This document shows, piece after piece, positions 1 to 64,000 of a stretch of 64,000 nucleotides of DNA (position 1 is the first letter of the stretch; every line of letters starts with the position of its first letter). The notes beneath the pieces are model-generated. The model was not told the DNA's origin, did no database searches, and was given only the letters and a program-made list of their open reading frames with translations. The DNA is taken from assembly GCF_003439925.1 (NCBI RefSeq), contig NZ_QQRR01000002.1, positions 124,001 to 188,000 of the forward strand. Direction: 5' to 3'. Both the position numbers and the translations under genes were made by a program. The DNA comes from Haloprofundus halophilus (GTDB lineage Archaea; Halobacteriota; Halobacteria; Halobacteriales; Haloferacaceae).

Positions 1-725
1 TCGGCGGGGCCGTGTTCCGTCGAGAAGATGGTCCCCTGCCGGAAGGCGAGTCCCTGCGGGTTGCGGTGACCGTAGGTGAACACCTCGTTGTCGAAGGGGT
101 TGTCCGGATGCGGCTCCCCGTCGAACGTCAACCGGAGCACCTTCCCGTTGAGCGAGTCGGTGTCCTGCGCGCGGTCGCGGTCGTTCGCGTCGCCGACGGT
201 GGCCAGGAGGCTGTCCTCGTAGACGGCGAGGCGACCGCCGTCGTGGATGACGTCGCCGGGGATGTCGTCGACGATGGGCTCCCACTCCCAGCCGTTTTCG
301 AGGTCGTGGCGGACGATACGGTTCGTGAACTCGTACTCGCCGCCGGAGTACGTGTGGTACGTGTACGCCGCCGGTTCGTTCGGGTGAAACACCAGCCCCA
401 GGAGGCCGCCCTCGCCGTCCTGGACGACGTCGTCGACGGTGAGCAGTTCCTCGGGGTTGCCCTCCCCGTCGGGGATTCGGACGATTCGCCCGAGGCGCTC
501 GGTGAGGTAGAGGTCGCCGTCGCGCCACGCCGCTCCCCACGGAATCTCCAGCCCCGTGACCACCGTCTCGTGCTGGATGGTCTGCGGCGGCGGGGAGGTG
601 GTCTCGGCGTCGTCCGTCGACGGCTCGGCGGAGTCGTTTCCGGGCGGGTCGGAAGTGGTCGGGTCGTCGAGGCAACCGCCGAGGGCGACGACGCCGGCGA
701 GGCCGAGATAGGTCCGTCGGTTCAT
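1..725 (-). CDS. PQQ-dependent sugar dehydrogenase-type lipoprotein, 3' end beyond the window
   Basis: This is the N-terminal ~241 residues of a soluble glucose/sorbosone dehydrogenase-type beta-propeller; the rest lies before base 1. The protein begins MNRRTYLGLAGVVALGGC, which combines a twin-arginine signal with a lipobox ending at Cys18, so it is probably a Tat-exported, lipid-anchored protein facing outside. A Thr/Asp/Pro linker follows, then family-typical segments: GLEIPWGAAW near residue 55, YLTERLGRI, GGLLGLVFHPN, and HRNPQGLAF near the break. Members oxidise aldoses with PQQ, but many archaeal ones have unknown substrates. The ATG at 723-725 directly precedes the Tat signal, which fixes the start. 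Family assignment is secure; the substrate is not. Confidence 0.88.
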   Translation of the reverse strand, partial: MNRRTYLGLAGVVALGGCLDDPTTSDPPGNDSAEPSTDDAETTSPPPQTIQHETVVTGLEIPWGAAWRDGDLYLTERLGRIVRIPDGEGNPEELLTVDDVVQDGEGGLLGLVFHPNEPAAYTYHTYSGGEYEFTNRIVRHDLENGWEWEPIVDDIPGDVIHDGGRLAVYEDSLLATVGDANDRDRAQDTDSLNGKVLRLTFDGEPHPDNPFDNEVFTYGHRNPQGLAFRQGTIFSTEHGPA

Positions 726-820
726 AGCCGAATATCTGCTTTCGCTAACCAAAAACTATCGCAAGAAAATCACGTTTCGACGTTCAAACCTCTCCGAACG
801 TCGAGGGCCGAACGCTCGGC

Positions 821-1720
821 TCAGTTCGACGACTCGAAGTCGCGTCCGAACTCGTCGAACACGTCGACACCCTCGGGGAGGTCGTACGGAATCTCGCGCT
901 CGGCCTGTCGGTTCTCGCCGCCGGCCTCCAGCGGTTCGGCTTCGTCCTCCCACCCCGGCTTGATTTTCACGCTCTTCGCGGGCGTGCCGACGGCGACGTG
1001 GTGGGCGGGAACGTCACCCTGTACGACCGACCGCGCCCCGACGACGCTGTTCTCGCCGACTCTGCAGCCGGCGCGGACCATCGCGTCGTAGGTGACGCGC
1101 GCGTCGTCCTCGACGACGGTGTGGAAGTTCTTCACCGCGGTCTGGTCGACGATGTCGTGGTCGTGGCTGTAGAGGTGGACGCCGTCGGAGATGGAGACGC
1201 GATTCCCGATAGTGAGTTTGCCCCGGTCGTCGAGGTGGACGTCGTCGTGGACGACGGTGTTGTCGCCGACGCGGATGTTGTGGCCGTACGTCATCGTGAT
1301 GCCCTTGAACAGGCGGAGGTTCTCGCCGGCCTCCTCGAACAGGTGGTCGGCGAGCATCTGTCGGAACCGGAGGGCGAACTCCACGTTGTCGGCCATCGGC
1401 GTCGCGTCGAACTGCCGCCAGAGCCACTGGAGATGCTTCGAGCGCTTGAACTTCTCCTCGTCCTTCTCGGCGTAGTACTCGGACTCCAACGTCGAGTTAC
1501 ACGGGTCGTACCCCTGCAGGCGGACGCGCTCGGCGTTCGATACGTCTTCGCCCGCCTGCCAGCGCTCGTACGCCTCGCGGTCGCCGTAGAGGTCGATAAG
1601 TACGTCTTGGACCACGTCACAGGTGTCCTCCTCGCCGGAGAGTCGTTCGTCAACCTCGTCGATGAAGGCTCGAACTCCTTCCTCGGCCGCGAGGGGGAGC
1701 GAGATGTGACGTTTTGTCAT
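821..1720 (-). CDS. Left-handed beta-helix (hexapeptide) acyltransferase
   Basis: A 299-residue member of the maltose/galactoside O-acetyltransferase-like superfamily. The first ~130 residues are helical and acidic. From about residue 150 onward there are hexapeptide turns (for example IRVGDNTVVHDDVHLDDRG, then NRVSISDGVHLYSHDHD) and a final coil containing NSVVGARSVVQGDVPAHH and GTPAKSVKI, typical of acetyl-CoA-dependent transferases that act as trimers. The His pair in LYSHDHD is the likely catalytic histidine region. The start at 1720 (MTKRHISLPL) is preferred; an upstream in-frame extension has non-haloarchaeal composition. The gene ends 95 nt before the neighbouring sugar dehydrogenase on the same strand. 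The acceptor is unknown; a sugar or cell-surface glycan precursor is plausible. Confidence 0.85.
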   Translation of the reverse strand: MTKRHISLPLAAEEGVRAFIDEVDERLSGEEDTCDVVQDVLIDLYGDREAYERWQAGEDVSNAERVRLQGYDPCNSTLESEYYAEKDEEKFKRSKHLQWLWRQFDATPMADNVEFALRFRQMLADHLFEEAGENLRLFKGITMTYGHNIRVGDNTVVHDDVHLDDRGKLTIGNRVSISDGVHLYSHDHDIVDQTAVKNFHTVVEDDARVTYDAMVRAGCRVGENSVVGARSVVQGDVPAHHVAVGTPAKSVKIKPGWEDEAEPLEAGGENRQAEREIPYDLPEGVDVFDEFGRDFESSN

Positions 1721-1830
1721 CGGACCAATTTGGCTATCATCGCTCAAATCGGTTCGGGTGTGTGCGCGCCGGGTCAGACCACGCGAAACCGGGAGATACA
1801 CTCTTGTCGAAGCGGATTCTCATCGAAGTC

Positions 1831-2274
1831 ATGCGCAGACGGCGATTCTCGCGGGGCGTCGTTTCGGTCGCGGTCGGCACGGTTCTCGCCGGGTGCACTG
1901 ACAGTACCGCGACAGATAAGCCGACCGCCGTCGCACACGAGCGGGCACCGCCTTCGGAGAAGTCGAGAAAGGTACTGCTGCAGAACGACGATACCAGTCG
2001 CCGTTCTCTCTCGCTCTCCGTCGCGTACGCCGGCGAAACCGTACTACACACCACCTACGAGTTAGAGCCCGCCGAGATGCGCGACGACAACAAAATTCCC
2101 GGAACGGACGAGACGACTCCCTTCGTCGACGCGACGGGAACGTACCGAATCGACGCCGAAACGAGCTCTCGCTCGAAACGGTGGAAGTGGTTCGTCTCGA
2201 ACAAATCGAGAAACGGACAGCTACGTATCACCGAGGACGGCGAACTGACGTTCTCCGAAGTTCCGCAGCTGTAA
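1831..2274 (+). CDS. Small Tat lipoprotein of unknown function
   Basis: A 147-residue protein starting MRRRRFSRGVVSVAVGTVLAGC: a twin-arginine-like signal followed by the lipobox LAGC (Cys22). The mature part is short and beta-rich. It resembles the many haloarchaeal lipoproteins of about 100-200 residues built as a single Ig-like sandwich, with the segment RRSLSLSVAYAGETVLHTTY and a GTYRIDAETSS strand. No catalytic motif is visible. It is divergent from the acyltransferase (gap 1721-1830) and lies 55 nt upstream of the GH68 gene, so it could share transcription with it, although GH68 has its own promoter-like repeat. Confidence 0.75.
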   Translation: MRRRRFSRGVVSVAVGTVLAGCTDSTATDKPTAVAHERAPPSEKSRKVLLQNDDTSRRSLSLSVAYAGETVLHTTYELEPAEMRDDNKIPGTDETTPFVDATGTYRIDAETSSRSKRWKWFVSNKSRNGQLRITEDGELTFSEVPQL

Positions 2275-2305
2275 CCTCGCGTCGAGCGCTATCGGGAGAG
2301 ATTAG

Positions 2306-2324
2306 AGCCTGCATCCGACAGGCT
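2306..2324. promoter_or_regulatory. Inverted repeat, candidate operator of the GH68 gene
   Basis: A perfect 6+6 inverted repeat (AGCCTG, 7-nt spacer, CAGGCT) ends 5 nt before the GH68 ATG at 2330. An AT-containing GATTAG at about 2299-2305 sits where a box A would be for a leaderless transcript, so the repeat would overlap the initiation region and could be a repressor site. It has not been tested, and chance occurrence cannot be excluded. Confidence 0.35.
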
Positions 2325-2329
2325 ACAGC

Positions 2330-3661
2330 ATGCAAGACGACTCCGAGCGGCGTTCCCCGGCCGAGGACCGCCGCACCCCGGCGTGGACCCGCGACCACGC
2401 CGCCGGCATCGAGCGCTCCGAGGACACCGTCGCGCCCATCATCTACCCGCCGGAGGCTCCCGTCGATCCGGACCTCCACATCTGGGACACCTGGTTCCTC
2501 CGCGAGCGCGACAACTCCATCGCCGAAATCGACGGCTACCGCGTCATCTTCGCGCTCACCTCCTCCTCGGAACTGCTGCCCGGCAAGCGCCACGACGTGG
2601 CGACCATCCGCTACTTCTACTCGCGCGACGGCGAGAACTGGGAAACCGGCGGCCCCGTCTTCGACGTCGACGAGAGAGGACCGCTCGGGTCGCGGCAGTG
2701 GGCCGGGAGCGCGCTGTACGACCGAGGCGAAGACGACGAAGGAACCGTCTACGCCTACTACACCGCCTCTGGCCGCCGCGGCGAGGAGGAACTCACCTAC
2801 ACGCAGCGGCTCGCCGTCGGCCACGGCGGCACGATAGAGGCGGACGAAAACGGCCTCCGCATCGAGGGGCCGTGGACCCACGAAGTCCTGCTGGAACCGG
2901 ACGGCGAGTACTACGAGACCGAGAGCCAGTCGCGCGGAATGATCTATACCTTCCGCGACCCGTGGTTCTTCGAGGACGACGGCACGACTTATCTCCTCTT
3001 CGAGGCCAACACGCCGGTTCCCGAGGGCTCCGACACCTGCGGCGGTAACGCCGCCCAGCAGGAGTTCAACGGCAGCGTCGGCGTCGCCGAGTCGCCGACG
3101 GGCGACCCCGCCGACTTCGAACTCCGGCCCCCCTTACTCGACGCCGTCTGCGTGAATCAGGAACTCGAACGCCCGCACGTCGTCCGCCGCGACGGGCGCT
3201 ACTACCTCTTCATCTCCAGTCACGACCACACGTTCGCGCCCGGCCTCGACGGCTACGACGCGCTGTACGGCTTCGTCGCCGACTCGCTGCGCGGCGAGTA
3301 CGAACCGCTCAACGGCTCCGGGCTCGTGCTGACGAACCCCGCGAACGCGCCGTTTCAGGCGTACTCCTGGCTCGCCTACGACCACGGCGATGAGTTGCTC
3401 GTCACCTCGTTCTTCAACTACTTCGAGTTCGACCGGCCGAGTCTCGACGAGGTCGCGGTGCTCCCCGAGGCCGAACAACTGCGTCGCTTCGGCGGGACGC
3501 TCGCGCCGACAGTCCGGCTGAAACTCGACGGTAATCGGACGAGGGTGGTGGGCACGCTCGGCCACGGACACCTCCCGCTGCCGGACGAGAAGCTCCCGGA
3601 GCCGTGGTGGGAACGCGGCGAGGAACTGCCGAACGAGAGCGAGTACGGGCGGCGGACGTAA
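2330..3661 (+). CDS. Glycoside hydrolase family 68 fructosyltransferase (levansucrase/inulosucrase type)
   Basis: A 443-residue GH68 enzyme that splits sucrose and transfers fructosyl units to make levan or inulin-type fructans. The catalytic triad is visible: Asp53 in IWDTW (nucleophile), Asp210 in FRDPW (transition-state stabiliser) and Glu280 in QELERPH (acid/base; Glu278 is the companion acid). The other GH68 blocks WAGSALY (about 124-130) and YLLFEANTP are present. The length matches compact haloarchaeal levansucrases. There is no signal peptide or twin-arginine motif at the N-terminus, so location is unclear: cytosolic, or exported by an unrecognised route. It is convergent with a GH32 gene whose stop is 18 nt away, forming a synthesis/breakdown pair. 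Confidence 0.93.
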   Translation: MQDDSERRSPAEDRRTPAWTRDHAAGIERSEDTVAPIIYPPEAPVDPDLHIWDTWFLRERDNSIAEIDGYRVIFALTSSSELLPGKRHDVATIRYFYSRDGENWETGGPVFDVDERGPLGSRQWAGSALYDRGEDDEGTVYAYYTASGRRGEEELTYTQRLAVGHGGTIEADENGLRIEGPWTHEVLLEPDGEYYETESQSRGMIYTFRDPWFFEDDGTTYLLFEANTPVPEGSDTCGGNAAQQEFNGSVGVAESPTGDPADFELRPPLLDAVCVNQELERPHVVRRDGRYYLFISSHDHTFAPGLDGYDALYGFVADSLRGEYEPLNGSGLVLTNPANAPFQAYSWLAYDHGDELLVTSFFNYFEFDRPSLDEVAVLPEAEQLRRFGGTLAPTVRLKLDGNRTRVVGTLGHGHLPLPDEKLPEPWWERGEELPNESEYGRRT

Positions 3662-3679
3662 GCTGTCAGAGCCGCCGAC

Positions 3680-5827
3680 TCAGGACCGTCGTCGCTTCCC
3701 GGCTGGGAACGTCGCTTCGAGTTCCCACACCCTCGCCGACCGGAGCGTCGCGCCGCCGCCGACCGCCGCCAGCGACACGCCCTCCGCGTCGTCGCGCGTC
3801 GGATAGACGCGGCTCGTGAGGCACCGGCGCTCGTTCGCGAACAGTTCCAGAACCGAGCCGTCGACGAACGCGCGAAGCGAGAGCGAGTCCCCCTCGACGG
3901 GCATCCGTTGTTCGCCTTTCGCCGCCGGACCGTGGCTCGACGCCGAGCGGTCGACAACGACCGACTCGCCGTCGTATCTGATCACCGTTCGCTCCGAGAG
4001 CGCGGGCGACTCGAACACGCCGAGTTCGAACGTCGCACCCTCTTCGAGCGCGACGTCGAACGCCAGTTCGTAGCTGTTGCCCGTCACCCCGAGCGCCCGG
4101 CGCTCGCCCGCCGACAGCGACACGTCGCCGGAGAGCGCGCTCCGCTCGCGGAGGCTCGCCAGTTCGGCGGCCGGTCGCTGGACGATGTCGCCTCCGGACA
4201 CGTCGAGTTCCCGCGGCAGCGACATCGCGCCTGACCAGCCGGCGCGCCACTGCGCGTCGAGGTCACGGGCTTCGGGGAGCCACCCCCACGTCAGCACGCG
4301 GCCGTCGGGCGCGCGAAGCGACTGCGGGGCGTAGTAGTCGCCGTAGTCGAGCACGCCCTCGTTCGTCGGGGCGAAGTCGGGCGCGTCCAAATCCGCCTCG
4401 CCGACGAAGTAGATGGTCCGGTCGTAGTTCGAAACCTGCAGAAGCTCTCCCTCCTCGAACGTCAGCAGCTCCGGGCACTCCCAGACGGTTCCGGGGTCGG
4501 GCTCCTCGCGGCCGAACAGCGGGCCGACGTACTCCCACTCGTCGAGGCTCTCGCCGCGGTAGAGCAGCACGACGCCGCCGCCGGACTGCGAGCCCGCGCC
4601 GATGAGGTGGTACCAGACGCCGTCCTGTCGCCAGACGCAGTGGTCGCGGAACTCGGCGTCCCAGTCGTTCGTCGCCAGCACGGGCGGGTCCGTCGGCGCA
4701 GCCTCGATGACGGGGTTCTCGGCGTGCTTGGTCCACGTCCGGAGCTCGTCGTCGGCTGCGGTCGCCAGACAGGGCAGTTGGACGCGACCGCGGCCTCCGG
4801 TGTACAGGAGCCTCGGCGTTCCGTCGGTGTCGACGACGGTGCACCCCGACCAACAGCCGTCGCGGTCGGGGCCGTCCGGCGACGGCGAGAGCGCCACCGG
4901 TTCGTCGCGCCAGTCGACGAGGTCCTCGCTCGTCGCGTGCCCCCAGTGAATCGACCCGTGGAACGGCCCCGCGGGGTTGTACTGGTAGAACAGGTGATAC
5001 CGCCCGTCGTGGTAGACGAGCCCGTTCGGGTCGTTCAGCCAGTTCGCGGGTGCGGCGAGATGGTATCCGGGTCGGTGGTGGTCGTCGGAAAGCGCCGCCC
5101 GGACCGTCTCGAACCCCTCGGTATCGTCGGGTCGTTCGGTGAACGTCGGCCACCGGTCGGAAGAGAGCGACGCCAGTAAGTTCCGTGCGAACCGGTCGCG
5201 TTCGCGCGTCTCGCCGCTCTCGCAGTCGAACTGGAGATGCTCGCCGACACCGGCGACCGCCCCCGCGCCGACGCGCCACGACAACAGCGACTTGTGACCA
5301 ACCAACAGGTCGTCGCCGCGCAGTGAACTCCCGAGAACCTGCCCCCGTTCGGGGACGAGTGTCTCGTATCGCGCGAACTGTCGGCCGTCGTCGGGCGACG
5401 CCAGGTGGAACCGGTCGTCGAACGACTCGAACACCGGGTGGTCGGCGTAAAGCGCCTTCCGCGCGAATCCGGCGGGTTCGTGAACGTCTTCGACGCCGAC
5501 GGCGTCCGGGCGGACGCTGTCGATGCCGAGGGGTTCGACCGCGGAGAGGGCGCGAAGCGAGAGAAGTACTCCGCCGCCGTCTTCGAGAAACGAGTGGATG
5601 CGTGGAGCGCTCTCGCGGACCACCGCCGGCCCGTCGTCGAGAGGCGCGTCGCGGTGCCACCAGACCGCGTCGTAGGCGCCGAGGTCGACGGCCCCCTCGG
5701 CGACGGCGGCGAACGAGACGATATCGGCGGTCGTCGCCGCCTCCGCGCACCACTCGTACGCCGCCCGCTGCTCCGGCGAACGGTCGGTTACGTACACACA
5801 CGCGACGCGTGCTGGGAGCGTGTCCAT
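3680..5827 (-). CDS. GH32 fructosidase with an N-terminal ThuA/amidotransferase-like domain
   Basis: A 715-residue two-part protein. Residues ~1-225 look like a ThuA/class I amidotransferase-like flavodoxin fold ([11 protein letters not shown] at 52-62, [12 protein letters not shown] at 80-91). Residues ~255-705 are a GH32 five-blade propeller plus C-terminal beta-sandwich. GH32 motifs: WLNDPNG at 263-269 with nucleophile Asp266, WSGCTV, and WECPEL at 449-454 with acid/base Glu450. The usual RDP motif reads FRDH (393-396): Asp is kept, Pro is His. There is no signal peptide. It should hydrolyse sucrose, levan or inulin fragments. A box A-like CTTAAT lies about 28 nt before the ATG, suggesting leaderless expression. 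Invertase and levanase cannot be told apart here. Confidence 0.9.
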
Positions 5828-5852
5828 CCTCTACGACTGACGTCGCTGGGCG

Positions 5853-5858
5853 ATTAAG
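5853..5858 (-). promoter_or_regulatory. Box A-like element of the GH32 gene
   Basis: CTTAAT on the minus strand is centred about 28-30 nt upstream of the ATG at 5827, the spacing expected for a leaderless haloarchaeal transcript. This rests on position and composition only. Confidence 0.4.
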
Positions 5859-5995
5859 CGTTGCCGACTCCCGTTGGCGACCGGACGCGCTCCCGACCTG
5901 ACTGTACGAGGGTTCAACAGACGGTAAGGCGAACGCCTCGGGGACGTACTCGCCGCCGGATAGTCGAGCACTCTCCCCTGGCGGGTGCCGGAAGC

Positions 5996-6730
5996 TCAAT
6001 CGGCGGCCTGTTCGGCCTTGCGGGTCTCTTCTACTCGCAGCGGGTCGGCCGTCGAGGTCGCGGTGACCAGTCGCAGGACCTGTCCCGCGTTCGTGAGGAG
6101 TTTGTTCTCCGCCTTCCGGAGGTGTTCTTCGTACGTCGAGCGAGCGACGGCCGTCTTGCCGGCCAGTTCCCGGAGGGAGGTCTTCCGCGGTTGCTCGTAG
6201 TACCCGCTTTCCAGCGCTAACTGGAGTGCCGCTAACTGTCGGTCGGTGAGGTTCTCGAACAGCTGATTCGCCGGGGCTAACATGCTGTGAGGTATCTGCG
6301 TCTCCGAAATCGAGGTTTTCGAGAGCAACTCGATTTCTCTATCGGCTCGCAGGTCACCAAGTAGGTCCCGAATGTCTTCGCTGTCGAACGCGACCACTGT
6401 GTAGTGCTCCCATCCCTGGCGGTAGATCGTCGGCGACTGGTACAGGCAGTTGTGCTCCTCGAAGCGGTCGATGATGGACTCCTCGAGCGAACAGAGACAG
6501 GACTGCGTGACGACGTGATACCCGCTGTCGTCCTCCGACTCGTGCAGGACGGTCCCGATCTGGCCGATCTCCTCGAGTAACTCGTCGGTCGGCGTCGTCT
6601 CCGAGGAGATTTCGAGCACCTGGCAGTCACTCAGCGGCCACTCGCGTATGGTCAGGTCCGGGTGCCGTTCCGAGATCTTCCGGTACGGACACTCGTGTTC
6701 GACCCGAATCGAGGCCTCGTACAGACTCAT
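5996..6730 (-). CDS. HTH-10 (bacterio-opsin activator-like) transcriptional regulator
   Basis: A 244-residue regulator of the haloarchaeal Bat/HTH-10 group. Residues ~1-165 form the Bat-type sensory region, with MSLYEASIRVEHECPY at the start. The C-terminal helix-turn-helix is recognisable from NLTDRQLAALQLALESGYY through RKTSLRELAGKTAVARSTYEEHLRKAENKLL. The start at 6730 is preferred over an in-frame ATG at 6772, because it gives the canonical N-terminus and puts a CTTAATCATT box A about 27 nt upstream. It is divergent from the rhodanese remnant and MFS transporter, with an 18-bp inverted repeat between them. Control of that operon and of itself is likely but inferred. Ligand unknown. Confidence 0.9.
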   Translation of the reverse strand: MSLYEASIRVEHECPYRKISERHPDLTIREWPLSDCQVLEISSETTPTDELLEEIGQIGTVLHESEDDSGYHVVTQSCLCSLEESIIDRFEEHNCLYQSPTIYRQGWEHYTVVAFDSEDIRDLLGDLRADREIELLSKTSISETQIPHSMLAPANQLFENLTDRQLAALQLALESGYYEQPRKTSLRELAGKTAVARSTYEEHLRKAENKLLTNAGQVLRLVTATSTADPLRVEETRKAEQAAD

Positions 6731-6762
6731 GCGAACGATTTCGGTCTGGTAATGATTAAGGG

Positions 6763-6780
6763 TGCCGGCCATGTCCGGCA
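6763..6780. promoter_or_regulatory. Inverted repeat between divergent regulator and transporter operon
   Basis: TGCCGG-CCATGT-CCGGCA is a perfect 6+6 dyad within the 89-nt divergent gap. It lies just upstream of the regulator's box A (about 6754-6760) and just before CTATAT (about 6785-6790), which would serve the rightward genes. The position suits an operator for the HTH-10 protein. Confidence 0.45.
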
Positions 6781-6819
6781 GCGCCTATATGCAAATACGA
6801 ATCTTATCCGGGAACACCG

Positions 6820-7098
6820 ATGCGAGAGCCACCGGCGGAAGAACTCGACGAACAGCTACGAGACGGCGACGGTAAGCCGCTCGTCCTCGACATCCGTCAC
6901 GAAGACAACGAGGAGTCGCGCGTTCCGGACAGTCTCGGCGTCGGCGTTTGCGACGAGCGAACACCGTCCGAGAACTCGCGTCGAACGCCCGGAGCATCCC
7001 GAGAGCGCGTCGAGCGGACGAACGTCGGGCGGGAATCAGCCCCGTCGACGAGTCGGCCGAACCGGGTCCCAACAACTGCGCGACTGAGTGATTCATGA
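6820..7098 (+). pseudogene. Truncated or frameshifted rhodanese-like domain gene
   Basis: The first ~45 codons encode MREPPAEELDEQLRDGDGK, then PLVLDIRHEDNEESRVPDSLGV. This matches the N-terminal half of a rhodanese domain, where a LDIR(x)EDEW(x)xGHIPGA-type segment precedes the active-site loop. Beyond about base 6955 the reading frame turns into a Ser/Arg/Thr/Pro-rich, non-acidic sequence with no cysteine active-site loop, as expected of out-of-frame translation. The frame ends in an ATGA overlap with the MFS start at 7095. I read it as a decayed rhodanese gene that once led the transporter operon. A functional short protein is less likely. Confidence 0.5.
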
Positions 7099-8387
7099 GT
7101 ACGGAAACCGAACTCAAACAGGGCATCCGCGAGCACCTCGGGCAGTTCTCGCTACACGTCCTACTGGTGTTTGCGACGGGCCTGACCATCGGGTCCGAGC
7201 GCGCCGTCGTGCCTGTGCTAGGTCGTGACGTGCTCGGCGTCGAGTCGCTGCTCGTCATCGGCTCGTTCGTCGTCTCGTTCGGGTTCGTCAAGGCGCTGCT
7301 CAACCTCTACGCCGGCAAGTGGGGCGGCGAATACGGCCGCAAGCCGGTGCTCGTCCTCGGGTGGGCGACTGCACTACCGCTTCCGGTCATCCTGATCTTC
7401 GCGCCGAGTTGGGGCTGGATCACCGTCGGAAACATCCTCCTCGGCATCAACCAAGCGTTGACGTGGAGTATGGCGATCAACGCCAAGATAGACATCGCAG
7501 GTCCCGAGCAGCGAGGGCTGGCCGTCGGTATCGACGAGGCGTTCGGTTACAGCGGCGTCGCCGCCGGTGCCTGGGTCACGGGGGTCATCGCCGCCCGGAC
7601 GAGTCTCCGACCCGAGCCGTTCTACTTCCTCGCTGTCGTGGTCGTGTTGGCGTTCCTCATCTCGATCTTCCTTATCAAGGAGACGGTCCAGCTCGCGGCG
7701 GTGGAAGTCGACGACGACGACCACCACGACGCGAATCTCCCGTTCATCGAGGTCCTGAAGCGGGCGACCTACGGAGACAGAACGCTGTTCGCCGCGGCAC
7801 AGGCGGGTCACATCGAGAAGTTCGTCGACACGCTGTTCTGGCTCGCCGTCCCACTGTATCTCACCGGTCGGGGGCTCGGAATCGCGGCTGTCGGGCTCGT
7901 TATCGGAATCCACAGTGCGATGTACTTCTTTCAGATCGCAACCGGTGGCCTCGCGGATCGGATTGGTCGCCGCCCGCCCGTCGTCGTCGGCATGTTCCTC
8001 GCCGGCGCGGGTATCCTGGGAATGGTACTCGTCGAAGGGTATCTCCCGTGGGCCGTTCTCTCGGGCGTTTCCGGGCTCGGAATGGCGCTACTCTACCCGA
8101 ATCTGATGACCGTTCCGGGCGATGCGGCTCATCCGACGTGGCGTGCGACGGGGATGGGCGTCTACCGGATGTGGCGTGACGCTGGCTACGGAGTCGGTGC
8201 GATCCTGATCGGACTCTCGATGGAGTTCGTGAACGTCGAAGCCGCGTTCTACACGACGGCGCTCCTGATGTTCGTCTCCGGCGCAATCGTCTACGTCTGG
8301 ATGGAAGAGACCCATCCCGACTTCGGGACTCACGAGCCACCCGCTCCGGCTACTGAACCGCCAACTCGTGTCGTGTCTGAGGACTAG
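7095..8387 (+). CDS. Major facilitator superfamily transporter
   Basis: A 430-residue, 12-span MFS protein in the inner membrane. The loop 2-3 signature is KWGGEYGRKPVLVLGW (about residues 74-89), and a related loop in the second half reads GGLADRIGRRPPVVVG. A charged His/Asp-rich cytoplasmic loop (VEVDDDDHHDANLP) separates the two halves. The C-terminus is a short hydrophilic tail. The substrate cannot be inferred from sequence. It follows a broken rhodanese frame with a 4-nt overlap and is divergent from an HTH-10 regulator that probably controls it. Rhodanese-MFS pairs elsewhere suggest a sulfur compound or another small anion, but this is conjecture. Confidence 0.9.
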   Translation: MSTETELKQGIREHLGQFSLHVLLVFATGLTIGSERAVVPVLGRDVLGVESLLVIGSFVVSFGFVKALLNLYAGKWGGEYGRKPVLVLGWATALPLPVILIFAPSWGWITVGNILLGINQALTWSMAINAKIDIAGPEQRGLAVGIDEAFGYSGVAAGAWVTGVIAARTSLRPEPFYFLAVVVVLAFLISIFLIKETVQLAAVEVDDDDHHDANLPFIEVLKRATYGDRTLFAAAQAGHIEKFVDTLFWLAVPLYLTGRGLGIAAVGLVIGIHSAMYFFQIATGGLADRIGRRPPVVVGMFLAGAGILGMVLVEGYLPWAVLSGVSGLGMALLYPNLMTVPGDAAHPTWRATGMGVYRMWRDAGYGVGAILIGLSMEFVNVEAAFYTTALLMFVSGAIVYVWMEETHPDFGTHEPPAPATEPPTRVVSED

Positions 8388-8689
8388 TGTTGTGGCCCGG
8401 GCCCTTTCTGGACTCGTTCGTCCTCAGTCTGTTTTGTCACGTCGGGAAATCCCGGCTGTCGAGAACCGATGCGGAAAACCCGTCCAACCGAGTCGCCGAA
8501 AAGAGCTGTTTGTAGAACCGCGGACCGGCCTTCGAGAGATTTCGTATCTCAGTATGTGGTTTACTCCTGGGTGCCCGCCGACGACGGCGACGGTCGCCCT
8601 CGACCGCGAAACGTCGACGGCACGTCGGTTCTGCCGGTTTCGACGGTCGAACCGGTTCCGATAAGTGTCGTCTCACCTTAGCTCGCGGT
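8388..8689. other. 302-nt gap with no supported gene
   Basis: Between the MFS and aldo/keto reductase stops and starts I see no reading frame with haloarchaeal composition. It begins with the 10-bp palindrome GGCCCGGGCC (8394-8403) followed by CTTT, which may mark transcript ending. GATAAGTG at about 8659-8666 could be the box A of the next gene. Confidence 0.5.
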
Positions 8690-9742
8690 ATGAACTACCG
8701 AACGCTGGGCGATTCGGGAGTGGAAGTGAGCGAAGTCGGCTTCGGCGCGTGGGTCGTCGGCACCGACTGGTGGGGCGACCGAACCGAACAGCAGGCCATC
8801 GAGATGATCGAACACGCCCTCGACCGGGGGATCACGTACTTCGACACCGGCGACGTCTACGGTCACGGCGACAGCGAGAAACTCGTTGGGAAGGCGCTTT
8901 CGGACCACCGCGACGAGGTGACGCTGTCGACGAAGATCGGCTACGACTTCTACAACCACCCGCAGGCGGGCCACGGCGAGTTGCCCAAGCGGTTGGACCC
9001 CGAGTGGATTCGAACCTGCGTCGAACGGAGCTTAGACCGGCTCGACACCGATTACGTCGACTTCCTCCAACTGCACAACGCGAACGTCGACGAAGTGACG
9101 CCGGAAGTGGTCGAGACGCTCGAATCGCTGCAGGAGGAGGGAACCGTCGACGCCCTCGGTTGGGCGCTCGGCCCCTCTATCGGGTGGCTCGCGGAGGGTG
9201 ACCGCGCCGTCGAACTCGACTTCGACGCCGTTCAGACGGTGTTCAACGTGTTCGAGCAGACTCCCGGACGCCACTTCCTCGACACCATCGCACGCGAGGG
9301 GGCGGACACGTCGGTCATCGCCCGGGTCCCCCACTCCTCGGGACTGTTGAACGAACAGGTGACGCCCGACACCGAACTGGATGCCGGTGATCACCGCGGG
9401 TTCCGCCCCGACGAGTGGTACGAGACGGGATGGGAGAAGGTCGAAGCGCTTCGGTTCCTCGAGCGCGACGGAGAACGGACGATGGGCCAAGCGGCGATTC
9501 AGTGGCTACTCAGCCACGACGCCGTCGCGTCGGTGACGCCGACGTTCCGGACGGCGGACGACATCGACGAGTGGGCGGCCGCCTCCGAGACGCCGCCGCT
9601 CTCCGAGGCGGAAGTCGAACGCGTCGAGACGCTGTATCAGGATAACTTCGGCGTATCCCGCGACGACGGCATGGATAGCCTTCGCTCCTCCGTCGACGGT
9701 GCGGACCTGGTCGGCACCGGAAAGCAGAACGCCGGGTTGTAA
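8690..9742 (+). CDS. Aldo/keto reductase
   Basis: A 350-residue NAD(P)H-dependent aldo/keto reductase of the YhdN/Tas-like subgroup. The catalytic tetrad segments are visible: Asp/Tyr in YFDTGDVYGHGDSEKLVG (about 47-64), Lys in LSTKIGYDFY (about 80-89) and His in DFLQLHNANVD (about 122-132). The C-terminal coenzyme-binding stretch is AAIQWLLSHDAVASVTP and TFRTADDIDEW. The (beta/alpha)8 barrel is full length. It is a monocistronic gene in this arrangement; substrate unknown. Confidence 0.92.
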   Translation: MNYRTLGDSGVEVSEVGFGAWVVGTDWWGDRTEQQAIEMIEHALDRGITYFDTGDVYGHGDSEKLVGKALSDHRDEVTLSTKIGYDFYNHPQAGHGELPKRLDPEWIRTCVERSLDRLDTDYVDFLQLHNANVDEVTPEVVETLESLQEEGTVDALGWALGPSIGWLAEGDRAVELDFDAVQTVFNVFEQTPGRHFLDTIAREGADTSVIARVPHSSGLLNEQVTPDTELDAGDHRGFRPDEWYETGWEKVEALRFLERDGERTMGQAAIQWLLSHDAVASVTPTFRTADDIDEWAAASETPPLSEAEVERVETLYQDNFGVSRDDGMDSLRSSVDGADLVGTGKQNAGL

Positions 9743-10055
9743 ACCCTCTACTGCGATACGAATTCTCGAAGAACGAGCAAGCGACGTTCCGCCTGTACTA
9801 TAGCGACCACGGCCGCGACTTCGAACTCGACGACATCGCCGAAGACGCCCGGCCGAGAGCCGCCCAGTGCGACCTCCGGTGAGGTAGCAGACCACTTCGA
9901 CTCTCGACGAACGCGGTCTTCGAACGGCTCCGTCGCGGACGGACGGATCTCGTCGCAAAGACACTCTCGCTGTTCTCACTAGGTCGGACGGCCGTCGAAG
10001 GAGCGCGACGCGCCGCGTTCGCGGTTACTTAATACCCTCCCACACGAGGCCCCGG
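9743..10055 (+). other. Intergenic region with a probable gene remnant
   Basis: After the reductase stop, one frame at about 9759-9881 reads LRYEFSKNEQATFRLYYSD and continues HGRDFELDDIAEDARPR before a stop. It has the acidic look of real haloarchaeal coding sequence but lacks an in-frame start. I interpret it as the tail of a decayed gene of unknown family. The remainder to the promoter at 10056 shows nothing recognisable. Confidence 0.3.
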
Positions 10056-10063
10056 TTATATAT
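10056..10063 (+). promoter_or_regulatory. Strong box A upstream of the DUF7344-like gene
   Basis: TTATATAT in otherwise GC-rich sequence; transcription would start near 10086-10092. The first ATG after it is at 10094, opening a 31-codon frame that ends TAATG on the start of the next gene at 10189. Confidence 0.5.
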
Positions 10064-10188
10064 CGTCGGCCATTATAGTAACTAACTGACAGTATGTGGT
10101 CCAGCCTTCAGCGAAGAACGAGCGTCGCTACGTGCTCGGTGAAACAGTTCGGTCGGCACCTCGACGTCGACCACGCCTCACCACAGTA

Positions 10189-10524
10189 ATGTCCGCGAAC
10201 GACCCCGAACGATCGCTCTCACCGTCGACGGTGTTCGAGTTGCTCGCCGACCCCTCGCGCCGGGGCGTGCTGTACGCCCTCTCCGAGTCGGACGACGGTA
10301 TCCGGTACGAACGACTCGTCGACGGCCTCCTCCGTCGAGAGATCACACCGTTCGACGACCGACGCCGACTCCGCCTCGAACTCCACCACACCGTGATACC
10401 GAGACTGACCGCGTCCCCGTTCGTTCAGTACGACCGCCGGACTCGCCGTCTCCGACTGACCGACCCGCAGTCGGAACTCGAACCGTATCTCGAGTTTGCA
10501 CGGTCGATGGACCGTTCCCGGTAG
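10189..10524 (+). CDS. DUF7344-like haloarchaeal winged-helix protein
   Basis: A 111-residue protein typical of the abundant haloarchaeal short winged-helix family: STVFELLADPSRRGVLYALSE forms the first helices, RYERLVDGLLR the next, and LELHHTVIPRLTASPFVQYD the recognition helix and wing entry. The C-terminus ends in a helix LEPYLEFARSM. Presumably a DNA-binding regulator; target unknown. The start at 10189 is chosen because the upstream extension is rich in Arg and Ser and lacks acidic residues. A 31-codon upstream frame ends at the start codon (TAATG), which could couple translation. Confidence 0.8.
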   Translation: MSANDPERSLSPSTVFELLADPSRRGVLYALSESDDGIRYERLVDGLLRREITPFDDRRRLRLELHHTVIPRLTASPFVQYDRRTRRLRLTDPQSELEPYLEFARSMDRSR

Positions 10525-10681
10525 TCGCGTGCTCCGGCCATCCGCATCCCGCTCTCGCACCCCTCCGTTTCGCTTCGAATCGGACGGCAGGCGACGGTGC
10601 GTGCGCTCACCCACCCACTTTCACTGCGCACCCTCGACAACCGTCGGAAAGTAATACGTTCATCGACGTCGTCGGTATCGT

Positions 10682-11110
10682 ATGACCGACTCACACGTCC
10701 ACGTCTCGGTTTCGGTCGTCGCCGACGGCGAGACTATCGGCCGGTACGACTCCGACTCGCAATCGACCGCGAACGCGTCGGAGACGACAGAAGACGCCGA
10801 CGAGCGGGGTCGAGCCGCCCCGGCCGAAACGACCGAAGCCGCCGAGACGCACCAGGCGGTCGAGACGCCCGAAACGGACCACGAACCGGACGCCGATGCC
10901 GGAACCGATTCTGACGACTCCGAATCGGACGCGGCGGCGACGTTCGAGCTGTACCGCGACAGAGCCGACGAGTGGCGCTGGCGGCTCCGACATCGAAACG
11001 GCAACATCATCGCCGACGGGGGCGAGGGTTACTCGTCGAAGGCGGCCGCGAAAAACGGTATCGAGAGCGTCCGAAGGAACGCGCCGGGAGCGACGCTCGT
11101 GACGCGCTGA
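10682..11110 (+). CDS. DUF1508 (YegP/HVO_2922-like) domain protein
   Basis: A 142-residue protein with a short beta strand start, a long acidic Glu/Asp/Ala/Thr-rich linker (about residues 25-88), and one C-terminal DUF1508 domain: FELYRDRADEWRWRLRHRNG, then NIIADGGEGYSSKAAAKNG and IESVRRNAPGA. Members are usually one or two repeats of this alpha/beta unit; only one is present here. The biochemical role is unknown. It stands alone, with GTAATACG at about 10650-10657 as a possible box A. Confidence 0.85.
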   Translation: MTDSHVHVSVSVVADGETIGRYDSDSQSTANASETTEDADERGRAAPAETTEAAETHQAVETPETDHEPDADAGTDSDDSESDAAATFELYRDRADEWRWRLRHRNGNIIADGGEGYSSKAAAKNGIESVRRNAPGATLVTR

Positions 11111-11152
11111 GCCGACTGGGTCGTGCGACTCGACCGAATCAACCGGGTCGTC

Positions 11153-12685
11153 TCAGGCGAGGAAGACGTGTCGCGGTCGGTCCGCCAGCACGTCGCGGCC
11201 CCACTGGACCGTCTCGCGGAACTCGTTGCTGCGGAAGAAGCCCATCGCGTCCTCCTTCGAGCGCCACTGACTGGCGATGAACATGTCGTCTTCGTCCTCG
11301 ACGTTCACCATCAGGTCGGTCTCCTGGTGGCCCTCCATCTCGTCTAAGAGGCCGCCGACGGTGCCGAACTTGTCGACGAACTCCTCTCGGTGGTCGGATT
11401 TGACCGTGTAGAACATCCCCATCGTGCCGAACCCGGACTCTTCGCCCGCGCGCGAGACGATGCCGGGGAGCTCCGAGAGGAAGCCGGCGGCCGTCTCCGC
11501 GGCGCTCTGGGTCTCCCAGATGCTGACGACGGCCGACCGACCCCGCTCGTTCGCCTCGTAGACGGCCGTCTTGACGTGCGTCCCGTAGTGTTCGAAGTTG
11601 CCGCGGAGGCCGTCGACCTCGTCGAACACCTCGTCGGTGTCGGCTTCCGAGTACAGCACCGTCGCGTACACGTCCTCGCCGTGGGGCTGTCCGGCGTAGA
11701 TGTTCAAGTCGGTGAGTTCGCCGCGAATATCCTCGTCGTCCGTCGACTCCTTATCGTGGCCGTCGTCACCGTGGTGGCCACCGTCGCCGCCGTGGTGACC
11801 ACTGTCGCCGCCGTGGTGGTGACCGCTGCCCTCACCGTGACCGTGGTGTCCGCCGCTCTCACCGTGGTCGTGACCGTGGTGGTCGCCAGCGCCGTCGTGT
11901 TCGCTCGTCGGCACCGGTTCGCCGTCGAGGTACGCGCCGAGGTCGGTCGGCGGGAAGCGTCGCCCGACGTAGAACTGCCCGAACTCGCCGTAGCGAGACG
12001 ACGCTTCGTCGAAGCGCATCTCGTAGACGATATCCTTGATGTCGGTCGGGTCGCTGCCGAACAGGGTGACGCCCCACTCGTAGTCGTCGAAGCCGACGCT
12101 AGAGGCGATGACCTGCTTGATTTTGCCCGCGTACTTCCGTCCCACGTCGCCGTGGCCGGCCATCAACTCGGCGCGCTCCTCGAAGGAGAGGTCGTACCAG
12201 TTGTACTCCTCGCCGCGGCGCTTGCTCATCGGGTAGAAACTGACGTACTCGTCGTCGGGGATGTCGGGCTTCATCTTCCCCTCGATGTAGCGCCGGAGAC
12301 CCTCGTCGACGGCGTCTGCGCCCTCCTCGAAGTACTCGTCGGAGACGTAGCCGCTGACTTCGGTCACCGAGACGTACGACGTCGGTTGGTCGGTGAACCC
12401 GGCGAGCGCGGTCCGCTCGAAGCGGCGCTCGGCGGTCGACAGCGCGTCGAGCGTCGGCCGGAAGTGCAGTACCAGGAGGTCGGCTTTGTGACCGACGACG
12501 GAGAACACCGCCGACGCGCCCGCCTCGTCGTCCTCGACTGCTTCGTGCGACTGGAGGTAGTCGACCGCTTCCTCGACGGCGCGGTCGCGCTCTCGCTGGG
12601 GTGCGTTGCGCCACGCGTCCCAGTCGATGCTCCGGAAGTCGTGCAGCGCGTACCACCCTTCCTCGGTCTGCGGCGCTCGTGGCAT
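11153..12685 (-). CDS. pitA: PitA-like chlorite dismutase-fold (HemQ/ChdC-type) protein fused to ABM domains by a His-rich linker
   Basis: A 510-residue fusion. Residues ~10-250 are a chlorite-dismutase-family domain, ~263-310 a Gly/His/Asp-rich linker with about 17 histidines, and ~328-510 two tandem antibiotic-biosynthesis-monooxygenase (dimeric alpha-beta barrel) units. Coproheme decarboxylase residues appear conserved in identity and spacing: Tyr151 and Lys155 in YPMSK, His178 in MAGHGDVGRKYAGK, Arg224 in YEMRF. These match Tyr145, Lys149, His172 and Arg218 as I recall them for Geobacillus HemQ. The PitA fusion is known from Haloferax. Likely roles are heme maturation or heme/peroxide chemistry. 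The start at 12685 is chosen because an upstream extension is basic. It is divergent from an FNT-family channel gene. Confidence 0.9.
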   Translation of the reverse strand: MPRAPQTEEGWYALHDFRSIDWDAWRNAPQRERDRAVEEAVDYLQSHEAVEDDEAGASAVFSVVGHKADLLVLHFRPTLDALSTAERRFERTALAGFTDQPTSYVSVTEVSGYVSDEYFEEGADAVDEGLRRYIEGKMKPDIPDDEYVSFYPMSKRRGEEYNWYDLSFEERAELMAGHGDVGRKYAGKIKQVIASSVGFDDYEWGVTLFGSDPTDIKDIVYEMRFDEASSRYGEFGQFYVGRRFPPTDLGAYLDGEPVPTSEHDGAGDHHGHDHGESGGHHGHGEGSGHHHGGDSGHHGGDGGHHGDDGHDKESTDDEDIRGELTDLNIYAGQPHGEDVYATVLYSEADTDEVFDEVDGLRGNFEHYGTHVKTAVYEANERGRSAVVSIWETQSAAETAAGFLSELPGIVSRAGEESGFGTMGMFYTVKSDHREEFVDKFGTVGGLLDEMEGHQETDLMVNVEDEDDMFIASQWRSKEDAMGFFRSNEFRETVQWGRDVLADRPRHVFLA

Positions 12686-12770
12686 GCCCCGACGTTGGAC
12701 CCCGTCGACTAAGGGCGTTTTGAGTCGCGACGCGGAGAGCCGCCCCCGCACCTGATTTCACCCCAACTGG

Positions 12771-12777
12771 TTTTACA
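12771..12777 (+). promoter_or_regulatory. Box A-like element of the FNT gene
   Basis: TTTTACA lies about 30 nt upstream of the ATG at 12807, consistent with a leaderless or very short-leader transcript in the 121-nt divergent gap shared with the PitA-like gene. Confidence 0.4.
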
Positions 12778-12806
12778 TCAGAGAGCGTCGGTCGAGCCAC
12801 TATACG

Positions 12807-13676
12807 ATGTCCTCTACGACCGACGACCCGACGGGTGCGACTCTCTCGTACCGACACATCATCGAACGGGAGATGGAGAACGCGCTCACCGAGATGCACC
12901 GCCCGGTGAAAGGCGTCGCAATCTCCGGGTTCGCCGCGGGTCTCACGGTGAGTTTCGGCGCGCTGTTCATGGGGATGGCGCTGACGTTCCAGCCGAACTT
13001 CGGGTCGACGCTCGCGAAGCAGCTCACCCTCGGCGGCGTCTCCGCCGTCGGCTTCCTGTTCGTCATCATCGGACAGACCGAGCTGTTCACCGCGCACACG
13101 ACGATGGCCGTCCTGCCCGTGCTGACCGACCGCGCCTCGGTCCGCGACCTCCTCGAACTGTGGGGGGTCGTTCTCGCGGCCAACCTCGTCGGCTGTCTCT
13201 GTTTCGCCGGACTCATCGCCGCCCTCGGCCCGTCGATGAACATCGTCGACCCGGCGGCGTTCGGGTCGATGGCTGAGGCACTCCTCCCGTTCCCGTGGTG
13301 GGTCATCACCGCCAGCGGTGTCGTCGCCGGGTGGCTGATGGGGCTCCTAACGTGGCTCGTCGCCGCGAGCCGAGACACCATCAGTCGGGTCGTCATCATC
13401 CTCGTCGTCGCCGCGACTATCGGATTCGCGCCGTTTCACCACGCGCTGCTGGGGACGACGGAGGTGCTCGCGGCGATGTTCCTCGGACAGGGCGTCACGC
13501 TCGGACAGTTCGCGCACTTCCTGACGTGGACGACGCTCGGTAACGCCGTCGGCGGCGGCGTCTTCGTCGCGCTGCTCAACTACGGCCACGTCGCGCTCGC
13601 GGGCGACGACGTCGATGTCGACTACGATGCCGGGTCGACGTCCGGGTTCGGCGACGACACGACCGACAGGGAGTGA
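12807..13676 (+). CDS. Formate/nitrite transporter family channel
   Basis: A 289-residue integral membrane protein with six to seven hydrophobic spans, as in the FocA/NirC/HSC (FNT) family that conducts formate, nitrite, hydrosulfide or other small monovalent anions as pentamers. Recognisable parts are the first helix with FAAGLTVSFGALFMGMAL, the P-loop-like segment LFTAHTTMAVLPVL, LVGCLCFAGLIAAL, and GTTEVLAAMFLGQGVTL before the last helix. The N-terminus (SYRHIIEREMENALTEM) and the acidic C-terminal tail are cytosolic. The selectivity cannot be assigned. PadR regulator follows 77 nt downstream. Confidence 0.88.
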   Translation: MSSTTDDPTGATLSYRHIIEREMENALTEMHRPVKGVAISGFAAGLTVSFGALFMGMALTFQPNFGSTLAKQLTLGGVSAVGFLFVIIGQTELFTAHTTMAVLPVLTDRASVRDLLELWGVVLAANLVGCLCFAGLIAALGPSMNIVDPAAFGSMAEALLPFPWWVITASGVVAGWLMGLLTWLVAASRDTISRVVIILVVAATIGFAPFHHALLGTTEVLAAMFLGQGVTLGQFAHFLTWTTLGNAVGGGVFVALLNYGHVALAGDDVDVDYDAGSTSGFGDDTTDRE

Positions 13677-13753
13677 CACGACAGCTGTTTGACCGACCAG
13701 TCGAAGTCCTACTAACCGAAACGCTTTCACAACGCCACCCTGATGGGCAACCA

Positions 13754-14275
13754 ATGCGGAAAAGCGGCCCACCGAAAGGCCTCATCTCGTATCTGGTTCT
13801 GGAGTTGTTGGGCGAGAGACCCCGGTACGGGTACGAGATTCTCAAGGAGATACGCGAGATAAGCGGCGGACACTGGGAACCGTCGTACGGTTCCGTCTAC
13901 CCGATTCTCTACAAGTTCGAAGAGAAAGGCTGGGCCGAGCGGGTCGACCGCGAGGACGAACCCGACCGGAAGTACTTCGCGCTGACCGACAGCGGCCGCG
14001 AAGAGCTCCGCGAGAAGCGGGTCGAAACCGGCGGCAAAGCCGAGGAGTTCGCCGACGTCATCCTCGGCTTCTACCACGTCTACGTCGCGTTCGCCACCGA
14101 CGGTCGGTTCGACGTCGAGAGCCCCGAGGAGGCGTGGCAGTTCGACGAGACGTTCAGTTCGTGGATCATCGAGCAGTTGATTCGCCACCACGAACGCGAC
14201 TTCGAGACGTTCGAACGAATCGACGACACACCCGCCGAGTTCTACGAACGCTACGGCATCGACTTCGAGTCGTAA
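13754..14275 (+). CDS. PadR family transcriptional regulator
   Basis: A 173-residue PadR protein. The winged helix covers about residues 5-90: LISYLVLELLGERPRYGYEI, then WEPSYGSVYPILYKFEEKGW and RKYFALTDSGREELRE, the three hallmarks of the family. The C-terminal ~80 residues form the helical dimerisation/effector part. The start at 13754 gives the canonical MRKSGPPKGLISY N-terminus; the in-frame extension back to 13673 overlaps the FNT stop and is unlikely. PadR proteins commonly repress adjacent transporter genes, so the FNT gene is a possible target. Confidence 0.9.
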   Translation: MRKSGPPKGLISYLVLELLGERPRYGYEILKEIREISGGHWEPSYGSVYPILYKFEEKGWAERVDREDEPDRKYFALTDSGREELREKRVETGGKAEEFADVILGFYHVYVAFATDGRFDVESPEEAWQFDETFSSWIIEQLIRHHERDFETFERIDDTPAEFYERYGIDFES

Positions 14276-14317
14276 ACGCCCGAACGAAGCAGCGACGGGA
14301 AACGAGAGGCCGCCCGC

Positions 14318-16105
14318 TCAGGAGAGCAGTTGCGGCCCGAACATCAACAGCAGGAGACTGACGAGCATCAGCAGACCGATGCCCGTCGTAATCGTGCTCG
14401 TCAACTGCTGTTTTCCTTCGACCGGCAACCGCGAGACGACCGCCTCGGTCGAGGTGCGGAGGATGCGGCCCCCGTCCAGCGGGAACGCCGGGATGCAGTT
14501 GAAGAACGCGAGGTTGAGATTTATCCACCCGACCCAGAAGAGGACGTTGGCGAGGACGAAGACGCCGCCGCCCAGCGCCGCGAGCGGACCGCTGATGGTG
14601 TAGAAACTCGTGTTCGCGGCGACGAAGCCGGCGAAGTTGGTCTCTAACCCCGGGACGACCGTCCCCGCGAAGGGGAGAAAGAGGATGAACAGCACCTGCG
14701 AGAACAGTCCTCCCTGCACGTCGCCGCCGAGGATACCGAGGAACTGCTGTGCGGGGTACGAGACGACGCCCAGGCTGTTGACGCTGATGCCGCTGAGTTC
14801 GGGCCCTTGCGTCACGCCGACGAGGCCGCGGTCGGTGCCGTCGTTCGCCGGCGCGAGCGTCACGGTGTACGTCTGCAGTTGTCCGTCGACGTAGGCGGTC
14901 ACGTTCACTTCGTCACCCGGTTGTCCGCCGTCGAGCGCCGCCTGTACGTCCGAGTAGTCGAGCGTCCGTTCGCCGTCGATGCTCGTGACGACGACCTGTT
15001 CGCCGCCGGGGACGTCCGTCTGCTCGCTCAGCGGTCCGTCCGGCGAGACGCCGAGAAGAACGCCGATCGGGCCGGTCACGTTCGACTCCTCGCCGCGCTG
15101 GTCTTCGACGGTGAGCGTGACGACGGGGTCGTCGGAGACGGCCTGACGCAGCCCGGACTCGGTGTTGACCGTCGTTCCGTCGACGGCGACGATGGTGTCG
15201 TTCGTCTCGACGCCGGCGCTGCCGTCGGCGGCCAACGGCGAGTTCGGCGACATCGCGGTCACCAGAAGCGAGCGCTGCACCGTCCGCTCGGTTCCGTCCG
15301 CGAGCGTCACGGTCACGTTCGCGGTGTCGCTCTCCTCGAGCGCGTTCTGGAGCTCCGCGTCCGAGGTGACGTTCGCGCCGTCGAAGCCGACGATTCGGTC
15401 GCCGGCGTCGATTCCGGAGGCGGCGGCCGCCGAGTTCGGGAACGTGCTGCCGACGGCCGCACCGGGCGCCGCCGCGATTGCGCCGGTCACCGGACCGAAC
15501 AGCAACACCAACGCGATAGCGGTGACCGCGAGGTTGTTCGTCACGCCGGCGGCGAACATCCGGGTCCGTCCGCCCCGACTCGCCTTCCGCTGGCTCTCCT
15601 CGTCGGGTTCGACGAACGCGCCGATGGGGAGAATCGTGAAGAGGACGACGCCCATCGACTCGATGTCGATGCCCTCGACCCGGCAGAGCAGGCCGTGGCC
15701 GCCCTCGTGGACGACGAGGCCGACGAGCAGGCCGAACGCGATCTCGGGAGCGACCGACAGCGGGAGGAAGTCGTTGACGCCCGGGATGACGAGGACGTTC
15801 CGCGGGGCGTTCACAGCCGTCGGCGCGGGGGGATTCTGGAGGATCTGGACGCCGCGGAGCACGAGGAGGACGAACGTGCCGAACATCACGACGAGGGCGA
15901 TGCCGACACCGACGTTGCTCCACGCCCGCCAGAACCGTTTCGGTGTGGCGAGCCAGTCGAGAAACGCGCGGCCCCGACGCGTGTGTATCGTCATCAGGGG
16001 ACCTTGCATCTTCACCGAACTCGGGAGGACACCGAGCTGTCGCAGGACGAGGGCGAGTACCGTGTAGAGGATCACGCCGATAAGTATCCACAGCAGCGTG
16101 TTCAT
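14318..16105 (-). CDS. Site-2 protease family (M50) membrane metalloprotease with PDZ domains
   Basis: A 595-residue intramembrane zinc protease. Membrane spans flank HEGGH at 133-137 (the HExxH zinc site) and the C-terminal CIPAFPLDGGRILR segment that supplies the third ligand (Asp of LDGG). In between lie two clear PDZ-like units (GIDAGDRIVGFDGANVTSD and GVETNDTIVAVDGTTVNTE) and a third partial one around VVVTSIDGERTLDYSD. It probably cleaves membrane-anchored regulators or leftover signal sequences. The first span at residues 3-22 supports the start at 16105. Confidence 0.93.
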   Translation of the reverse strand: MNTLLWILIGVILYTVLALVLRQLGVLPSSVKMQGPLMTIHTRRGRAFLDWLATPKRFWRAWSNVGVGIALVVMFGTFVLLVLRGVQILQNPPAPTAVNAPRNVLVIPGVNDFLPLSVAPEIAFGLLVGLVVHEGGHGLLCRVEGIDIESMGVVLFTILPIGAFVEPDEESQRKASRGGRTRMFAAGVTNNLAVTAIALVLLFGPVTGAIAAAPGAAVGSTFPNSAAAASGIDAGDRIVGFDGANVTSDAELQNALEESDTANVTVTLADGTERTVQRSLLVTAMSPNSPLAADGSAGVETNDTIVAVDGTTVNTESGLRQAVSDDPVVTLTVEDQRGEESNVTGPIGVLLGVSPDGPLSEQTDVPGGEQVVVTSIDGERTLDYSDVQAALDGGQPGDEVNVTAYVDGQLQTYTVTLAPANDGTDRGLVGVTQGPELSGISVNSLGVVSYPAQQFLGILGGDVQGGLFSQVLFILFLPFAGTVVPGLETNFAGFVAANTSFYTISGPLAALGGGVFVLANVLFWVGWINLNLAFFNCIPAFPLDGGRILRTSTEAVVSRLPVEGKQQLTSTITTGIGLLMLVSLLLLMFGPQLLS

Positions 16106-16258
16106 TGGCCCAAGAAAGGGATGGTAGCGGGAAAGACGTTCGGATTGTATCGGCGAGTCGCCGCCGCCGCAACGACGGCGCCACGCTCCCCTCTTCGGCC
16201 GACGGGGCCGCCCCGCACTGCGACCGCCAACAGAAATCAGCTCTCTCGACTCTCCGCC

Positions 16259-17950
16259 TCACTCCTCGCGCCGAAGCCGCTTCACCACGAACGCCGCTTC
16301 GAGTTCGCCGAGGAACTCGCCAAGGCGCGGTCCCTGCGTCTGGTCGAAGAAGAGCAGATAGCCCGCCTGGAACAGATCGCCGGTCTGCACGTCGTGCGCC
16401 TTCGCCGCCTCGTAGATTTCGCCCTGAATCTCCTCGCCGGTGTGGCCCTCTTCGACGAAGTCGGCGAGGTCCGAGAGCGCGGCGGCCACGTCGTCGTCGA
16501 GGTCCACCTCGGGCAGTTCCGTCTGGAGGCGGTAGTTGTACTCGTTGTCCATCCGCTCGGCCCACGTCCGGGCCTTCTCGACGCGCTCCATCGCGTCTTC
16601 TACGGCCCACTCGGGCGTCTCGTCGGTGATGTGACCCTCGTTCTTCGCCATCTGTACCCGGAGTTCGGGGTCGTCGACCATCCCCAGCACCGCGGCGAAC
16701 GTGTAGGGTAGGCGGACCCGGTCTTCGCGAACCTCGTCGACGAGGAGCGGGTATGCCCGGTCGGCCAGCGCCTCGATGTTCTCGTCGGTCTCCTCGCCGA
16801 AGTAGACGCGCTCGAAGCGGTCGAAGTCGTTGACGAGGAGGTCTAACCGGCGCAGGTCGAAGTCGCGCGCGCGGCGCGGATTGAGCGCGAAGAAGTACCG
16901 AAGCACCTCGGGTTCGGCGAGTTCCAGCACCTCGGCGACGGTGACGATGTTGCCCGCCGACGAGGAGAGCGGTTCGCCGTTGAGCGTGAACCACTCGTAC
17001 GTCATCGGCACCGGGGGTTCGATACCGAGGACGTTCCGCGCGATGTCCTCGCCGCTGGGCCACGAGCCCTCGGCGTGGTCCTTGCCGAACGGCTCGAAGT
17101 CGACGCCGAGCACCTGCCACTGGGCGGGCCACTCGAAGCGCCACGGGAGTTTCCCCTCGCGGAACGTCGCCGTCCCCTCGTGACCGCAGCCGGAGATGGT
17201 GTTGTCACCTGCGGTCATGTCGGTGCAGACGTAGTCGACGGTGCCGGCGTCGAGGTCGATGGCCGTGACGGTCTCGGTTATCTTCCCGCAGTTTCCGCAG
17301 ACGGGGTTGAACGGGACGTAGTCGTCGTCTACCTTGCTCTGGTACTCGGAGAGCACTTCTCGCGCGGTGTCGGCGTTTTCGAGCAGGTGCCGGACGACCG
17401 GTTCGAACGTGCCGTCCGCGTAGAGTTCGGTGTTCGATATCATCTCGACGGGGACCCCGAGTCGCTCGGCGTCGGCCTCGATGAGCGCCGCGAAGTGCGC
17501 CGCGTACGACTCGGCCTCGCCGAACGGGTCCGGAATGTCGGTGTACGGTTTACCCAAATTCTGACCGAGCGCGCCCGCGTCGACGTCGCCGAGACCGACG
17601 ATGTTCCCCTCCTTGTCGGCGAGCTTTCGGGGGAGCTTCCGGAGCGGGTCCTTGTCGTCGCTCGTGAACACCTGCCGGACCTCGTAGCCGCGCTCTCGGA
17701 GCACCTCCGCGACGAAGTAGCCGCGGAGAATCTCGTTGAAGTTGCCGAGATGCGCGACGCCCGAGGGCGAGATGCCGCCCTTGACGACGATGGGTTCGTC
17801 GGGGTCGCGCGCGAGAATCTCGTCGGCGACCTCGTCGGCCCAGAACGCGTGGTGGGCGTCGTCACCCTCTTCCCGCCCACCTTCGTCGTCGGCGGCGGTC
17901 GTCGGTTGGTCGTCGACGGTCGTCGGTTCGGTGTCGTCGTCGACGCTCAT
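16259..17950 (-). CDS. lysS: Lysine--tRNA ligase, class I
   Basis: A 563-residue archaeal class I lysyl-tRNA synthetase, which attaches lysine to tRNA-Lys in the cytosol. The class I signatures are present: the HIGH equivalent GVAHLGN at 65-71 and the KMSKS equivalent LSSSAGN. A zinc-binding segment CGNCGKITE with a second pair in YVCTDMTAGDNTISGCG lies mid-protein. The N-terminal ~35 residues are an acidic Thr/Asp extension. The start at 17950 overlaps the stop of the UMP kinase gene by 4 nt (ATGA), so the two genes are cotranscribed and likely translationally coupled. A longer in-frame extension upstream is not coding. Confidence 0.96.
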   Translation of the reverse strand: MSVDDDTEPTTVDDQPTTAADDEGGREEGDDAHHAFWADEVADEILARDPDEPIVVKGGISPSGVAHLGNFNEILRGYFVAEVLRERGYEVRQVFTSDDKDPLRKLPRKLADKEGNIVGLGDVDAGALGQNLGKPYTDIPDPFGEAESYAAHFAALIEADAERLGVPVEMISNTELYADGTFEPVVRHLLENADTAREVLSEYQSKVDDDYVPFNPVCGNCGKITETVTAIDLDAGTVDYVCTDMTAGDNTISGCGHEGTATFREGKLPWRFEWPAQWQVLGVDFEPFGKDHAEGSWPSGEDIARNVLGIEPPVPMTYEWFTLNGEPLSSSAGNIVTVAEVLELAEPEVLRYFFALNPRRARDFDLRRLDLLVNDFDRFERVYFGEETDENIEALADRAYPLLVDEVREDRVRLPYTFAAVLGMVDDPELRVQMAKNEGHITDETPEWAVEDAMERVEKARTWAERMDNEYNYRLQTELPEVDLDDDVAAALSDLADFVEEGHTGEEIQGEIYEAAKAHDVQTGDLFQAGYLLFFDQTQGPRLGEFLGELEAAFVVKRLRREE

Positions 17951-18666
17951 CGCTGGGACCAGTACGTCGGTTCGGTGCCCGCGCCCGCGGGAACGATGTC
18001 GGTCCCCTCGTGGTCGCCGCGGAGCACCGCGCGTTCGAGTCGCTGCGGTTCGGTGCCGTCGAGGACGATGGTGCGCATCCCGGCGCGTTCGATGAGTTTC
18101 GCCGCCAGCAGGTCGACCGGTGCGGAGGAGCCGGCGTCGGTGCTCATCGGCGCGATGACGCCGACCAGTTCCTCGGGCGTGAGCTCCTCGAACTTCTCGG
18201 CGCCGTCGTCGCTTCGGGGGTCGGCGCTGTAGACGCCGTCGACGCTCGTCGCGTAGACGAGCAGGTCCGCGTCGACGTACTCGGCGAGCGCCGCGGCCAC
18301 CGCGTCGGTGGTCTGTCCGGGGACGACGCCGCCCATCACGGAGATGTCGCCGCGACGGATGGCCTCGCCCGCGTCCTCGTAGCTGTGCGCCGGAGCGGGG
18401 TTGACGCCCGCGCCGAGGCCGGCGATGAGCAGGCGCGCGTTGATGCGCGTCACGTCGATACCGATCTGGTCCAACTGGACCTCGTTCGCGCCCAGGCCGC
18501 GCGCGGCGTCGATGTACTCGCGAGCGACTCCGCCGCCGCCGACGACGGTGCCGAGTTCGCAGCCCTCGCGGGCGAGTGACTCGATTGCGGCGGCGTGGGC
18601 CTCGACCCGGCGGGCGTCGAGCTCCGGCGCGAGGACGCTTCCGCCGATAGAAATGACGACTCTCAT
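17947..18666 (-). CDS. pyrH: Uridylate (UMP) kinase
   Basis: A 239-residue amino-acid-kinase-fold enzyme that phosphorylates UMP to UDP in pyrimidine synthesis. It has the N-terminal VISIGGSVL phosphate-binding strand, the GGGGVAREYI glycine loop, the LDQIGIDVTRINARLLI helix typical of archaeal PyrH, the DADLLVYATSVDGVYSADP nucleotide site, and the C-terminal TEPQRLERAVLRGDHEGT motif. Its length fits the archaeal family. It overlaps lysS by 4 nt and is divergent from the MoaE fusion gene. Confidence 0.96.
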   Translation of the reverse strand: MRVVISIGGSVLAPELDARRVEAHAAAIESLAREGCELGTVVGGGGVAREYIDAARGLGANEVQLDQIGIDVTRINARLLIAGLGAGVNPAPAHSYEDAGEAIRRGDISVMGGVVPGQTTDAVAAALAEYVDADLLVYATSVDGVYSADPRSDDGAEKFEELTPEELVGVIAPMSTDAGSSAPVDLLAAKLIERAGMRTIVLDGTEPQRLERAVLRGDHEGTDIVPAGAGTEPTYWSQR

Positions 18667-18823
18667 TGCAACCGGGTTGCTGGGATTCGGTCTTAAGGGT
18701 TATCAACTCCGCCACGTTCCGCGGTGCGAGAACACCCGTCTCGCGTGGTGTCGGTTCGCCCCCGAGCGTCGTCGACGCCTCGCTGAGCAACACTAAAGCC
18801 GTTCGGTCCCCCGTCTTCCGGGT

Positions 18824-19615
18824 ATGCGCACACTCTGCGTCGTCGGTCCGGGCGCAACGACGCTCACCGAGCGACTCGCCGCGCGACTCGACGGCCGCGT
18901 CGCGACGGTCGAACGGCTCCCCGACGGCAGCGACCCCGCACCCGACTCGGCGGCGTCGTACGGTCTCTCCGACGACGGCGTCTGGGTCGGCGCGGGCCGC
19001 GACCGCTCGCGCGACGAACTGCTCGACCACCTCGCCACCGACTACGACTTCGCGCTCCTCGCCGGGTTCGAGTCGAATCGTCTACCGACGGTGGTTCTCG
19101 GCAGCGAGTCGGCGCCTGACGACAGTTCGCGCGCTCCGCTTCTCTCGGCACGGTCGCTCGACGAGGTCGACCTCGACGACCTCAGTTCCCGTATCGAGGC
19201 GCTCGAACCGTACGTTACGCTGGAATCACTGGTCGAGCGGGTCAAGCGGGACCCGCGCGCCGATCGCGCCGGTGCGATTGCGACGTTCACCGGTCGCGTG
19301 CGGGCGAAGGACGCGGACGACGACCCGCGGACGACGCGGCTGACGTTCGAGAAGTACGAGGGCGTCGCCGAGGAACGACTCTCCGAGATCAGACGCGACA
19401 TCGAAGCCCGCGACGGGGTCGAACGCGTACTGATGCACCACCGAACGGGCGTCATCGAAGACGGCGAGGACATCGTCTTCGTCGTCGTCCTCGCCGGCCA
19501 CCGAACCGAGGCGTTCCGCGCCGTCGAAGACGGCATCAACCGTCTGAAGGACGAGGTCCCCATCTTCAAGAAGGAGACCACAGTCGAGTCGGACTTCTGG
19601 GTTCACGACAGATAG
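18824..19615 (+). CDS. moaE: MobB-like/MoaE fusion, molybdopterin synthase catalytic subunit
   Basis: A 263-residue fusion. Residues ~130-263 are MoaE, which with MoaD inserts sulfur into precursor Z to make molybdopterin: RAGAIATFTGRVRAKD, LTFEKYEGVAEERL, VLMHHRTGVIEDGED, GHRTEAFRAVEDGI and the active-site lysines in PIFKKE (249-250). Residues 1-~95 look like a MobB-type GTP-binding domain, but the P-loop reads VVGPGATTLTERL and lacks the Walker A lysine, so nucleotide binding is doubtful. Such MobB-MoaE fusions occur in haloarchaea. Divergent from pyrH; gap 18667-18823. Confidence 0.92.
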   Translation: MRTLCVVGPGATTLTERLAARLDGRVATVERLPDGSDPAPDSAASYGLSDDGVWVGAGRDRSRDELLDHLATDYDFALLAGFESNRLPTVVLGSESAPDDSSRAPLLSARSLDEVDLDDLSSRIEALEPYVTLESLVERVKRDPRADRAGAIATFTGRVRAKDADDDPRTTRLTFEKYEGVAEERLSEIRRDIEARDGVERVLMHHRTGVIEDGEDIVFVVVLAGHRTEAFRAVEDGINRLKDEVPIFKKETTVESDFWVHDR

Positions 19616-19733
19616 CCGCTACTTTCGTGTCGAGGCAACATTCTCCTCGTTCGACCACTGTTTCGGGGCGGTTGGGAGTGCTAAAAGCCGCTATTGTCGC
19701 CCGTAAACGGTCCAGCAACCAGCTAATCTGACC

Positions 19734-19743
19734 TTTCTTTTTT
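19734..19743 (+). terminator. T-rich tract, probable transcription stop
   Basis: TTTCTTTTTT lies about 120 nt after the moaE stop in an AT-rich pocket; archaeal RNA polymerase terminates on such tracts. The adjoining GTATTATAGATATCG could also act as box A for rightward transcription toward 19922. Confidence 0.4.
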
Positions 19744-19921
19744 GTATTATAGATATCGAATAATAGGCTCAAAACCACTTGTAAAAGTTCTAAGGGGCTG
19801 AAAAAACGTCGTAAAACGAATCCTTTGCGTCGCTTCAGCCTGAAAGAGGCCGAACTGTGGCTAACGTTCCTGCCTTTATAACATCTCTACCGGCCATGTG
19901 GTGAACGAGGTCAGAACGAAA

Positions 19922-20170
19922 ATGAGCGCAACAGCAAACCCCTCCACCGACGGACGCTCGAAAGAGACCCGACTCAAGCAGTATCTCGTCGAGAAAGCCC
20001 AAGACGGGGAACTGTACTTCAAGGGTAAGTTCATCGCGGACGAGGTCGGTCTCTCGCCCAAAGAGATCGGCGCGCTGATGGTGAAACTCCGCGACTCTAC
20101 CCACGAGCTCACCATCGAGAAGTGGTCGTACACGAGCGCGACCACCTGGCGCGTCGCCCCCACCTCGTAA
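19922..20170 (+). CDS. DUF7123-like small haloarchaeal protein (winged-helix-like)
   Basis: An 82-residue protein strongly resembling a conserved haloarchaeal family: SKETRLKQYLVEKAQDGELY, FKGKFIADEVGLSPKEIGAL, MVKLRDSTHELTIEKWSYTS, ending TTWRVAPTS. The pattern (helix, helix-turn-helix, two-strand wing) suggests a small DNA-binding domain, but no function is established. The start at 19922 gives the family-like MSATANPST; 8 residues of in-frame extension to a GTG at 19898 are possible. The long AT-rich upstream region (19720-19900) holds several box A candidates. Confidence 0.85.
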   Translation: MSATANPSTDGRSKETRLKQYLVEKAQDGELYFKGKFIADEVGLSPKEIGALMVKLRDSTHELTIEKWSYTSATTWRVAPTS

Positions 20171-20304
20171 GCGTAACACCCCGGTCCCCGCGACCCGTTT
20201 CGGCGACGGTCCTCGCCTTTCGACACCGCTCGCGAACCATGCAACTCCTTCGTCTCCGGACGACGGCGGCCTACTTCCCACCACTCCGCTGACGACACGC
20301 ACCG

Positions 20305-20376
20305 CCTCTCCCGTCGCCGATACACGCACTTCTCCCGACGCTGATACACGCACCTCTCCCGACGCCGACACACCCG
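20305..20376. repeat. Three tandem 24-bp repeats
   Basis: Units begin at 20305, 20329 and 20353, each close to CCTCTCCCGACGCCGATACA plus CGCA, with 2-5 differences per pair. 24 bp keeps frame. The array lies in the 274-nt gap between the DUF7123-like gene and the M50 protease gene and is not inside a credible coding frame. Confidence 0.75.
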
Positions 20377-20444
20377 GCGTCGTCGGGCCTTCGTCGGCAT
20401 CGACACCGGATTTATACTCCTCTGTGCGGTAGACGTAGTATCAG

Positions 20445-21605
20445 ATGGACGAGGCCGATAGCCCTCCGTACGGCCCCGCGGCCGCCCCCGCAGACGGTCC
20501 CTCGCTCGAACAACTCGGCTCGGTGTTCTACGTTCGTGAGGTACGTACGGACGACGAAAGACTGCTGTACTACGGCGAGTCGCTCGTCTCGCGCCGCTCG
20601 CTGCTCGAAGAGGTCTGGCCTTCGTTCCGACAAGCGGGCTACGACGTTCGGCTCGCACGGACGAACGACGGACTCGACGTGCTCGTCGCCGAACCCCTCT
20701 CGGTCGGCCTCGAGGGCGTCCCCTGGAAGAACCTGTTGCTGTTCGTCGCGACCGTCACCTCGACGCTGTTCGTCGGCGCGTACGCGTGGTACTACATCCC
20801 CGTAAGCCAGATTCAGGAGAACCCGCTGGTCGCGCTCGAAGCGTGGCCCTTCACTGCCGCCGTGCTCGGCGTCCTCTGCGCGCACGAACTCGGCCACTAC
20901 GTGATGGGTCGCTACCACGGCGTCGACGTCTCGCTGCCGTATCTCATTCCCTTTATCTTCCCGTTCGGCACGATGGGCGCGATAATCCGAATGCGCGGGC
21001 AGATGCCCGACCGGAAGGCGCTGTTCGACATCGGCGTCGCCGGGCCGCTCGGCGGGTTGGCGGCGACGGTTCTCGTCACCGCTATCGGCCTGTCGCTCGA
21101 CCCGATCACGATTCCCGAGCGCGTGTTCGTCGGGAGCACCGAGGTCATCCAGTTCAACAACCCGCTGCTGCTGGACCTCATCGCGACGTTCCTCGGCCAA
21201 CCGAGCGACTACAGCTATCCGCAGACGGTGAACCCGGTCATCATCGGCGGCTGGGTGGGGATGTTCTTCACCGTGTTGAACCTCTTGCCGGTCGGTCAAC
21301 TCGACGGCGGCCACATGGTCCGCGCGATGCTCGGACGGAGACAGGAGACCGTGGCGACGCTCGTTCCGCTCGGCCTGTTCGGCCTCGCGGGCTACCTCTA
21401 CTACGTTCGCGACCTCGGCCTCCAGGAGTCTGTCGGCCTGTGGGCCTTCTGGGGGCTGTTCTCGCTGTTCATCGCCATCAACGGCCCCGCCCACCCCATC
21501 GACGAGTCCGGTATCGGCTGGAAGCGACAGCTCGTCGGCGTGTTCACCTTCGCGCTCGGCCTGCTGTGTTTCATGCTGGTGCCGATTCAGCTGATGAGCG
21601 CGTGA
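20445..21605 (+). CDS. Site-2 protease family (M50, EGY-like) metalloprotease
   Basis: A 386-residue intramembrane protease. An N-terminal soluble domain (~1-90) is followed by about seven membrane spans. Zinc site: CAHELGHYVMGR with HELGH at 147-151; third ligand in NLLPVGQLDGGHMVRAM. It also carries the GVAGPLGGLAATV loop, and the overall layout resembles EGY1-type chloroplast S2P homologues rather than the PDZ-bearing S2P at 14.3 kb. The likely role is regulated proteolysis of membrane proteins. Convergent with the thiL gene 42 nt away. Confidence 0.93.
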   Translation: MDEADSPPYGPAAAPADGPSLEQLGSVFYVREVRTDDERLLYYGESLVSRRSLLEEVWPSFRQAGYDVRLARTNDGLDVLVAEPLSVGLEGVPWKNLLLFVATVTSTLFVGAYAWYYIPVSQIQENPLVALEAWPFTAAVLGVLCAHELGHYVMGRYHGVDVSLPYLIPFIFPFGTMGAIIRMRGQMPDRKALFDIGVAGPLGGLAATVLVTAIGLSLDPITIPERVFVGSTEVIQFNNPLLLDLIATFLGQPSDYSYPQTVNPVIIGGWVGMFFTVLNLLPVGQLDGGHMVRAMLGRRQETVATLVPLGLFGLAGYLYYVRDLGLQESVGLWAFWGLFSLFIAINGPAHPIDESGIGWKRQLVGVFTFALGLLCFMLVPIQLMSA

Positions 21606-21647
21606 GAGTCCGAGAGCCGGGGAGCCGAGACGCTCGCGTCGGCGGCG

Positions 21648-22529
21648 CTACGCCGAGTGCGTGTACCCGCGGTCCGGAAGCGACTCGTCGTCGAGTGTTA
21701 CCCCCGCACTCGACTCGGTGGCGCGTCCGATGCGTGCGACCGGCACCGGTGAAGCCGACGTCGCGCGGTCGAGCGCGGACTCGGGGAGCGTGAACACCAA
21801 CTCGAAATCCTCGCCGAAATGAAGCGCCGACTCCCAGTAGTCGCTCTCACCGTCGGTCGCGTCCTCGACGGCGGTGTCGACCGGAATCGGCGCGGAGTCG
21901 AGCGCGAACCCGCAGTCGCTCGCCTCCGCCAGCTGGTGGACCGACCGCGCGAGCCCGTCGCTCGAATCCATCATCGCCGTCGCGTAGTCGGCGAGTACCG
22001 CGCCCGCGGTCACACGCGGTTCGAACCGGAAGAGGTCGTTGCCCCGCTCGATGTCGCCGCGCTCGAAGGAGCGAAGCGCGGCCGCCGACCGCCCCAGCGT
22101 GCCGGTGACGCAGAGCAGGTCGCCCGGCTTCGCGCCGGACCGAAGCACCGGGTCGTCCGTCCGGCCGATGGCCGTCGTCGCCGTCGTGAACTCGTCGTGC
22201 GTGTCGAGGTCGCCGCCGACGTACTCGGTGCCGACGAGTTCGCAGACGTCGCGGGCCCCGCGGACGAACGCACCCAGTTCGTCCTCGTCGAACGTGGGCG
22301 CGGCGTACGCGGCGACGGCCGCCACGGCGTCCGCGCCCATCGCGGCGACGTCAGAGAGCGACGCGCCGACGGACCGCCACCCGGCGGTGTAGCGCGTCGT
22401 TCCCGCCGGGAAGTCCGTCGTTTCGTGGAGCATGTCGGTCGTCACGACCAGTCCGTCGACGACTGCGGCGTCGTCACCGGCCGCCGGGAGTTCCGCCGCC
22501 AACGTTCGCAGCGCCGTCCGCTCGTCCAT
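21648..22529 (-). CDS. thiL: Thiamine-monophosphate kinase
   Basis: A 293-residue PurM/ThiL-fold enzyme that phosphorylates thiamine phosphate to the active diphosphate. Key segments: PAAGDDAAVVDGLVVTTDML (metal-binding Asp pair), SVGASLSDVAAMGADAVAAV, EYVGGDLDTHDEFTTATTAIG, and MMDSSDGLARSVHQLAEAS. The N-terminus is slightly short compared with bacterial ThiL but retains the first Asp cluster. The ATG at 22529 is preferred; the upstream extension is Arg-rich. Divergent from the membrane protein at 22703. Confidence 0.94.
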   Translation of the reverse strand: MDERTALRTLAAELPAAGDDAAVVDGLVVTTDMLHETTDFPAGTTRYTAGWRSVGASLSDVAAMGADAVAAVAAYAAPTFDEDELGAFVRGARDVCELVGTEYVGGDLDTHDEFTTATTAIGRTDDPVLRSGAKPGDLLCVTGTLGRSAAALRSFERGDIERGNDLFRFEPRVTAGAVLADYATAMMDSSDGLARSVHQLAEASDCGFALDSAPIPVDTAVEDATDGESDYWESALHFGEDFELVFTLPESALDRATSASPVPVARIGRATESSAGVTLDDESLPDRGYTHSA

Positions 22530-22702
22530 GCTCGGCCTTTCGGCGTCGGCGCGAAAAAGCCACCGAGGCGTCCGGCGTCGCGTTCTCGTGCGAGTCGATC
22601 GCACAGTACCACGGCTACCGCGTCGGAAGCGAGGCGTAAGTTATCGCTACCACTGCTGTCGGTTCCGGTGGCTTAATGCCGGCAGTTGACGTTCGGGTTG
22701 AT

Positions 22703-23728
22703 ATGTCTACGGAGAACCTCCGGGCCACCGTGCTCGGCTTCGCCGGTGCGTTGGTGGTGTTCGCGGTTCTCTTCTCGTTCATCGGCGTCGACGACCTCGC
22801 CACGCAGTTACAGAACGCCGACATCCGGTTCGTCGCCCTCGTCGTCGTCGCGACGCTCGGTTGGCTGTTCGCGTGGGGGCTGTCGCTTCGGACCGTCCTC
22901 TCGGTGCTCGGCGTGGAGATTTCGGCGCTGAAGTCGTTTCTCGTCTTCTCGGGTGCGATGTTCTCGAACAACATCACGCCGTTCGGACAGGCCGGCGGCG
23001 AACCGGTGACGGCGCTACTCATCTCGCAGACCTCCGACGCCGAGTACGAGACCGGCCTCGCAGCCATCGCCAGCGTCGACACGCTCAACTTCGTCCCGTC
23101 GATAACGCTCGCGCTCGCGGGTGCCGTCTACTTCGCGACGGAGACGACGCTCGGACAGAACCTCGAACTGGCGGTCATCGCCGTTGTCGTCCTCGCGACG
23201 GCGGTCCCCGGCCTCGTCTACGTCGGGTGGCAGCGGCGGTACCAACTCGAACACAAAGCCGTCAGCGTGCTCACGCCCGTCATCCGACGCGTCGCCGATT
23301 TCGTCCCGCGGATTTCGAAACCGACCGCGGAGAGCATCGAGGGGCGTATCAGTCGCTTCTTCGCCGCCATCGAACGCGTTGCGACGAACCCTCGCGGGCT
23401 GCTGCTGGCCGTCTCGCTCTCGGCGGCCGGCTGGCTCGCACAGATGCTCGGTCTCTGGCTGGCGTTCCACGCCGTCGGCACGCCCGTCTCGCCGTCGATT
23501 ATGCTGTTCGTCGTCCCGATCGGGGCTATCGCGGGCGTGACACCGCTCCCCGGCGGCGCCGGCGGCATCGAGAGCGTTCTCCTCGTGCTCCTGCTGGCCG
23601 CGACGGGCCCCGCCGTCACGCAGTCGGCGATTCTGGCGGCCATCGTCATCTACCGCGGTGCGGTGTATTGGCTGCCGACGCTCATCGGTGGCGTCGTCGT
23701 CAGCGTTCTGGGTCTCAACAGCGCCTGA
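22703..23728 (+). CDS. UPF0104/lysylphosphatidylglycerol synthase-like membrane protein
   Basis: About 341 residues with eight or so membrane spans, of the AglD-like/LPG synthase TM superfamily. Family marks: SNNITPFGQAGGEPVTALL (the SxxxPxxxGG-like motif), a central charged loop around RISKPTAESIEGRIS, and MLFVVPIGAIAGVTPLPGGA with GGIESVLL near the end. Members in haloarchaea may act in lipid-linked sugar or phospholipid modification or flipping. Two starts are possible: 22703 (MSTENLRATV) or 22676 (MPAVDVRVDM). I prefer the first, with TTAAT at about 22671-22676 as box A. Exact substrate unknown. Confidence 0.85.
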   Translation: MSTENLRATVLGFAGALVVFAVLFSFIGVDDLATQLQNADIRFVALVVVATLGWLFAWGLSLRTVLSVLGVEISALKSFLVFSGAMFSNNITPFGQAGGEPVTALLISQTSDAEYETGLAAIASVDTLNFVPSITLALAGAVYFATETTLGQNLELAVIAVVVLATAVPGLVYVGWQRRYQLEHKAVSVLTPVIRRVADFVPRISKPTAESIEGRISRFFAAIERVATNPRGLLLAVSLSAAGWLAQMLGLWLAFHAVGTPVSPSIMLFVVPIGAIAGVTPLPGGAGGIESVLLVLLLAATGPAVTQSAILAAIVIYRGAVYWLPTLIGGVVVSVLGLNSA

Positions 23729-23820
23729 CCGCCGCTCGTACCGGGACCGAAAAGCCCGCTGGATAGGGGCGACGACGCCAATACGATGCTTTTAAACAGC
23801 GCTACGCAGAACTCGTAGCC

Positions 23821-24276
23821 ATGGTAACCCTCTATGACGTTCCGGCGGACGACCTCATTCAGGAGGTCGCCGACCGACTCGAGGACCGCATCGAACAGCC
23901 CGACTGGATTCAGTTCGCCAAAACCGGCTCGAGCCGAGAGCTCCCGCCCCAGAACGACGACTTCTGGTTCGTTCGCGCGGCCAGTGTCCTCCGGAAACTC
24001 GCCACGAAGGGTCCGTTCGGCGTCGAACGTCTCGCCGTCGAGTACGGCGGCCGCAAGCGCGGATCGACGCGCTACCGCGTCGCCAAAGCTCACACCGACA
24101 CCGGCAGCAAGAAGATCATCCGCGTCATCCTCCAGCAACTCGAAGAAGAGGATCTCGTCGAGAGCGCCGGCGGCGACGGCCGGCGTATCAGCGACGAGGG
24201 CCGCGCGTTCCTCGACGACGCCGCCGCCTCGGCCTTCGAGTCGCTCGACCGTCCGGAACTCGAACGCTACGCGTAG
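23821..24276 (+). CDS. rps19e: 30S ribosomal protein S19e
   Basis: A 151-residue archaeal/eukaryotic-type small-subunit protein needed for 40S/30S maturation. It begins MVTLYDVPADDLIQEVADRL and contains WFVRAASVLRKLATKGPFGV and the YGGRKRGSTRYRVAKAHT basic rRNA-binding loop, then KIIRVILQQLEEEDLVES. Full length. GCTTTTAAAC at about 23789-23798 is a good box A, about 25-30 nt upstream, indicating a near-leaderless transcript. It is followed by the PDCD5-like and PP-loop genes in the same direction. Confidence 0.97.
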   Translation: MVTLYDVPADDLIQEVADRLEDRIEQPDWIQFAKTGSSRELPPQNDDFWFVRAASVLRKLATKGPFGVERLAVEYGGRKRGSTRYRVAKAHTDTGSKKIIRVILQQLEEEDLVESAGGDGRRISDEGRAFLDDAAASAFESLDRPELERYA

Positions 24277-24363
24277 AGGATACACACGCTTTTTCAGAGG
24301 TTCGAGACCGCCAGCCGTCTGGCTGTCCGTAATCGTTTTCTGCCGCGCGCGAAAAGTTCGTGT

Positions 24364-24726
24364 ATGAGCGGAAATCCCGACGACGAACGGCTCGACGAAC
24401 TCCGTCGAGAACGCCTGCAGGAGCTCCAAGACCAAGCGGAAGGCCAGCAGCAACAGCAAGGCAACGAGGAAGCCCAGCAAGCCGCCGAGGAGCGCGCACA
24501 GGCGCAGAAAGACGCGATTCTGCGCCAGTATCTCACCGACGGCGCGCGGCAGCGTCTCAACGCCGTCCAGATGAGCAAACCCGACTTCGCCGAACAGGTC
24601 GAACAGCAGCTCGTCGCGCTCGCACAGAGCGGCCGCATACAGTCGAAAATCGACGAAGAGCAGATGAAACAGCTGTTGAAGGAACTCCAGCCCGACAAGA
24701 AGCGCTTCAACATCCGCCGTCGCTGA
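24364..24726 (+). CDS. DNA-binding protein of the PDCD5/TFAR19 family
   Basis: A 120-residue helical protein: an acidic, Gln-rich N-terminal helix ([20 protein letters not shown]) followed by the PDCD5 core [40 protein letters not shown] and the C-terminal [18 protein letters not shown]. Archaeal homologues sit next to S19e in many genomes, as here. The molecular role in archaea is unclear; nucleic-acid binding or chaperone assistance has been proposed. Its stop shares one base with the start of the PP-loop gene (TGATG), indicating coupling. Confidence 0.95.
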
Positions 24727-25319
24727 TGGAACTGGCCCTCCTGTACAGCGGCGGCAAAGATTCGACGCTTGCCGCCCTCACGCTCGATTCGTTCTACGAC
24801 GTGCACCTCGTGACCGCACACTTCGGGTTCACCGACGACTGGACGCACGCGAAGACGGCCGCGGAGACGCTCGGTTACCCGTTCGAGACGGTCGAACTCG
24901 ACGAGAACGTCGCCGCCGACGCCGTCGACCGGATGCACGCCGACGGCTACCCACGAAACGGCATTCAGCAGGTCCACGAGGCGGCGCTGGAGGCCGTCGC
25001 GGGACTCGGCTACGACGCTATCGCCGACGGCACGCGCCGCGACGACCGCGTTCCGACCATCTCGCGCGCGCAGGCGCAGAGTCTCGAAGACCGTTACGAC
25101 GTCGACTACCTCGCGCCGCTGTCGGGATTCGGTCGCCGGGCGGTCGACCGACTCGTCGAGGAGACGCTCGACATCGAGGTCGGTCCGAGCGACACGGTTC
25201 CGAAAGCCGATTACGAGGGCGAACTCCGGCAGTTGCTCGTCGAAACGTACGGCACCGACTCGGTCGGCGAGGTCTTCCCCGAACACGAACAGACGTACGT
25301 CCACGGGCTGTTAGACTGA
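24726..25319 (+). CDS. PP-loop ATP pyrophosphatase-like protein (DUF7411/COG2117-like)
   Basis: A 197-residue adenine-nucleotide alpha-hydrolase-fold protein. The PP-loop is LLYSGGKDSTLAAL at residues 5-18. Further marks are VTAHFGFTDDWTHAKTAAET and GLGYDAIADGTRRDDRVPTI, as in tRNA-thiolation and QueC-like enzymes. It lacks the Cys pairs of canonical TtuA/ThiI proteins, so it may activate a different substrate. One-base overlap with the PDCD5-like gene puts it in the S19e-PDCD5 cluster, hinting at a role in translation or RNA modification. Confidence 0.88.
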   Translation: MELALLYSGGKDSTLAALTLDSFYDVHLVTAHFGFTDDWTHAKTAAETLGYPFETVELDENVAADAVDRMHADGYPRNGIQQVHEAALEAVAGLGYDAIADGTRRDDRVPTISRAQAQSLEDRYDVDYLAPLSGFGRRAVDRLVEETLDIEVGPSDTVPKADYEGELRQLLVETYGTDSVGEVFPEHEQTYVHGLLD

Positions 25320-25431
25320 ACGCGGCAGTCGACGGGTTGTCCCGCCGGCGGCGCGCGCCCTCGCTCTCCGAACCCGGAACGTTCGACCCCCGGAACACCG
25401 TCGAGGGGAGGCTTCAGCCTGAACGTACCCG

Positions 25432-25443
25432 CCCGATATCGGG
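25432..25443. promoter_or_regulatory. 12-bp palindrome before the EamA gene
   Basis: CCCGATATCGGG lies 57 nt before the GTG start of the transporter gene, in a 180-nt gap with no gene. A weaker dyad AGGCT-TC-AGCCT occurs at about 25410-25421. Either could bind a regulator; evidence is symmetry only. Confidence 0.25.
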
Positions 25444-25499
25444 TGCCTCTATCGGCGGTAATCGAACCGCTCATGTCGTCGTAGACGCGAGCGGTAGCC

Positions 25500-26417
25500 G
25501 TGACTTCGGGAATCTCGTACTCGCTCGTCGCGGCCGTCGTCTGGGGCGTCTACCTGTTCGTCCTCAAACGGTACTTCGACGGGATTCCCGGTTCGGTTCT
25601 CACCGTCCTCGTCAACGTGGCGGCGATCGCCTGGTACGTTCCGGTGCTTCTCACGTCCGTGTCGCCCTCGGAGACGCCGTCGTTCGCGTCGCTCGGCGTC
25701 GAGGCGCTGGGCGTCCTCGTCGGGACAATCTGCGCGACGGGCGCGGCGTTTCTCATCTTCCTCCGGGCGCTCGACGCGGGCGACGTCTCCTACGTCGCGC
25801 CGATAAACAAGGTGGTCCCCGTGTTCGTCCTCCCGATAGAGATACTGCTGCTGCACGAGCGACTCGCGCCGATTCAGATGCTGGGCGTCGTCGTGGCGAC
25901 GCTGGCCGTCTACGTCGCTAACTACCGGGGAGGACGCCTGGCCGACCCGATCCGTGCAGCGTCGTCGTCGACGGCGGCGCAGCTCGCGCTGTTGAGCGCC
26001 GCCTGTTACGCCGTCAGCGACGTGGGAAAACGCGTCGTGCTCCAGGAACTGAGCCTCCAACCGCAGCTGTGGGTCGTCGTTCTACTCGGCGGCGTCACGG
26101 TCGTCGTCCTCCCCTTCGCAGTTCGGTCGTGGTCCGACGGCGCGCTCACGCGACGAACGCTCGGCGAACTCGTCGTCGGCGGGTTCCTCGTCGCGCTCGG
26201 CGAGCACGTCACGTCGTTGGCGTTCGCGGCGGTGCCGGCGAGTATCGCCTCGCCCATCATCAACACGCAGGCGGTGGTCGCCGTCGTTCTCGGTGGCGTG
26301 CTCCTCCGCGAGGAGTTCTTCGGGACGCGACTCGTCGCCGCGGCGCTGGCGGTCTTCGGCGTCGGCCTCATCGCGCTCGATTCCGGGACGTTCGGTGCGG
26401 CTCTCGGCTGGTTCTGA
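25500..26417 (+). CDS. EamA/DMT-superfamily transporter
   Basis: A 305-residue protein with ten membrane spans arranged as two EamA repeats (about 5-135 and 160-300). Typical repeat ends are DVSYVAPINKVVPVFVLPIE and VPASIASPIINTQAVVAVVL, each followed by a short LxxERL/LLREEF turn and a final span. It starts with GTG (MTSGISYSLVAAVVWG); no better ATG precedes the first span. Exports or imports a small metabolite; the substrate is unknown. Confidence 0.88.
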   Translation: MTSGISYSLVAAVVWGVYLFVLKRYFDGIPGSVLTVLVNVAAIAWYVPVLLTSVSPSETPSFASLGVEALGVLVGTICATGAAFLIFLRALDAGDVSYVAPINKVVPVFVLPIEILLLHERLAPIQMLGVVVATLAVYVANYRGGRLADPIRAASSSTAAQLALLSAACYAVSDVGKRVVLQELSLQPQLWVVVLLGGVTVVVLPFAVRSWSDGALTRRTLGELVVGGFLVALGEHVTSLAFAAVPASIASPIINTQAVVAVVLGGVLLREEFFGTRLVAAALAVFGVGLIALDSGTFGAALGWF

Positions 26418-26627
26418 ACGCCGATTTCGAGCGGCTATTTTGCGTGGCTAACAGGCGACTCCGTCTCGGGTCCGCAAGCGGCGCGTCGCACACCCGCCTC
26501 GGCCGCGTTGCGTCGAATCGTCAGTACACCCGCGGGAGTGGTTCCGTCACCGTATTTGAACGTTCACTCCCGTCGTTCGCCCGACGAAAGGACAGGCTTC
26601 AAGCGACCGCTCCGCAAAGCACCGTGC

Positions 26628-27923
26628 ATGTACGACCGACTCAAGGGGTTTCGTGACTTCTACCCCGACGAGATGGCTCCCCGACGGGAGGTCATCGACA
26701 CGCTGGAGGACGCCGCCGCGCGGTACGGCTTCCGCGAGGTGGGAACGCCCGCGCTCGAACGGACGCAGATGTACGTCGACAAATCCGGCGAGGAGATCGT
26801 CGACGAACTCTATGCATTTACCGACAAAGGCGGCCGCGAGGTCGCGCTGACGCCGGAATTAACGCCGACGGTCGCGCGGATGGTCGTCGCCAAACAGCAG
26901 GCGCTGTCGAAACCCATCAAGTGGGTCTCTACTCGTCCATTCTGGCGCTACGAGCAGGTCCAACAGGGCCGCTTCCGGGAGTTTTACCAGACGAACGTCG
27001 ACATCTTCGGTTCGTCGGAGCCAGAAGCCGACGCCGAGATTCTGGCCTTCGCGGCCGACGCGCTGACCGACCTCGGTCTCTCAGCGGAGGACTTCGAGTT
27101 CCGCGTCTCGCACCGCGACATTCTCGGCGGTCTCCTCACCTCGTTCCGCCCCGACGTCGACACTCGCGCAGCCATCCGCGCCGTCGACAAGCGCGCGAAA
27201 GTCGACGAGACCGAGTACCTCGGGCTTCTCACCGACGCGGGTCTCTCGTGGGACGACGCCGAGCAGTTCGACGCCCTCGTCGCGGGCGGCGACCTCGACG
27301 AGATCGCGGAGTTCGGCGGCGACGACGTGGAGACGGCCGTCGACAACCTCCGCGAGGTGCTCGCCGCCGCCGAGGACTTCGGCGCGCGCGAGTACTGCAC
27401 CGTCTCGCTGACGACCGCCCGCGGACTGGACTACTACACCGGCGTCGTCTTCGAGTGCTTCGACTCGACGGGCGAGGTCGGCCGCTCGGTGTTCGGCGGC
27501 GGGCGCTACGACGACCTCATCGAGAGCTTCGGCGGCCAGCCGACGCCCGCCGTCGGCGTCGCGCCCGGCCACGCGCCGCTGAACCTCCTCCTGCAACGCG
27601 CGGGCGTCTGGCCCGAGGGAGCGGCCTCGACTGACTACTACGTCCTCTCGGTCGGCGACACCCGGTCGGTCGCCAGCCGCGTCGCCCGCGACCTGCGCGC
27701 GGCGGGCAACACCGTCGAGACCGACGTCTCGGGGCGGAGCTTCGGCGCGCAGATGGGCTACGCCGACAGCATCGGCGCCGAGACGGTCGTCATCGTCGGC
27801 GAGCAGGACCTCGAGAACGACGAGGTGACGGTGAAGGAGATGGAGAGCGGCGAACAGACGACCGCGCCCGTCGACGACTTCCCCGGCGACCGCGACGCGC
27901 CGCGGTACGACGACTACGTCTGA
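26628..27923 (+). CDS. hisS: Histidine--tRNA ligase
   Basis: A 431-residue class II synthetase. Motif 2 is RYEQVQQGRFREFYQTNVDI; the histidine-specific blocks are TARGLDYYTGVVFE and GGGRYDDL; motif 3 lies in TPAVGVAPGHAPLNLLL. The C-terminal anticodon-binding domain (YYVLSVGDTRSVASRVARDL onward) is intact. The start at 26628 gives the canonical MYDRLKGFRDFYPDEM. The 210-nt upstream gap holds no gene; CGTATTTGAAC at about 26551-26561 is a weak promoter candidate. Confidence 0.97.
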   Translation: MYDRLKGFRDFYPDEMAPRREVIDTLEDAAARYGFREVGTPALERTQMYVDKSGEEIVDELYAFTDKGGREVALTPELTPTVARMVVAKQQALSKPIKWVSTRPFWRYEQVQQGRFREFYQTNVDIFGSSEPEADAEILAFAADALTDLGLSAEDFEFRVSHRDILGGLLTSFRPDVDTRAAIRAVDKRAKVDETEYLGLLTDAGLSWDDAEQFDALVAGGDLDEIAEFGGDDVETAVDNLREVLAAAEDFGAREYCTVSLTTARGLDYYTGVVFECFDSTGEVGRSVFGGGRYDDLIESFGGQPTPAVGVAPGHAPLNLLLQRAGVWPEGAASTDYYVLSVGDTRSVASRVARDLRAAGNTVETDVSGRSFGAQMGYADSIGAETVVIVGEQDLENDEVTVKEMESGEQTTAPVDDFPGDRDAPRYDDYV

Positions 27924-28020
27924 ACGGCGGTCCGCGGGGGCGCGTGTTCGCTCTCCGAGTCGTAGACGAGAAACCAGTTCTGGGAAATAATTATGTTTCG
28001 ATTACACGTATCGCCGACGG

Positions 28021-28485
28021 ATGGTCCTCTCGCATCCGACTGCCCTCCTCGTTCGGTGGCTCCACGTCGCCGGGGTTGCCGTCGCCGTCGGCGGTGCTGC
28101 CCTGACGTGGGCGGCGAGTCGCCGGGCGGGTTCGACCGGCCGCGCCGAATCCGCACACACCGCTCTCGCCGTCGCAGAGGCCTACGAGTGGCTCTTCTGG
28201 GGCTCGCTCGGCGTCGTCGTCGCCGCCGGTGTCGGGAATCTCGGTTCGCTCGGACTCGGTGTCTCCGCCTTGGAGACGACGTGGGGGACGACGCTCGCAC
28301 TCAAGCTAGCGATACTGACGGCGTTTCTCGCGGGGTCGGCAATCCGGACGCTGTGGATATCGTTCGCGGCGGGGCGACCGAGTGACGACGCGATCTCGGT
28401 TACTCGTCTCCGAACCGTCTACGGCGTTACGACCCTCACGCTGCTCGCACTCGTCGGCTTCGGGGAGGTGCTAGCGCATGGCTGA
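28021..28485 (+). CDS. CopD-family-like four-span membrane protein
   Basis: A 154-residue membrane protein with four hydrophobic helices. The first reads ALLVRWLHVAGVAVAVGGAA, resembling the LHxLGxAxWxGG start of CopD/YckC-type copper-resistance and cytochrome-like membrane proteins, with His15 (in WLH) as a possible heme or metal ligand. It overlaps the next gene by 8 nt and likely forms a two-gene operon with it. ATTATG just upstream (about 27988-27993) is a box A candidate. Function in copper handling is only a family-level guess. Confidence 0.7.
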   Translation: MVLSHPTALLVRWLHVAGVAVAVGGAALTWAASRRAGSTGRAESAHTALAVAEAYEWLFWGSLGVVVAAGVGNLGSLGLGVSALETTWGTTLALKLAILTAFLAGSAIRTLWISFAAGRPSDDAISVTRLRTVYGVTTLTLLALVGFGEVLAHG

Positions 28486-29020
28486 GCCGCCGGTTGACGA
28501 GTGTACCAGAGGACGGAGCCGACACGAACCGGACGCAGAGACCGAAGAGAGACCACCGCTCCCCGCGCTGGCCGTCTGGGGTCTCGCGACGTTTCACGTC
28601 ACGGCGCTGGTGGTCGTTCTCGTCGTCGCGCTCCACGTCGCCGGGCCGCTCGGAGAGCTCCTCTCGGGGCTGAACACCGCGGTCGGACTGGGCGTCTTCG
28701 CGTACCTCTGGGCGCTCACGTGGTGGACCAACCGGCGCGCGCTCGCCGGCGCGTGGGACGGAGACGGGTTCGACTCCCGAGCGGCCGCGAAACGGGCGAC
28801 GCTCTGGGGCGGCGTCACCGGCGTCTGCTTCCTCCTCGCTCCACTGGTGGCCTCTTCGGCTTTTCTGGTCATCGGGGGTGCGTCCGTGCTCGCGGTGCTC
28901 GCCATCGGACTGCTCGCGGCGCTCGTCTCGGCCGTCATCGGCGCGCTCGTCGGCGGCGTGTTCGGCGCCGTCGACGTAGTGCTACTGCGCGCGGTCGACG
29001 CCGTTCGCGGTCGACCGTAG
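28478..29020 (+). CDS. Membrane protein of unknown function
   Basis: A 180-residue protein with an acidic 30-residue N-terminus and four to five hydrophobic helices: ALAVWGLATFHVTALVVVLV, VGLGVFAYLWALTWWTN, ATLWGGVTGVCFLLAPLVA, then a long Ala/Leu/Val-rich pair near the C-terminus. No catalytic motif is seen. The ATG at 28478 overlaps the CopD-like gene by 8 nt, so the two are likely cotranslated and may act together in the membrane. Confidence 0.75.
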   Translation: MAEPPVDECTRGRSRHEPDAETEERPPLPALAVWGLATFHVTALVVVLVVALHVAGPLGELLSGLNTAVGLGVFAYLWALTWWTNRRALAGAWDGDGFDSRAAAKRATLWGGVTGVCFLLAPLVASSAFLVIGGASVLAVLAIGLLAALVSAVIGALVGGVFGAVDVVLLRAVDAVRGRP

Positions 29021-29080
29021 CGCGACCGACCAGCAAACACACACGTATCTCCGTGCTGTAGGCCTCCATGGTGATCTACG

Positions 29081-29539
29081 ATGTACGATACGATTCTCGT
29101 CGCCACCGACGGCAGCGACCCTTCGGAGGCGGCAGTCGACCACGCGCTCGACCTCGCGAAACAGTACGGAGCGACGCTCCACGCGCTCACAGTCGTCGAC
29201 ACGAGGGTGTACACCGACGTCGACATCCGGGCGACGCCCGTCTTCGACGCGCTCGAAGAGCAGGCGCAGGAGACCGTCGACGCCGTTGCGGAAGCCGGAG
29301 CGGCCGTGGACGTCCCCGTCGTGACGGCCGTCGAACACGGCTCTCCCGCCAGCGCCATCGTCGACTACGCGACCGGTCACGACGTCGACGTCGTCGTCGT
29401 CGGCACGCACGGCCGCCGCGGCGTCAGGCGCGTGGTGCTCGGGAGCGTCGCCGAGCGCGTCGTCAGAAACGCCCCCGTTCCGGTGTTGACCGTCCGTGAC
29501 ACCGAGAGTGAAACCGACGACGCGAGTCGTCCTCGTTAA
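29081..29539 (+). CDS. Universal stress protein (UspA family), single domain
   Basis: A 152-residue single-domain USP. It begins MYDTILVATDGSDPSEAAVDHAL and contains the ATP-binding G-2x-G-9x-G(S/T) motif as VVVGTHGRRGVRRVVLGSVA (about 106-125), so it is likely an ATP-binding type. Role in stress response is inferred from family. The start at 29081 is fixed by the canonical N-terminus. It lies 25 nt upstream of truA. Confidence 0.93.
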   Translation: MYDTILVATDGSDPSEAAVDHALDLAKQYGATLHALTVVDTRVYTDVDIRATPVFDALEEQAQETVDAVAEAGAAVDVPVVTAVEHGSPASAIVDYATGHDVDVVVVGTHGRRGVRRVVLGSVAERVVRNAPVPVLTVRDTESETDDASRPR

Positions 29540-29564
29540 AGTTCTCTCGTCCGAACGGTCGGCT

Positions 29565-30434
29565 ATGCGCGCGTTCCGCCTCGCCTACGACGGCCAGCCC
29601 TACTACGGCTTCCAGCGCCAGCCCGACGTGCCGACGGTCGAGGGGGCCCTGTTCGACGCGCTGGCGAAACTCGGCGTCTACGACGAGACGCGCCATCGGC
29701 CGTCGGGCTACGCCGCCGCGGGACGTACCGACGCTGGCGTCTCCGCCGTTGCGCAGACCGTCGCCTTCGACTGTCCCGACTGGTGTACGCCGGGAGCGGT
29801 CAACAGCGAGCTCCCGGGAACTGTCCGCGCGTGGGCTGCAGCCGACGTTCCCGACGACTTCCACGCGACGCACGACGCGACCCGGCGCGAGTACACGTAC
29901 CACCTCTACGCGCCGTCAGGCAGTGGACGCGACGGCGGCGATGGCGACGACGCCGACTACCCGACGCCGGACCCCTACGCCGCCGTCGACGACGACCGAG
30001 CGCGGGCGGCGCTCTCGGCGCTCTGCGGCGAACACGACTTCGACAATCTCACGCCCGACGACCGAAACACGGTTCGAGAGCTGTCGGGGTCGCTCCGGCG
30101 CGACGGCGAGTTTCTCGTTCTCACCGTCTCCGCGCCGGGGTTCGCCCGCGAACTCGTCCGCCGGGTCGTCTCGCTCGTCCGTATCGTCGGCTCCGGAGCG
30201 CCGACGGAGCGAATCGAGCGAGCGTTCGCCGCCGACTCGCTGGAGGGCCGCGAGGGAATTCCGCCCGCACCCGCGGGCGGGTTGGTGCTCACCGACGTCG
30301 ACTACCCGGGCGTCGAGTTCGAGCGCGACGAAGACGCGATAACGACAGTGAAAGAGGTGTTCGGCGCGTCGCGCGTGGAGAGCGCGGTCAGAACGCGCGT
30401 CTGCGAGACGGTGCTCGACGGGACGAGAGCGTAG
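29565..30434 (+). CDS. truA: tRNA pseudouridine synthase A
   Basis: A 289-residue archaeal TruA/Pus3 enzyme that isomerises uridines 38-40 in the tRNA anticodon arm. The catalytic aspartate is Asp56 in AAGRTDAGVSA. Other blocks: RAFRLAYDGQPYYGFQRQP, RREYTYHLYAPSG, GEHDFDNLTPDD, and FARELVRRVVSLVRIVGSG. A Gly/Asp-rich insert follows YHLYAPSGSG. The start at 29565 gives the canonical MRAFRLAYDG. Its stop (30432-30434) directly abuts the stop of the convergent M28 peptidase gene at 30435. Confidence 0.95.
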   Translation: MRAFRLAYDGQPYYGFQRQPDVPTVEGALFDALAKLGVYDETRHRPSGYAAAGRTDAGVSAVAQTVAFDCPDWCTPGAVNSELPGTVRAWAAADVPDDFHATHDATRREYTYHLYAPSGSGRDGGDGDDADYPTPDPYAAVDDDRARAALSALCGEHDFDNLTPDDRNTVRELSGSLRRDGEFLVLTVSAPGFARELVRRVVSLVRIVGSGAPTERIERAFAADSLEGREGIPPAPAGGLVLTDVDYPGVEFERDEDAITTVKEVFGASRVESAVRTRVCETVLDGTRA

Positions 30435-31826
30435 TCACTCCCACTCGGCCGGCCAGAGGTCGGCCGCGCGCATCCCCACCTCGAAATCGTTCTCGCGGAA
30501 CGTGGCGGCGAGGTCGTCGAGGTCCAGTCGCGGGGCGTCCGCCGTCGCCAGGTCGTCGACGAGCAGCGCCGTGAGGATGGCGTGCTCACGGATGTTGCGG
30601 TCGTCGACCTTGTCGCGGGTGTCGGCGTGGGTGTGACCCCAGCCGCGGCCCCGCTCGCCGCTGTCGCTGTGGAGTTGGAACGCGGGGACGCCCTCGCGCA
30701 CGAACGGCCAGTGGTCGCTGAACGGGTGCGGCGCGTCGTCGACGTTTATCGGCTGACGGGTCGACTCGTCGATTCGCTCGGCGGCGGCGCTCATCGCGTC
30801 GGAGTTGTGCGTGAGCGCGACGAGGTTGCGGAACCGCCCCGCGCCGTCGACGTTGACGACGGCCTTAATCCCGCTCAGGTCGGTCGTCTCCGCGACGCGC
30901 TCGGCACCCAAGAGCCCGATCTCCTCGCAGCCGACGCCGGCGACGCGGACGCCGACGTCGAGGTCGACCTGCGCGAGAATCCGGGCGGCCGTGACGACGG
31001 TGGCGATGCCGCAGCCGTTGTCGAGCGCGCCTTCGGCGATGTCGTGGGCGTCGTAGTGCGCGAGCAGGAGCAGTTCCTCGTCCGTGTTCGGTCCGACGTG
31101 CCCGACGACGTTCTGACTTTCTCCCGGTGTGGTCTCGGCTTCGACGGCGATGCGGAGGCGACCGGTCTCCCCACTGTTGTTCGCGGCGTACTCCTTCAGC
31201 CACGCGCCGGTCTCCTTACTCACGCCGACGGCCGGGACCGACCCCTCGTCGCCGAAGGTGAGAGAGCCCGTGGGCGGTAGCTGGCCCTCGATGTGGTTGA
31301 CGAAAACGAACGCTTCCGCGCCCGCCTCGACCGCACAGCCGTACTTCTCCATCCGGTGGATGAACCGGCCGGAGGGCGTCGTGGTGCTCGCGACGACTAT
31401 CTTCCCGTCGACGTCCTCGGCTGCTATCTCGTCGGGCGTGCCGTAGCCCACGTCGACGAGTTCGGCCTCCACGTCGCCCGACGGCGAGTACGGAAGCGCG
31501 ATGGCGTCGAACGGCCGTTCGACGGGTGCGGTGAGTTCGAGCTCGGTCCACCCGCGGGTCCACTGGTTCATCTCGAACGTGTCGAGTCCGACGTCGTCGA
31601 CGCCCGCGTCCTCGAACGCGTCGGCGACGAGGTCGGCCGCTCGTCTCTCTCCTGCGCTGCCGCCCATCCGGTCGCCGAGTGCGGTGAGGTCGGTGATGAA
31701 GTTCCACGGCCGGTCGTCGGTCCACGTGCGGCCAATCGCGGCGGCGAACCCGTCTGTCGTCTCGCTGGCGTTCCCGGCGTCGCCCGCGCCTGCCGCGTCG
31801 CCCGGCGTCGTCTCCTGTTCGGACAT
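30435..31826 (-). CDS. M28 family zinc aminopeptidase
   Basis: A 463-residue co-catalytic zinc peptidase with an inserted PA-like domain (about 130-220). Zinc-site pieces: LLAHYDAHDIAEGALDNGCG (His and bridging Asp), GVGCEEIGLLGAE (catalytic Glu-Glu), AVVNVDGAG, and the last His in GWGHTHADTRDKVDD. There is no signal peptide, so it is probably cytosolic. The start at 31826 gives an acidic MSEQETTPGDAAG N-terminus; frames further upstream are antisense to pepF. Convergent with truA with zero intergenic space. Confidence 0.92.
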   Translation of the reverse strand: MSEQETTPGDAAGAGDAGNASETTDGFAAAIGRTWTDDRPWNFITDLTALGDRMGGSAGERRAADLVADAFEDAGVDDVGLDTFEMNQWTRGWTELELTAPVERPFDAIALPYSPSGDVEAELVDVGYGTPDEIAAEDVDGKIVVASTTTPSGRFIHRMEKYGCAVEAGAEAFVFVNHIEGQLPPTGSLTFGDEGSVPAVGVSKETGAWLKEYAANNSGETGRLRIAVEAETTPGESQNVVGHVGPNTDEELLLLAHYDAHDIAEGALDNGCGIATVVTAARILAQVDLDVGVRVAGVGCEEIGLLGAERVAETTDLSGIKAVVNVDGAGRFRNLVALTHNSDAMSAAAERIDESTRQPINVDDAPHPFSDHWPFVREGVPAFQLHSDSGERGRGWGHTHADTRDKVDDRNIREHAILTALLVDDLATADAPRLDLDDLAATFRENDFEVGMRAADLWPAEWE

Positions 31827-32003
31827 AGCCCGCGGTTGGGCACACCGTGGCATAGGTGCTCGGTTCGCGGAAGTCGCTGTCTCGCCTCGGCTCCGTCGTC
31901 CGCCGCTCTCCCGTCCGGCGTTCCTGTCACCGAGAACTCCTCGGCAACTGTTGCCGTGTTTCGACTTGGCAAAGTTTACCCTCGCACCGGCTAACCTCCG
32001 ACC

Positions 32004-33803
32004 ATGAGTTCGGTTCCCGAACGCGGCGACATCGACGAGGAGTACAAGTGGGACCTGGAGAGCATCTACGCCTCCGACGACGACTGGAACGAGGCGTACG
32101 CGGATGTCGAGTCGCGCATCGACGACATCGCGGCCTACGAGGGTCGAGCGGCCGAGGACGCCGAGACGCTGTACGAACTGCTCGAACTGCTGGAATCGGT
32201 GATGCGCGACGTCTCGAAGGTCACCTCCTACGCACAGCTCCGAGCCAGCGAGGACACCCGGAACCAGGAGTACCAGGCGCTGTCGGCGCGGGCGCAGTCG
32301 TTGGCGGCGAACGCTCAGAGCGCCGCCAGTTTCGTCGAACCCGAACTGCAGGAACTCGACGAGGACGACGTGCGAGCGTACGTCGACGACGAACCCGCGC
32401 TCGCTGAGTACGAACACTACTTCGACGACGTGCTCCGGGCGAAGCCGCACACGCGCTCGAAGGAGGTCGAAGAACTGCTCGCGGACCTCTCGGAGGTGAT
32501 GGGCGCGCCGAGCGACTTCTACTCGATGCTCGCCAACGCCGACCTGACGTTCCCGACGGTGGAAGACCCCGACGGCGACGAGATAGAGATTTCGCAGGGT
32601 AACTTCACGAAGCTCCAGAAGCATCCGAACCGCGAGTTCAGACAGGAGGTCCACGAGCAGTTCTACGACGAGTGGGAGGACGTCCGCAATTCAGTGGGTA
32701 GTTCGCTGAAAAACAGCGTCAAAGCCGACGTGAAACTCGCCGAAGCCCGTAACTACGACACCGCCCGCGAAGCGGCGCTCGACGGGCCGAACGTCCCCGT
32801 CGAGGTGTACGACAACCTCCTGGAGACGGTCCGCGACAACCTCGACAAACTCCACCGACACGCCGACCTGAAGCGGCAGGCGCTCGGCGTCGACGACCTC
32901 CAGATGTGGGACCTCTACATGTCGCTGACGGGCGAGGAGGGCCCCGAAATTAGCTACGAGCAAGCGAAGGAGTACGTCGTCGAGGCCGTCGCACCGCTCG
33001 GCGAGGAGTACCAACAGCGGATGGCCGAAGGATTAGAGGACCGCTGGGTCGACGTGTACGAGAACCGCGGTAAGCGCGCCGGGGCGTACTCCTCGGGCAC
33101 GTACGACACCCAGCCGTTCATCATGATGAACTACCAGGACGACATCACCTCGATGTTCACCCTGGCGCACGAACTCGGCCACTCGATGCACTCCGAGTTG
33201 GCGAAGGACGAACAGCCGTGGCAGTACGCCGACTACGAGATTTTCGTCGCCGAGGTGGCGAGCACGGTCAACGAGACGCTTCTCACCCACTACCTGCTCG
33301 AAAACACCGAGAGCGACGAACTGCGCCGCCACGTCCTCGACGAGTACCTCGAACGGTTCCGCTCGACGCTGTACCGCCAGACGATGTTCGCCGACTTCGA
33401 ACTCCAGATTCACGAGGCGATCGAGGCGGGCGAACCGCTCACCCCCGACGCGTTCGACCAACTGTACGGCGACCTGAAAGCCGAGTTCTACGCGCCTGCC
33501 GAGGTCGACGACCGCATCGCCCGCGAGTGGATGCGCATCCCGCACTTCTACTACAACTACTACGTTTACCAGTACAGCACGGGCATCAGCGCCGCCGTCG
33601 CCGTCGTCGAGCGCATCCTCGACGAGGGCGAGGACGCGGCCGCCGACTACCGCGAGGCGCTCGCGATGGGCGGCAGCGCGTACCCGATGGACGTACTGGA
33701 GACCGCGGGCGTCGACATGACCTCGCCCGAACCCATCGAGGACGCGCTCGGCGTCTACGGCGACTACCTCGACCGCGTCGCCGAGTTGCTCGACCTCGAA
33801 TAG
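32004..33803 (+). CDS. pepF: Oligoendopeptidase F (M3B)
   Basis: A 599-residue cytosolic M3 peptidase that cleaves short peptides. The zinc motif is LAHELGHSMH with HELGH at 389-393 and the downstream Glu in EVASTVNETLLTHYLL. Other M3B marks: KWDLESIYASDDDWNEAY at the start, AYSSGTYDTQPFIMMNYQDD, and HFYYNYYVYQYSTGISAAVA near the end. Full length. GTTTACC at about 31974-31980 is a box A about 27 nt before the ATG. A TTATTTTG run after the stop (about 33821-33828) may end transcription. Confidence 0.95.
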   Translation: MSSVPERGDIDEEYKWDLESIYASDDDWNEAYADVESRIDDIAAYEGRAAEDAETLYELLELLESVMRDVSKVTSYAQLRASEDTRNQEYQALSARAQSLAANAQSAASFVEPELQELDEDDVRAYVDDEPALAEYEHYFDDVLRAKPHTRSKEVEELLADLSEVMGAPSDFYSMLANADLTFPTVEDPDGDEIEISQGNFTKLQKHPNREFRQEVHEQFYDEWEDVRNSVGSSLKNSVKADVKLAEARNYDTAREAALDGPNVPVEVYDNLLETVRDNLDKLHRHADLKRQALGVDDLQMWDLYMSLTGEEGPEISYEQAKEYVVEAVAPLGEEYQQRMAEGLEDRWVDVYENRGKRAGAYSSGTYDTQPFIMMNYQDDITSMFTLAHELGHSMHSELAKDEQPWQYADYEIFVAEVASTVNETLLTHYLLENTESDELRRHVLDEYLERFRSTLYRQTMFADFELQIHEAIEAGEPLTPDAFDQLYGDLKAEFYAPAEVDDRIAREWMRIPHFYYNYYVYQYSTGISAAVAVVERILDEGEDAAADYREALAMGGSAYPMDVLETAGVDMTSPEPIEDALGVYGDYLDRVAELLDLE

Positions 33804-33870
33804 CTGTTAGGTAGCGGGTCTTATTTTGCTGTGGCTTGGCTGAAAATGTAGATTCAGTTCATCGACTTTG

Positions 33871-34137
33871 TTACTCCAATCCGAGCGCTGCCGCGACTAT
33901 CGTAGCAATAATCAGTAACGCAATCACGCCACCCGATAGCCATGAAAAGGCAGGGGATGACGCCAATGATGACTGAATATCAAAGGCAACCGTGATTAGT
34001 GGTCCAGCGAGGACGAAGAGTACAAAGACGCCCATGATAGTTTGTGGGTCAGCCTGGCCCCGTTGCATTCCGCTCACGGAGGCGTTTTGGCTTGCTAACT
34101 GTGTTCGTTGTCGTGGTGTGTCTTGTCTATCTACCAT
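33871..34137 (-). CDS. Small two-span membrane protein, hypothetical
   Basis: An 88-residue protein with a polar 30-residue N-terminus (Gln, Arg, Ser) and two hydrophobic helices: TIMGVFVLFVLAGPLITVAF and GGVIALLIIATIVAAALGL. TTTTTATG on the minus strand at about 34164-34171 is a box A about 30 nt before the ATG, supporting a leaderless transcript. Base composition is clearly AT-richer than the flanking pepF gene. It is divergent from the membrane-bound winged-helix gene at 34283. No family recognised. Confidence 0.6.
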   Translation of the reverse strand: MVDRQDTPRQRTQLASQNASVSGMQRGQADPQTIMGVFVLFVLAGPLITVAFDIQSSLASSPAFSWLSGGVIALLIIATIVAAALGLE

Positions 34138-34282
34138 TGCGAGAGAAAATATTCCTGGAGAGCATAAAAAGCAGAGAGACCGTTCAGAGTTGCTCTAACC
34201 CCAGTTTACAGTCATCAAGAGTCCCCCTTATGCGCGTAAACCCAACGTCAATACTTTTGTTTGTCTGCTATTTCAAGATGTT

Positions 34283-34852
34283 ATGGCGCGGATTCCCGAT
34301 GAGTTCTGTGAGGAGTTTGATTCAAAGGGGGAGACTTTCTTCAAGATTGCAGAATTGTTGTACACCCACCCCGACCGACGGTATACACAAGATGAACTCG
34401 CTGAGAGGATGAATTGCTCAAATACGACTATTAGCACACACACCCGCACTATGGTTTCTGAAAAGTGGCTGGACCGTCAAGATAACCAGACTACATTTGC
34501 ATGGAATTCAGAAACTCACAATCCAGCCAGTACTGAGGGAACTACTGCTATCAGAAGGTTCTACGCGGACCTCTGGAATCTTCTGAAGAAACACTCCGAT
34601 ACGGTCCCCGGTACATTCGCCCTTTTCGGGTTCGCTATGTTTCTCGGGGCCATTGTAGTGTTCGCGTTTTTTGTGGGATATTCGTTGAATTTCACTCAGG
34701 AGTCTTCCTTCCCACCTGTAGTTTATCTCGCAATTACCGCTGGATTGCTCCTCACCGGTTTTATTGTGACCATCCTTTCCCCGCTGCAAGCTGAGTTAAA
34801 TCGAGTCGTCTTCCGTATCCTTCCGGATAACCTTTCGCAGAAAAAGAGGTGA
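34283..34852 (+). CDS. Membrane-anchored winged-helix regulator
   Basis: A 189-residue protein: residues ~15-80 form a winged helix (FFKIAELLYTHPDRRYTQDE, LAERMNCSNTTISTHTRTMV, SEKWLDRQDNQTTFAWN), and two membrane helices follow (GTFALFGFAMFLGAIVVFAF and VVYLAITAGLLLTGFIVTIL), with a short basic C-terminus. This suggests a membrane-tethered transcription factor or sensor. Codon use and GC are much lower than the neighbourhood, with many A/T third positions, so recent acquisition is likely. AATACTTTT at about 34250-34258 is a possible box A. Target unknown. Confidence 0.8.
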   Translation: MARIPDEFCEEFDSKGETFFKIAELLYTHPDRRYTQDELAERMNCSNTTISTHTRTMVSEKWLDRQDNQTTFAWNSETHNPASTEGTTAIRRFYADLWNLLKKHSDTVPGTFALFGFAMFLGAIVVFAFFVGYSLNFTQESSFPPVVYLAITAGLLLTGFIVTILSPLQAELNRVVFRILPDNLSQKKR

Positions 34853-35062
34853 TTGTATCTCAGACTCTCCTTTCTCTTGCGTTGACTCTATTCTTGCCTT
34901 CTATTCAAATATCCGCATCTCATTAGAGTCTCCTCCATCTTCCGGATTGTTGTCTGTTAACATCCATCACTTAAACACCTCTTACGCGAAATAAGCCATT
35001 AACAAATATTATCATTATCAATCATTACCTTTATTGCTCATTTCCCAGTCCCTCCTGGTGCG
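34853..35062 (+). promoter_or_regulatory. AT-rich gap with promoter of the aceA operon
   Basis: The lowest-GC stretch of the window; no gene is seen. TTTATTG at 35030-35036 is about 30 nt before a GTG at 35063, matching a leaderless start for the small gene that heads the operon. ATTATCATTATCAATCATTA upstream is repetitive A/T. Confidence 0.45.
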
Positions 35063-35431
35063 GTGAATCAGCATGGCAGTACACGTACACCCCACGACCC
35101 GCACAGCGCCCGACTATCGAACCGACAGCCGACCGATTCAGCGACCGAGACCACCCATATGACCTACACCGACCCGACGCGACGCGACCAGAATACGAGA
35201 ACCGACCGCCGAACGCCGCAGACCACCATTCGAACCACTTCGATGCGACCTACTGAGAGCGAGGCGGACGCGCCGCTGGTCCCCTTCATCCAGACCGACG
35301 AGACGACCGACACGCGACGCGAGTTCCGGACCGAGTTGACGAGCCTGAAGCGTCAGATTACGCGTCTCGAACGCGCATTGGAGCGGCAGAAGCGACCGAG
35401 TGAGACGACTCGGCAGGAGGAACGACGATGA
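35063..35431 (+). CDS. Small polar protein heading the isocitrate lyase operon
   Basis: Up to 122 residues from a GTG at 35063, or 90 residues from an ATG at 35159. It is Thr/Arg/Asp-rich and probably disordered, with a C-terminal amphipathic helix ([20 protein letters not shown], then LERQKR) that could form a coiled coil. Its stop overlaps the aceA start by 4 nt (ATGA), favouring a real, coupled gene. Box A at 35030-35036 fits the GTG start. An alternative 29-codon frame (35073-35162) overlaps the 35159 ATG in the same ATGA manner. No family recognised. Confidence 0.5.
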
Positions 35432-36498
35432 GTCAGAACGGCGAAACGCCGCCGGGCGATAGTGACGAGCGGCCCACCGGCGACGCCATCACGACCCGCG
35501 ACCTCGACAACCCGATGGGCCGCGAGTTCAGGCGCAAATTAGACGAACAGCCGTACGTGTTCGCCCCCGGCCTCTATCACGCCCTCGACGCGCGCCTCGC
35601 CGAGATGACCGGCCACGACGCCGCCTACATGAGCGGTTACTCCACAGTGCTCGGCCAGTTCGGCTTCCCCGACCTGGAGATGGTGTCGATGACCGAGATG
35701 GTCGAGAACGCGAAGCGTATCGTCGACGCCTGCAACATCCCGGTCGTCGCCGACTGCGACACCGGCTACGGAGGGGTTCACAACGTCCGCCGGGCGGTCC
35801 GCGAGTACGAGAAGGCCGGGGCCGCCGCAATCCACATCGAGGACCAGACGACGCCGAAGCGCTGCGGCCACATCGCGGGCAAGCAGATCGTCTCCCGAGA
35901 GCAGGCCCGCGCGCGCTTCGAGGCCGCCGTCGACGCCAAGCAGTCCGAGGACACGGTCATCATCGCCCGGACCGACGCGTACGGTTCGGCGAACGGCGAC
36001 TGGGAGGAACATCTCGAACGCGGGCGCATCTACGCCGACGCCGGCGTCGACATCGTCTGGCCGGAGATGCCGGACCCGAGTCGGGAAGACGCGATTCGCT
36101 ACGCCGAGGAGATTCACGAGACGCACCCCGACCTGACGCTGGCGTTCAACTACTCCTCGTCGTTCGCGTGGTCCGAGGAGGACGACCCCCTCACGTTCGC
36201 CGAACTCGGCGAGTTGGGGTACGGTTACATCTTCATCACGCTGTTCGGCCTCCACTCGGGCGCACACGCCGTCTACGAGGACTTCCAGAAGTTGGCCGAG
36301 GACGGCGAGGAGGCGCAGTTCGATCTCGAATCGCGCTACCTCGGGCACCCGACGGAGTCGCACCACGAACTCTCGTTCGTCGACCGGTATCAGGAGACCG
36401 AGATGCGCTTCGACGCCGAGGCCCGGTCGCGCATCGAGGAGTCGGCGGGCTACAGCGAGGAACAGACCGACCCCATCGGAACGGAGGGGGGCGATTAG
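35428..36498 (+). CDS. aceA: Isocitrate lyase
   Basis: A 356-residue PEP mutase/isocitrate lyase-fold enzyme that splits isocitrate into succinate and glyoxylate, the first step of the glyoxylate bypass. The catalytic KRCGH signature is at 144-148 (Cys146), followed by [10 protein letters not shown]. Metal-binding acids lie in [10 protein letters not shown] and [14 protein letters not shown] (241-248) corresponds to the NCSPSFNW block of true isocitrate lyases and argues against methylisocitrate lyase. The short length is usual for haloarchaeal enzymes. A CitE-like gene follows with no gap, indicating an operon for growth on acetate or fatty acids. Confidence 0.9.
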
Positions 36499-37410
36499 AT
36501 GCCCGACGTCACGCTGCGCCGGAGCCAACTGGCGACGCCCGGCAGCGACCCGAAGATGATAGAGCGAGCGCCCGATTCGGGGGCCGACGAGGCGTTTCTG
36601 GACCTCGAAGACTCGGTCGCGCCGAACGAGAAGATAGACTCGCGCCGAAACGTCGTCGAGGGCCTCGTCGACTACGACTGGAGCGAGACGCGCCCGTGCT
36701 TCCGGATGAACGGCGTCGACACCCAGTGGTGGTACGACGACGTGATCGAGGTCGTCGGCGAAGCGGGCGAGTACCTCGACAGCATCATGGTGCCGATGGT
36801 CCACGACCCGGCCACGGTCAGAACGGTCGAGAACCTGCTCGCGCAGGTCGAGGCGAACAACGGCCTCCCGGTGGGCGAAATCGGGCTGCAGACCCAGATC
36901 GAGAGCGCCGAGGGGATGAACAACGCCCCCGAAATCGCCGCCGCGAGTGAGCGAATCGAGTCGCTCGTGTTCGGTCCCGGCGACTACACCGCCAGCGTCG
37001 GCGCGGCCGGACTCACCATCGGCAGCGGTGAGAACTACCCGGGCCACTACTGGCACTACCAGCTGGCTCGACTCGCCCACGCCGCGAAGGCGCAGGGGCT
37101 CCAGCTCATCGACGGGCCGTTCGCCGACATCGAGGACACCGAGGGATTCCGCGACTCCTGTCGGCACGCGAGTCTGCTCGGCTGCGACGGCAAGTGGGCA
37201 ATCCACCCGAGCCAAATCGAGCCGGCCAACGAGGTGTTCGCTCCCGACACCGAGGAGGCCGAGAAGGCGCGGCGCATCGTCGACGCCTACGAGACGGCGA
37301 CCAGCGAGGGCCGCGGCGCGGTCTCCGTCGACGGCGAGATGGTCGACGAGGCGACGAACAAGATGGCGAAGAACGTCGTCGCTCGCGCCGAGCAGGCGGG
37401 CGTGCTCTAG
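36499..37410 (+). CDS. CitE-like malyl-CoA/beta-methylmalyl-CoA lyase-type protein
   Basis: A 303-residue HpcH/HpaI-CitE barrel protein. Core motifs: FLDLEDSVAPNEK (metal and CoA site, about 33-45), RMNGVDTQWWYDD, GLQTQIESAEGMNNAPEIA, LVFGPGDYTASVG and GCDGKWAIHPSQIEPANEVF. Family members condense glyoxylate with acetyl-CoA or propionyl-CoA, or hydrolyse malyl-CoA. The start codon follows the aceA stop directly, so its substrate is very likely the glyoxylate made by AceA. It could supply malate through malyl-CoA, taking the place of a malate synthase; I see no separate malate synthase in the window. The exact reaction is unproven. Confidence 0.85.
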   Translation: MPDVTLRRSQLATPGSDPKMIERAPDSGADEAFLDLEDSVAPNEKIDSRRNVVEGLVDYDWSETRPCFRMNGVDTQWWYDDVIEVVGEAGEYLDSIMVPMVHDPATVRTVENLLAQVEANNGLPVGEIGLQTQIESAEGMNNAPEIAAASERIESLVFGPGDYTASVGAAGLTIGSGENYPGHYWHYQLARLAHAAKAQGLQLIDGPFADIEDTEGFRDSCRHASLLGCDGKWAIHPSQIEPANEVFAPDTEEAEKARRIVDAYETATSEGRGAVSVDGEMVDEATNKMAKNVVARAEQAGVL

Positions 37411-37529
37411 CGTCGGCGGCGTTCGGAAACCCGAAGCTCTCGGCCGCTCGCCGGTTTTCGTGTAACTTCGCTGCCGAGTTTCGTGACCCAAAGGCCCATT
37501 TACGCGCATCCCCATGGTTCGGGTAGATA

Positions 37530-38756
37530 ATGTCTCGGAGTCCCTCGCTCCCCGACCGCCCCCGGCTCGACCTCGACCCAGAGATGTCGGACGCCGAGCG
37601 GCTCGCCGCGATGCAGAAACACTTCGCACGCATCGTCCAGGTCAACGAGGAGTTAGACGAACGGTTGACAGAAGCCGACGACCGGATGGGCGACCTCCAG
37701 TCGGAGGTCGACCAGTTGAAACGCCGCAACGACACCCTGAAGAAGGCGTCTCTGTACCTCGCGTCCGTCGAGGAGGTGACCGGCGACGGCGTCGTCATCA
37801 AACAGCACGGCAACAACCAGGAGGTGCTGACCGAGGTGTCGCCGCAACTGGAGAACAGACTGGAGGCGGGCGACCGCGTCGCCATCAACGACTCCTTCGC
37901 CGTCCAGCGAATCCTCGACGACGAGACCGACGCCCGAGCGCAGGCGATGGAGGTCGACGAGTCGCCCGACGTCGCCTACGACGACATCGGCGGCATCGAG
38001 GAGCAGATTCGGGAGGTCAAAGAGGCCGTCGAGGACCCGCTGGCCTCGCCGGAACTGTTCGAGGAGGTCGGCGTCGACCCGCCGTCCGGCGTGCTCCTCT
38101 ACGGCCCGCCGGGCACCGGCAAGACGATGCTCGCCAAAGCCGTCGCCAACCAGACCGACGCCACCTTCATCAAGATGGCCGGCTCCGAACTCGTCCAGAA
38201 GTTCATCGGCGAGGGGGCGCGACTGGTCCGCGACCTGTTCTCCCTGGCCGCCGAGCGCGAACCCGCCGTCATCTTCATCGACGAGATAGACGCCGTCGCC
38301 TCGAAACGGACGGACTCGAAGACCTCCGGCGACGCCGAGGTCCAGCGGACGATGATGCAGTTGCTCAGCGAGATGGACGGCTTCGAGGAGCGCGGCGACA
38401 TCCGCATCATCGCGGCGACGAACCGCTTCGACATGCTCGACGAGGCCATCCTCCGACCGGGGCGGTTCGACCGCCTCATCGAGGTGCCGAAACCGAACGA
38501 GGAGGGCCGTCGGCGCATCCTCGAAATCCACACGAGTCGGATGAACGTCGCCGACGACGTGGACCTCGAAGCGCTCGCCGACGACCTCGACGGGTTCAGC
38601 GGCGCGGACATCGCCAGCCTCACCACCGAGGCGGGGATGTTCGCCATCCGCGACGAGCGCACCGAAGTGAGAATGGAGGACTTCGAGGACGCCCGCGAGA
38701 AACTCGTCGAGACCGACGACGACCCGGTCGGCGAGTTCACCGACTACCAGTACTAA
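37530..38756 (+). CDS. pan: Proteasome-activating nucleotidase (PAN)
   Basis: A 408-residue hexameric AAA ATPase that unfolds substrates for the 20S proteasome. Coiled coil at about 35-72, OB domain about 75-130, AAA domain from about 150: Walker A GPPGTGKT at 192-199, Walker B FIDEID around 249-254, sensor/arginine-finger regions in RRAATNRFD-like IIAATNRFDMLDEAILRPGR. The C-terminus ends Asp-Tyr-Gln-Tyr, which is not a perfect hydrophobic-Tyr-X motif for gate opening. GGTAGATAATG places a box A-like element right at the start region. Single gene unit. Confidence 0.96.
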   Translation: MSRSPSLPDRPRLDLDPEMSDAERLAAMQKHFARIVQVNEELDERLTEADDRMGDLQSEVDQLKRRNDTLKKASLYLASVEEVTGDGVVIKQHGNNQEVLTEVSPQLENRLEAGDRVAINDSFAVQRILDDETDARAQAMEVDESPDVAYDDIGGIEEQIREVKEAVEDPLASPELFEEVGVDPPSGVLLYGPPGTGKTMLAKAVANQTDATFIKMAGSELVQKFIGEGARLVRDLFSLAAEREPAVIFIDEIDAVASKRTDSKTSGDAEVQRTMMQLLSEMDGFEERGDIRIIAATNRFDMLDEAILRPGRFDRLIEVPKPNEEGRRRILEIHTSRMNVADDVDLEALADDLDGFSGADIASLTTEAGMFAIRDERTEVRMEDFEDAREKLVETDDDPVGEFTDYQY

Positions 38757-38808
38757 CCACCGACCTGTTTTCGCAAGCGCTTACTTCTCGCCGCCTCGTC
38801 TTCCGGTA

Positions 38809-39282
38809 ATGAGCACGATTCGCGTCGTGAGCGGCGTCGCCACGGGCCCGACGCCGATGTCGTCGTACGACGCCGCCCTCGCCGAAGCGAACATCCACAA
38901 CTACAACCTCGTCGCCGTCTCCTCCGTCGTCCCCGCCGACGCCGACGTGGAGTACGTCGGCACCGCGCCCGACCTCGGCCCGGCCGGTGAACGGCTCACC
39001 GTCGTTGAGGCGCGCGCGACCGCCGCCGGACCGGGTCGCGTCTCGGCCGGCCTCGGCTGGACGACCGGGCCCGGACCGGGGCTGTTCTACGAGTCGGCGG
39101 GCGAGACCGACGCCGAGACCGTCCGCGAGCGGGTGACGGCCGGTCTCGACGCCGGGCGCGACCTCCGAGAGTGGACGTTCGAGGAGGAACGCGTCGAAGT
39201 CGCGTCCGCGGAGGCCGACTCGGGCGAGTACACGACGGCGCTCGTCGTCGCGGCCTACGGGGAGAGCGAACCGATCCTGTAG
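38809..39282 (+). CDS. pdaD: Pyruvoyl-dependent arginine decarboxylase
   Basis: A 157-residue proenzyme that self-cleaves to alpha and beta chains and makes agmatine from arginine, for polyamine synthesis and for the agmatine moiety of archaeal tRNA-Ile agmatidine. The cleavage site is Ser38-Ser39 in LVAVSSVVP; the second serine becomes the pyruvoyl group. Family-typical stretches are GVATGPTPMSSYDAALAEA and GRVSAGLGWTTGPGPGLFYE. Full length. It lies 52 nt after pan. Confidence 0.93.
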   Translation: MSTIRVVSGVATGPTPMSSYDAALAEANIHNYNLVAVSSVVPADADVEYVGTAPDLGPAGERLTVVEARATAAGPGRVSAGLGWTTGPGPGLFYESAGETDAETVRERVTAGLDAGRDLREWTFEEERVEVASAEADSGEYTTALVVAAYGESEPIL

Positions 39283-39342
39283 GTTTGCTCCTGCCGACGC
39301 CTTTTTAGTCGGATACCGCCTAAAGCGGACGATTGAGTTAGT

Positions 39343-39726
39343 ATGAACGGAAACACCCCCTTTGCGGGCGTTCCGGACGCCGTCGACACCGACCAGCCGA
39401 GCCTGTCGACGGAGCTTACCGGCGACGAGCGCCAACAGCTCCGCCGAGCGGTCGCCAGCATCGTCGCCCAGACCCGCGAGTATCTCCCCGACGGCTACGC
39501 TATCGGCTCCGAGCTCTCCTACGACTCGAACGGTCCGCGAGCGACCGTCGCCGTCCACCCCCCGGCGGGCCACGCCGTCAGCGCCGGATTCACCCCCGAC
39601 GTCGACGACCTCGAATCCGGCCTCGACGACGACGACCGCCGCGAGGTCGCCCGCGGACTCGCCGCGAGCGCCGCGATGCAGGCGATGGCCGCCGTCGGCG
39701 ACGGCATGACGCCGACAGCGCGATAA
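39343..39726 (+). CDS. DUF5811-like conserved haloarchaeal protein
   Basis: A 127-residue acidic protein matching a conserved haloarchaeal family: SLSTELTGDERQQLRRAVAS, then GYAIGSELSYDSNGPRATVA and VHPPAGHAVSAGFTPD, ending in a helix VARGLAASAAMQAMAAVGD. No catalytic motif; function unknown. AGTCGGATAC and CTTTTTAG at about 39300-39308 upstream give a convincing box A. Monocistronic. Confidence 0.85.
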   Translation: MNGNTPFAGVPDAVDTDQPSLSTELTGDERQQLRRAVASIVAQTREYLPDGYAIGSELSYDSNGPRATVAVHPPAGHAVSAGFTPDVDDLESGLDDDDRREVARGLAASAAMQAMAAVGDGMTPTAR

Positions 39727-39831
39727 ACAGTCGTTCAGGTCTTCTCTCCGGTATCCCGACCGCCGAGAGCGTTCTCTCGGCTCGTCGGTCACGTCACAGG
39801 AGAGAGGACGCCGCGCGACGCCGCGTTTTCG

Positions 39832-40110
39832 CTACCGTCGATATCTGCCGTGGCTCTTCGCACGGCGTGCGCCGCCCGGCGGTCGGGTCGTGGGGTCGAC
39901 CGGCGAATCGACAAACAACCCGTACCCTACCAGCGTCGCGGCGACGAGGCCGCCGAGTGCAGCACCGTGTGCGAGCGAGAGTGTCGACAGCAGTCCGGCG
40001 AGGAGGCCGGCCAACAGCAACGTCGGGATGAGTGCCAACAGCAGGTCGTAGCGCGAGACGCGCGTCGTCGGAACGGCGGTACTACCGGGTCTGTCGATTT
40101 TGACACTCAT
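39832..40110 (-). CDS. Small two-span membrane protein
   Basis: A 92-residue protein: a short basic N-terminus, two hydrophobic helices (YDLLLALIPTLLLAGLLAGL and HGAALGGLVAATLVGYGLFV), and an Arg/Pro-rich C-terminal tail (RPPGGARRAKSHGRYRR) that should stay in the cytosol. Similar short membrane proteins are common in haloarchaea, but no function is known. The ATG at 40110 is the only plausible start. Confidence 0.65.
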   Translation of the reverse strand: MSVKIDRPGSTAVPTTRVSRYDLLLALIPTLLLAGLLAGLLSTLSLAHGAALGGLVAATLVGYGLFVDSPVDPTTRPPGGARRAKSHGRYRR

Positions 40111-40267
40111 TACTCACCACCTCACGAGACAGTAACGGGAGCGGACTACTAAAATTTCACTTCACGTCACGCACTCGTGACCAACTGGGTGGTTTTGCGT
40201 AACGTACGAACCGTCACCGCCGCAGTCGTCACGTCTCGCCGGCTACTCGGCGGTCGATTCGACCGGT

Positions 40268-42070
40268 CTACTTCCCCCAGAACGGGTCGCGCCGGCGGTG
40301 TTTGTCGAGGTACCCCTGTAGCGCCTCCAACTCGTCGCCCGGAATCTCGCTCGACAGTTCCTGTTCGAGAATCTTCGCGTGTTTCTCGGGGAGTTCGACC
40401 CACAGTTCGTCGCCCTCGTCTATCTGGCGGCCGACCGTCGGGCCGTCGATGGCGACGCTGACGCGGTTGCCCGCGCGGACCTGTTTGACGTCCTCGCCCT
40501 GCTCTTGGATGCCGGAGAGTTGGCCGACTCGCGTCGGCTTGTCGCCGTCGAACTTCACGACGCGCATGTTGTTCTTCAGGGTGCCGGACATTATCTCGAC
40601 GCCGACGACGGCGGGGTCGTTCTGACGGAACACGTGGTCCTGGAGGATGCGGAAGCGCGCCGGGCGGACGATCTTGTCGAGCACCGTCTCCTGCTGGGCG
40701 CGCTTGCGCTCGTCGACGAACGCCTCGTACTCCTCGATGAGTTGGTAGATGACGTCGTCGTCGAACAGTTGCACGTTACTGTGGTCGAGTTCGTCGTCGG
40801 CGTTCGGCAGCACGTCGACGTTGAACGCGAGGATGACCTTGTGTTCGTCCTCGCGGGCGGTTCCGGCGACGGCCACGTCGCGCGGGGCCACGTCGCCGAC
40901 TTCCGCGCGCAGAATGGGAATCTCGGCCTCTTTCAGCGCGTTCGCCATCGCCTCCAGACTACCGAGGGTGTCGGCTTTCACGACGACGCCCTCCTCTTCG
41001 GTGCTGACCTCTATCTCGGCGAGTTCGGCCTGGACGTCCTGAATCACGTCGTCGACGTCGCGGCTTCTGACGACGCGCACCGGGGCGCCCGCCATCGCCT
41101 CGTCGAGGTCGGGGGCGGCGATCTTCACACCCGCCGCGGCCTTCACTTCGTCGACGCGCTCGAAGCGTTTCTCGGTGCGAATCTCGGCGAGCGGTTGCGG
41201 TTGCAACAGCGCACGAATCTCAGTGACGATGGGGCCGTTGGTGCCGCCGACGACGATGGTGTCGCCCTCGCGGACGGTGCCGTCGTACAGCACCACGTCG
41301 AGCGTCGCGCCGAAGCCTCGCTCCTCCTTGACTTCGAGCACCGTCCCCGCGCCGGGACCGGCGATGTCGACGGCCATCTCGGCTTTCATGTACCGCTGGG
41401 AGAGGCCCATCAGGACGGCGAGCAGGTCGGGAATCCCCTCGCCGGTCATCGCCGAGACGGGGATGACGCCGACGTTGTTCTGGAAGTTCTGGACGCGCCA
41501 GTAGAGGTCCGCCGACAGCCCTTCGTCGGAGAGTTGGCCGATTATCTCGTAGAGGTTGGTGTCGAGCATCTGTCGCGCGCGGTCGCTCTGACCGTCGTAC
41601 GACGGCTTGATGGGCGACCCCTCCTGCGGGTTCCACCCCGGCGTGGTGTCGACTTTGTTGGCGGCGACGACGAACGGCGTCCCCGTCCGCTTGAGGATGT
41701 CGAGCGCCTCGACGGTCTGCGGTTGGAAGCCGTCGTTCACGTCGACGACGAGGATGGCGATGTCGGCGAGCGCGCCGCCGCGCGAGCGAAGCGTCGAGAA
41801 GGAGTGGTGCCCCGGCGTGTCGATGAACAGCAAGCCGGGCAAATCGAAGTCGTCGGGGTCGACGAGGCTGCCGGCCATCGCCGACACGGTGTCGAGCGGC
41901 ACGGCGGTGGCCCCGATGTGTTGGGTGATCGCCCCGGCCTCGCCCTCGCTGACGGCCGACCCGCGAATCTTGTCGAGGAGGCTGGTTTTCCCGTGGTCGA
42001 CGTGACCCAGAACGGCGACGATGGGTGTGCGAAGCGTCTCGGCTTGTGGTGGCTGGTCCGTATCTGACAT
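40268..42070 (-). CDS. infB: Translation initiation factor aIF5B
   Basis: A 600-residue GTPase, the archaeal IF2/eIF5B orthologue, which helps join ribosomal subunits with initiator tRNA. G1 is GHVDHGKTS (22-30), G2 lies in ITQHIGATAVPLD, G3 is FIDTPGHHSF, and G4 is VVAANKVDTTPGW. Four-domain archaeal length without the long eukaryotic N-terminal extension. The C-terminal domain binding aIF1A (around VVGVEIMSGTLKNNMRVVKF onward) is present; aIF1A itself is encoded at 46.5 kb. No intein. Confidence 0.97.
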   Translation of the reverse strand: MSDTDQPPQAETLRTPIVAVLGHVDHGKTSLLDKIRGSAVSEGEAGAITQHIGATAVPLDTVSAMAGSLVDPDDFDLPGLLFIDTPGHHSFSTLRSRGGALADIAILVVDVNDGFQPQTVEALDILKRTGTPFVVAANKVDTTPGWNPQEGSPIKPSYDGQSDRARQMLDTNLYEIIGQLSDEGLSADLYWRVQNFQNNVGVIPVSAMTGEGIPDLLAVLMGLSQRYMKAEMAVDIAGPGAGTVLEVKEERGFGATLDVVLYDGTVREGDTIVVGGTNGPIVTEIRALLQPQPLAEIRTEKRFERVDEVKAAAGVKIAAPDLDEAMAGAPVRVVRSRDVDDVIQDVQAELAEIEVSTEEEGVVVKADTLGSLEAMANALKEAEIPILRAEVGDVAPRDVAVAGTAREDEHKVILAFNVDVLPNADDELDHSNVQLFDDDVIYQLIEEYEAFVDERKRAQQETVLDKIVRPARFRILQDHVFRQNDPAVVGVEIMSGTLKNNMRVVKFDGDKPTRVGQLSGIQEQGEDVKQVRAGNRVSVAIDGPTVGRQIDEGDELWVELPEKHAKILEQELSSEIPGDELEALQGYLDKHRRRDPFWGK

Positions 42071-42279
42071 GAAAATCGCCCCGGAGAAGTTCTCTTATCC
42101 GTCGAATATCGGGGACCGAAGTTAAGTGTTTCAACTCCGTCTGACGGTGATTTCATCGACGGAGAGACACACGAAAAAGAGACGTTCGTCTCGGTCTGGA
42201 CGTTCGACGCGGCGGGCCCCGACAGACGCTCGTCAGACGACCCCGTGGCGTTTATGTGACCGGACTCGAATAGGCGGCT

Positions 42280-42528
42280 ATGGCCGACATACTCGCCGAG
42301 AACCTCTCGGGCAAAGCCGTCATGGGTTCGGACGGAACCGAACTCGGCATGCTGTACAACATCACGATGAACCACAAGACGGGCGCGCTCTCGGACCTGC
42401 TCGTCACCCCCGACGAGGAGGCGCTCGGCGTCGACACGGGGTCGTTCGACCGCGACGACGCGGGTCGCTTCCGAATCCCGGTCAGCCACGTCAAAGCGGT
42501 GAAAGATTACATCGTCGTCCAGCGCTAG
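42280..42528 (+). CDS. PRC-barrel domain protein
   Basis: An 82-residue single PRC-barrel: MADILAENLSGKAVMGSDGT, ELGMLYNITMNHKTGALSDL, and a C-terminal FRIPVSHVKAVKDYIVV. Archaeal PRC-barrel proteins of this size often sit next to Nob1 and are suspected to assist RNA processing, like RimM in bacteria; CdpB-type cell-division PRC proteins are another possibility. Four bases separate it from nob1, so the two are one operon. Confidence 0.9.
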   Translation: MADILAENLSGKAVMGSDGTELGMLYNITMNHKTGALSDLLVTPDEEALGVDTGSFDRDDAGRFRIPVSHVKAVKDYIVVQR

Positions 42529-42532
42529 GTAG

Positions 42533-42991
42533 ATGCAAGTCCTCGATTCTTCGGCGTTCATCCACGAGTACCACACCGACGAGCAGACCGCTTCGATTCC
42601 CGACGTCCAGGCCGAGTTAGAGGGCGAACACGCCTTCCGCTTCGACGCGATGGAGGGCGCGGGGATGCACATCCACATCCCCGCGGAGGGTGCCGTCGAG
42701 ACGATCGGCCGCGCCGCCACCGAGACCGGCGACGCCGACGTGCTCTCGGAAACCGACATGCGGCTGCTCGCCACCTCTTTCGAGCTCGACGCGACGCTCG
42801 TCACCGACGATTACGCGATGCAGAACGTCGCCGAACACCTCGGCGTCTCGGTGAAGGTCATCGCCCGCGACGGCATCGACGAACAGCGCAACTGGCGGTT
42901 CCAGTGCGCCGGCTGCGGCCGCGAGTTCGACGAGAAACACGACCGCTGTCCCATCTGCGGATCGGACCTCACCCGGAAGAACCCGGCGTAG
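42533..42991 (+). CDS. nob1: rRNA maturation endonuclease Nob1
   Basis: A 152-residue PIN-domain nuclease with a C-terminal zinc ribbon. PIN acids: Asp5 in MQVLDSSAFIHEY, the acid cluster in LSETDMRLLATSFELDATLV and TDDYAMQNVA. The zinc ribbon is CAGCGREF and CPICGSDL near the end. It cleaves the 3' end of pre-16S rRNA during 30S maturation. Directly follows the PRC-barrel gene. Confidence 0.94.
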   Translation: MQVLDSSAFIHEYHTDEQTASIPDVQAELEGEHAFRFDAMEGAGMHIHIPAEGAVETIGRAATETGDADVLSETDMRLLATSFELDATLVTDDYAMQNVAEHLGVSVKVIARDGIDEQRNWRFQCAGCGREFDEKHDRCPICGSDLTRKNPA

Positions 42992-43045
42992 CCGCGACGC
43001 CGACCGACTGCGTACCGTTCTCTACGCGCCGAGAAGTTCCGTGTT

Positions 43046-43801
43046 CTACGCGCCGGGAATCAGTCCGGTCGCGATAGCGTACTGGCCGAGGAACTGGTAG
43101 GAGTTGAACAGCCCGTGGACGACGGCGACCACGACGAGGTTCTCCGTTCGTTCGTACAACAGCGCGAGCACCGCCCCGAGGACGAAGATGACGGCGATGC
43201 TCGCGACTCTGCCGCCGCTGCTGCCGACGAGCGCCAGCCAGTGGGCGACGGCGAAGACGGCGCTGGCGACGACGACGGCGACGGCCGGTCCGTAGGTGCG
43301 GCGGAGTTTCTCCTGGACGATGCCGCGGAAGATGAGTTCCTCCATCGGGCCGACGAACAGCATCGTCACCGGAATCATGTAGAGGAAGTAGACGGGGTTC
43401 TGCTGGCCGGTCGTGATGACCTGGTTGGCCGCCACCTGAATCCCGAGTTGCTGGATGACGACGGAGACGCCGACGAGCGCGGAGACCAGAATCACGAGGC
43501 CGCCGACCATCCACCCGAAATCCCGAAGTCCGGGGACGCGCCAGCGGACGATGTGCCACTCGTTTCGTCGGCTCAGGTAGAGGTACGCCGCGATGCCGAA
43601 CCCGACGTACTGCAGTGAGGCGAGCACGGCGCGTGGTAGGGGTGTCTGCGTCGACACGCCGAGGAGTTGGAGCAACAAGACGCCGACGAGCGAGACGGCG
43701 ATACCCACGGCGAACGCACCGGCGACGACGAAGACGACGTTCGCTGCGGCCTGTAGATGCGTCTGTGATCGAGAGGTCTGCGGGGATGGGTCTGACTGCA
43801 T
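43046..43801 (-). CDS. CPBP family intramembrane glutamic endopeptidase (Abi/Rce1-like)
   Basis: A 251-residue protein with about seven hydrophobic spans. The CPBP motif is PMEELIFRG (Glu154-Glu155, Arg159), followed by a second motif in VFAVAHWLAL with His and a third His in VVVAVVHGLFNSYQF. Rce1-type members remove CaaX tripeptides; in archaea the substrates are unknown. The gene is convergent with nob1 and runs in the same direction as pgi. Confidence 0.9.
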   Translation of the reverse strand: MQSDPSPQTSRSQTHLQAAANVVFVVAGAFAVGIAVSLVGVLLLQLLGVSTQTPLPRAVLASLQYVGFGIAAYLYLSRRNEWHIVRWRVPGLRDFGWMVGGLVILVSALVGVSVVIQQLGIQVAANQVITTGQQNPVYFLYMIPVTMLFVGPMEELIFRGIVQEKLRRTYGPAVAVVVASAVFAVAHWLALVGSSGGRVASIAVIFVLGAVLALLYERTENLVVVAVVHGLFNSYQFLGQYAIATGLIPGA

Positions 43802-43888
43802 CTGCTCGTCGTACCTACTCGCCGACGCCGAATAGATGCACCGGTCGGGGATGCCGCCCCGAGGCGGAGCGAAGACCGAGAGGACCGC

Positions 43889-45175
43889 CTACTCGATTTC
43901 CAGTCGCGTCTTGTCGCTCACCGCGTCGGCCTCCTCGAAGTCGCCGCCGCCCAGCAGTCCGCGAGCGGCGCGCTTGCCCCACTCGACGGCGGGCTGGGTG
44001 AACGTCGAGACGTTCTCCAGTTCGCCGTACAGCACGCAGGCGGCCTCCATCCCGTAGAGCAACTCGCCGACGCCTCGCTCGTCGACGCGGTCGAGTTCGA
44101 CTCGGACGTTGGGCTGGCCCGCCGCGGCGAGACTCGCCTCCGTCGCCTCGAACTCCGCGTCGAGCAGTTCGCCGAGCGTCGAGCCGCCGAGGTACGACAG
44201 CCCCTCCAACTCGGTCTCGGGAATCGGCCGGTCCTCGCGTTCGCGCGGACGGACGAGCGTGACCAGTTTGTCGTGACGTCCCGCCCGATACAGTTGGAGT
44301 TGCGAGTGCTGGTCGGTCGCGCCGAGCGCGCGCGCTGGCGTCTGGCCGACGCCCTCCTTGCCCAGGCTCTCGGCCCACAGTTGCGCGAACCACTCGGCGA
44401 AGTACTCCAACGACTCCGCGTAGGGCATCATCGCGTTGACCGTCGCGCCGCGGCGGTCGAGCGCGTAGGCGGCCGCGCCGTAGGCGTACGCGGGAGAATC
44501 GAACAGCGACCCCGAGAGTCGGTCGGCTTCGTCGCCCGCGCCAGCGAGAATCGCGTCGAGGTCGTGGCCCTGAATCGCCGCGCAGGCGAGGCCCACGGTG
44601 GAGAGCGCCGAGAACCGGCCCGGAACGCCGTCGGGCACCTTCAGTGCGGGCAGGTCGTGTTTCTCGGCCAACTCGCGGAGGTTGCCTTCCTCGCCCGTGG
44701 TGACGAACGTCCGGTCGGTCCAGTCGACGCCCGCCGACTCCATCGCGTCGCGGACGACGAGGAAGTTCGCCAGCGTCTCGGCCGTCGTGCCGGAGCGAGA
44801 GACGACGTTCACCGCCGTTTCGTCCAGCGGCAGGGAGTCCAACAGCGCCGTCGTCGCCTCCGGGTCGACGTTGTCGAGGAAGTGCGCCTCGACGTCGCCG
44901 CCGAGCGCCTCCGACACCGTTGCTGCGCCGAGGGCGCTGCCGCCGATGCCGACGGTGAGGACGGCCTCTGCGTCGCCGAACGGTTCGACCGCGGTACGAA
45001 TCTCGTCGGGGTCGGTCGTCTCCGGGAGATTCAGCGCCGCGTAGCCGTGTTCGGCGTCGGCACGGCCCCGCTCGATGCGCTCGTGGGCGTCGGCGACGCG
45101 CTCGTCGAGGCGCTCCAACTGCTCGCGGCTCAGTCCGGGCGTCGAATCGAGGACGTTGCCGAGGTCGACGTACAT
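43889..45175 (-). CDS. pgi: Glucose-6-phosphate isomerase
   Basis: A 428-residue SIS-fold isomerase interconverting glucose-6-phosphate and fructose-6-phosphate. Sugar-phosphate loops: VGIGGSALGAATVSEAL, VVSRSGTTAETLANFLVVRD and the glutamate region TPARALGATDQHSQLQLY (GxxDQHSQLQLY signature of PGI). The compact haloarchaeal form is shorter than bacterial Pgi. The start at 45175 gives MYVDLGNVLDSTPG; a longer frame extends upstream over the divergent membrane-protein gene and is not coding. Confidence 0.95.
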   Translation of the reverse strand: MYVDLGNVLDSTPGLSREQLERLDERVADAHERIERGRADAEHGYAALNLPETTDPDEIRTAVEPFGDAEAVLTVGIGGSALGAATVSEALGGDVEAHFLDNVDPEATTALLDSLPLDETAVNVVSRSGTTAETLANFLVVRDAMESAGVDWTDRTFVTTGEEGNLRELAEKHDLPALKVPDGVPGRFSALSTVGLACAAIQGHDLDAILAGAGDEADRLSGSLFDSPAYAYGAAAYALDRRGATVNAMMPYAESLEYFAEWFAQLWAESLGKEGVGQTPARALGATDQHSQLQLYRAGRHDKLVTLVRPREREDRPIPETELEGLSYLGGSTLGELLDAEFEATEASLAAAGQPNVRVELDRVDERGVGELLYGMEAACVLYGELENVSTFTQPAVEWGKRAARGLLGGGDFEEADAVSDKTRLEIE

Positions 45176-45292
45176 GGCCGAACGCGCGCGCGCCGACACC
45201 AAAGGCGTTGTCTTCACCCGCGACGCGTTCGAGGTGGTATCGACCGACTCCGGACCAATCGGCTTAATCGCCCCCGGTCCCAAGCGCCGACG

Positions 45293-45805
45293 ATGGCCGA
45301 CGGTTACAACGGCGTCTTCGGCGCGTTCCCGTACGCCCTGACGCACTCGACCTCGTGGCTGTTCCGCCTCTACGTCGTCGTGAGCGCGCTCGTCGCGCTG
45401 TTTCTCACGCTCGTCGTCGCGATGGGACTCGTCGTCCTCATCGCCAACACGGCGGATTTCGGCGGCGGACAGCTGACGCTCTCGCGGTCGTTCTACGCCG
45501 TCGTCGGACTGCTCCTCGTCGCGCCGATTCTCGCGCCGACCCTGTTCGTCGCCCGACGACACCGACGCGAGGAGACCCGAGAGCACGAACACTACGATTT
45601 CGCACTCGGACTCGCGGGGTTCGTCTTCCTCACCTCGCTGTACGTCGGCGCGGTGATCACCGTCCCGCCGGACCTGCAGACGCCGGTTACCGGCCCGCTC
45701 GCGCCGCTCGTCGAACTCCTCTACGGACTCCCGCAGGTGGCCGGGTTGGTCCCGCCGCTCTCGGCGGCGCTTTTCATCTTCGGCCTCCACCGTCGGCTCC
45801 GGTGA
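45293..45805 (+). CDS. Four-span membrane protein, hypothetical
   Basis: A 170-residue integral membrane protein. Helices: SWLFRLYVVVSALVALFLTL, YAVVGLLLVAPILAPTLFVA, DFALGLAGFVFLTSLYVGAV and GLVPPLSAALFIFGLHRRL, with a charged cytoplasmic loop RRHRREETREHEHYD. No known signature. GCTTAATC at about 45261-45268 is a box A about 28 nt upstream of the ATG, supporting this start. Divergent from pgi. Confidence 0.75.
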   Translation: MADGYNGVFGAFPYALTHSTSWLFRLYVVVSALVALFLTLVVAMGLVVLIANTADFGGGQLTLSRSFYAVVGLLLVAPILAPTLFVARRHRREETREHEHYDFALGLAGFVFLTSLYVGAVITVPPDLQTPVTGPLAPLVELLYGLPQVAGLVPPLSAALFIFGLHRRLR

Positions 45806-45896
45806 CGCGGCGAGCGTCTCCGGTCGACTCTGTCACGACGCCGCACACCGCCGAGACGACGAAACCGAAAAACGTCGCGGCGACTTATCGCTGGGC

Positions 45897-46373
45897 ATGA
45901 GTAACGACGAATCGAAGGAAGGGACGTTTCTCGTCACCGCCGCCGACGACGAGACGGCCGTGTTGAAAGACGTCGAGGACGGGCAGGTCCACGCGCTGGC
46001 GTCGAACCCCGGTGTCGAACGACACGACGCCGTCGAGGGCGTCGTCGCGCCAGACCCGCCGATGAACGTCACGTGGCAACTCGTAGAGGTGAAATCGCGT
46101 CGCCCGCTCCGAATCGAGGAGAGCGACGAGTCGCCGACGACGATGGCCCGCGACGTCGCCGCCGACCAGCCGACGGGCGAACTCACCCGCCGCGAACGCG
46201 CCGGTACCGGCGAGATCCACGTGGTTACGGTCCCCGAGGAGACGACGGAGCAGGCCGTCGCCGACGTGCTCGACGACGAGGAGGGACTGCTGTCGCGGGC
46301 GGCGAGACTCGGCGTGAATCGGGTCGAGATACGCTCGTCGCCCGGCGTCGTCGTCGTCCGGTACATGCCGTGA
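45897..46373 (+). CDS. DUF5812-like conserved haloarchaeal protein
   Basis: A 158-residue acidic protein. N-terminal beta-rich half: EGTFLVTAADDETAVLKDVE, DGQVHALASNPGVERHDAVE; C-terminal half: GTGEIHVVTVPEETTEQAVA, then VEIRSSPGVVVVRYMP. It matches a haloarchaea-specific conserved family of unknown function. The start at 45897 is the first ATG and follows CGACTTATCGC, a possible box A. Convergent with the aIF1A gene. Confidence 0.85.
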   Translation: MSNDESKEGTFLVTAADDETAVLKDVEDGQVHALASNPGVERHDAVEGVVAPDPPMNVTWQLVEVKSRRPLRIEESDESPTTMARDVAADQPTGELTRRERAGTGEIHVVTVPEETTEQAVADVLDDEEGLLSRAARLGVNRVEIRSSPGVVVVRYMP

Positions 46374-46484
46374 CGGCGTCGCGCGAACGGAGACGCGTCG
46401 CTCGTCGGGTTTCGAAAATGCCGAGAACGTCACGTCGGCGTCAGTTGCGCATCGACGGCTCGCCGCGCCGTCCGGAGAAATCGA

Positions 46485-46769
46485 TTACTGGATGTGGCCT
46501 TCTTGGCGGAGCTGCTCGGCGTCCTGGTCGGTGTAGCGCCACTCGATGTTGGCCTTCTCGTCCTGCCAGTCCCACGGTTCGACGAGGACGACATCGCCCT
46601 CGTTGATCCACGTGCGGTACTTCATGCGGCCGGGAATCCGGCCCATGCGCTCTTTGCCGTCGTTGCAGCGGACGCGGACGTGGTTGCCACCGTTGTGCTC
46701 GGTGACGACCGCGAACAGCTCGTCGTCGTTGGGCATTCGAAGGTTTCTACGCCCGGTTTCTTCGCTCAT
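46485..46769 (-). CDS. eif1A: Translation initiation factor aIF1A
   Basis: A 94-residue S1/OB-fold factor that binds the ribosomal A site during initiation and works with aIF5B. It begins [20 protein letters not shown] and contains [20 protein letters not shown] and [20 protein letters not shown]; the C-terminus ends with the short tail GHIQ. GCTTAAG and GGTTAAG on either strand just upstream (about 46769-46798) provide box A sites. Confidence 0.97.
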
Positions 46770-46906
46770 AGCTTAAGAAGGATACGGAGACGGTTAAGAC
46801 GTTTGGGGTCCGCGTTAGCGGATGTCACAGCGTGCCACGAGCGACGCGCGACTCCGTCGGTTGGGCGACCACAGCGCTCACCTCGTCGGTTAGGCGGCCG
46901 CAGCGC

Positions 46907-47335
46907 TCACCCCGTTGGCCCCGCTTTACTCTGCACGCGCCATCCGCCCTCCATCGTCTCGTCGCGTTCTGTGTACGCCACCTCCGTCTCGTCGCCGACG
47001 AACTCGCCGCCCTCGACGGCTTCGACGCGGAACGGGACGTCGAGGCTGTCGCCGCAACAGCCGACGTCGACGAACGTCTCGAACGTGTCGCCGACGGCGG
47101 CCGCGTCGAGTTTTCGCCGAAGGTAGCCCCGGTATCGGTCGGACGAAATCTGGTCGCGACCCCAGTCGCTGAGGTTCTTCGGGTGCGAGAGGACGACCCG
47201 CGTCGCGGTTCGTCGACCGGTCTCGTCTTCCGTCTGGTTGTTTCCGTCGTCCGTCCGGCTGTTTCCGTCGCCCGTCCGGCTGTTCCCGCCGTCCGTCCGG
47301 CGGTTTCCGTCGTCCGTGTGGGTGGGTTCGGCCAT
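46907..47335 (-). CDS. Conserved haloarchaeal protein with an N-terminal 7-residue repeat
   Basis: A 142-residue protein. Residues ~8-36 are a low-complexity Asn/Arg/Thr/Asp/Gly tract made of four 7-residue units (NRRTDGG, NSRTGDG, NSRTDDG, NNQTEDE). The folded part (about 45-140) includes TRVVLSHPKNLSDWGRDQIS, RYRGYLRRKLDAAAVGDTFE and VDVGCCGDSLDVPFRVEAVE, resembling a small haloarchaea-specific domain (possibly DUF7112). The double Cys may be functional. Divergent from secF, 79 nt apart. Confidence 0.75.
   Translation of the reverse strand: MAEPTHTDDGNRRTDGGNSRTGDGNSRTDDGNNQTEDETGRRTATRVVLSHPKNLSDWGRDQISSDRYRGYLRRKLDAAAVGDTFETFVDVGCCGDSLDVPFRVEAVEGGEFVGDETEVAYTERDETMEGGWRVQSKAGPTG
47231..47314 (-). 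repeat. Four tandem 21-bp repeats inside a coding region
   Basis: Units start at 47231, 47252, 47273 and 47294 and share CGTCCGGCTGTTTCCGTCG with 1-4 differences. They encode the 7-residue repeats of the preceding entry, so repeat number can vary without breaking the frame. Confidence 0.85.
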
Positions 47336-47414
47336 CGGGAGCCGTACGTGACCGACGCACAAGAGCGCACGGGAATTTAAGAAGGCTTATTCGACGCGCT
47401 GACTACCGCCCCGC

Positions 47415-48305
47415 ATGGTCGCATTCGACGTACCGGAGGTCGATTACACCCGGTACACGAATCGCCAACTCGCGGCGGTTCCGCTCGCCGTCCTCGCGCT
47501 CGCAATTCTCGTCATCGCGGTCACGTTCGCGACGACAGGCGCGCCCGTGGCGCTCGGAACCGAGTTCTCCGGCGGAACGGAGGTGCGACTCGCCGTCGAC
47601 GCGCCCGACGGACAGGCCGAACAGGTCATCCAGCGGGCGTTCGACGCGGACATCGAGTCGATTCAGTCCGTCCCCTCCGACGGGACGTACGTCGTCACCT
47701 TCGGCCCCGGCACGGACCCCGCGCAGTTGGAACAGACGGTAGAGAACCCGCCGAACGACGCGGCCCAACAGCTCGAAATCGAGAGTTTATCGACGGTGTC
47801 TGCGAGCTTCGCCGGCGATTCACAGCAACTCGCGCTCGGCGGCATCGCCGTCGCGTTCGTCGGGATGAGTCTCGTCGTCTTCGCGCTGTTTCGGACGTTC
47901 GTCCCCTCCATCGCCGTCGTCGTCTCGGCGTTCTCCGACGTGGTCATCCCGGTGGCGATGATGAACGCACTCGGCATCGAACTGTCGCTCGGGACCGTCG
48001 CCGCGCTGTTGATGCTCATCGGGTACAGCGTCGACTCCGACATCCTCCTGAACGACCACATCCTGCGGCGGTCGGGCGACTTCTACGAGTCGACGTACCG
48101 CGCGATGCGGACGGGTGTCACGATGACGCTCACGTCGCTGGCGGCGATGGTCGTCATGACTATCACGGCGACGTTGTTCGGCATCCAACTGCTGTCGGCT
48201 ATCGGCATCATCCTCGTGTTCGGGCTCACCGCCGACCTGATGAACACGTACCTGCTGAACCTGAGTCTGCTTCGCTGGTACAAGTTCGAGGGGGTGAAGC
48301 GCTGA
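47415..48305 (+). CDS. secF: Protein translocase subunit SecF
   Basis: A 296-residue polytopic protein of the RND-like SecDF complex, which aids late steps of Sec-dependent export. Span 1 at about 18-38; the DxxxGG-type signature GTEFSGGTEVRL follows it. Spans 2-6 include SFAGDSQQLALGGIAVAFVG and VIPVAMMNALGIELSLGTVA, with the SecF GYSVDSDILLNDHILR segment. It ends in TGATG sharing one base with secD, so the two are cotranslated. CTTATTCGAC at about 47384 is a promoter candidate. Confidence 0.95.
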   Translation: MVAFDVPEVDYTRYTNRQLAAVPLAVLALAILVIAVTFATTGAPVALGTEFSGGTEVRLAVDAPDGQAEQVIQRAFDADIESIQSVPSDGTYVVTFGPGTDPAQLEQTVENPPNDAAQQLEIESLSTVSASFAGDSQQLALGGIAVAFVGMSLVVFALFRTFVPSIAVVVSAFSDVVIPVAMMNALGIELSLGTVAALLMLIGYSVDSDILLNDHILRRSGDFYESTYRAMRTGVTMTLTSLAAMVVMTITATLFGIQLLSAIGIILVFGLTADLMNTYLLNLSLLRWYKFEGVKR

Positions 48306-49906
48306 TGGGCGCGCTCCGCGACAACTGGCGCGTCATCCTCCTCGTCGTCCTCCTCGCGGCGAGTATGGTCGCGCTGTTCGGCCCCGCCGGCGGGGCCGCC
48401 GGAGGCGACGGCGGCAACGAGACCGTCGGTAACGATACCGTCGCCGGAGCCAGCGACGGGCCGACGAACCTCGTCTACGGGCTGGACCTCTCCGGCGGGA
48501 CGCGCATCCGCGCGCCGCTCGTCGGCGTCACCGCCGAGGAGGTCGAGTTCGAGAACGACTCCACGCCGCAGGTGAGCCGAAACGTCGCCGACGAACTCGA
48601 CGGCGTCGACGTCACCGACGTGACGGTTCGTCAGCCGACGCAGGACCGTCCGGCGACCGTCGAGGTCACGACCCGAAACGTCACGACCGACGACCTCGCC
48701 GCGGCGCTCGACGCTGCGGGCTACGAGTACGGCGACGTCCGCGACGGCGTCACCGAGGAGACGCGCGAGCAGACCGTCGACGTCATCAGCAACAAGATCA
48801 ACCAGGCGGGGCTCTCCGGGGGCTCCGCGCGGGTCGTCTCTACGTCGACCGGCGACTACTTCGTCCTCATCGAAGTGCCGAACGAGCAGCGCTCCGACGT
48901 GCTCGACCTCGTCAGCCAGCAGGGGCAGGTACAGGTCGAGGCTTACTACCCCGACGAAGGGAACGGCTCGACCGAGTACCGCCGCGAACTGGTGCTCGAA
49001 CAGGGCGACTTCCAGGACATCGGCAACGCCGAGCAGGGTCAGGGCAGCACGCCGCCGAACGTGCCCGTCGTGATCCGCGAGTCCGAAGCGCCCGAGTTCC
49101 AAGAGAAGATGGTCGAGACGGGCGTCGCCGGCAACGGCGGCTCCGCCTGCACGTACGACGAGAACCCCAACGGCACCCAGCCGTGTCTGTTGACCGTCGT
49201 GGACGGCGAGGTAATCTACTCCGCCGGAATGAGTCCGGGTCTCGCACAGGACATGCAGAGCGGTCAGTGGGAGAACAACCCGCAGTTCGTCCTCCAGACG
49301 GCGAACTACTCGGAGGCGCAGCAGCTCTCTATCAACCTCCGCGCCGGCGCGCTCCCCGCGCCGCTGGACATCGGTCCGGGCGGCGAGGGGACCTCGTCGT
49401 ACATCTCGCCGACGCAGGGTGAGAACTTCCGCATCAACTCGCTCATCACGGGCATCATCGCCGTCCTCGCCGTCAGCGGCGTGGTCTTCTTCCGTTACGG
49501 CTCCGCGCGCGTCGCCGCGCCGATGGTGTTGACCGCGCTCTCGGAGGTCGTCATCCTGCTCGGCGCGGCCGCGTGGCTCGGCTACCCACTGGACCTGGCG
49601 GTCATCGGCGGATTCATCGCCGTCATCGGGACGGGGGTGGACGACCTCATCATCATCGCCGACGAGGTGATGGCTGAAGGTGACGTCCGCTCTCGAAAGG
49701 TGTTCCAGTCGCGGTTCAAGAAGGCGTTCTGGGTCATCGGCGCGGCCGCCGCGACGACCATCATCGCCATGAGTCCGCTCGCCGTGCTGTCGCTCGGCGA
49801 CCTCCGCGGCTTCGCCATCTTCACCATCCTCGGTGTGCTCGTCGGTGTCATCGTCACCCGTCCGGCCTACGGTGACATCCTGCGGTCGCTTCTGACCGAC
49901 CGCTGA
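48305..49906 (+). CDS. secD: Protein translocase subunit SecD
   Basis: A 533-residue partner of SecF. Span 1 at about 10-30, then the signature YGLDLSGGTRIRAPL, a large external P1 domain (~60-380), and five C-terminal spans. The intramembrane region includes RINSLITGIIAVLAVSGVVF and VIGGFIAVIGTGVDDLIIIADE, the SecD counterpart of the DSDIL segment. Haloarchaeal order secF-secD is kept, reverse of bacteria. One-base overlap with secF. A 39-residue membrane protein follows 154 nt downstream. Confidence 0.96.
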   Translation: MGALRDNWRVILLVVLLAASMVALFGPAGGAAGGDGGNETVGNDTVAGASDGPTNLVYGLDLSGGTRIRAPLVGVTAEEVEFENDSTPQVSRNVADELDGVDVTDVTVRQPTQDRPATVEVTTRNVTTDDLAAALDAAGYEYGDVRDGVTEETREQTVDVISNKINQAGLSGGSARVVSTSTGDYFVLIEVPNEQRSDVLDLVSQQGQVQVEAYYPDEGNGSTEYRRELVLEQGDFQDIGNAEQGQGSTPPNVPVVIRESEAPEFQEKMVETGVAGNGGSACTYDENPNGTQPCLLTVVDGEVIYSAGMSPGLAQDMQSGQWENNPQFVLQTANYSEAQQLSINLRAGALPAPLDIGPGGEGTSSYISPTQGENFRINSLITGIIAVLAVSGVVFFRYGSARVAAPMVLTALSEVVILLGAAAWLGYPLDLAVIGGFIAVIGTGVDDLIIIADEVMAEGDVRSRKVFQSRFKKAFWVIGAAAATTIIAMSPLAVLSLGDLRGFAIFTILGVLVGVIVTRPAYGDILRSLLTDR

Positions 49907-50060
49907 ACGGGTTCCGACGCCCAGATTTCTCTCGGTTTTCTCGCCTTTCACCCGGTTTCGAGGCGGTTCTCGCCCGAACGTCTGATTCGACGCGACTTTT
50001 CGCCCCCTCGTCCGACTCGAATCCTATACGCACAAGGCGGTGGACGTAGAACCGGTGGAT

Positions 50061-50180
50061 ATGCACCTACCATCGCTCGGCACACCGGAAGGCGCGTTCG
50101 ACTACCTGATGATCGTCCTCCTGGCGACGACCGTCTTCTTCGGCCTGTTCTTCGGCGCGCTCGAACTCGGCGTGTTCTGA
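50061..50180 (+). CDS. 39-residue single-span membrane protein after secD
   Basis: A short frame from ATG 50061 to TGA 50180. It starts MHLPSLGTPEGAFDYL and continues MIVLLATTVFFGLFFGALEL, ending GVF: one membrane helix preceded by a short polar stretch. GGTGGAT directly before the ATG could serve as ribosome-binding sequence and CCTATACG at about 50022-50029 as box A. The composition, clean hydrophobic helix and position between secD and rnhB argue for a real gene. Function unknown; a YajC-like accessory of SecDF is only a possibility. Confidence 0.6.
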   Translation: MHLPSLGTPEGAFDYLMIVLLATTVFFGLFFGALELGVF

Positions 50181-50188
50181 CTCGTCCG

Positions 50189-50836
50189 TCAGAACTCAGA
50201 CAGCGCCGACTGCTCGGCGGCCGCTAGCACGTCGGCGCAGGTCTGCCAGGACGCCCGCGCACAGTCGGGGAGCGCGCCGTGTTCGCGGACGTACTCCCGC
50301 AGAAACGTTCGCGTCGTCGGGTCGCTCGGATAGCCGCTGCCGACTTCGCCGTACTCGTCGGCGATGGCGGCCACGCGGGCGTCGCGTTCGACTTTGGCGA
50401 CGACGCTCGCGGCGCTGACGACCGGGTGAGCCTCGTCGGCGCGGTGTTCGGACTGCACGTCGATGGTCCGACCGCCGGCTTCGACGGCCGTTCGAACCCG
50501 GCGACCGAACCGCGCTTCGTCCACGTCGCCCGCGTCGACGACGGCGACGTCGCCGTTCTCGGCGGCGGCGGCGAGCGCCTCCGCCTGCGCGGCGACGGTC
50601 AAGCCGTTCATGTCCGTCTCCGGGTCGTCGATGCGCGCGGGGGTGACGACGGCGACGCCGACGGTCACCGCCGAATCCTCGCGGAGTCGCGCCGCGAGCG
50701 ACTCCCGCCTCGCGGGCGAGAGCCGCTTCGAATCGTCGAGTCCGTCCGGCAGCGCCGCCGAGGGTGCGCGAACCGCCGCCGCGACCATCGGTCCCAGTAC
50801 CGGACCCTTCCCCGCCTCGTCGGCACCGAGTTGCAT
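50189..50836 (-). CDS. rnhB: Ribonuclease HII
   Basis: A 215-residue nuclease that removes RNA from RNA-DNA hybrids. Active-site acids: Asp6 and Glu7 in MQLGADEAGKGPVLGPMV, Asp in VVDAGDVDEARF, and Asp in EHRADEAHPVVSAASVVAKV. DSKRLSPARRESLAARL and GSGYPSDPTTRTFLREYV complete the family pattern. The start at 50836 gives the canonical N-terminus; the upstream in-frame stretch is repeat-containing and basic. The stop is 8 nt from the convergent 39-residue gene. Confidence 0.95.
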   Translation of the reverse strand: MQLGADEAGKGPVLGPMVAAAVRAPSAALPDGLDDSKRLSPARRESLAARLREDSAVTVGVAVVTPARIDDPETDMNGLTVAAQAEALAAAAENGDVAVVDAGDVDEARFGRRVRTAVEAGGRTIDVQSEHRADEAHPVVSAASVVAKVERDARVAAIADEYGEVGSGYPSDPTTRTFLREYVREHGALPDCARASWQTCADVLAAAEQSALSEF

Positions 50837-50872
50837 GGTCGCGCCTCTCGCGGTGAACGCTAAGGTGTTTCC

Positions 50873-50924
50873 GTCCGCGTCGGTCGCCTGTCCACGTCCC
50901 GCCCGTCCGCGTCGGTCGCCTGTC
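50873..50924. repeat. 20-bp direct repeat upstream of rnhB
   Basis: GTCCGCGTCGGTCGCCTGTC occurs at 50873-50892 and again, identically, at 50905-50924 (period 32 nt), 36 nt upstream of the rnhB start. Could be a duplicated regulator site or a simple duplication. Confidence 0.7.
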
Positions 50925-51011
50925 TGCGTCTCGCGAGATACGACAAATACGGAGACTGTGTCAGTGAGTGAGTGGTATGACAATAATTTATTATGTCGCT
51001 GTCGTAGGAGG

Positions 51012-51130
51012 CCCCGCGGGAGGCGAGGTGTGTCAACCAGAGGTGGATGCTGTGGACCTCCGTCCGACCGCAGGTGTGTCAGCGTCCTCCCGCAGTCCGT
51101 CAGCACCCATGCGACGGCTAAGCGCAGCCG
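51012..51130 (+). ncRNA. Candidate structured non-coding RNA
   Basis: A GC-rich block between AT-rich flanks with no reading frame. GCGGGAGG (51016-51023) pairs perfectly with CCTCCCGC (51086-51093), extendable by two pairs past a bulged T. Inside, GAGGT (51040-51044) pairs with ACCTC (51056-51060). AGGTGTGTCA occurs twice (51026-51035, 51072-51081). A second hairpin CGGCT/AGCCG (51115-51119, 51126-51130) precedes AT-rich GTAATAATTCTT. TTTATTAT at 50987-50994 is a box A about 25 nt before the stem. It does not match the SRP or RNase P RNA motifs I know. Transcription from the other strand, as a leader of rnhB, is an alternative. Confidence 0.45.
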
Positions 51131-51430
51131 GTAATAATTCTTGCTATGATTGCGTTGGTATTAACTAGTTCTGCCGACTCGGAGCCGCCTCCGTCTCCGA
51201 ACTACCGACGGTCGAGTAACAGGAGCGACGCCGCCGGAACGTCGGCACGCGGACGATTTGCGGGCGTCCACCCGTCGGCGGTACCCACCGAGTTGCTCAT
51301 GAAGGTACGCTCGCGTGCGTGAGAGCGGATTCTCGCACCGTCCGGCGGCGTCTGCGTTACTGTAAAACGTGATAACTGATAATCGTGTTGACCATTATCG
51401 CGCGGTGAGACGTTGCTCGTCCGCGGCGAG
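51131..51430. other. 300-nt gap, nothing recognised
   Basis: AT-rich at its left edge (GTAATAATTCTTGC, then TATTAACTAG) and at the right edge near 51360-51400 (AAACGTGATAACTGATAATC), where a terminator for pus10 or a promoter could lie. No coding sequence or strong fold was identified. Confidence 0.4.
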
Positions 51431-52735
51431 CTACCTGAAGAACTCCTCGCGCTCGAACGGTTCGTCTTCGCCTTCGACGGCGAGCACGTCGAGGGCGGTG
51501 ACGACGGCGGAGACGCCGAGCAGGTCGGCCAGACTGGGTTCGGTTCGGCCGTCGTCGCCGGAGACGAGTTCCTTGATGTAGAGGCCGCCTTCGCCGTGTA
51601 TCTCGACCGTCGCGTGGCGGTCGTCGACCAGTTCGGCGCTCGCGTCGTAGACGTGCCGCGTTCGCGTGAGGTTCGCGCGTCGGTGGTCGACCCGCTGCGG
51701 CGTGTACTGTTCGATAGTCGCGCCGGTGAGTTCCTCGACGGCCTCCGAGAGCGCCGCCTCGCTCACGTCGGCGTCGAACTCGACTTCGGCGTGGTACGTC
51801 TTGCTCGCGTCCAGTCCCTTCACCCGTTCGACCATGTCGTGTTCGGCGAGGCGGAGTCCCTCGACCTCGACCTTTCCGTCGGCGAACGCGTTGATGTCGC
51901 CTTCGAGGCGCTCGACGTCGACGTCGCGGCGTCGGGGTTCCTTGATTTCGACGACGAACGGGCGACCGGTCCCGAGCATCAGCGCGTCGACGTCCTCGCG
52001 GCCCGCGCCGTGGAACAGCGCCTCGACGCCGTCCATCACGTCGAGGACGAGGGGCGCGCTCAAGCCTTCGACGCTGTCCTCGTAGAGGTAGCCGCTGCCG
52101 CCGCAGTGGTCGCAGGTCTGTCGACCCTGTCGACCGCTGCCGTCGCACTCGCGGCAGGGCCACTCGGTCTGCGGGATGTCGCGGACGAGCTTTCGGTACC
52201 GACCGTAGACGAACGCCGAGTTCACCTCGGTCTCGACGGTGTCGGAGTCGATGTCGAGGACGAACTGCACGTCGGGGCGCTGGAAGTCGACGACGGTGTC
52301 GGTGAGGCGGCCGAACCGCTTGCCGACCTCGCGGTTGAACTCCGATTTGAACGGCTCGCCGGCGTCTCCGGGGAGGCCGGCCATCTCCCGGAGCAGCGCC
52401 TCGTTCTCCTCGACGAGCGGCGGCGCTCGGGTGCCGACCTGGTACGTCTCGAACTCGACAGTCTCGCCCTCGCTTCCGTCGCCGCCCTCGACCGTCGCGG
52501 CGGCGCGCTCGGCCCACTCGTCGAACCGTCCGCAGAGCCCCTCGCAGACCCAGCAGTCGGCGGGGTCGACACTCTCGGGTTCTTCGTCGTCTTCCAACGC
52601 CGCGGCGACGCGGAGCGACCGGCCGCGCTCGGCGTTGGTGAGTCCGTAGCTTCGGTCGGCGAACACCCGGCCCAGACAGGCGTCGCAGAGCGGCCCGCCC
52701 TCGGTCAGCGCGCGCGCGTCGTCGAGAATTCCCAT
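51431..52735 (-). CDS. pus10: tRNA pseudouridine(54/55) synthase Pus10
   Basis: A 434-residue archaeal enzyme that makes pseudouridine in the T loop of tRNA. Zinc-binding Cys pairs in the N-terminal THUMP-containing half: CDAC (17-20) and CWVC (61-64). A DnaJ-like zinc segment CRECDGSGRQGRQTCDHCGG lies at 194-213. The catalytic Asp is probably Asp250 in EDVDALMLGTGRPFVVEIKE. The C-terminal part contains THVYDASAELV-like RTRHVYDASAELVDDRHA and GGLYIKELVSGDDGRTEPSL. The start at 52735 gives MGILDDARAL. Divergent from the DMT transporter. Confidence 0.94.
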   Translation of the reverse strand: MGILDDARALTEGGPLCDACLGRVFADRSYGLTNAERGRSLRVAAALEDDEEPESVDPADCWVCEGLCGRFDEWAERAAATVEGGDGSEGETVEFETYQVGTRAPPLVEENEALLREMAGLPGDAGEPFKSEFNREVGKRFGRLTDTVVDFQRPDVQFVLDIDSDTVETEVNSAFVYGRYRKLVRDIPQTEWPCRECDGSGRQGRQTCDHCGGSGYLYEDSVEGLSAPLVLDVMDGVEALFHGAGREDVDALMLGTGRPFVVEIKEPRRRDVDVERLEGDINAFADGKVEVEGLRLAEHDMVERVKGLDASKTYHAEVEFDADVSEAALSEAVEELTGATIEQYTPQRVDHRRANLTRTRHVYDASAELVDDRHATVEIHGEGGLYIKELVSGDDGRTEPSLADLLGVSAVVTALDVLAVEGEDEPFEREEFFR

Positions 52736-52925
52736 AGACGGTACTCGCGTCGGCGTTCCTTTCCGTCTTGCTATTCGGCGGCCGGCCTCGACGGGCATCC
52801 CCCGGGGCCGCTCGGCGACTCAAACGGTCGTTCACCATGTATCACGGTCCCGGATGAACCGCGGTATCACGACTGCGAGAAGCTTCTTGTGCCCCCGTCT
52901 TTTACGCCCGCTACCACCTATCGGA

Positions 52926-53912
52926 ATGAGCCGCTATCGAAATCTCGCGTTGTTCCTGACGCTCTCGGTCATCTGGGGTACCGCCTATCTCGCAATCGAC
53001 GCCGGTCTGGCGACGCTGCCGCCGGTGCTGTTCGCCGCGCTCCGCTACGACGTCGCGGGCGCGGCGCTGTTCGCCTTCGCGGTCGCCCGCAGCGACCGCT
53101 GGCGGCCGCGCACGTTCGCCGAGTGGCGACTCGTCGCCGTCGGCGGCCTGTTAGTCATCGGGCTGAACTTCGCGTTTCTGTTCTCCGGCCAGCGCTACGT
53201 CGGCGGCTCCATCGCCGCCATCGTCGCCAGTACCGCGCCCGTGCTGACGCCACTCTTCGCCCGGTTTCTGCTGCCCGGCGAGCAACTCGACGCGCGAGGC
53301 GCTGTCGGCGTCCTGCTCGGACTGGCAGGCGTCGTCGTCGTCGCCACCGGCGGGAGCACGCTCGGCGGCGACCTCGTCGGCATCGTTCTCCTCGCGCTGG
53401 CGGCGGTGAGTTTCGCGCTCGGGACGGTCCTCACCGAGCGCTACGACGCACCGCTGTCGCTGGTGCCGACGCAGGCGTGGATGATGCTCGTCGGCGCGGC
53501 GTTCCTCCACGCGGTCAGCGGACTGCTCGGGGAAACCCCACCGCTGGCTCTGTCGTGGACGCCGACCGCCTTCGCCGCGCTCGCGTACCTCGCGCTCGTC
53601 TCCAGCGCCGTCGGCTACGTGCTGTACTTCGACCTGCTCGACCGCCTCGGGGCCGTCGAAATCAGCCTCGTGAAGTACGTCGTCCCCGTCGTCACCGCGC
53701 TCGTCGGCTGGGCGGCGCTCGGCCAGTCGCTCTCCGCGGGCACCGTCGCGGGCTTCGCGCTCATCGTCGGCGGGTTCGCGCTGCTGAAAGGCGGCGACGC
53801 GTTCGACGAAATGGTTCGCCTGCAGGCGCGCGTCGGTCGCGGTTACGACGCCGAGAACGTCTACGTCCCCGACAGCAGCGCCCGGCGTAACACGGCGTTC
53901 GGCGACGACTGA
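52926..53912 (+). CDS. EamA/DMT-superfamily transporter
   Basis: A 328-residue ten-span transporter with two EamA repeats. It starts MSRYRNLALFLTLSVIWGTA, has GGSIAAIVASTAPVLTPLFA at the end of the first repeat and AVEISLVKYVVPVVTALVGW in the second. A hydrophilic ~45-residue C-terminal tail follows the last span. The ATG at 52926 places the first helix directly at the N-terminus; an upstream GTG/ATG extension is unlikely. CTTTTACGCC at about 52898-52907 is box A about 25 nt upstream. Substrate unknown. Confidence 0.9.
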   Translation: MSRYRNLALFLTLSVIWGTAYLAIDAGLATLPPVLFAALRYDVAGAALFAFAVARSDRWRPRTFAEWRLVAVGGLLVIGLNFAFLFSGQRYVGGSIAAIVASTAPVLTPLFARFLLPGEQLDARGAVGVLLGLAGVVVVATGGSTLGGDLVGIVLLALAAVSFALGTVLTERYDAPLSLVPTQAWMMLVGAAFLHAVSGLLGETPPLALSWTPTAFAALAYLALVSSAVGYVLYFDLLDRLGAVEISLVKYVVPVVTALVGWAALGQSLSAGTVAGFALIVGGFALLKGGDAFDEMVRLQARVGRGYDAENVYVPDSSARRNTAFGDD

Positions 53913-54104
53913 GGAGACTGACGCAAGTCAACTGGGAACCTCGTGCGGTGAGGTGCCTCAACCGTCGTCGGCAGCGTCCGGCCCACCCCGATGTTCGGTT
54001 CGAGCGACCACCACGCGGTGTTCGGATTGACGACAGGTCACGGTTACGCCGAACTCGACGGTGCGCAGTTTCCTGTGCGGAGCTAATCGACCAGTCGACG
54101 ACCC

Positions 54105-54425
54105 CTACACGAGCGGGCTCGCATCGTCACCGAACCCGCTTCCGTACGTCTCAACGACTTCCGTAACGGTGACCTCGTACGCATCGTACCACTCCGTCCA
54201 CCGCTGCTTCGCGCGTTTGTGGTCCGCATCCGCTCCAAACGACTCGAGCGCGTCCGACGACTCCCAGTAGTAGACGACGAGAACCTCCTCGTCGTCCGGC
54301 GCGTGCCACGTCTGCTTGCCCAGATATCCCTCCGTGTCCTCGGCAGCCGCCTGTATCACGTTGTTCAACTCGTGAAACTCCGCATCGTACTCGCCGGGAG
54401 CGAGGCGGAACGTTACCAAATACAT
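54105..54425 (-). CDS. Antibiotic biosynthesis monooxygenase (ABM)-like small protein
   Basis: A 106-residue dimeric alpha-beta-barrel protein: YLVTFRLAPGEYDAEFHELN as first strand and helix, TEGYLGKQTWHAPDDEEVLV, VYYWESSDALESFGADADHK and a final strand YEVTVTEVVETYG. Family members include quinol monooxygenases and heme-degrading enzymes, but many only have a structural match. The ATG at 54425 starts directly on the first strand. Divergent from the PLP enzyme gene 209 nt away. Confidence 0.85.
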   Translation of the reverse strand: MYLVTFRLAPGEYDAEFHELNNVIQAAAEDTEGYLGKQTWHAPDDEEVLVVYYWESSDALESFGADADHKRAKQRWTEWYDAYEVTVTEVVETYGSGFGDDASPLV

Positions 54426-54633
54426 CTGGACTATCCAGTCGTCCGCGGGAACAAGACGCTTCCCCCCGCGAGCAGACGACGGTTGGGCCCACCGACTCGC
54501 CGACCCATCGCTGAGGCGGGTTTGGGTCTCTGGCCACCCTCGCCGGAAACTCCACACCTATTTTCCGCGACTGAGAACAGCCCTCTGAACGCTTCTCTAA
54601 ATCGAGGTCGAGAGGTTCCGTGGTGAGTATTCG

Positions 54634-55818
54634 ATGACACGACACGACAACCAGTCCGACAGGAACCGATTCGCGACCATCGCAGTCGGCGCAGCCAAAG
54701 CCGAGACGCATCCTCGCGGGGATGGAACGAACGACGTCGTCCCGCCGCTCCACCTCTCGACCACGTTCGAGTGGACCAGCGGGGAGGACGCCAACGAACA
54801 CGACTATTCGCGCGAGAGCAATCCGACCCGGGCAGCGCTCGAAGAGCAGTTAGCCCGCCTCGAAGGCGGCGAACACGGATTGGCGTTCGCCTCCGGAATG
54901 GCCGCCACGTCGACGACGATGCTGTCGCTGGTCCCCCCGGGAGGCCACGTCGTCTCCTCGGACTCCGTCTATAGCGGAACCGAAAAGCTCCTCACGGAAC
55001 ACATGGCCGGACATCTCGGCGTCGACGTCGATTTCGTTGACGTCCGCGACCCCGACAACGTCGCCGATGCAGTCGACGCGAACACGGACCTCATCTGGGC
55101 AGAGACACCGTCGAACCCCTTGATTCGGCTGTGCGATATCCGAACGATAGCCGATATCGCCGACGACCACGATGCGCTGTTCGGCGTGGACAGCACCTTT
55201 GCGAGTCCGTACTACCAGGCTCCACTCGAACTGGGTGCCGACGTCGTCGTTCACAGCACTACCAAGTATCTCAACGGGCACTCCGACTCGATCGGCGGAG
55301 CCGTTATCACCGACGACGGGGAGGTTTTCGAGCGATTGGCGTTCGCACAGCGGGTCGGGCTCGGGAATATGCTTTCGCCGTTCGACTGCTACCTCGTTGC
55401 GAGAGGCATCAAGACGCTGCCCGCGCGGATGGAACACCACGAGAAAAACGCGACGGCGGTTGCCCGGTTCCTCGAAAGCCACGACCGGGTCGCTCGTGTC
55501 CGCTATCCGGGTCTCGAAAGCCACCCGCAACACGGTCTGGCGAGCGAGCAGATGTCGGGGTACGGCGGAATGCTCTCCTTCGAGTTCGACGGCACACTCG
55601 TCGAACTGGAGGCGTTCGTCGAGGGACTCGAACTGTTCACGCCGGGAGCGAGTCTCGGTGGTGTCGAGAGCCTCATCGAGGTACCGTCGCTGATGATTCC
55701 CGACGAGTTCAGTCGTAGTGCGGACTCAGCGGAGATTCCCGAGACGTTGGTCCGGGTATCCGTTGGTCTCGAAGACGCCGACGACCTCTGCGAGGATCTC
55801 CGGACGGCGCTCCCGTAA
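54634..55818 (+). CDS. Cys/Met-metabolism PLP-dependent enzyme (cystathionine gamma-synthase/lyase-like)
   Basis: A 394-residue trans-sulfuration-family enzyme. The PLP lysine is Lys211 in VVVHSTTKYLNGHSD. Other blocks: DYSRESNPTRAALEEQLARL, AFASGMAATSTTMLSL, WAETPSNPLIRLCDI with Asp186 region FGVDSTFASPYYQ, and SLGGVESLIEVPS near the C-terminus. It could be cystathionine gamma-synthase, gamma-lyase or O-acetylhomoserine sulfhydrylase; sequence alone does not separate them. Its GC at third positions is somewhat lower than that of neighbours. Isolated gene. Confidence 0.9.
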   Translation: MTRHDNQSDRNRFATIAVGAAKAETHPRGDGTNDVVPPLHLSTTFEWTSGEDANEHDYSRESNPTRAALEEQLARLEGGEHGLAFASGMAATSTTMLSLVPPGGHVVSSDSVYSGTEKLLTEHMAGHLGVDVDFVDVRDPDNVADAVDANTDLIWAETPSNPLIRLCDIRTIADIADDHDALFGVDSTFASPYYQAPLELGADVVVHSTTKYLNGHSDSIGGAVITDDGEVFERLAFAQRVGLGNMLSPFDCYLVARGIKTLPARMEHHEKNATAVARFLESHDRVARVRYPGLESHPQHGLASEQMSGYGGMLSFEFDGTLVELEAFVEGLELFTPGASLGGVESLIEVPSLMIPDEFSRSADSAEIPETLVRVSVGLEDADDLCEDLRTALP

Positions 55819-55971
55819 CCTCGGCCCCGTTCGTCGTACCCGATTGCTGGGTCGACCGACGTGGATGCGAGTGACGAACTGCTGCAGACACCCCTGCATT
55901 CAGTACGCCGTTAGTATCGACCGAAACGTAGTCTACGCCCCGAAAACTGGCGAAATCGAGCCGGTGAGCTG

Positions 55972-56514
55972 TCAGACCAACCGCCCCACGAGCCACAGCA
56001 CCGCCAGCGTCGACACGACACCGAGCGCGAGCAACAGGACGAACAGCCCGCCCACGACGACTGTGAAGAACCGTCGGTCCACCTCGCCCGCTTGCGGGTC
56101 GGCGCGGCGCGCCTCGGCGAGACGGACGTTTCTGGCGTTCGCCTTCCACACCGCGTCGAAGAGGTCGCCGACGACGGGGACCGACCCGACGACGGCGTCG
56201 ACGGCGAGGTTGAACAGCATCCGAAGCACCGTCACCTTCGGAACCCCGAGGTAGGCCGCCTCGGCGACGATGTACGCCGACACCGCGGTGATTGGAACGT
56301 CGCCGACGACGGGAATCAAGCCGATTATCGGGTCGAGACCGATGCGGTAGTTCGTCCCCGGAATCCGAATCGAGTTGTCGAGGAGGCGGCCGAGGCGTCG
56401 CAGTCGACGGAGCGTCTCCGCGTGCTCGGCGACTCGGCCCGCTGATTCGAGGCCGGTTGCAGCGTCGGCACTCTCGACGGCGTCGGGTCGTGTTGGCTCC
56501 GCCGCGTCGTTCAC
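55972..56514 (-). CDS. DUF4112 membrane protein
   Basis: A 180-residue protein with the DUF4112 core: RRLRRLGRLLDNSIRIPGTN, YRIGLDPIIGLIPVVGD, and SVPVVGDLFDAVWKANARN, plus a C-terminal membrane helix VVVGGLFVLLLALGVVSTLA. Two hydrophobic re-entrant-like segments sit in the core (GLIPVVGDVPITAVSAYIVA and the matching repeat). It starts with GTG at 56514. Function unknown. Confidence 0.9.
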   Translation of the reverse strand: MNDAAEPTRPDAVESADAATGLESAGRVAEHAETLRRLRRLGRLLDNSIRIPGTNYRIGLDPIIGLIPVVGDVPITAVSAYIVAEAAYLGVPKVTVLRMLFNLAVDAVVGSVPVVGDLFDAVWKANARNVRLAEARRADPQAGEVDRRFFTVVVGGLFVLLLALGVVSTLAVLWLVGRLV

Positions 56515-56615
56515 ACGAGCGACTCAACGCCGAACGCCAAAACGTCTCGGCGAGTGGCGTTCGAACTCACCGGCCGTCGCGCCGAGCGGTCGTTACCGAC
56601 AGCTCTGCTCGGAAA

Positions 56616-57482
56616 CTAGCCGAGCCGCGAGACCAGTCGCGCGAATCGAGACGGAAGCGTCCGGTGCCGCTTCGCCATAATCACCGAACTCGACGATTCT
56701 CGACCGATTTGCTCGGGGAGCGACCCGACCAACGACCGTCGGAACAGGCCGTCGGACGCCGCACCGAGAACGACGAGGTCACAGTTCGAGGACTGCTCGA
56801 CGATGGCGTCGACGGTCGATCCGCTCTCGAGTATCTCCTGGGTGATCGTCGACACGCCGACGAAATCCGCGATGACGCGGGCGAGTGTCTCTTCGCGTTG
56901 TCGTTGCTGTTGCGTCGCGTCCCCCGGTGCGTGGACGGTCACGACGTGAACCGCCGCGTCGTGGACCCGTGCGAGGGACCCGGCGACAGTCGCCGCCAAC
57001 TCGGTGTTCGGTCCGCCGGCGACGGGCAGTAAGATTCTCTCGAGTTCCTCGCTGCGGTCCATCCGTTGGACGAGCACGTCGCAGGACGCGTCTCGAAGCA
57101 CTTCGTCGAGGTGCGACCCCAGAACGAGGTCTCGGCGACGGGGGCGGCCTCGCCACCCCACGAGAATCGTCCGAACTCGTCGGTCTTCGGCGGCGCTGAG
57201 GATACCACTCGATATCGAGCGGGCGAACCGGATGCGACTGGAGACGTCGAGTTCGGGGTCGACCAGGTCAGAGGCATAGGTGAGAATCTCGCGTTCGTCG
57301 TCGACGAGTCGTTCACCTTCTGAGAGCGGCAGCTGGTCCGGCACTTCGACGACCGTCAGGAGTTCGAGTGCGAGTTGCTGGTCGGTGGCGAGGTCGGCGG
57401 CCGTCGAGACTAACTGGTCCGCCGTCTCCGGGTTCGCGATCGGAACGAGAATCGACCGTTCTCTGGAACGCGTCGACCTCAT
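56616..57482 (-). CDS. Tandem universal stress protein (two UspA domains)
   Basis: A 288-residue two-domain USP: domain 1 begins RSILVPIANPETADQLVSTA (about 9-140), domain 2 begins ERILLPVAGGPNTELAATVA (about 147-280). The nucleotide-binding loop in the second half reads GAASDGLFRRSLVGSLPEQI, close to G-2x-G-9x-GS but with altered spacing; the first reads GWRGRPRRRDLVLGSHLDEV. USP partners often sit beside cation/proton antiporters. It is the last gene of a four-gene unit with two CPA2 antiporters and a KhtT-like protein, 70 nt after the latter. Confidence 0.88.
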   Translation of the reverse strand: MRSTRSRERSILVPIANPETADQLVSTAADLATDQQLALELLTVVEVPDQLPLSEGERLVDDEREILTYASDLVDPELDVSSRIRFARSISSGILSAAEDRRVRTILVGWRGRPRRRDLVLGSHLDEVLRDASCDVLVQRMDRSEELERILLPVAGGPNTELAATVAGSLARVHDAAVHVVTVHAPGDATQQQRQREETLARVIADFVGVSTITQEILESGSTVDAIVEQSSNCDLVVLGAASDGLFRRSLVGSLPEQIGRESSSSVIMAKRHRTLPSRFARLVSRLG

Positions 57483-57552
57483 CGGCTCGCGCCCCTCTCG
57501 TACTGCGTGATTGGTGTGAGATGTCGCCGCTTCGTCGGAGTCTCGTGGAACA

Positions 57553-58029
57553 TTAGCTCAGGAATCGGTCCAAGGCGGCGTGTTGGTCCTCGTCTCCGAC
57601 CGCCACGAGAACGTCGTCTCCGTGTATCGTCTCGTCTCTGCTCGGGTTCGAAAGCGTTCGGCCGCCGCGCTGGATGGCGATGATGGAGACGCCGGTTTCA
57701 CTTCGTATGTTCGAGTCGGCGATTGTCTGTCCGGCGACCGGCGAGTCGGACGCGACGTGTATCCACCGAACCCGGCTCTCGTCGAACACGTCTTCGAGGT
57801 CCTGACCGACCGGCTGAAAGTACGTCCCGTTGAAGATGCCGGCCAACTTCTGTGCCTCCGACTCGGACAGCTCGAAGAGCTTGTCGCTGTCGACGCCTCC
57901 ATCTCCGTTCCAGAACGTCTCCCGAGTGCCGTCGTTGTGCAGGACGATGACGAACTCACCGTCCTCGTCTTCGAACTCGACGTTGTACCGGATACCGATT
58001 CCCGGTAGTTGCGTTTCGCGGACTCTCAT
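57553..58029 (-). CDS. KhtT-like antiporter regulatory subunit with RCK_C (TrkA-C) domain
   Basis: A 158-residue cytosolic protein. Residues ~1-70 resemble the KhtT N-terminal domain (VRETQLPGIGIRYNVEFEDE, FVIVLHNDGTRETFW), and ~80-158 form an RCK_C domain (VRWIHVASDSPVAGQTIADS, NIRSETGVSIIAIQRGGRTL, ETIHGDDVLVAVGDEDQHAA). In bacteria KhtT gates the KhtU K+/H+ antiporter in response to pH or c-di-AMP; here it lies 96 nt after the second antiporter gene and probably regulates it. Confidence 0.88.
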   Translation of the reverse strand: MRVRETQLPGIGIRYNVEFEDEDGEFVIVLHNDGTRETFWNGDGGVDSDKLFELSESEAQKLAGIFNGTYFQPVGQDLEDVFDESRVRWIHVASDSPVAGQTIADSNIRSETGVSIIAIQRGGRTLSNPSRDETIHGDDVLVAVGDEDQHAALDRFLS

Positions 58030-58125
58030 GGGGTCACGTTCGTTCGGCCCGGATATGTGTGTTCGGCCCGCCCGAAACGTGTCCGATTCGGTCGATACGT
58101 GTACGACCCACTTCGGGCGTGTTCG

Positions 58126-59775
58126 TCATCGAAACTCGGTCTCGACGTCGAGGCGACGCGCATTCTGCGAGCGGACTTCGTCGGGAGTCGCGTGTTCGTC
58201 GAGTATCGCGCGGATCTTCTCCAGGAGCCGCTCGGACGCGAGGAAGTCGGGAACGAGTACGTAGTCGGCACCTCGTTCGAGCAACTCGACGGACTCGTCG
58301 ACGCGGCCGGCCCGAAGGACGACGTCGGCGTCGGTCTCGAGGTCGAGAATCTGTCGGGAGATACGTTCATCGGAAACCGTCGAGAGTATCAGCTTCGCGT
58401 TGTCGACGTTGACTCTATCCCAGGTCGATTCACTCACGGCGTCGCCGAAGAGGTGATTCTCGTGTTCGGTCGCGAGTCGGTGACGGTCGGGATCGTGTTC
58501 GACGACGACGAACGGCTGCCCCTCCGCTTCGCACGTCCGGGCGGCGAGCGTCCCGAGTCGCCCGTAGCCGACGACGACGACGTGGTCTCGAAGCTCCGGG
58601 TCGACGGCGCTGCGTGCCTCCAACTTCGCGTGCGACGACTGAAGCGGCACGACTCGACCGAGCAGTCGGTACAGGTCGTCGCCGTACTGCCGCGTCACCG
58701 TCGACGTGACCATCGTCACCGCCGCGACGAGGATGATTGCCTCGAACAGCGCCTCCTGGATACGGCCGAGTACCAGCGCCTGGATGGCGATGATGAGCGC
58801 GAACTCACTCACCTGGTCGAGTCCGAAACTCGTGAGCGACGCGGTGCGGGGTTCGTACCCCTGATACAGCAGCGCGTAGATCGTCACGAGCGGTTTGAGC
58901 ACGACAATAGCGAGCACGAGGACGCCCGCGAGCGCGAGGACCCGCGGCGACGGAACCGCGACCAGACTCCCGAGCGTGACGAAAAACACCGCCGCGAAGA
59001 AGTCGTCGAACGACTCGAGTCCCGCTTCGAGCGCTAACTTCCCCGGGAACTCTCGTGTGACCGCCAATCCCGCGGCGAACGCACCGACGACGATCGAGAC
59101 GCCGGTGAACTCGGCCAGACTGATGAACCCCAAGAGCAGGGCAACGCCGGTGAGGATGACGAGTTCGTCGGAGTCTCCCGACAACGAGACGAGCAGGTCG
59201 AAGAGGTAAACGCGGACGAGTGCGGCGACGATGAGGATGACGACACCGTAGCCGAGTTTGAGCGCGATTCCGTCGGGGGTGAACGCTTCGGCGCTCAGTA
59301 CGAGAATGAGCACGACGGCGAACAGGTCCTGTACGAAGTGAACCGAGGAGATGAGCCGTCCCTGGACCAGGTTACTGCGGATGTCGTGGAGCGCGAGTTC
59401 GCGGCCGACGAGCGACGAACTGAGCGCGGCCGCACTCGCGAAGTACACCGCGTTGAGCGAGTCGAGTCCGAGCAGTCGCCCGAGCGCGTACACGAGTCCC
59501 CCGACCAGAAGCACCTGCCCGGCAGCCACGTGTTCGCTGTCGCGGGCGACCGCCCGGAACCGCTTCGGATCGACTTCGACGCCGAAGGCGAACACGAGGA
59601 AGGCGATTCCCCACTGTGCCAGTTCCAGCGTCGTTCCCTCGGGGACGAACGGCGCGAGCGCCATCCCCGTGATGATGTAGACGGGGACCGCCGGGATGCC
59701 GAAGCGCGTCGCGACGAGCAGGAATATCGCGGCGACGATGAAGATCAGCGCGAGCGGCGTCAGCAGTTCAGCCAT
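58126..59775 (-). CDS. CPA2 cation:proton antiporter with TrkA-N domain (second of a pair)
   Basis: A 549-residue protein: about 12 membrane spans (~5-380) and a C-terminal RCK/TrkA-N domain. Antiporter marks: FVFAFGVEVDPKRFRAVARD, SAAALSSSLVGRELALHDIR, TGVSIVVGAFAAGLAVTREF and FGLDQVSEFALIIAIQALVL. The RCK domain has a canonical dinucleotide loop HVVVVGYGRLGTLAARTCEA, then FVVVEHDPDRHRL, with Glu-type acid after strand 2 (NAD-like). The start at 59775 (MAELLTPLAL) overlaps the preceding antiporter gene by 8 nt; a GTG nine bases upstream is possible. Confidence 0.92.
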   Translation of the reverse strand: MAELLTPLALIFIVAAIFLLVATRFGIPAVPVYIITGMALAPFVPEGTTLELAQWGIAFLVFAFGVEVDPKRFRAVARDSEHVAAGQVLLVGGLVYALGRLLGLDSLNAVYFASAAALSSSLVGRELALHDIRSNLVQGRLISSVHFVQDLFAVVLILVLSAEAFTPDGIALKLGYGVVILIVAALVRVYLFDLLVSLSGDSDELVILTGVALLLGFISLAEFTGVSIVVGAFAAGLAVTREFPGKLALEAGLESFDDFFAAVFFVTLGSLVAVPSPRVLALAGVLVLAIVVLKPLVTIYALLYQGYEPRTASLTSFGLDQVSEFALIIAIQALVLGRIQEALFEAIILVAAVTMVTSTVTRQYGDDLYRLLGRVVPLQSSHAKLEARSAVDPELRDHVVVVGYGRLGTLAARTCEAEGQPFVVVEHDPDRHRLATEHENHLFGDAVSESTWDRVNVDNAKLILSTVSDERISRQILDLETDADVVLRAGRVDESVELLERGADYVLVPDFLASERLLEKIRAILDEHATPDEVRSQNARRLDVETEFR

Positions 59776-61483
59776 CGGTATCACCCTGTATCCAGCGCAG
59801 GTGACCGATGTCGCGTTCGACCCCCGCCCAGAACTCGTCGGGGTCGTGGACGTACCGACGGAGGTAGTCGGTCAGTTTCTCGCTCGTGAGTACCGTGCTC
59901 ATGACGACGTAGTGAGCGCCGTGCTCGTACAGCTCTGCGGCGTCTTCCGCCGAGTTCGCCTCGGCGAACACCACGGTCTCGGGTCCGACCTCCGCCAGCA
60001 GTATCCGATTGATGGCCGGTTCGACGGTCGAACTCAACACGAACCCCGCGCGTTTGAGTCCCGCTGCGCTACGGATTTCGCCGTGCTTGAAGTCGCCGTA
60101 GATGTAGTCGTAGTCGGCAGCCTGGTGAATCTCGGCGTGGGCCGGGCTCCGGTCGACGACGACGACGTCGCCGAATCGCTCCTGGAGCAAGGGGAGGCCG
60201 GCGCGGATAATCTCGTCGTAGCCGACGACGACGGCGTGGTCTCGGTAGACGTGGAGGTCGACGTCTCGTTTCTCCTCGCTCTCGAAGCGCGTGAGGTAGG
60301 GTTTAACCCGCTCGTAAATCTCGTAGTTGTAGTTGATGAGGTACGTCGAGAGGCTCATCGTCACGATGGCCATCAGACTGAGATAGCCGAGAATCGACGC
60401 GTCGATGAACCCCTGCGTGACGGCGAGCGCGCCGACGACGAGCGAGAACTCGCTGACCTGCGACATGTTGAGACTGCCGACGAACGACGTCTCGGGGGTG
60501 AACTTCTCCTGGTCGATGAGATAGAAGATGATGAGGAAGTTTCCGACCATCAGCGCGGCCGACGCGACGAGTGCCTCCACCCAGTAGGCGAGGAGATTGT
60601 CCGCCGCCAACCGGAGCCCGATACTCGTGAAGAACACGACCATGAAGAAGTCGGTTATCGGCCGGATACGCTCAGTGAGTTCGCTGGTGTAGGGCACCTG
60701 CGCGAGGCTCAGTCCAGCGAGAAACGCGCCGACCTCCAGCGAGAGGTCCAGTCGCTCGGTTCCGACGATGAAGACGAACGCCCACGCGATTCCGACGACG
60801 AAGAACGCCCGACTGTCGTCGGCGACCGCCCGAAACAGCGTCGGGAGCAGGTACCGCGCGGAGAGATACGAAACGACACCGACACCGCTCATCAGAGCGA
60901 GTATCGTGGCGACGCTGACGACTATCTCCTGTGGATTCGAGAGCGACTCCGCGCTCAAAACCGCCAGGAGAATCACGAGATAGATGTCCTGTATGATGAG
61001 GACGCCGATATCGATTTTACCGGGGAGCGTCGCCAGTTCGTCTTTGTCCGACAGCAATTTCACGATGATCGGCGTTGCGCCGAACACGGTCGCGAGGGCG
61101 ATGATGGTCGTCTCCAACAGCGTGAACCCGAGCGCGTACGCGACGACGAACGCGAGCGCCGTCTGCAGAATCGTCTGCCAGACGGCGACGTTGATTATCG
61201 GGCGGAGTATCTCTCGAACATCGTCGATACGCATCTTCATCCCGATGAGAAACAGCAGGAAACCGAGCCCGAGCTCGCTCATCAGCACGACGAGTTCCGA
61301 CTGTGTGACGACGTCCAGAAAGACCGGCCCGAGGACGAGACCCGTGAAGATGTACGCGACGATGGTCGGTTGCCCGGTGAGACGAGCGACGTAGCTGAGA
61401 ACGACCGCCGTCGCGATGATGATCGCGAAATCGGTCGCGAAGGGAGGTGGTCCAGACTGGAGAACACCGAACATAGAGAACAT
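59768..61483 (-). CDS. CPA2 cation:proton antiporter with degenerate TrkA-N domain (first of a pair)
   Basis: A 571-residue antiporter: about 12 spans with QPTIVAYIFTGLVLGPVFLD, ELGLGFLLFLIGMKMRIDDV, TVFGATPIIVKLLSDKDELA and LNMSQVSEFSLVVGALAVTQ, then a C-terminal RCK-like domain. The Rossmann loop reads AVVVGYDEIIRAGLPLLQER, lacking the GxGxxG pattern kept in its partner, so nucleotide control may be lost or changed. AGGAGA lies 5 nt before the ATG as a ribosome-binding site. The start overlaps GAGAA-CATA-TTCTC (61476-61489). First gene of the four-gene operon. Confidence 0.92.
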   Translation of the reverse strand: MFSMFGVLQSGPPPFATDFAIIIATAVVLSYVARLTGQPTIVAYIFTGLVLGPVFLDVVTQSELVVLMSELGLGFLLFLIGMKMRIDDVREILRPIINVAVWQTILQTALAFVVAYALGFTLLETTIIALATVFGATPIIVKLLSDKDELATLPGKIDIGVLIIQDIYLVILLAVLSAESLSNPQEIVVSVATILALMSGVGVVSYLSARYLLPTLFRAVADDSRAFFVVGIAWAFVFIVGTERLDLSLEVGAFLAGLSLAQVPYTSELTERIRPITDFFMVVFFTSIGLRLAADNLLAYWVEALVASAALMVGNFLIIFYLIDQEKFTPETSFVGSLNMSQVSEFSLVVGALAVTQGFIDASILGYLSLMAIVTMSLSTYLINYNYEIYERVKPYLTRFESEEKRDVDLHVYRDHAVVVGYDEIIRAGLPLLQERFGDVVVVDRSPAHAEIHQAADYDYIYGDFKHGEIRSAAGLKRAGFVLSSTVEPAINRILLAEVGPETVVFAEANSAEDAAELYEHGAHYVVMSTVLTSEKLTDYLRRYVHDPDEFWAGVERDIGHLRWIQGDTDG

Positions 61484-61489
61484 ATTCTC
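61476..61489. promoter_or_regulatory. Inverted repeat over the antiporter start codon
   Basis: GAGAA-CATA-TTCTC is a perfect 5+5 dyad covering the ATG (61481-61483) and part of the ribosome-binding AGGAGA of the first antiporter gene. It could form a small hairpin or bind a regulator; it may also be coincidental. Confidence 0.3.
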
Positions 61490-61740
61490 CTAGATACTAA
61501 TGAACGTATGGTATTATTGGAAAAAACACACGTAGGTGAAAAGTACTCGACCTTCTTCAAGATTTAGCCGACATCGCGGGCCAAATGCACAAAACCACGC
61601 ACGAAGGTTCCTGCGGCCATCGAACCCCCGAAAGATACGAAGAAGGCTCTCCGATGGGAGCCGAACCCACCTCCGCCGGAATCGCCCGGCGTGCCCCACC
61701 GCTGGACCGCGGAGAGTGCGCGCCAGGAGCCGAGACGCGC

Positions 61741-62082
61741 TCACGCGTCGCGGACATCGCGCACCTCCGAGAGGACCGACACCCGTTTGACGCCGAAGCT
61801 GTCCAGCAACTGGGTTTCCAGCGCGGCGGCGTCTCGACGCGCCGTCGCACCCTCGCCGGCGTCCACGTCGAGTTCGACGACGAGCGTCGCACGGACTTCG
61901 ACCGTCAGGTCGTTCAGGCCGGGCTGGAGGCCGCAGAGCTCGAACTCGTCGACGTTCGTCACGCCGTCTAGCTTTCGCAGTCGCTCGCGGACGGCCGTCC
62001 GGAGGTCGCCGGAGGCGTCGCGCGAGACGAACACCGTCAGGTCGGCTGACGCCGACACGGAAGGCAGTTTCTGCACTGACAT
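61741..62082 (-). CDS. Small acidic protein of unknown function downstream of a tRNA-like sequence
   Basis: A 113-residue protein with haloarchaeal composition: SASADLTVFVSRDASGDLRT, AVRERLRKLDGVTNVDEFEL, TVEVRATLVVELDVDAGEGA and ETQLLDSFGVKRVSVLSEVR. The strand/helix alternation suggests a small ferredoxin-like alpha/beta fold (beta-alpha-beta-beta-alpha-beta). No family recognised. The ATG at 62082 is 3 nt from the end of a tRNA-like element, so that element would be its 5' leader. The 257-nt gap to the antiporter operon (61484-61740) shows no other gene; AATAATACC near 61514 is a promoter for the operon. Confidence 0.6.
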   Translation of the reverse strand: MSVQKLPSVSASADLTVFVSRDASGDLRTAVRERLRKLDGVTNVDEFELCGLQPGLNDLTVEVRATLVVELDVDAGEGATARRDAAALETQLLDSFGVKRVSVLSEVRDVRDA

Positions 62083-62085
62083 GAA

Positions 62086-62157
62086 GGGGCCGGGAGGGAG
62101 TCGATTCCTCACCTGTCCGCTCGATGGACCGCTCTGGCCGCTTGAGCTACCGACCCC
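62086..62157 (-). other. tRNA-like sequence, degenerate
   Basis: On the minus strand, GGGGTCGG (62150-62157) pairs with CCGGCCCC (62086-62093) as an acceptor stem with one T-G pair. Next come TA, a D arm GCTC-AAGCGGCCA-GAGC, an anticodon-like hairpin GTCC-ATCGAGC-GGAC with U33, a 4-nt variable region AGGT, and a T arm GAGGA-ATCGACT-CCCTC. Relative to a perfect T arm (GAGGG-TTCGACT-CCCTC) two bases differ, and the anticodon stem has only four pairs. The apparent anticodon CGA would demand a long-variable-arm serine tRNA, which this is not. I read it as a tRNA relic or mimic. Confidence 0.45.
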
Positions 62158-62698
62158 ACCGCGCGAGGCGGCGGCTTCGGTCGGAAGACGTTTCGTCGGG
62201 CGACGGCGGACGCGGCACGCGCCGCGGTGCCGACACGCGGGTCCGAGACGCGCGCGTCGCTGCCGTCGATAGTCGCCGGAGAATGAACCGTGGGGTTCGA
62301 CTCCGACGACCGCGCTGGATACGCAGACGCCGGGGGCGTCGCGCGCTCACGCGATGACGGAGTCGAACCGACCGTACGGCTTGGATGGGCCAGACCCAAC
62401 TCCGGCGCAGTTGCCGGTGGACACACCGCTCGCCGGCCGCTCGGTGGCGGAAGTGGGCGACGTGGTGTGGTGGGTCTGGCTGAGCATCGTTCACCGTGCC
62501 CGCTTCTGCGGGCGCTTACGGGACACGTCACGCGGTTAATACATAAACGTTGTCGGTGTATGTCACGGTCTGTCATCCAACTCCCGTACACCGCGGTAAC
62601 ATCGCTGTAGCCGCTCATCGCAGTAGCCGCTCCCTCTCGCGCACGCGAGCGCGAAGGCCTTAGGCGTGTCCGGCACTAACTCCTACTTGGTTAGCTCC
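62158..62698. other. 541-nt region without a secure gene
   Basis: No protein of haloarchaeal composition is convincing. A 61-codon frame at 62354-62539 (+) encodes MTESNRPYGLDGPDPTPAQL and then PVDTPLAGRSVAEVGDVVWW; it could be a small gene but is not acidic at its C-terminus. GGTTAATACATAAACG at about 62532-62547 is AT-rich and may hold a box A. CCTTAGGCG and GGTTAGC near 62658 and 62690 are promoter candidates for the flavoprotein. Confidence 0.35.
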
Positions 62699-64000
62699 AT
62701 GACACTAACACCGCCGACGGACCCGTCCGACGAGGGCGGCGACGTCCCCGAGTACGAGGAAGTACGCGTACCTGTGCTGGTCGTCGGCGCGGGGGCCGCG
62801 GGCGCGCGAACGGCCATCGAACTGGCCGAGCGCGGCGTCGAGAGCCTCGTCATCGGGAAACGCTCGCACGGCGACGCACACACCACGTGGGCCGCCGGCG
62901 GCATCAACGCGGCGCTCGGAAGCCTCGACCCCGAGGACGACTGGCGAATCCATGCCGCCGACACCTACGACGAGGGTCACTTCGTCAACGACCCCGACGC
63001 GGTCGAACTGACGACCAAGCACATGCCCGACCGCATCCGCGAGCTCGCCGAGTGGGGCATGCCGTTCGACCGGACCGAAGACGGCGAAATCGACCAGCGC
63101 TACTTCGGCGCGCAGTCGTTCCGCCGGACCTGCTTCGTCGGCGACCGAACCGGCGAGGCCATGCTGGAGACGCTCGTCTCCAGAGCCCGGGAGCTCGAAA
63201 TCCCGTACCGCGAGAACGTGATGGTGACGCGTCTGCTGTCTGACGGCGCGCGCGTCCACGGCGCGGTCGCCTACGACATGGACGACGGCCACTTCGTCCT
63301 GTTCGAGGCGAATCACGTCGTGCTCGCGGCGGGCGGGTACTCGTCGCTGTACGACCGCCACTCCTCGCGCGACGAGGAGAACAACGGCGACGGACAGGCG
63401 CTGGCGTACGAGGCGGGCGCGGATCTGCTGGACCTCGAGTTCGTCCAGTTCCACCCGACGGGGATGGTCCAGGACCCCGGCTGGGAGGAGGAGTGGTCTG
63501 GTCGTCTCGTCACCGAGGCGGTGAGAGGAGAGGGCGGTCGCCTGTTCAACGTCGAGGATGGGCGGTTCATGGAGGACTACTCGCCGAACCAGATGGAACT
63601 CGACGCCCGCGACGTGGTGGCTCGTGCCATCGCTCAGGAGGTACGAGAGGGCCGTGGCACCGAGAACGGCGGCGTCTACCTCGACATCTCCCACCACGAC
63701 CGCGAGTTCATCGAACGGCGGCTGCCGAAGATGTACGAGCGGTTCCAGAGCCTCGGTATCGACCTCGCCGAGGAGGCGGTGGAAGTCGCGCCGACGGCGC
63801 ACTACTCGATGGGCGGAGTCGACATCGACTTCCGAACGGGGGAAACGCGCATCGAACGCCTCTACGCCGTCGGCGAGACCGTCGCGGGCGTCCACGGCGC
63901 GAACCGCCTCGGCGGCAACTCGCTGGCGGAGACGGTCGCCATCGGCAAACTCGTCGGCGAGCACGTCGCCGATGTCGTCGACGAATCGACCGACGGCGAG
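62699..64000 (+). CDS. Flavoprotein of the succinate dehydrogenase/fumarate reductase-L-aspartate oxidase family, 3' end beyond window
   Basis: The first 434 residues of an FAD-binding oxidoreductase. Dinucleotide loop GAGAAG at 30-35 in VPVLVVGAGAAGARTAIELA; FAD-anchoring HGDAHTTWAAGGINAAL; substrate-site HPTG at 252-255 in VQFHPTGM; the catalytic Arg276 region TEAVRGEGGRLF; and HGANRLGGNSLAETVAIGKL at the C-terminal side of the flavin domain. Haloarchaeal proteins of this type are annotated variously as NadB or SdhA/FrdA. No linked nadA/nadC or sdhB is visible here, so the reaction is left open. The ATG is at 62699. Confidence 0.88.
   Translation, partial: MTLTPPTDPSDEGGDVPEYEEVRVPVLVVGAGAAGARTAIELAERGVESLVIGKRSHGDAHTTWAAGGINAALGSLDPEDDWRIHAADTYDEGHFVNDPDAVELTTKHMPDRIRELAEWGMPFDRTEDGEIDQRYFGAQSFRRTCFVGDRTGEAMLETLVSRARELEIPYRENVMVTRLLSDGARVHGAVAYDMDDGHFVLFEANHVVLAAGGYSSLYDRHSSRDEENNGDGQALAYEAGADLLDLEFVQFHPTGMVQDPGWEEEWSGRLVTEAVRGEGGRLFNVEDGRFMEDYSPNQMELDARDVVARAIAQEVREGRGTENGGVYLDISHHDREFIERRLPKMYERFQSLGIDLAEEAVEVAPTAHYSMGGVDIDFRTGETRIERLYAVGETVAGVHGANRLGGNSLAETVAIGKLVGEHVADVVDESTDGE

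Follow-up and report, generated by a model that had tools for sequence, protein, structure and literature searches.

A short element between rnhB and pus10 of Haloprofundus halophilus is conserved in five species, carries two covarying helices that cross each other, and contains two invariant copies of a nine-letter motif that recurs elsewhere in the genus. Our best reading is that this element encodes a new, Haloprofundus-specific structured RNA whose two motifs would bind a shared candidate partner. In its full form, the proposal is that a minus-strand RNA gene yields a pseudoknotted, two-site docking RNA that titrates or scaffolds this partner, a possibility that we favor tentatively and stop short of calling probable. 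If true, it would add to the archaeal RNAs a pseudoknotted family that Rfam does not contain, and an invariant loop motif shared by several unrelated structured RNAs within a single genus would offer direct bait for a new regulator.

Conservation and predicted fold of the element

The window (the whole stretch of 64,000 nucleotides that was analyzed) includes rnhB at positions 50189-50836 and pus10 at 51431-52735, both on the minus strand and separated by a gap of 594 nt. The composition profile of this gap exhibits a GC-rich block between AT-rich borders. An initial annotation had described the gap and its borders, a perfectly paired 8-bp closing stem between GCGGGAGG (51016-51023) and CCTCCCGC (51086-51093), a duplicated AGGTGTGTCA (51026-51035 and 51072-51081), a terminal inverted repeat, and TTTATTAT at 50987-50994; all of these features are present as listed.

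BLASTN recovers the block only in the five genomes of Haloprofundus, with 76-84% identity, and in all five the block adjoins rnhB and pus10. A covariance model of the block detects a single copy per genome in the same five, and 0 matches in 162 genomes from the rest of the family. A 22-nt match to the block in one genome of another genus (G058) lies within an apparent coding stretch, and was taken as chance. Because pus10 and rnhB are nearly adjacent in several other genera, the element looks as if it was gained, or diverged strongly, in Haloprofundus. The core of the element measures 95, 89, 97, 95 and 94 nt in the five species, and since the differences among these lengths are not multiples of three, the element is not coding. 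The window also has a long open frame upstream of rnhB, which is much shorter in the relatives.

Two helices define the predicted fold on the minus strand. In stem S, the 8-bp stem is extended to 10 bp in the five-species alignment, such that the 5' arm CTGCGGGAGG (51086-51095) pairs with the 3' arm CCTCCCGCGG (51014-51023); 100% of the cells of this stem are paired, and two of its pairs have changed on both sides. Helix X consists of 9 bp between the 5' arm TGGGTGCTG (51101-51109) and the 3' arm CAGCATCCA (51044-51052), and three of these pairs have changed on both sides. Since helix X crosses stem S, the predicted RNA probably folds as an H-type pseudoknot. The compensatory base-pair changes that characterize structured noncoding RNAs, and that the initial annotation had named as a check in aligned relatives, are thus found in 5 of the 19 predicted pairs, with 93 of 95 cells (97.9%) paired on the minus strand over both helices and five species. 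For example, neighboring pairs of helix X in locus L040 change from C-G to U-A and from U-A to C-G, and a C-G pair of stem S becomes U-A in L042.

Among 500 shuffles, 1 matched the observed pairing and two-sided changes, and registers that were slid along the alignment had 40-47% of cells paired with at most one two-sided pair; the shuffles ignore relatedness, so that these figures are counts and not probabilities. The double changes amount to few events, because they derive from only five sequences. Helix arms were inserted by hand with A spacers into the alignment used here (A5), because MAFFT misplaced one arm of L041, and a full alignment (A6) reproduces the same register. The minimum free energy of the block is no better than that of shuffled sequences (z of about -1.0 on both strands), and z ranges from -1.9 to +0.9 over the five species. 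The features that exceed chance are therefore conservation, covariation and the recurrence of paired motifs, and not folding energy. The terminal inverted repeat, CCGTCGCA..TGCTGACGG (51097-51117, minus strand), competes with helix X as an alternative pairing. No two-sided changes were seen in this repeat, three species have partial mismatches in it, and its left half is situated ahead of the predicted +1.

Rfam scans, which covered the window and 14 related loci, gave no relevant match, and the absence of a covariance-model match led us to reject assignment to a described Rfam family. Archaeal box C/D and H/ACA RNAs are likewise small and structured, and the sequence CUGA occurs within the motif. 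However, the element has no C box (RUGAUGA is absent from both of its strands), which led us to reject a box C/D RNA. The suggestion that the element might be an H/ACA-like guide is unsupported: strings of the form ANANNA/ACA are present, but there is no Rfam match, and informal inspection revealed neither a guide pocket nor a K-turn.

The repeated motif and its putative partner

Read on the minus strand, the duplicated sequence, whose leading A varies among the relatives, becomes UGACACACC. Both copies, at 51073-51081 and 51027-51035, are invariant in five species. Helix X and stem S of the predicted pseudoknot would frame two large loops, and each loop would present one single-stranded copy of UGACACACC.

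The motif recurs throughout the genus. Pairs of GGTGTGTCA situated 20-50 nt apart number 15 in the five Haloprofundus genomes and 1 elsewhere in the family, and a looser paired pattern, GTGTGTCA, has 22 occurrences in the five genomes versus 2 control matches. The single motif CTGACACACC is found 14-22 times per Haloprofundus genome. By our calculation, the mean of 17 compares with a mean of about 6 for 31 family genomes outside the genus, and within Haloprofundus the reversed control averages about 5; the motif is enriched roughly three-fold. Most single sites (28 of 33 sampled) are outside predicted genes, as called with a home-made codon model applied to short stretches. A paired-motif scan of named genome contigs was swamped by apparent chance matches, among the matches listed.

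Some of the additional occurrences belong to other RNA-like elements. A dispersed family of roughly 195 nt, which contains two copies of UGACACACC, is represented by 0-8 copies per Haloprofundus genome and is non-syntenic in the loci compared (around position 1500 of L046, L047, L048, L050, L052, L097-L099, L103 and L120). Most copies have a TTTATAT-like box ahead of a conserved hairpin. The family exhibits compensatory changes. A conserved stem, ACGUAG/CUGCGU, holds one motif copy in its loop, and 8 of 10 copies have at the center of this stem a U-G pair that would become a mismatch if read from the opposite strand; in another hairpin of the family, wobbles favor that opposite strand. Phages contain 0 matches to the family, and plasmids contain one, in Haloprofundus halobius. 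In one genome, three copies in both orientations occur within 3 kb (G001:C1:211296-214243).

A second type of element is a 3' UTR that contains two hairpins, both of which have the loop CUGACACACC. These hairpins are situated 20-23 nt past the stop codon in three species (around position 1500 of L043, L044 and L049). Natrialbaceae have arrays that combine a short hairpin with UGACACACC, situated 16 nt past the stop codon of a 1188-nt gene and on the same strand; judging from its C-terminus, we take this gene to be ftsZ. The arrays are tandem, with about 3-10 copies of 27-28 nt (all of the arrays in L112, L115, L116 and L117, and positions 3423-3485 of L161, which is from Natrinema hispanicum), and their assignment to Natrialbaceae is based on this one named record. 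Finally, a few mRNAs carry the motif at initiation regions, such as an ilvN-ilvC junction. At the junction that we read as ilvN-ilvC (L286 and L304, around position 1005), the sequence is CTGACACACCAACCATG, and the upstream gene has as its stop codon the TGA within the motif. Separately, several 18-nt repeats with TGACACACC are located directly upstream of an ATG in L111 (approximately 1447-1580) and in L138 of Natronomonas sp. LN261 (approximately 605-650).

We think it most likely that the paired motifs of the window RNA would bind a trans-acting partner, and that this partner, probably an RNA-binding protein in dimeric or multimeric form, would recognize UGACACACC. The same partner would read UGACACACC in additional RNAs from the genus and in mRNAs, where the motif is near start codons or in 3' UTRs, and the window RNA would titrate or scaffold it in the manner of CsrB. 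That all motif-bearing elements share one partner is a possibility that we infer from the common 9-mer.

CsrB and RsmZ of bacteria similarly repeat a short motif in the loops of noncoding RNAs, with the same motif near the start codons of some mRNAs and with several unrelated RNAs sharing it. Presentation of a repeated short motif in loops is likewise predicted here, with two invariant copies of UGACACACC, one per loop. However, the bacterial motif is GGA and not UGACACACC, and the RNA described here has only two sites, a pseudoknot fold and an archaeal host. Its putative partner is not known to be CsrA-like. On this reading, the window RNA would work like CsrB-type RNAs but would not be a member of that group, from which it differs in motif, fold and domain of life.

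That further RNA-like elements throughout the genus contain the motif hints at an unrecognized RNA-binding regulator. It is conceivable, although we consider it doubtful, that there is an unrecognized post-transcriptional regulon at least in Haloprofundus, and perhaps in Natrialbaceae, in which a protein recognizes UGACACACC in the loops of RNAs, in mRNA leaders and in hairpin arrays of 3' UTRs, and is controlled by several unrelated noncoding RNAs that include the pseudoknotted window RNA. To our knowledge, little is known about archaeal regulators that bind RNA in a sequence-specific manner. Searches of literature titles and abstracts, directed at the motif string as well as at sponge or CsrA-like systems in haloarchaea, returned nothing relevant. 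SmAP1 of Halobacterium salinarum prefers AU-rich RNA (PMC10134880).

The main rival to a protein partner is that the two exposed copies of UGACACACC are antisense seeds of a base-pairing sRNA directed at mRNAs that contain GGUGUGUCA. Repeated, unpaired loop seeds are common among sRNAs, and the invariance of the motif in 5 of 5 species is consistent with such a role. However, the flanking mRNAs that we examined (the ilvN-ilvC junction, the 3' UTR hairpins and the ftsZ arrays) bear the motif itself and not its complement, and the 16S and 23S rRNA loci contain no 8-nt complement. We therefore regard base pairing as unlikely, and prefer a protein partner.

Strand, promoter and relation to rnhB

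The minus-strand RNA gene would have its own promoter. A box A region, GCAAGAATTATTAC (51131-51144), with the core AATTATTA at 51132-51139, is located on this strand about 26 nt ahead of the predicted +1, which was set near 51109 in view of its distance from box A. The corresponding GTAATAATTCTTGC, whose minus-strand reading is GCAAGAATTATTAC, is invariant in 5 of 5 species. The TTAT within GCAAGAATTATTAC agrees with the haloarchaeal TATA consensus TTWT (PMC4983044). In all five species, helix X starts 31 nt past the first base of GAATTATTAC, which is a usual promoter spacing. The predicted noncoding RNA would occupy approximately 51109 to 50985 (about 120-125 nt), with an uncertain 3' end.

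The initial annotation had proposed a structured RNA, possibly an orphan sRNA, that is transcribed from the plus strand with TTTATTAT as its box A. Covariation supports the structured RNA, but the strand appears to be the opposite one. An sRNA starting at about 51015 would indeed lie at a plausible distance from TTTATTAT, and five species have a TTAYTAT-like core in common there. However, TTTATTAT is not as well conserved as the box on the minus strand, and several pairs of both helices that are G-U wobbles on the minus strand turn into A-C mismatches on the plus strand, where 84 of 95 cells are paired as compared with 93 of 95. These wobbles and the invariant GAATTATTAC box A favor the minus strand, which makes a plus-strand sRNA quite improbable. 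The AT-rich palindrome AATAATTTATTAT (50982-50994, strand unspecified), of which the five species share only the TTAYTAT-like core, might be either the 3' border of the minus-strand RNA or the plus-strand box A that was proposed originally.

The strand bias also bears on the possibility that the conserved sequences function as DNA, as paired sites for a DNA-binding protein whose palindromes are selected at that level. Pairs of the 9-mer do recur in intergenic DNA, and the dispersed family has wobbles on both strands. Yet within the family of the window element the wobbles are biased to one strand and one helix crosses another, a box A is situated at the right distance, and the spacing of motif copies varies from element to element. 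We judge a DNA element to be about as improbable as the plus-strand sRNA.

The gene downstream of the RNA, rnhB, probably is leaderless and has a promoter of its own, because a conserved box lies just before its ATG and occurs in other genera as well. This box, GGAAACACCTTAGCG (50858-50872, minus strand), is about 23 nt ahead of the ATG and is conserved in five species; in several other genera, too, rnhB has a similar GAAAC..CTTAG box in front of it. In Haloferax volcanii, 72% of protein-coding transcripts are leaderless (PMC4983044). Therefore, although the element has the same orientation as rnhB and lies 149-229 nt upstream of it in five species, and although a second, long leader transcript is conceivable, the earlier idea of a cis-acting rnhB leader is the least probable of the alternatives, given this leaderless-type promoter and the poor conservation of the stretch that connects it to the element.

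The predicted minus-strand RNA resembles sRNA132 of Haloferax volcanii (PMC6560208) in being a haloarchaeal noncoding RNA with an independent gene of its own between other genes, a comparison by kind and not by sequence; it differs from sRNA132 in its covarying pseudoknot and its genus-wide motif.
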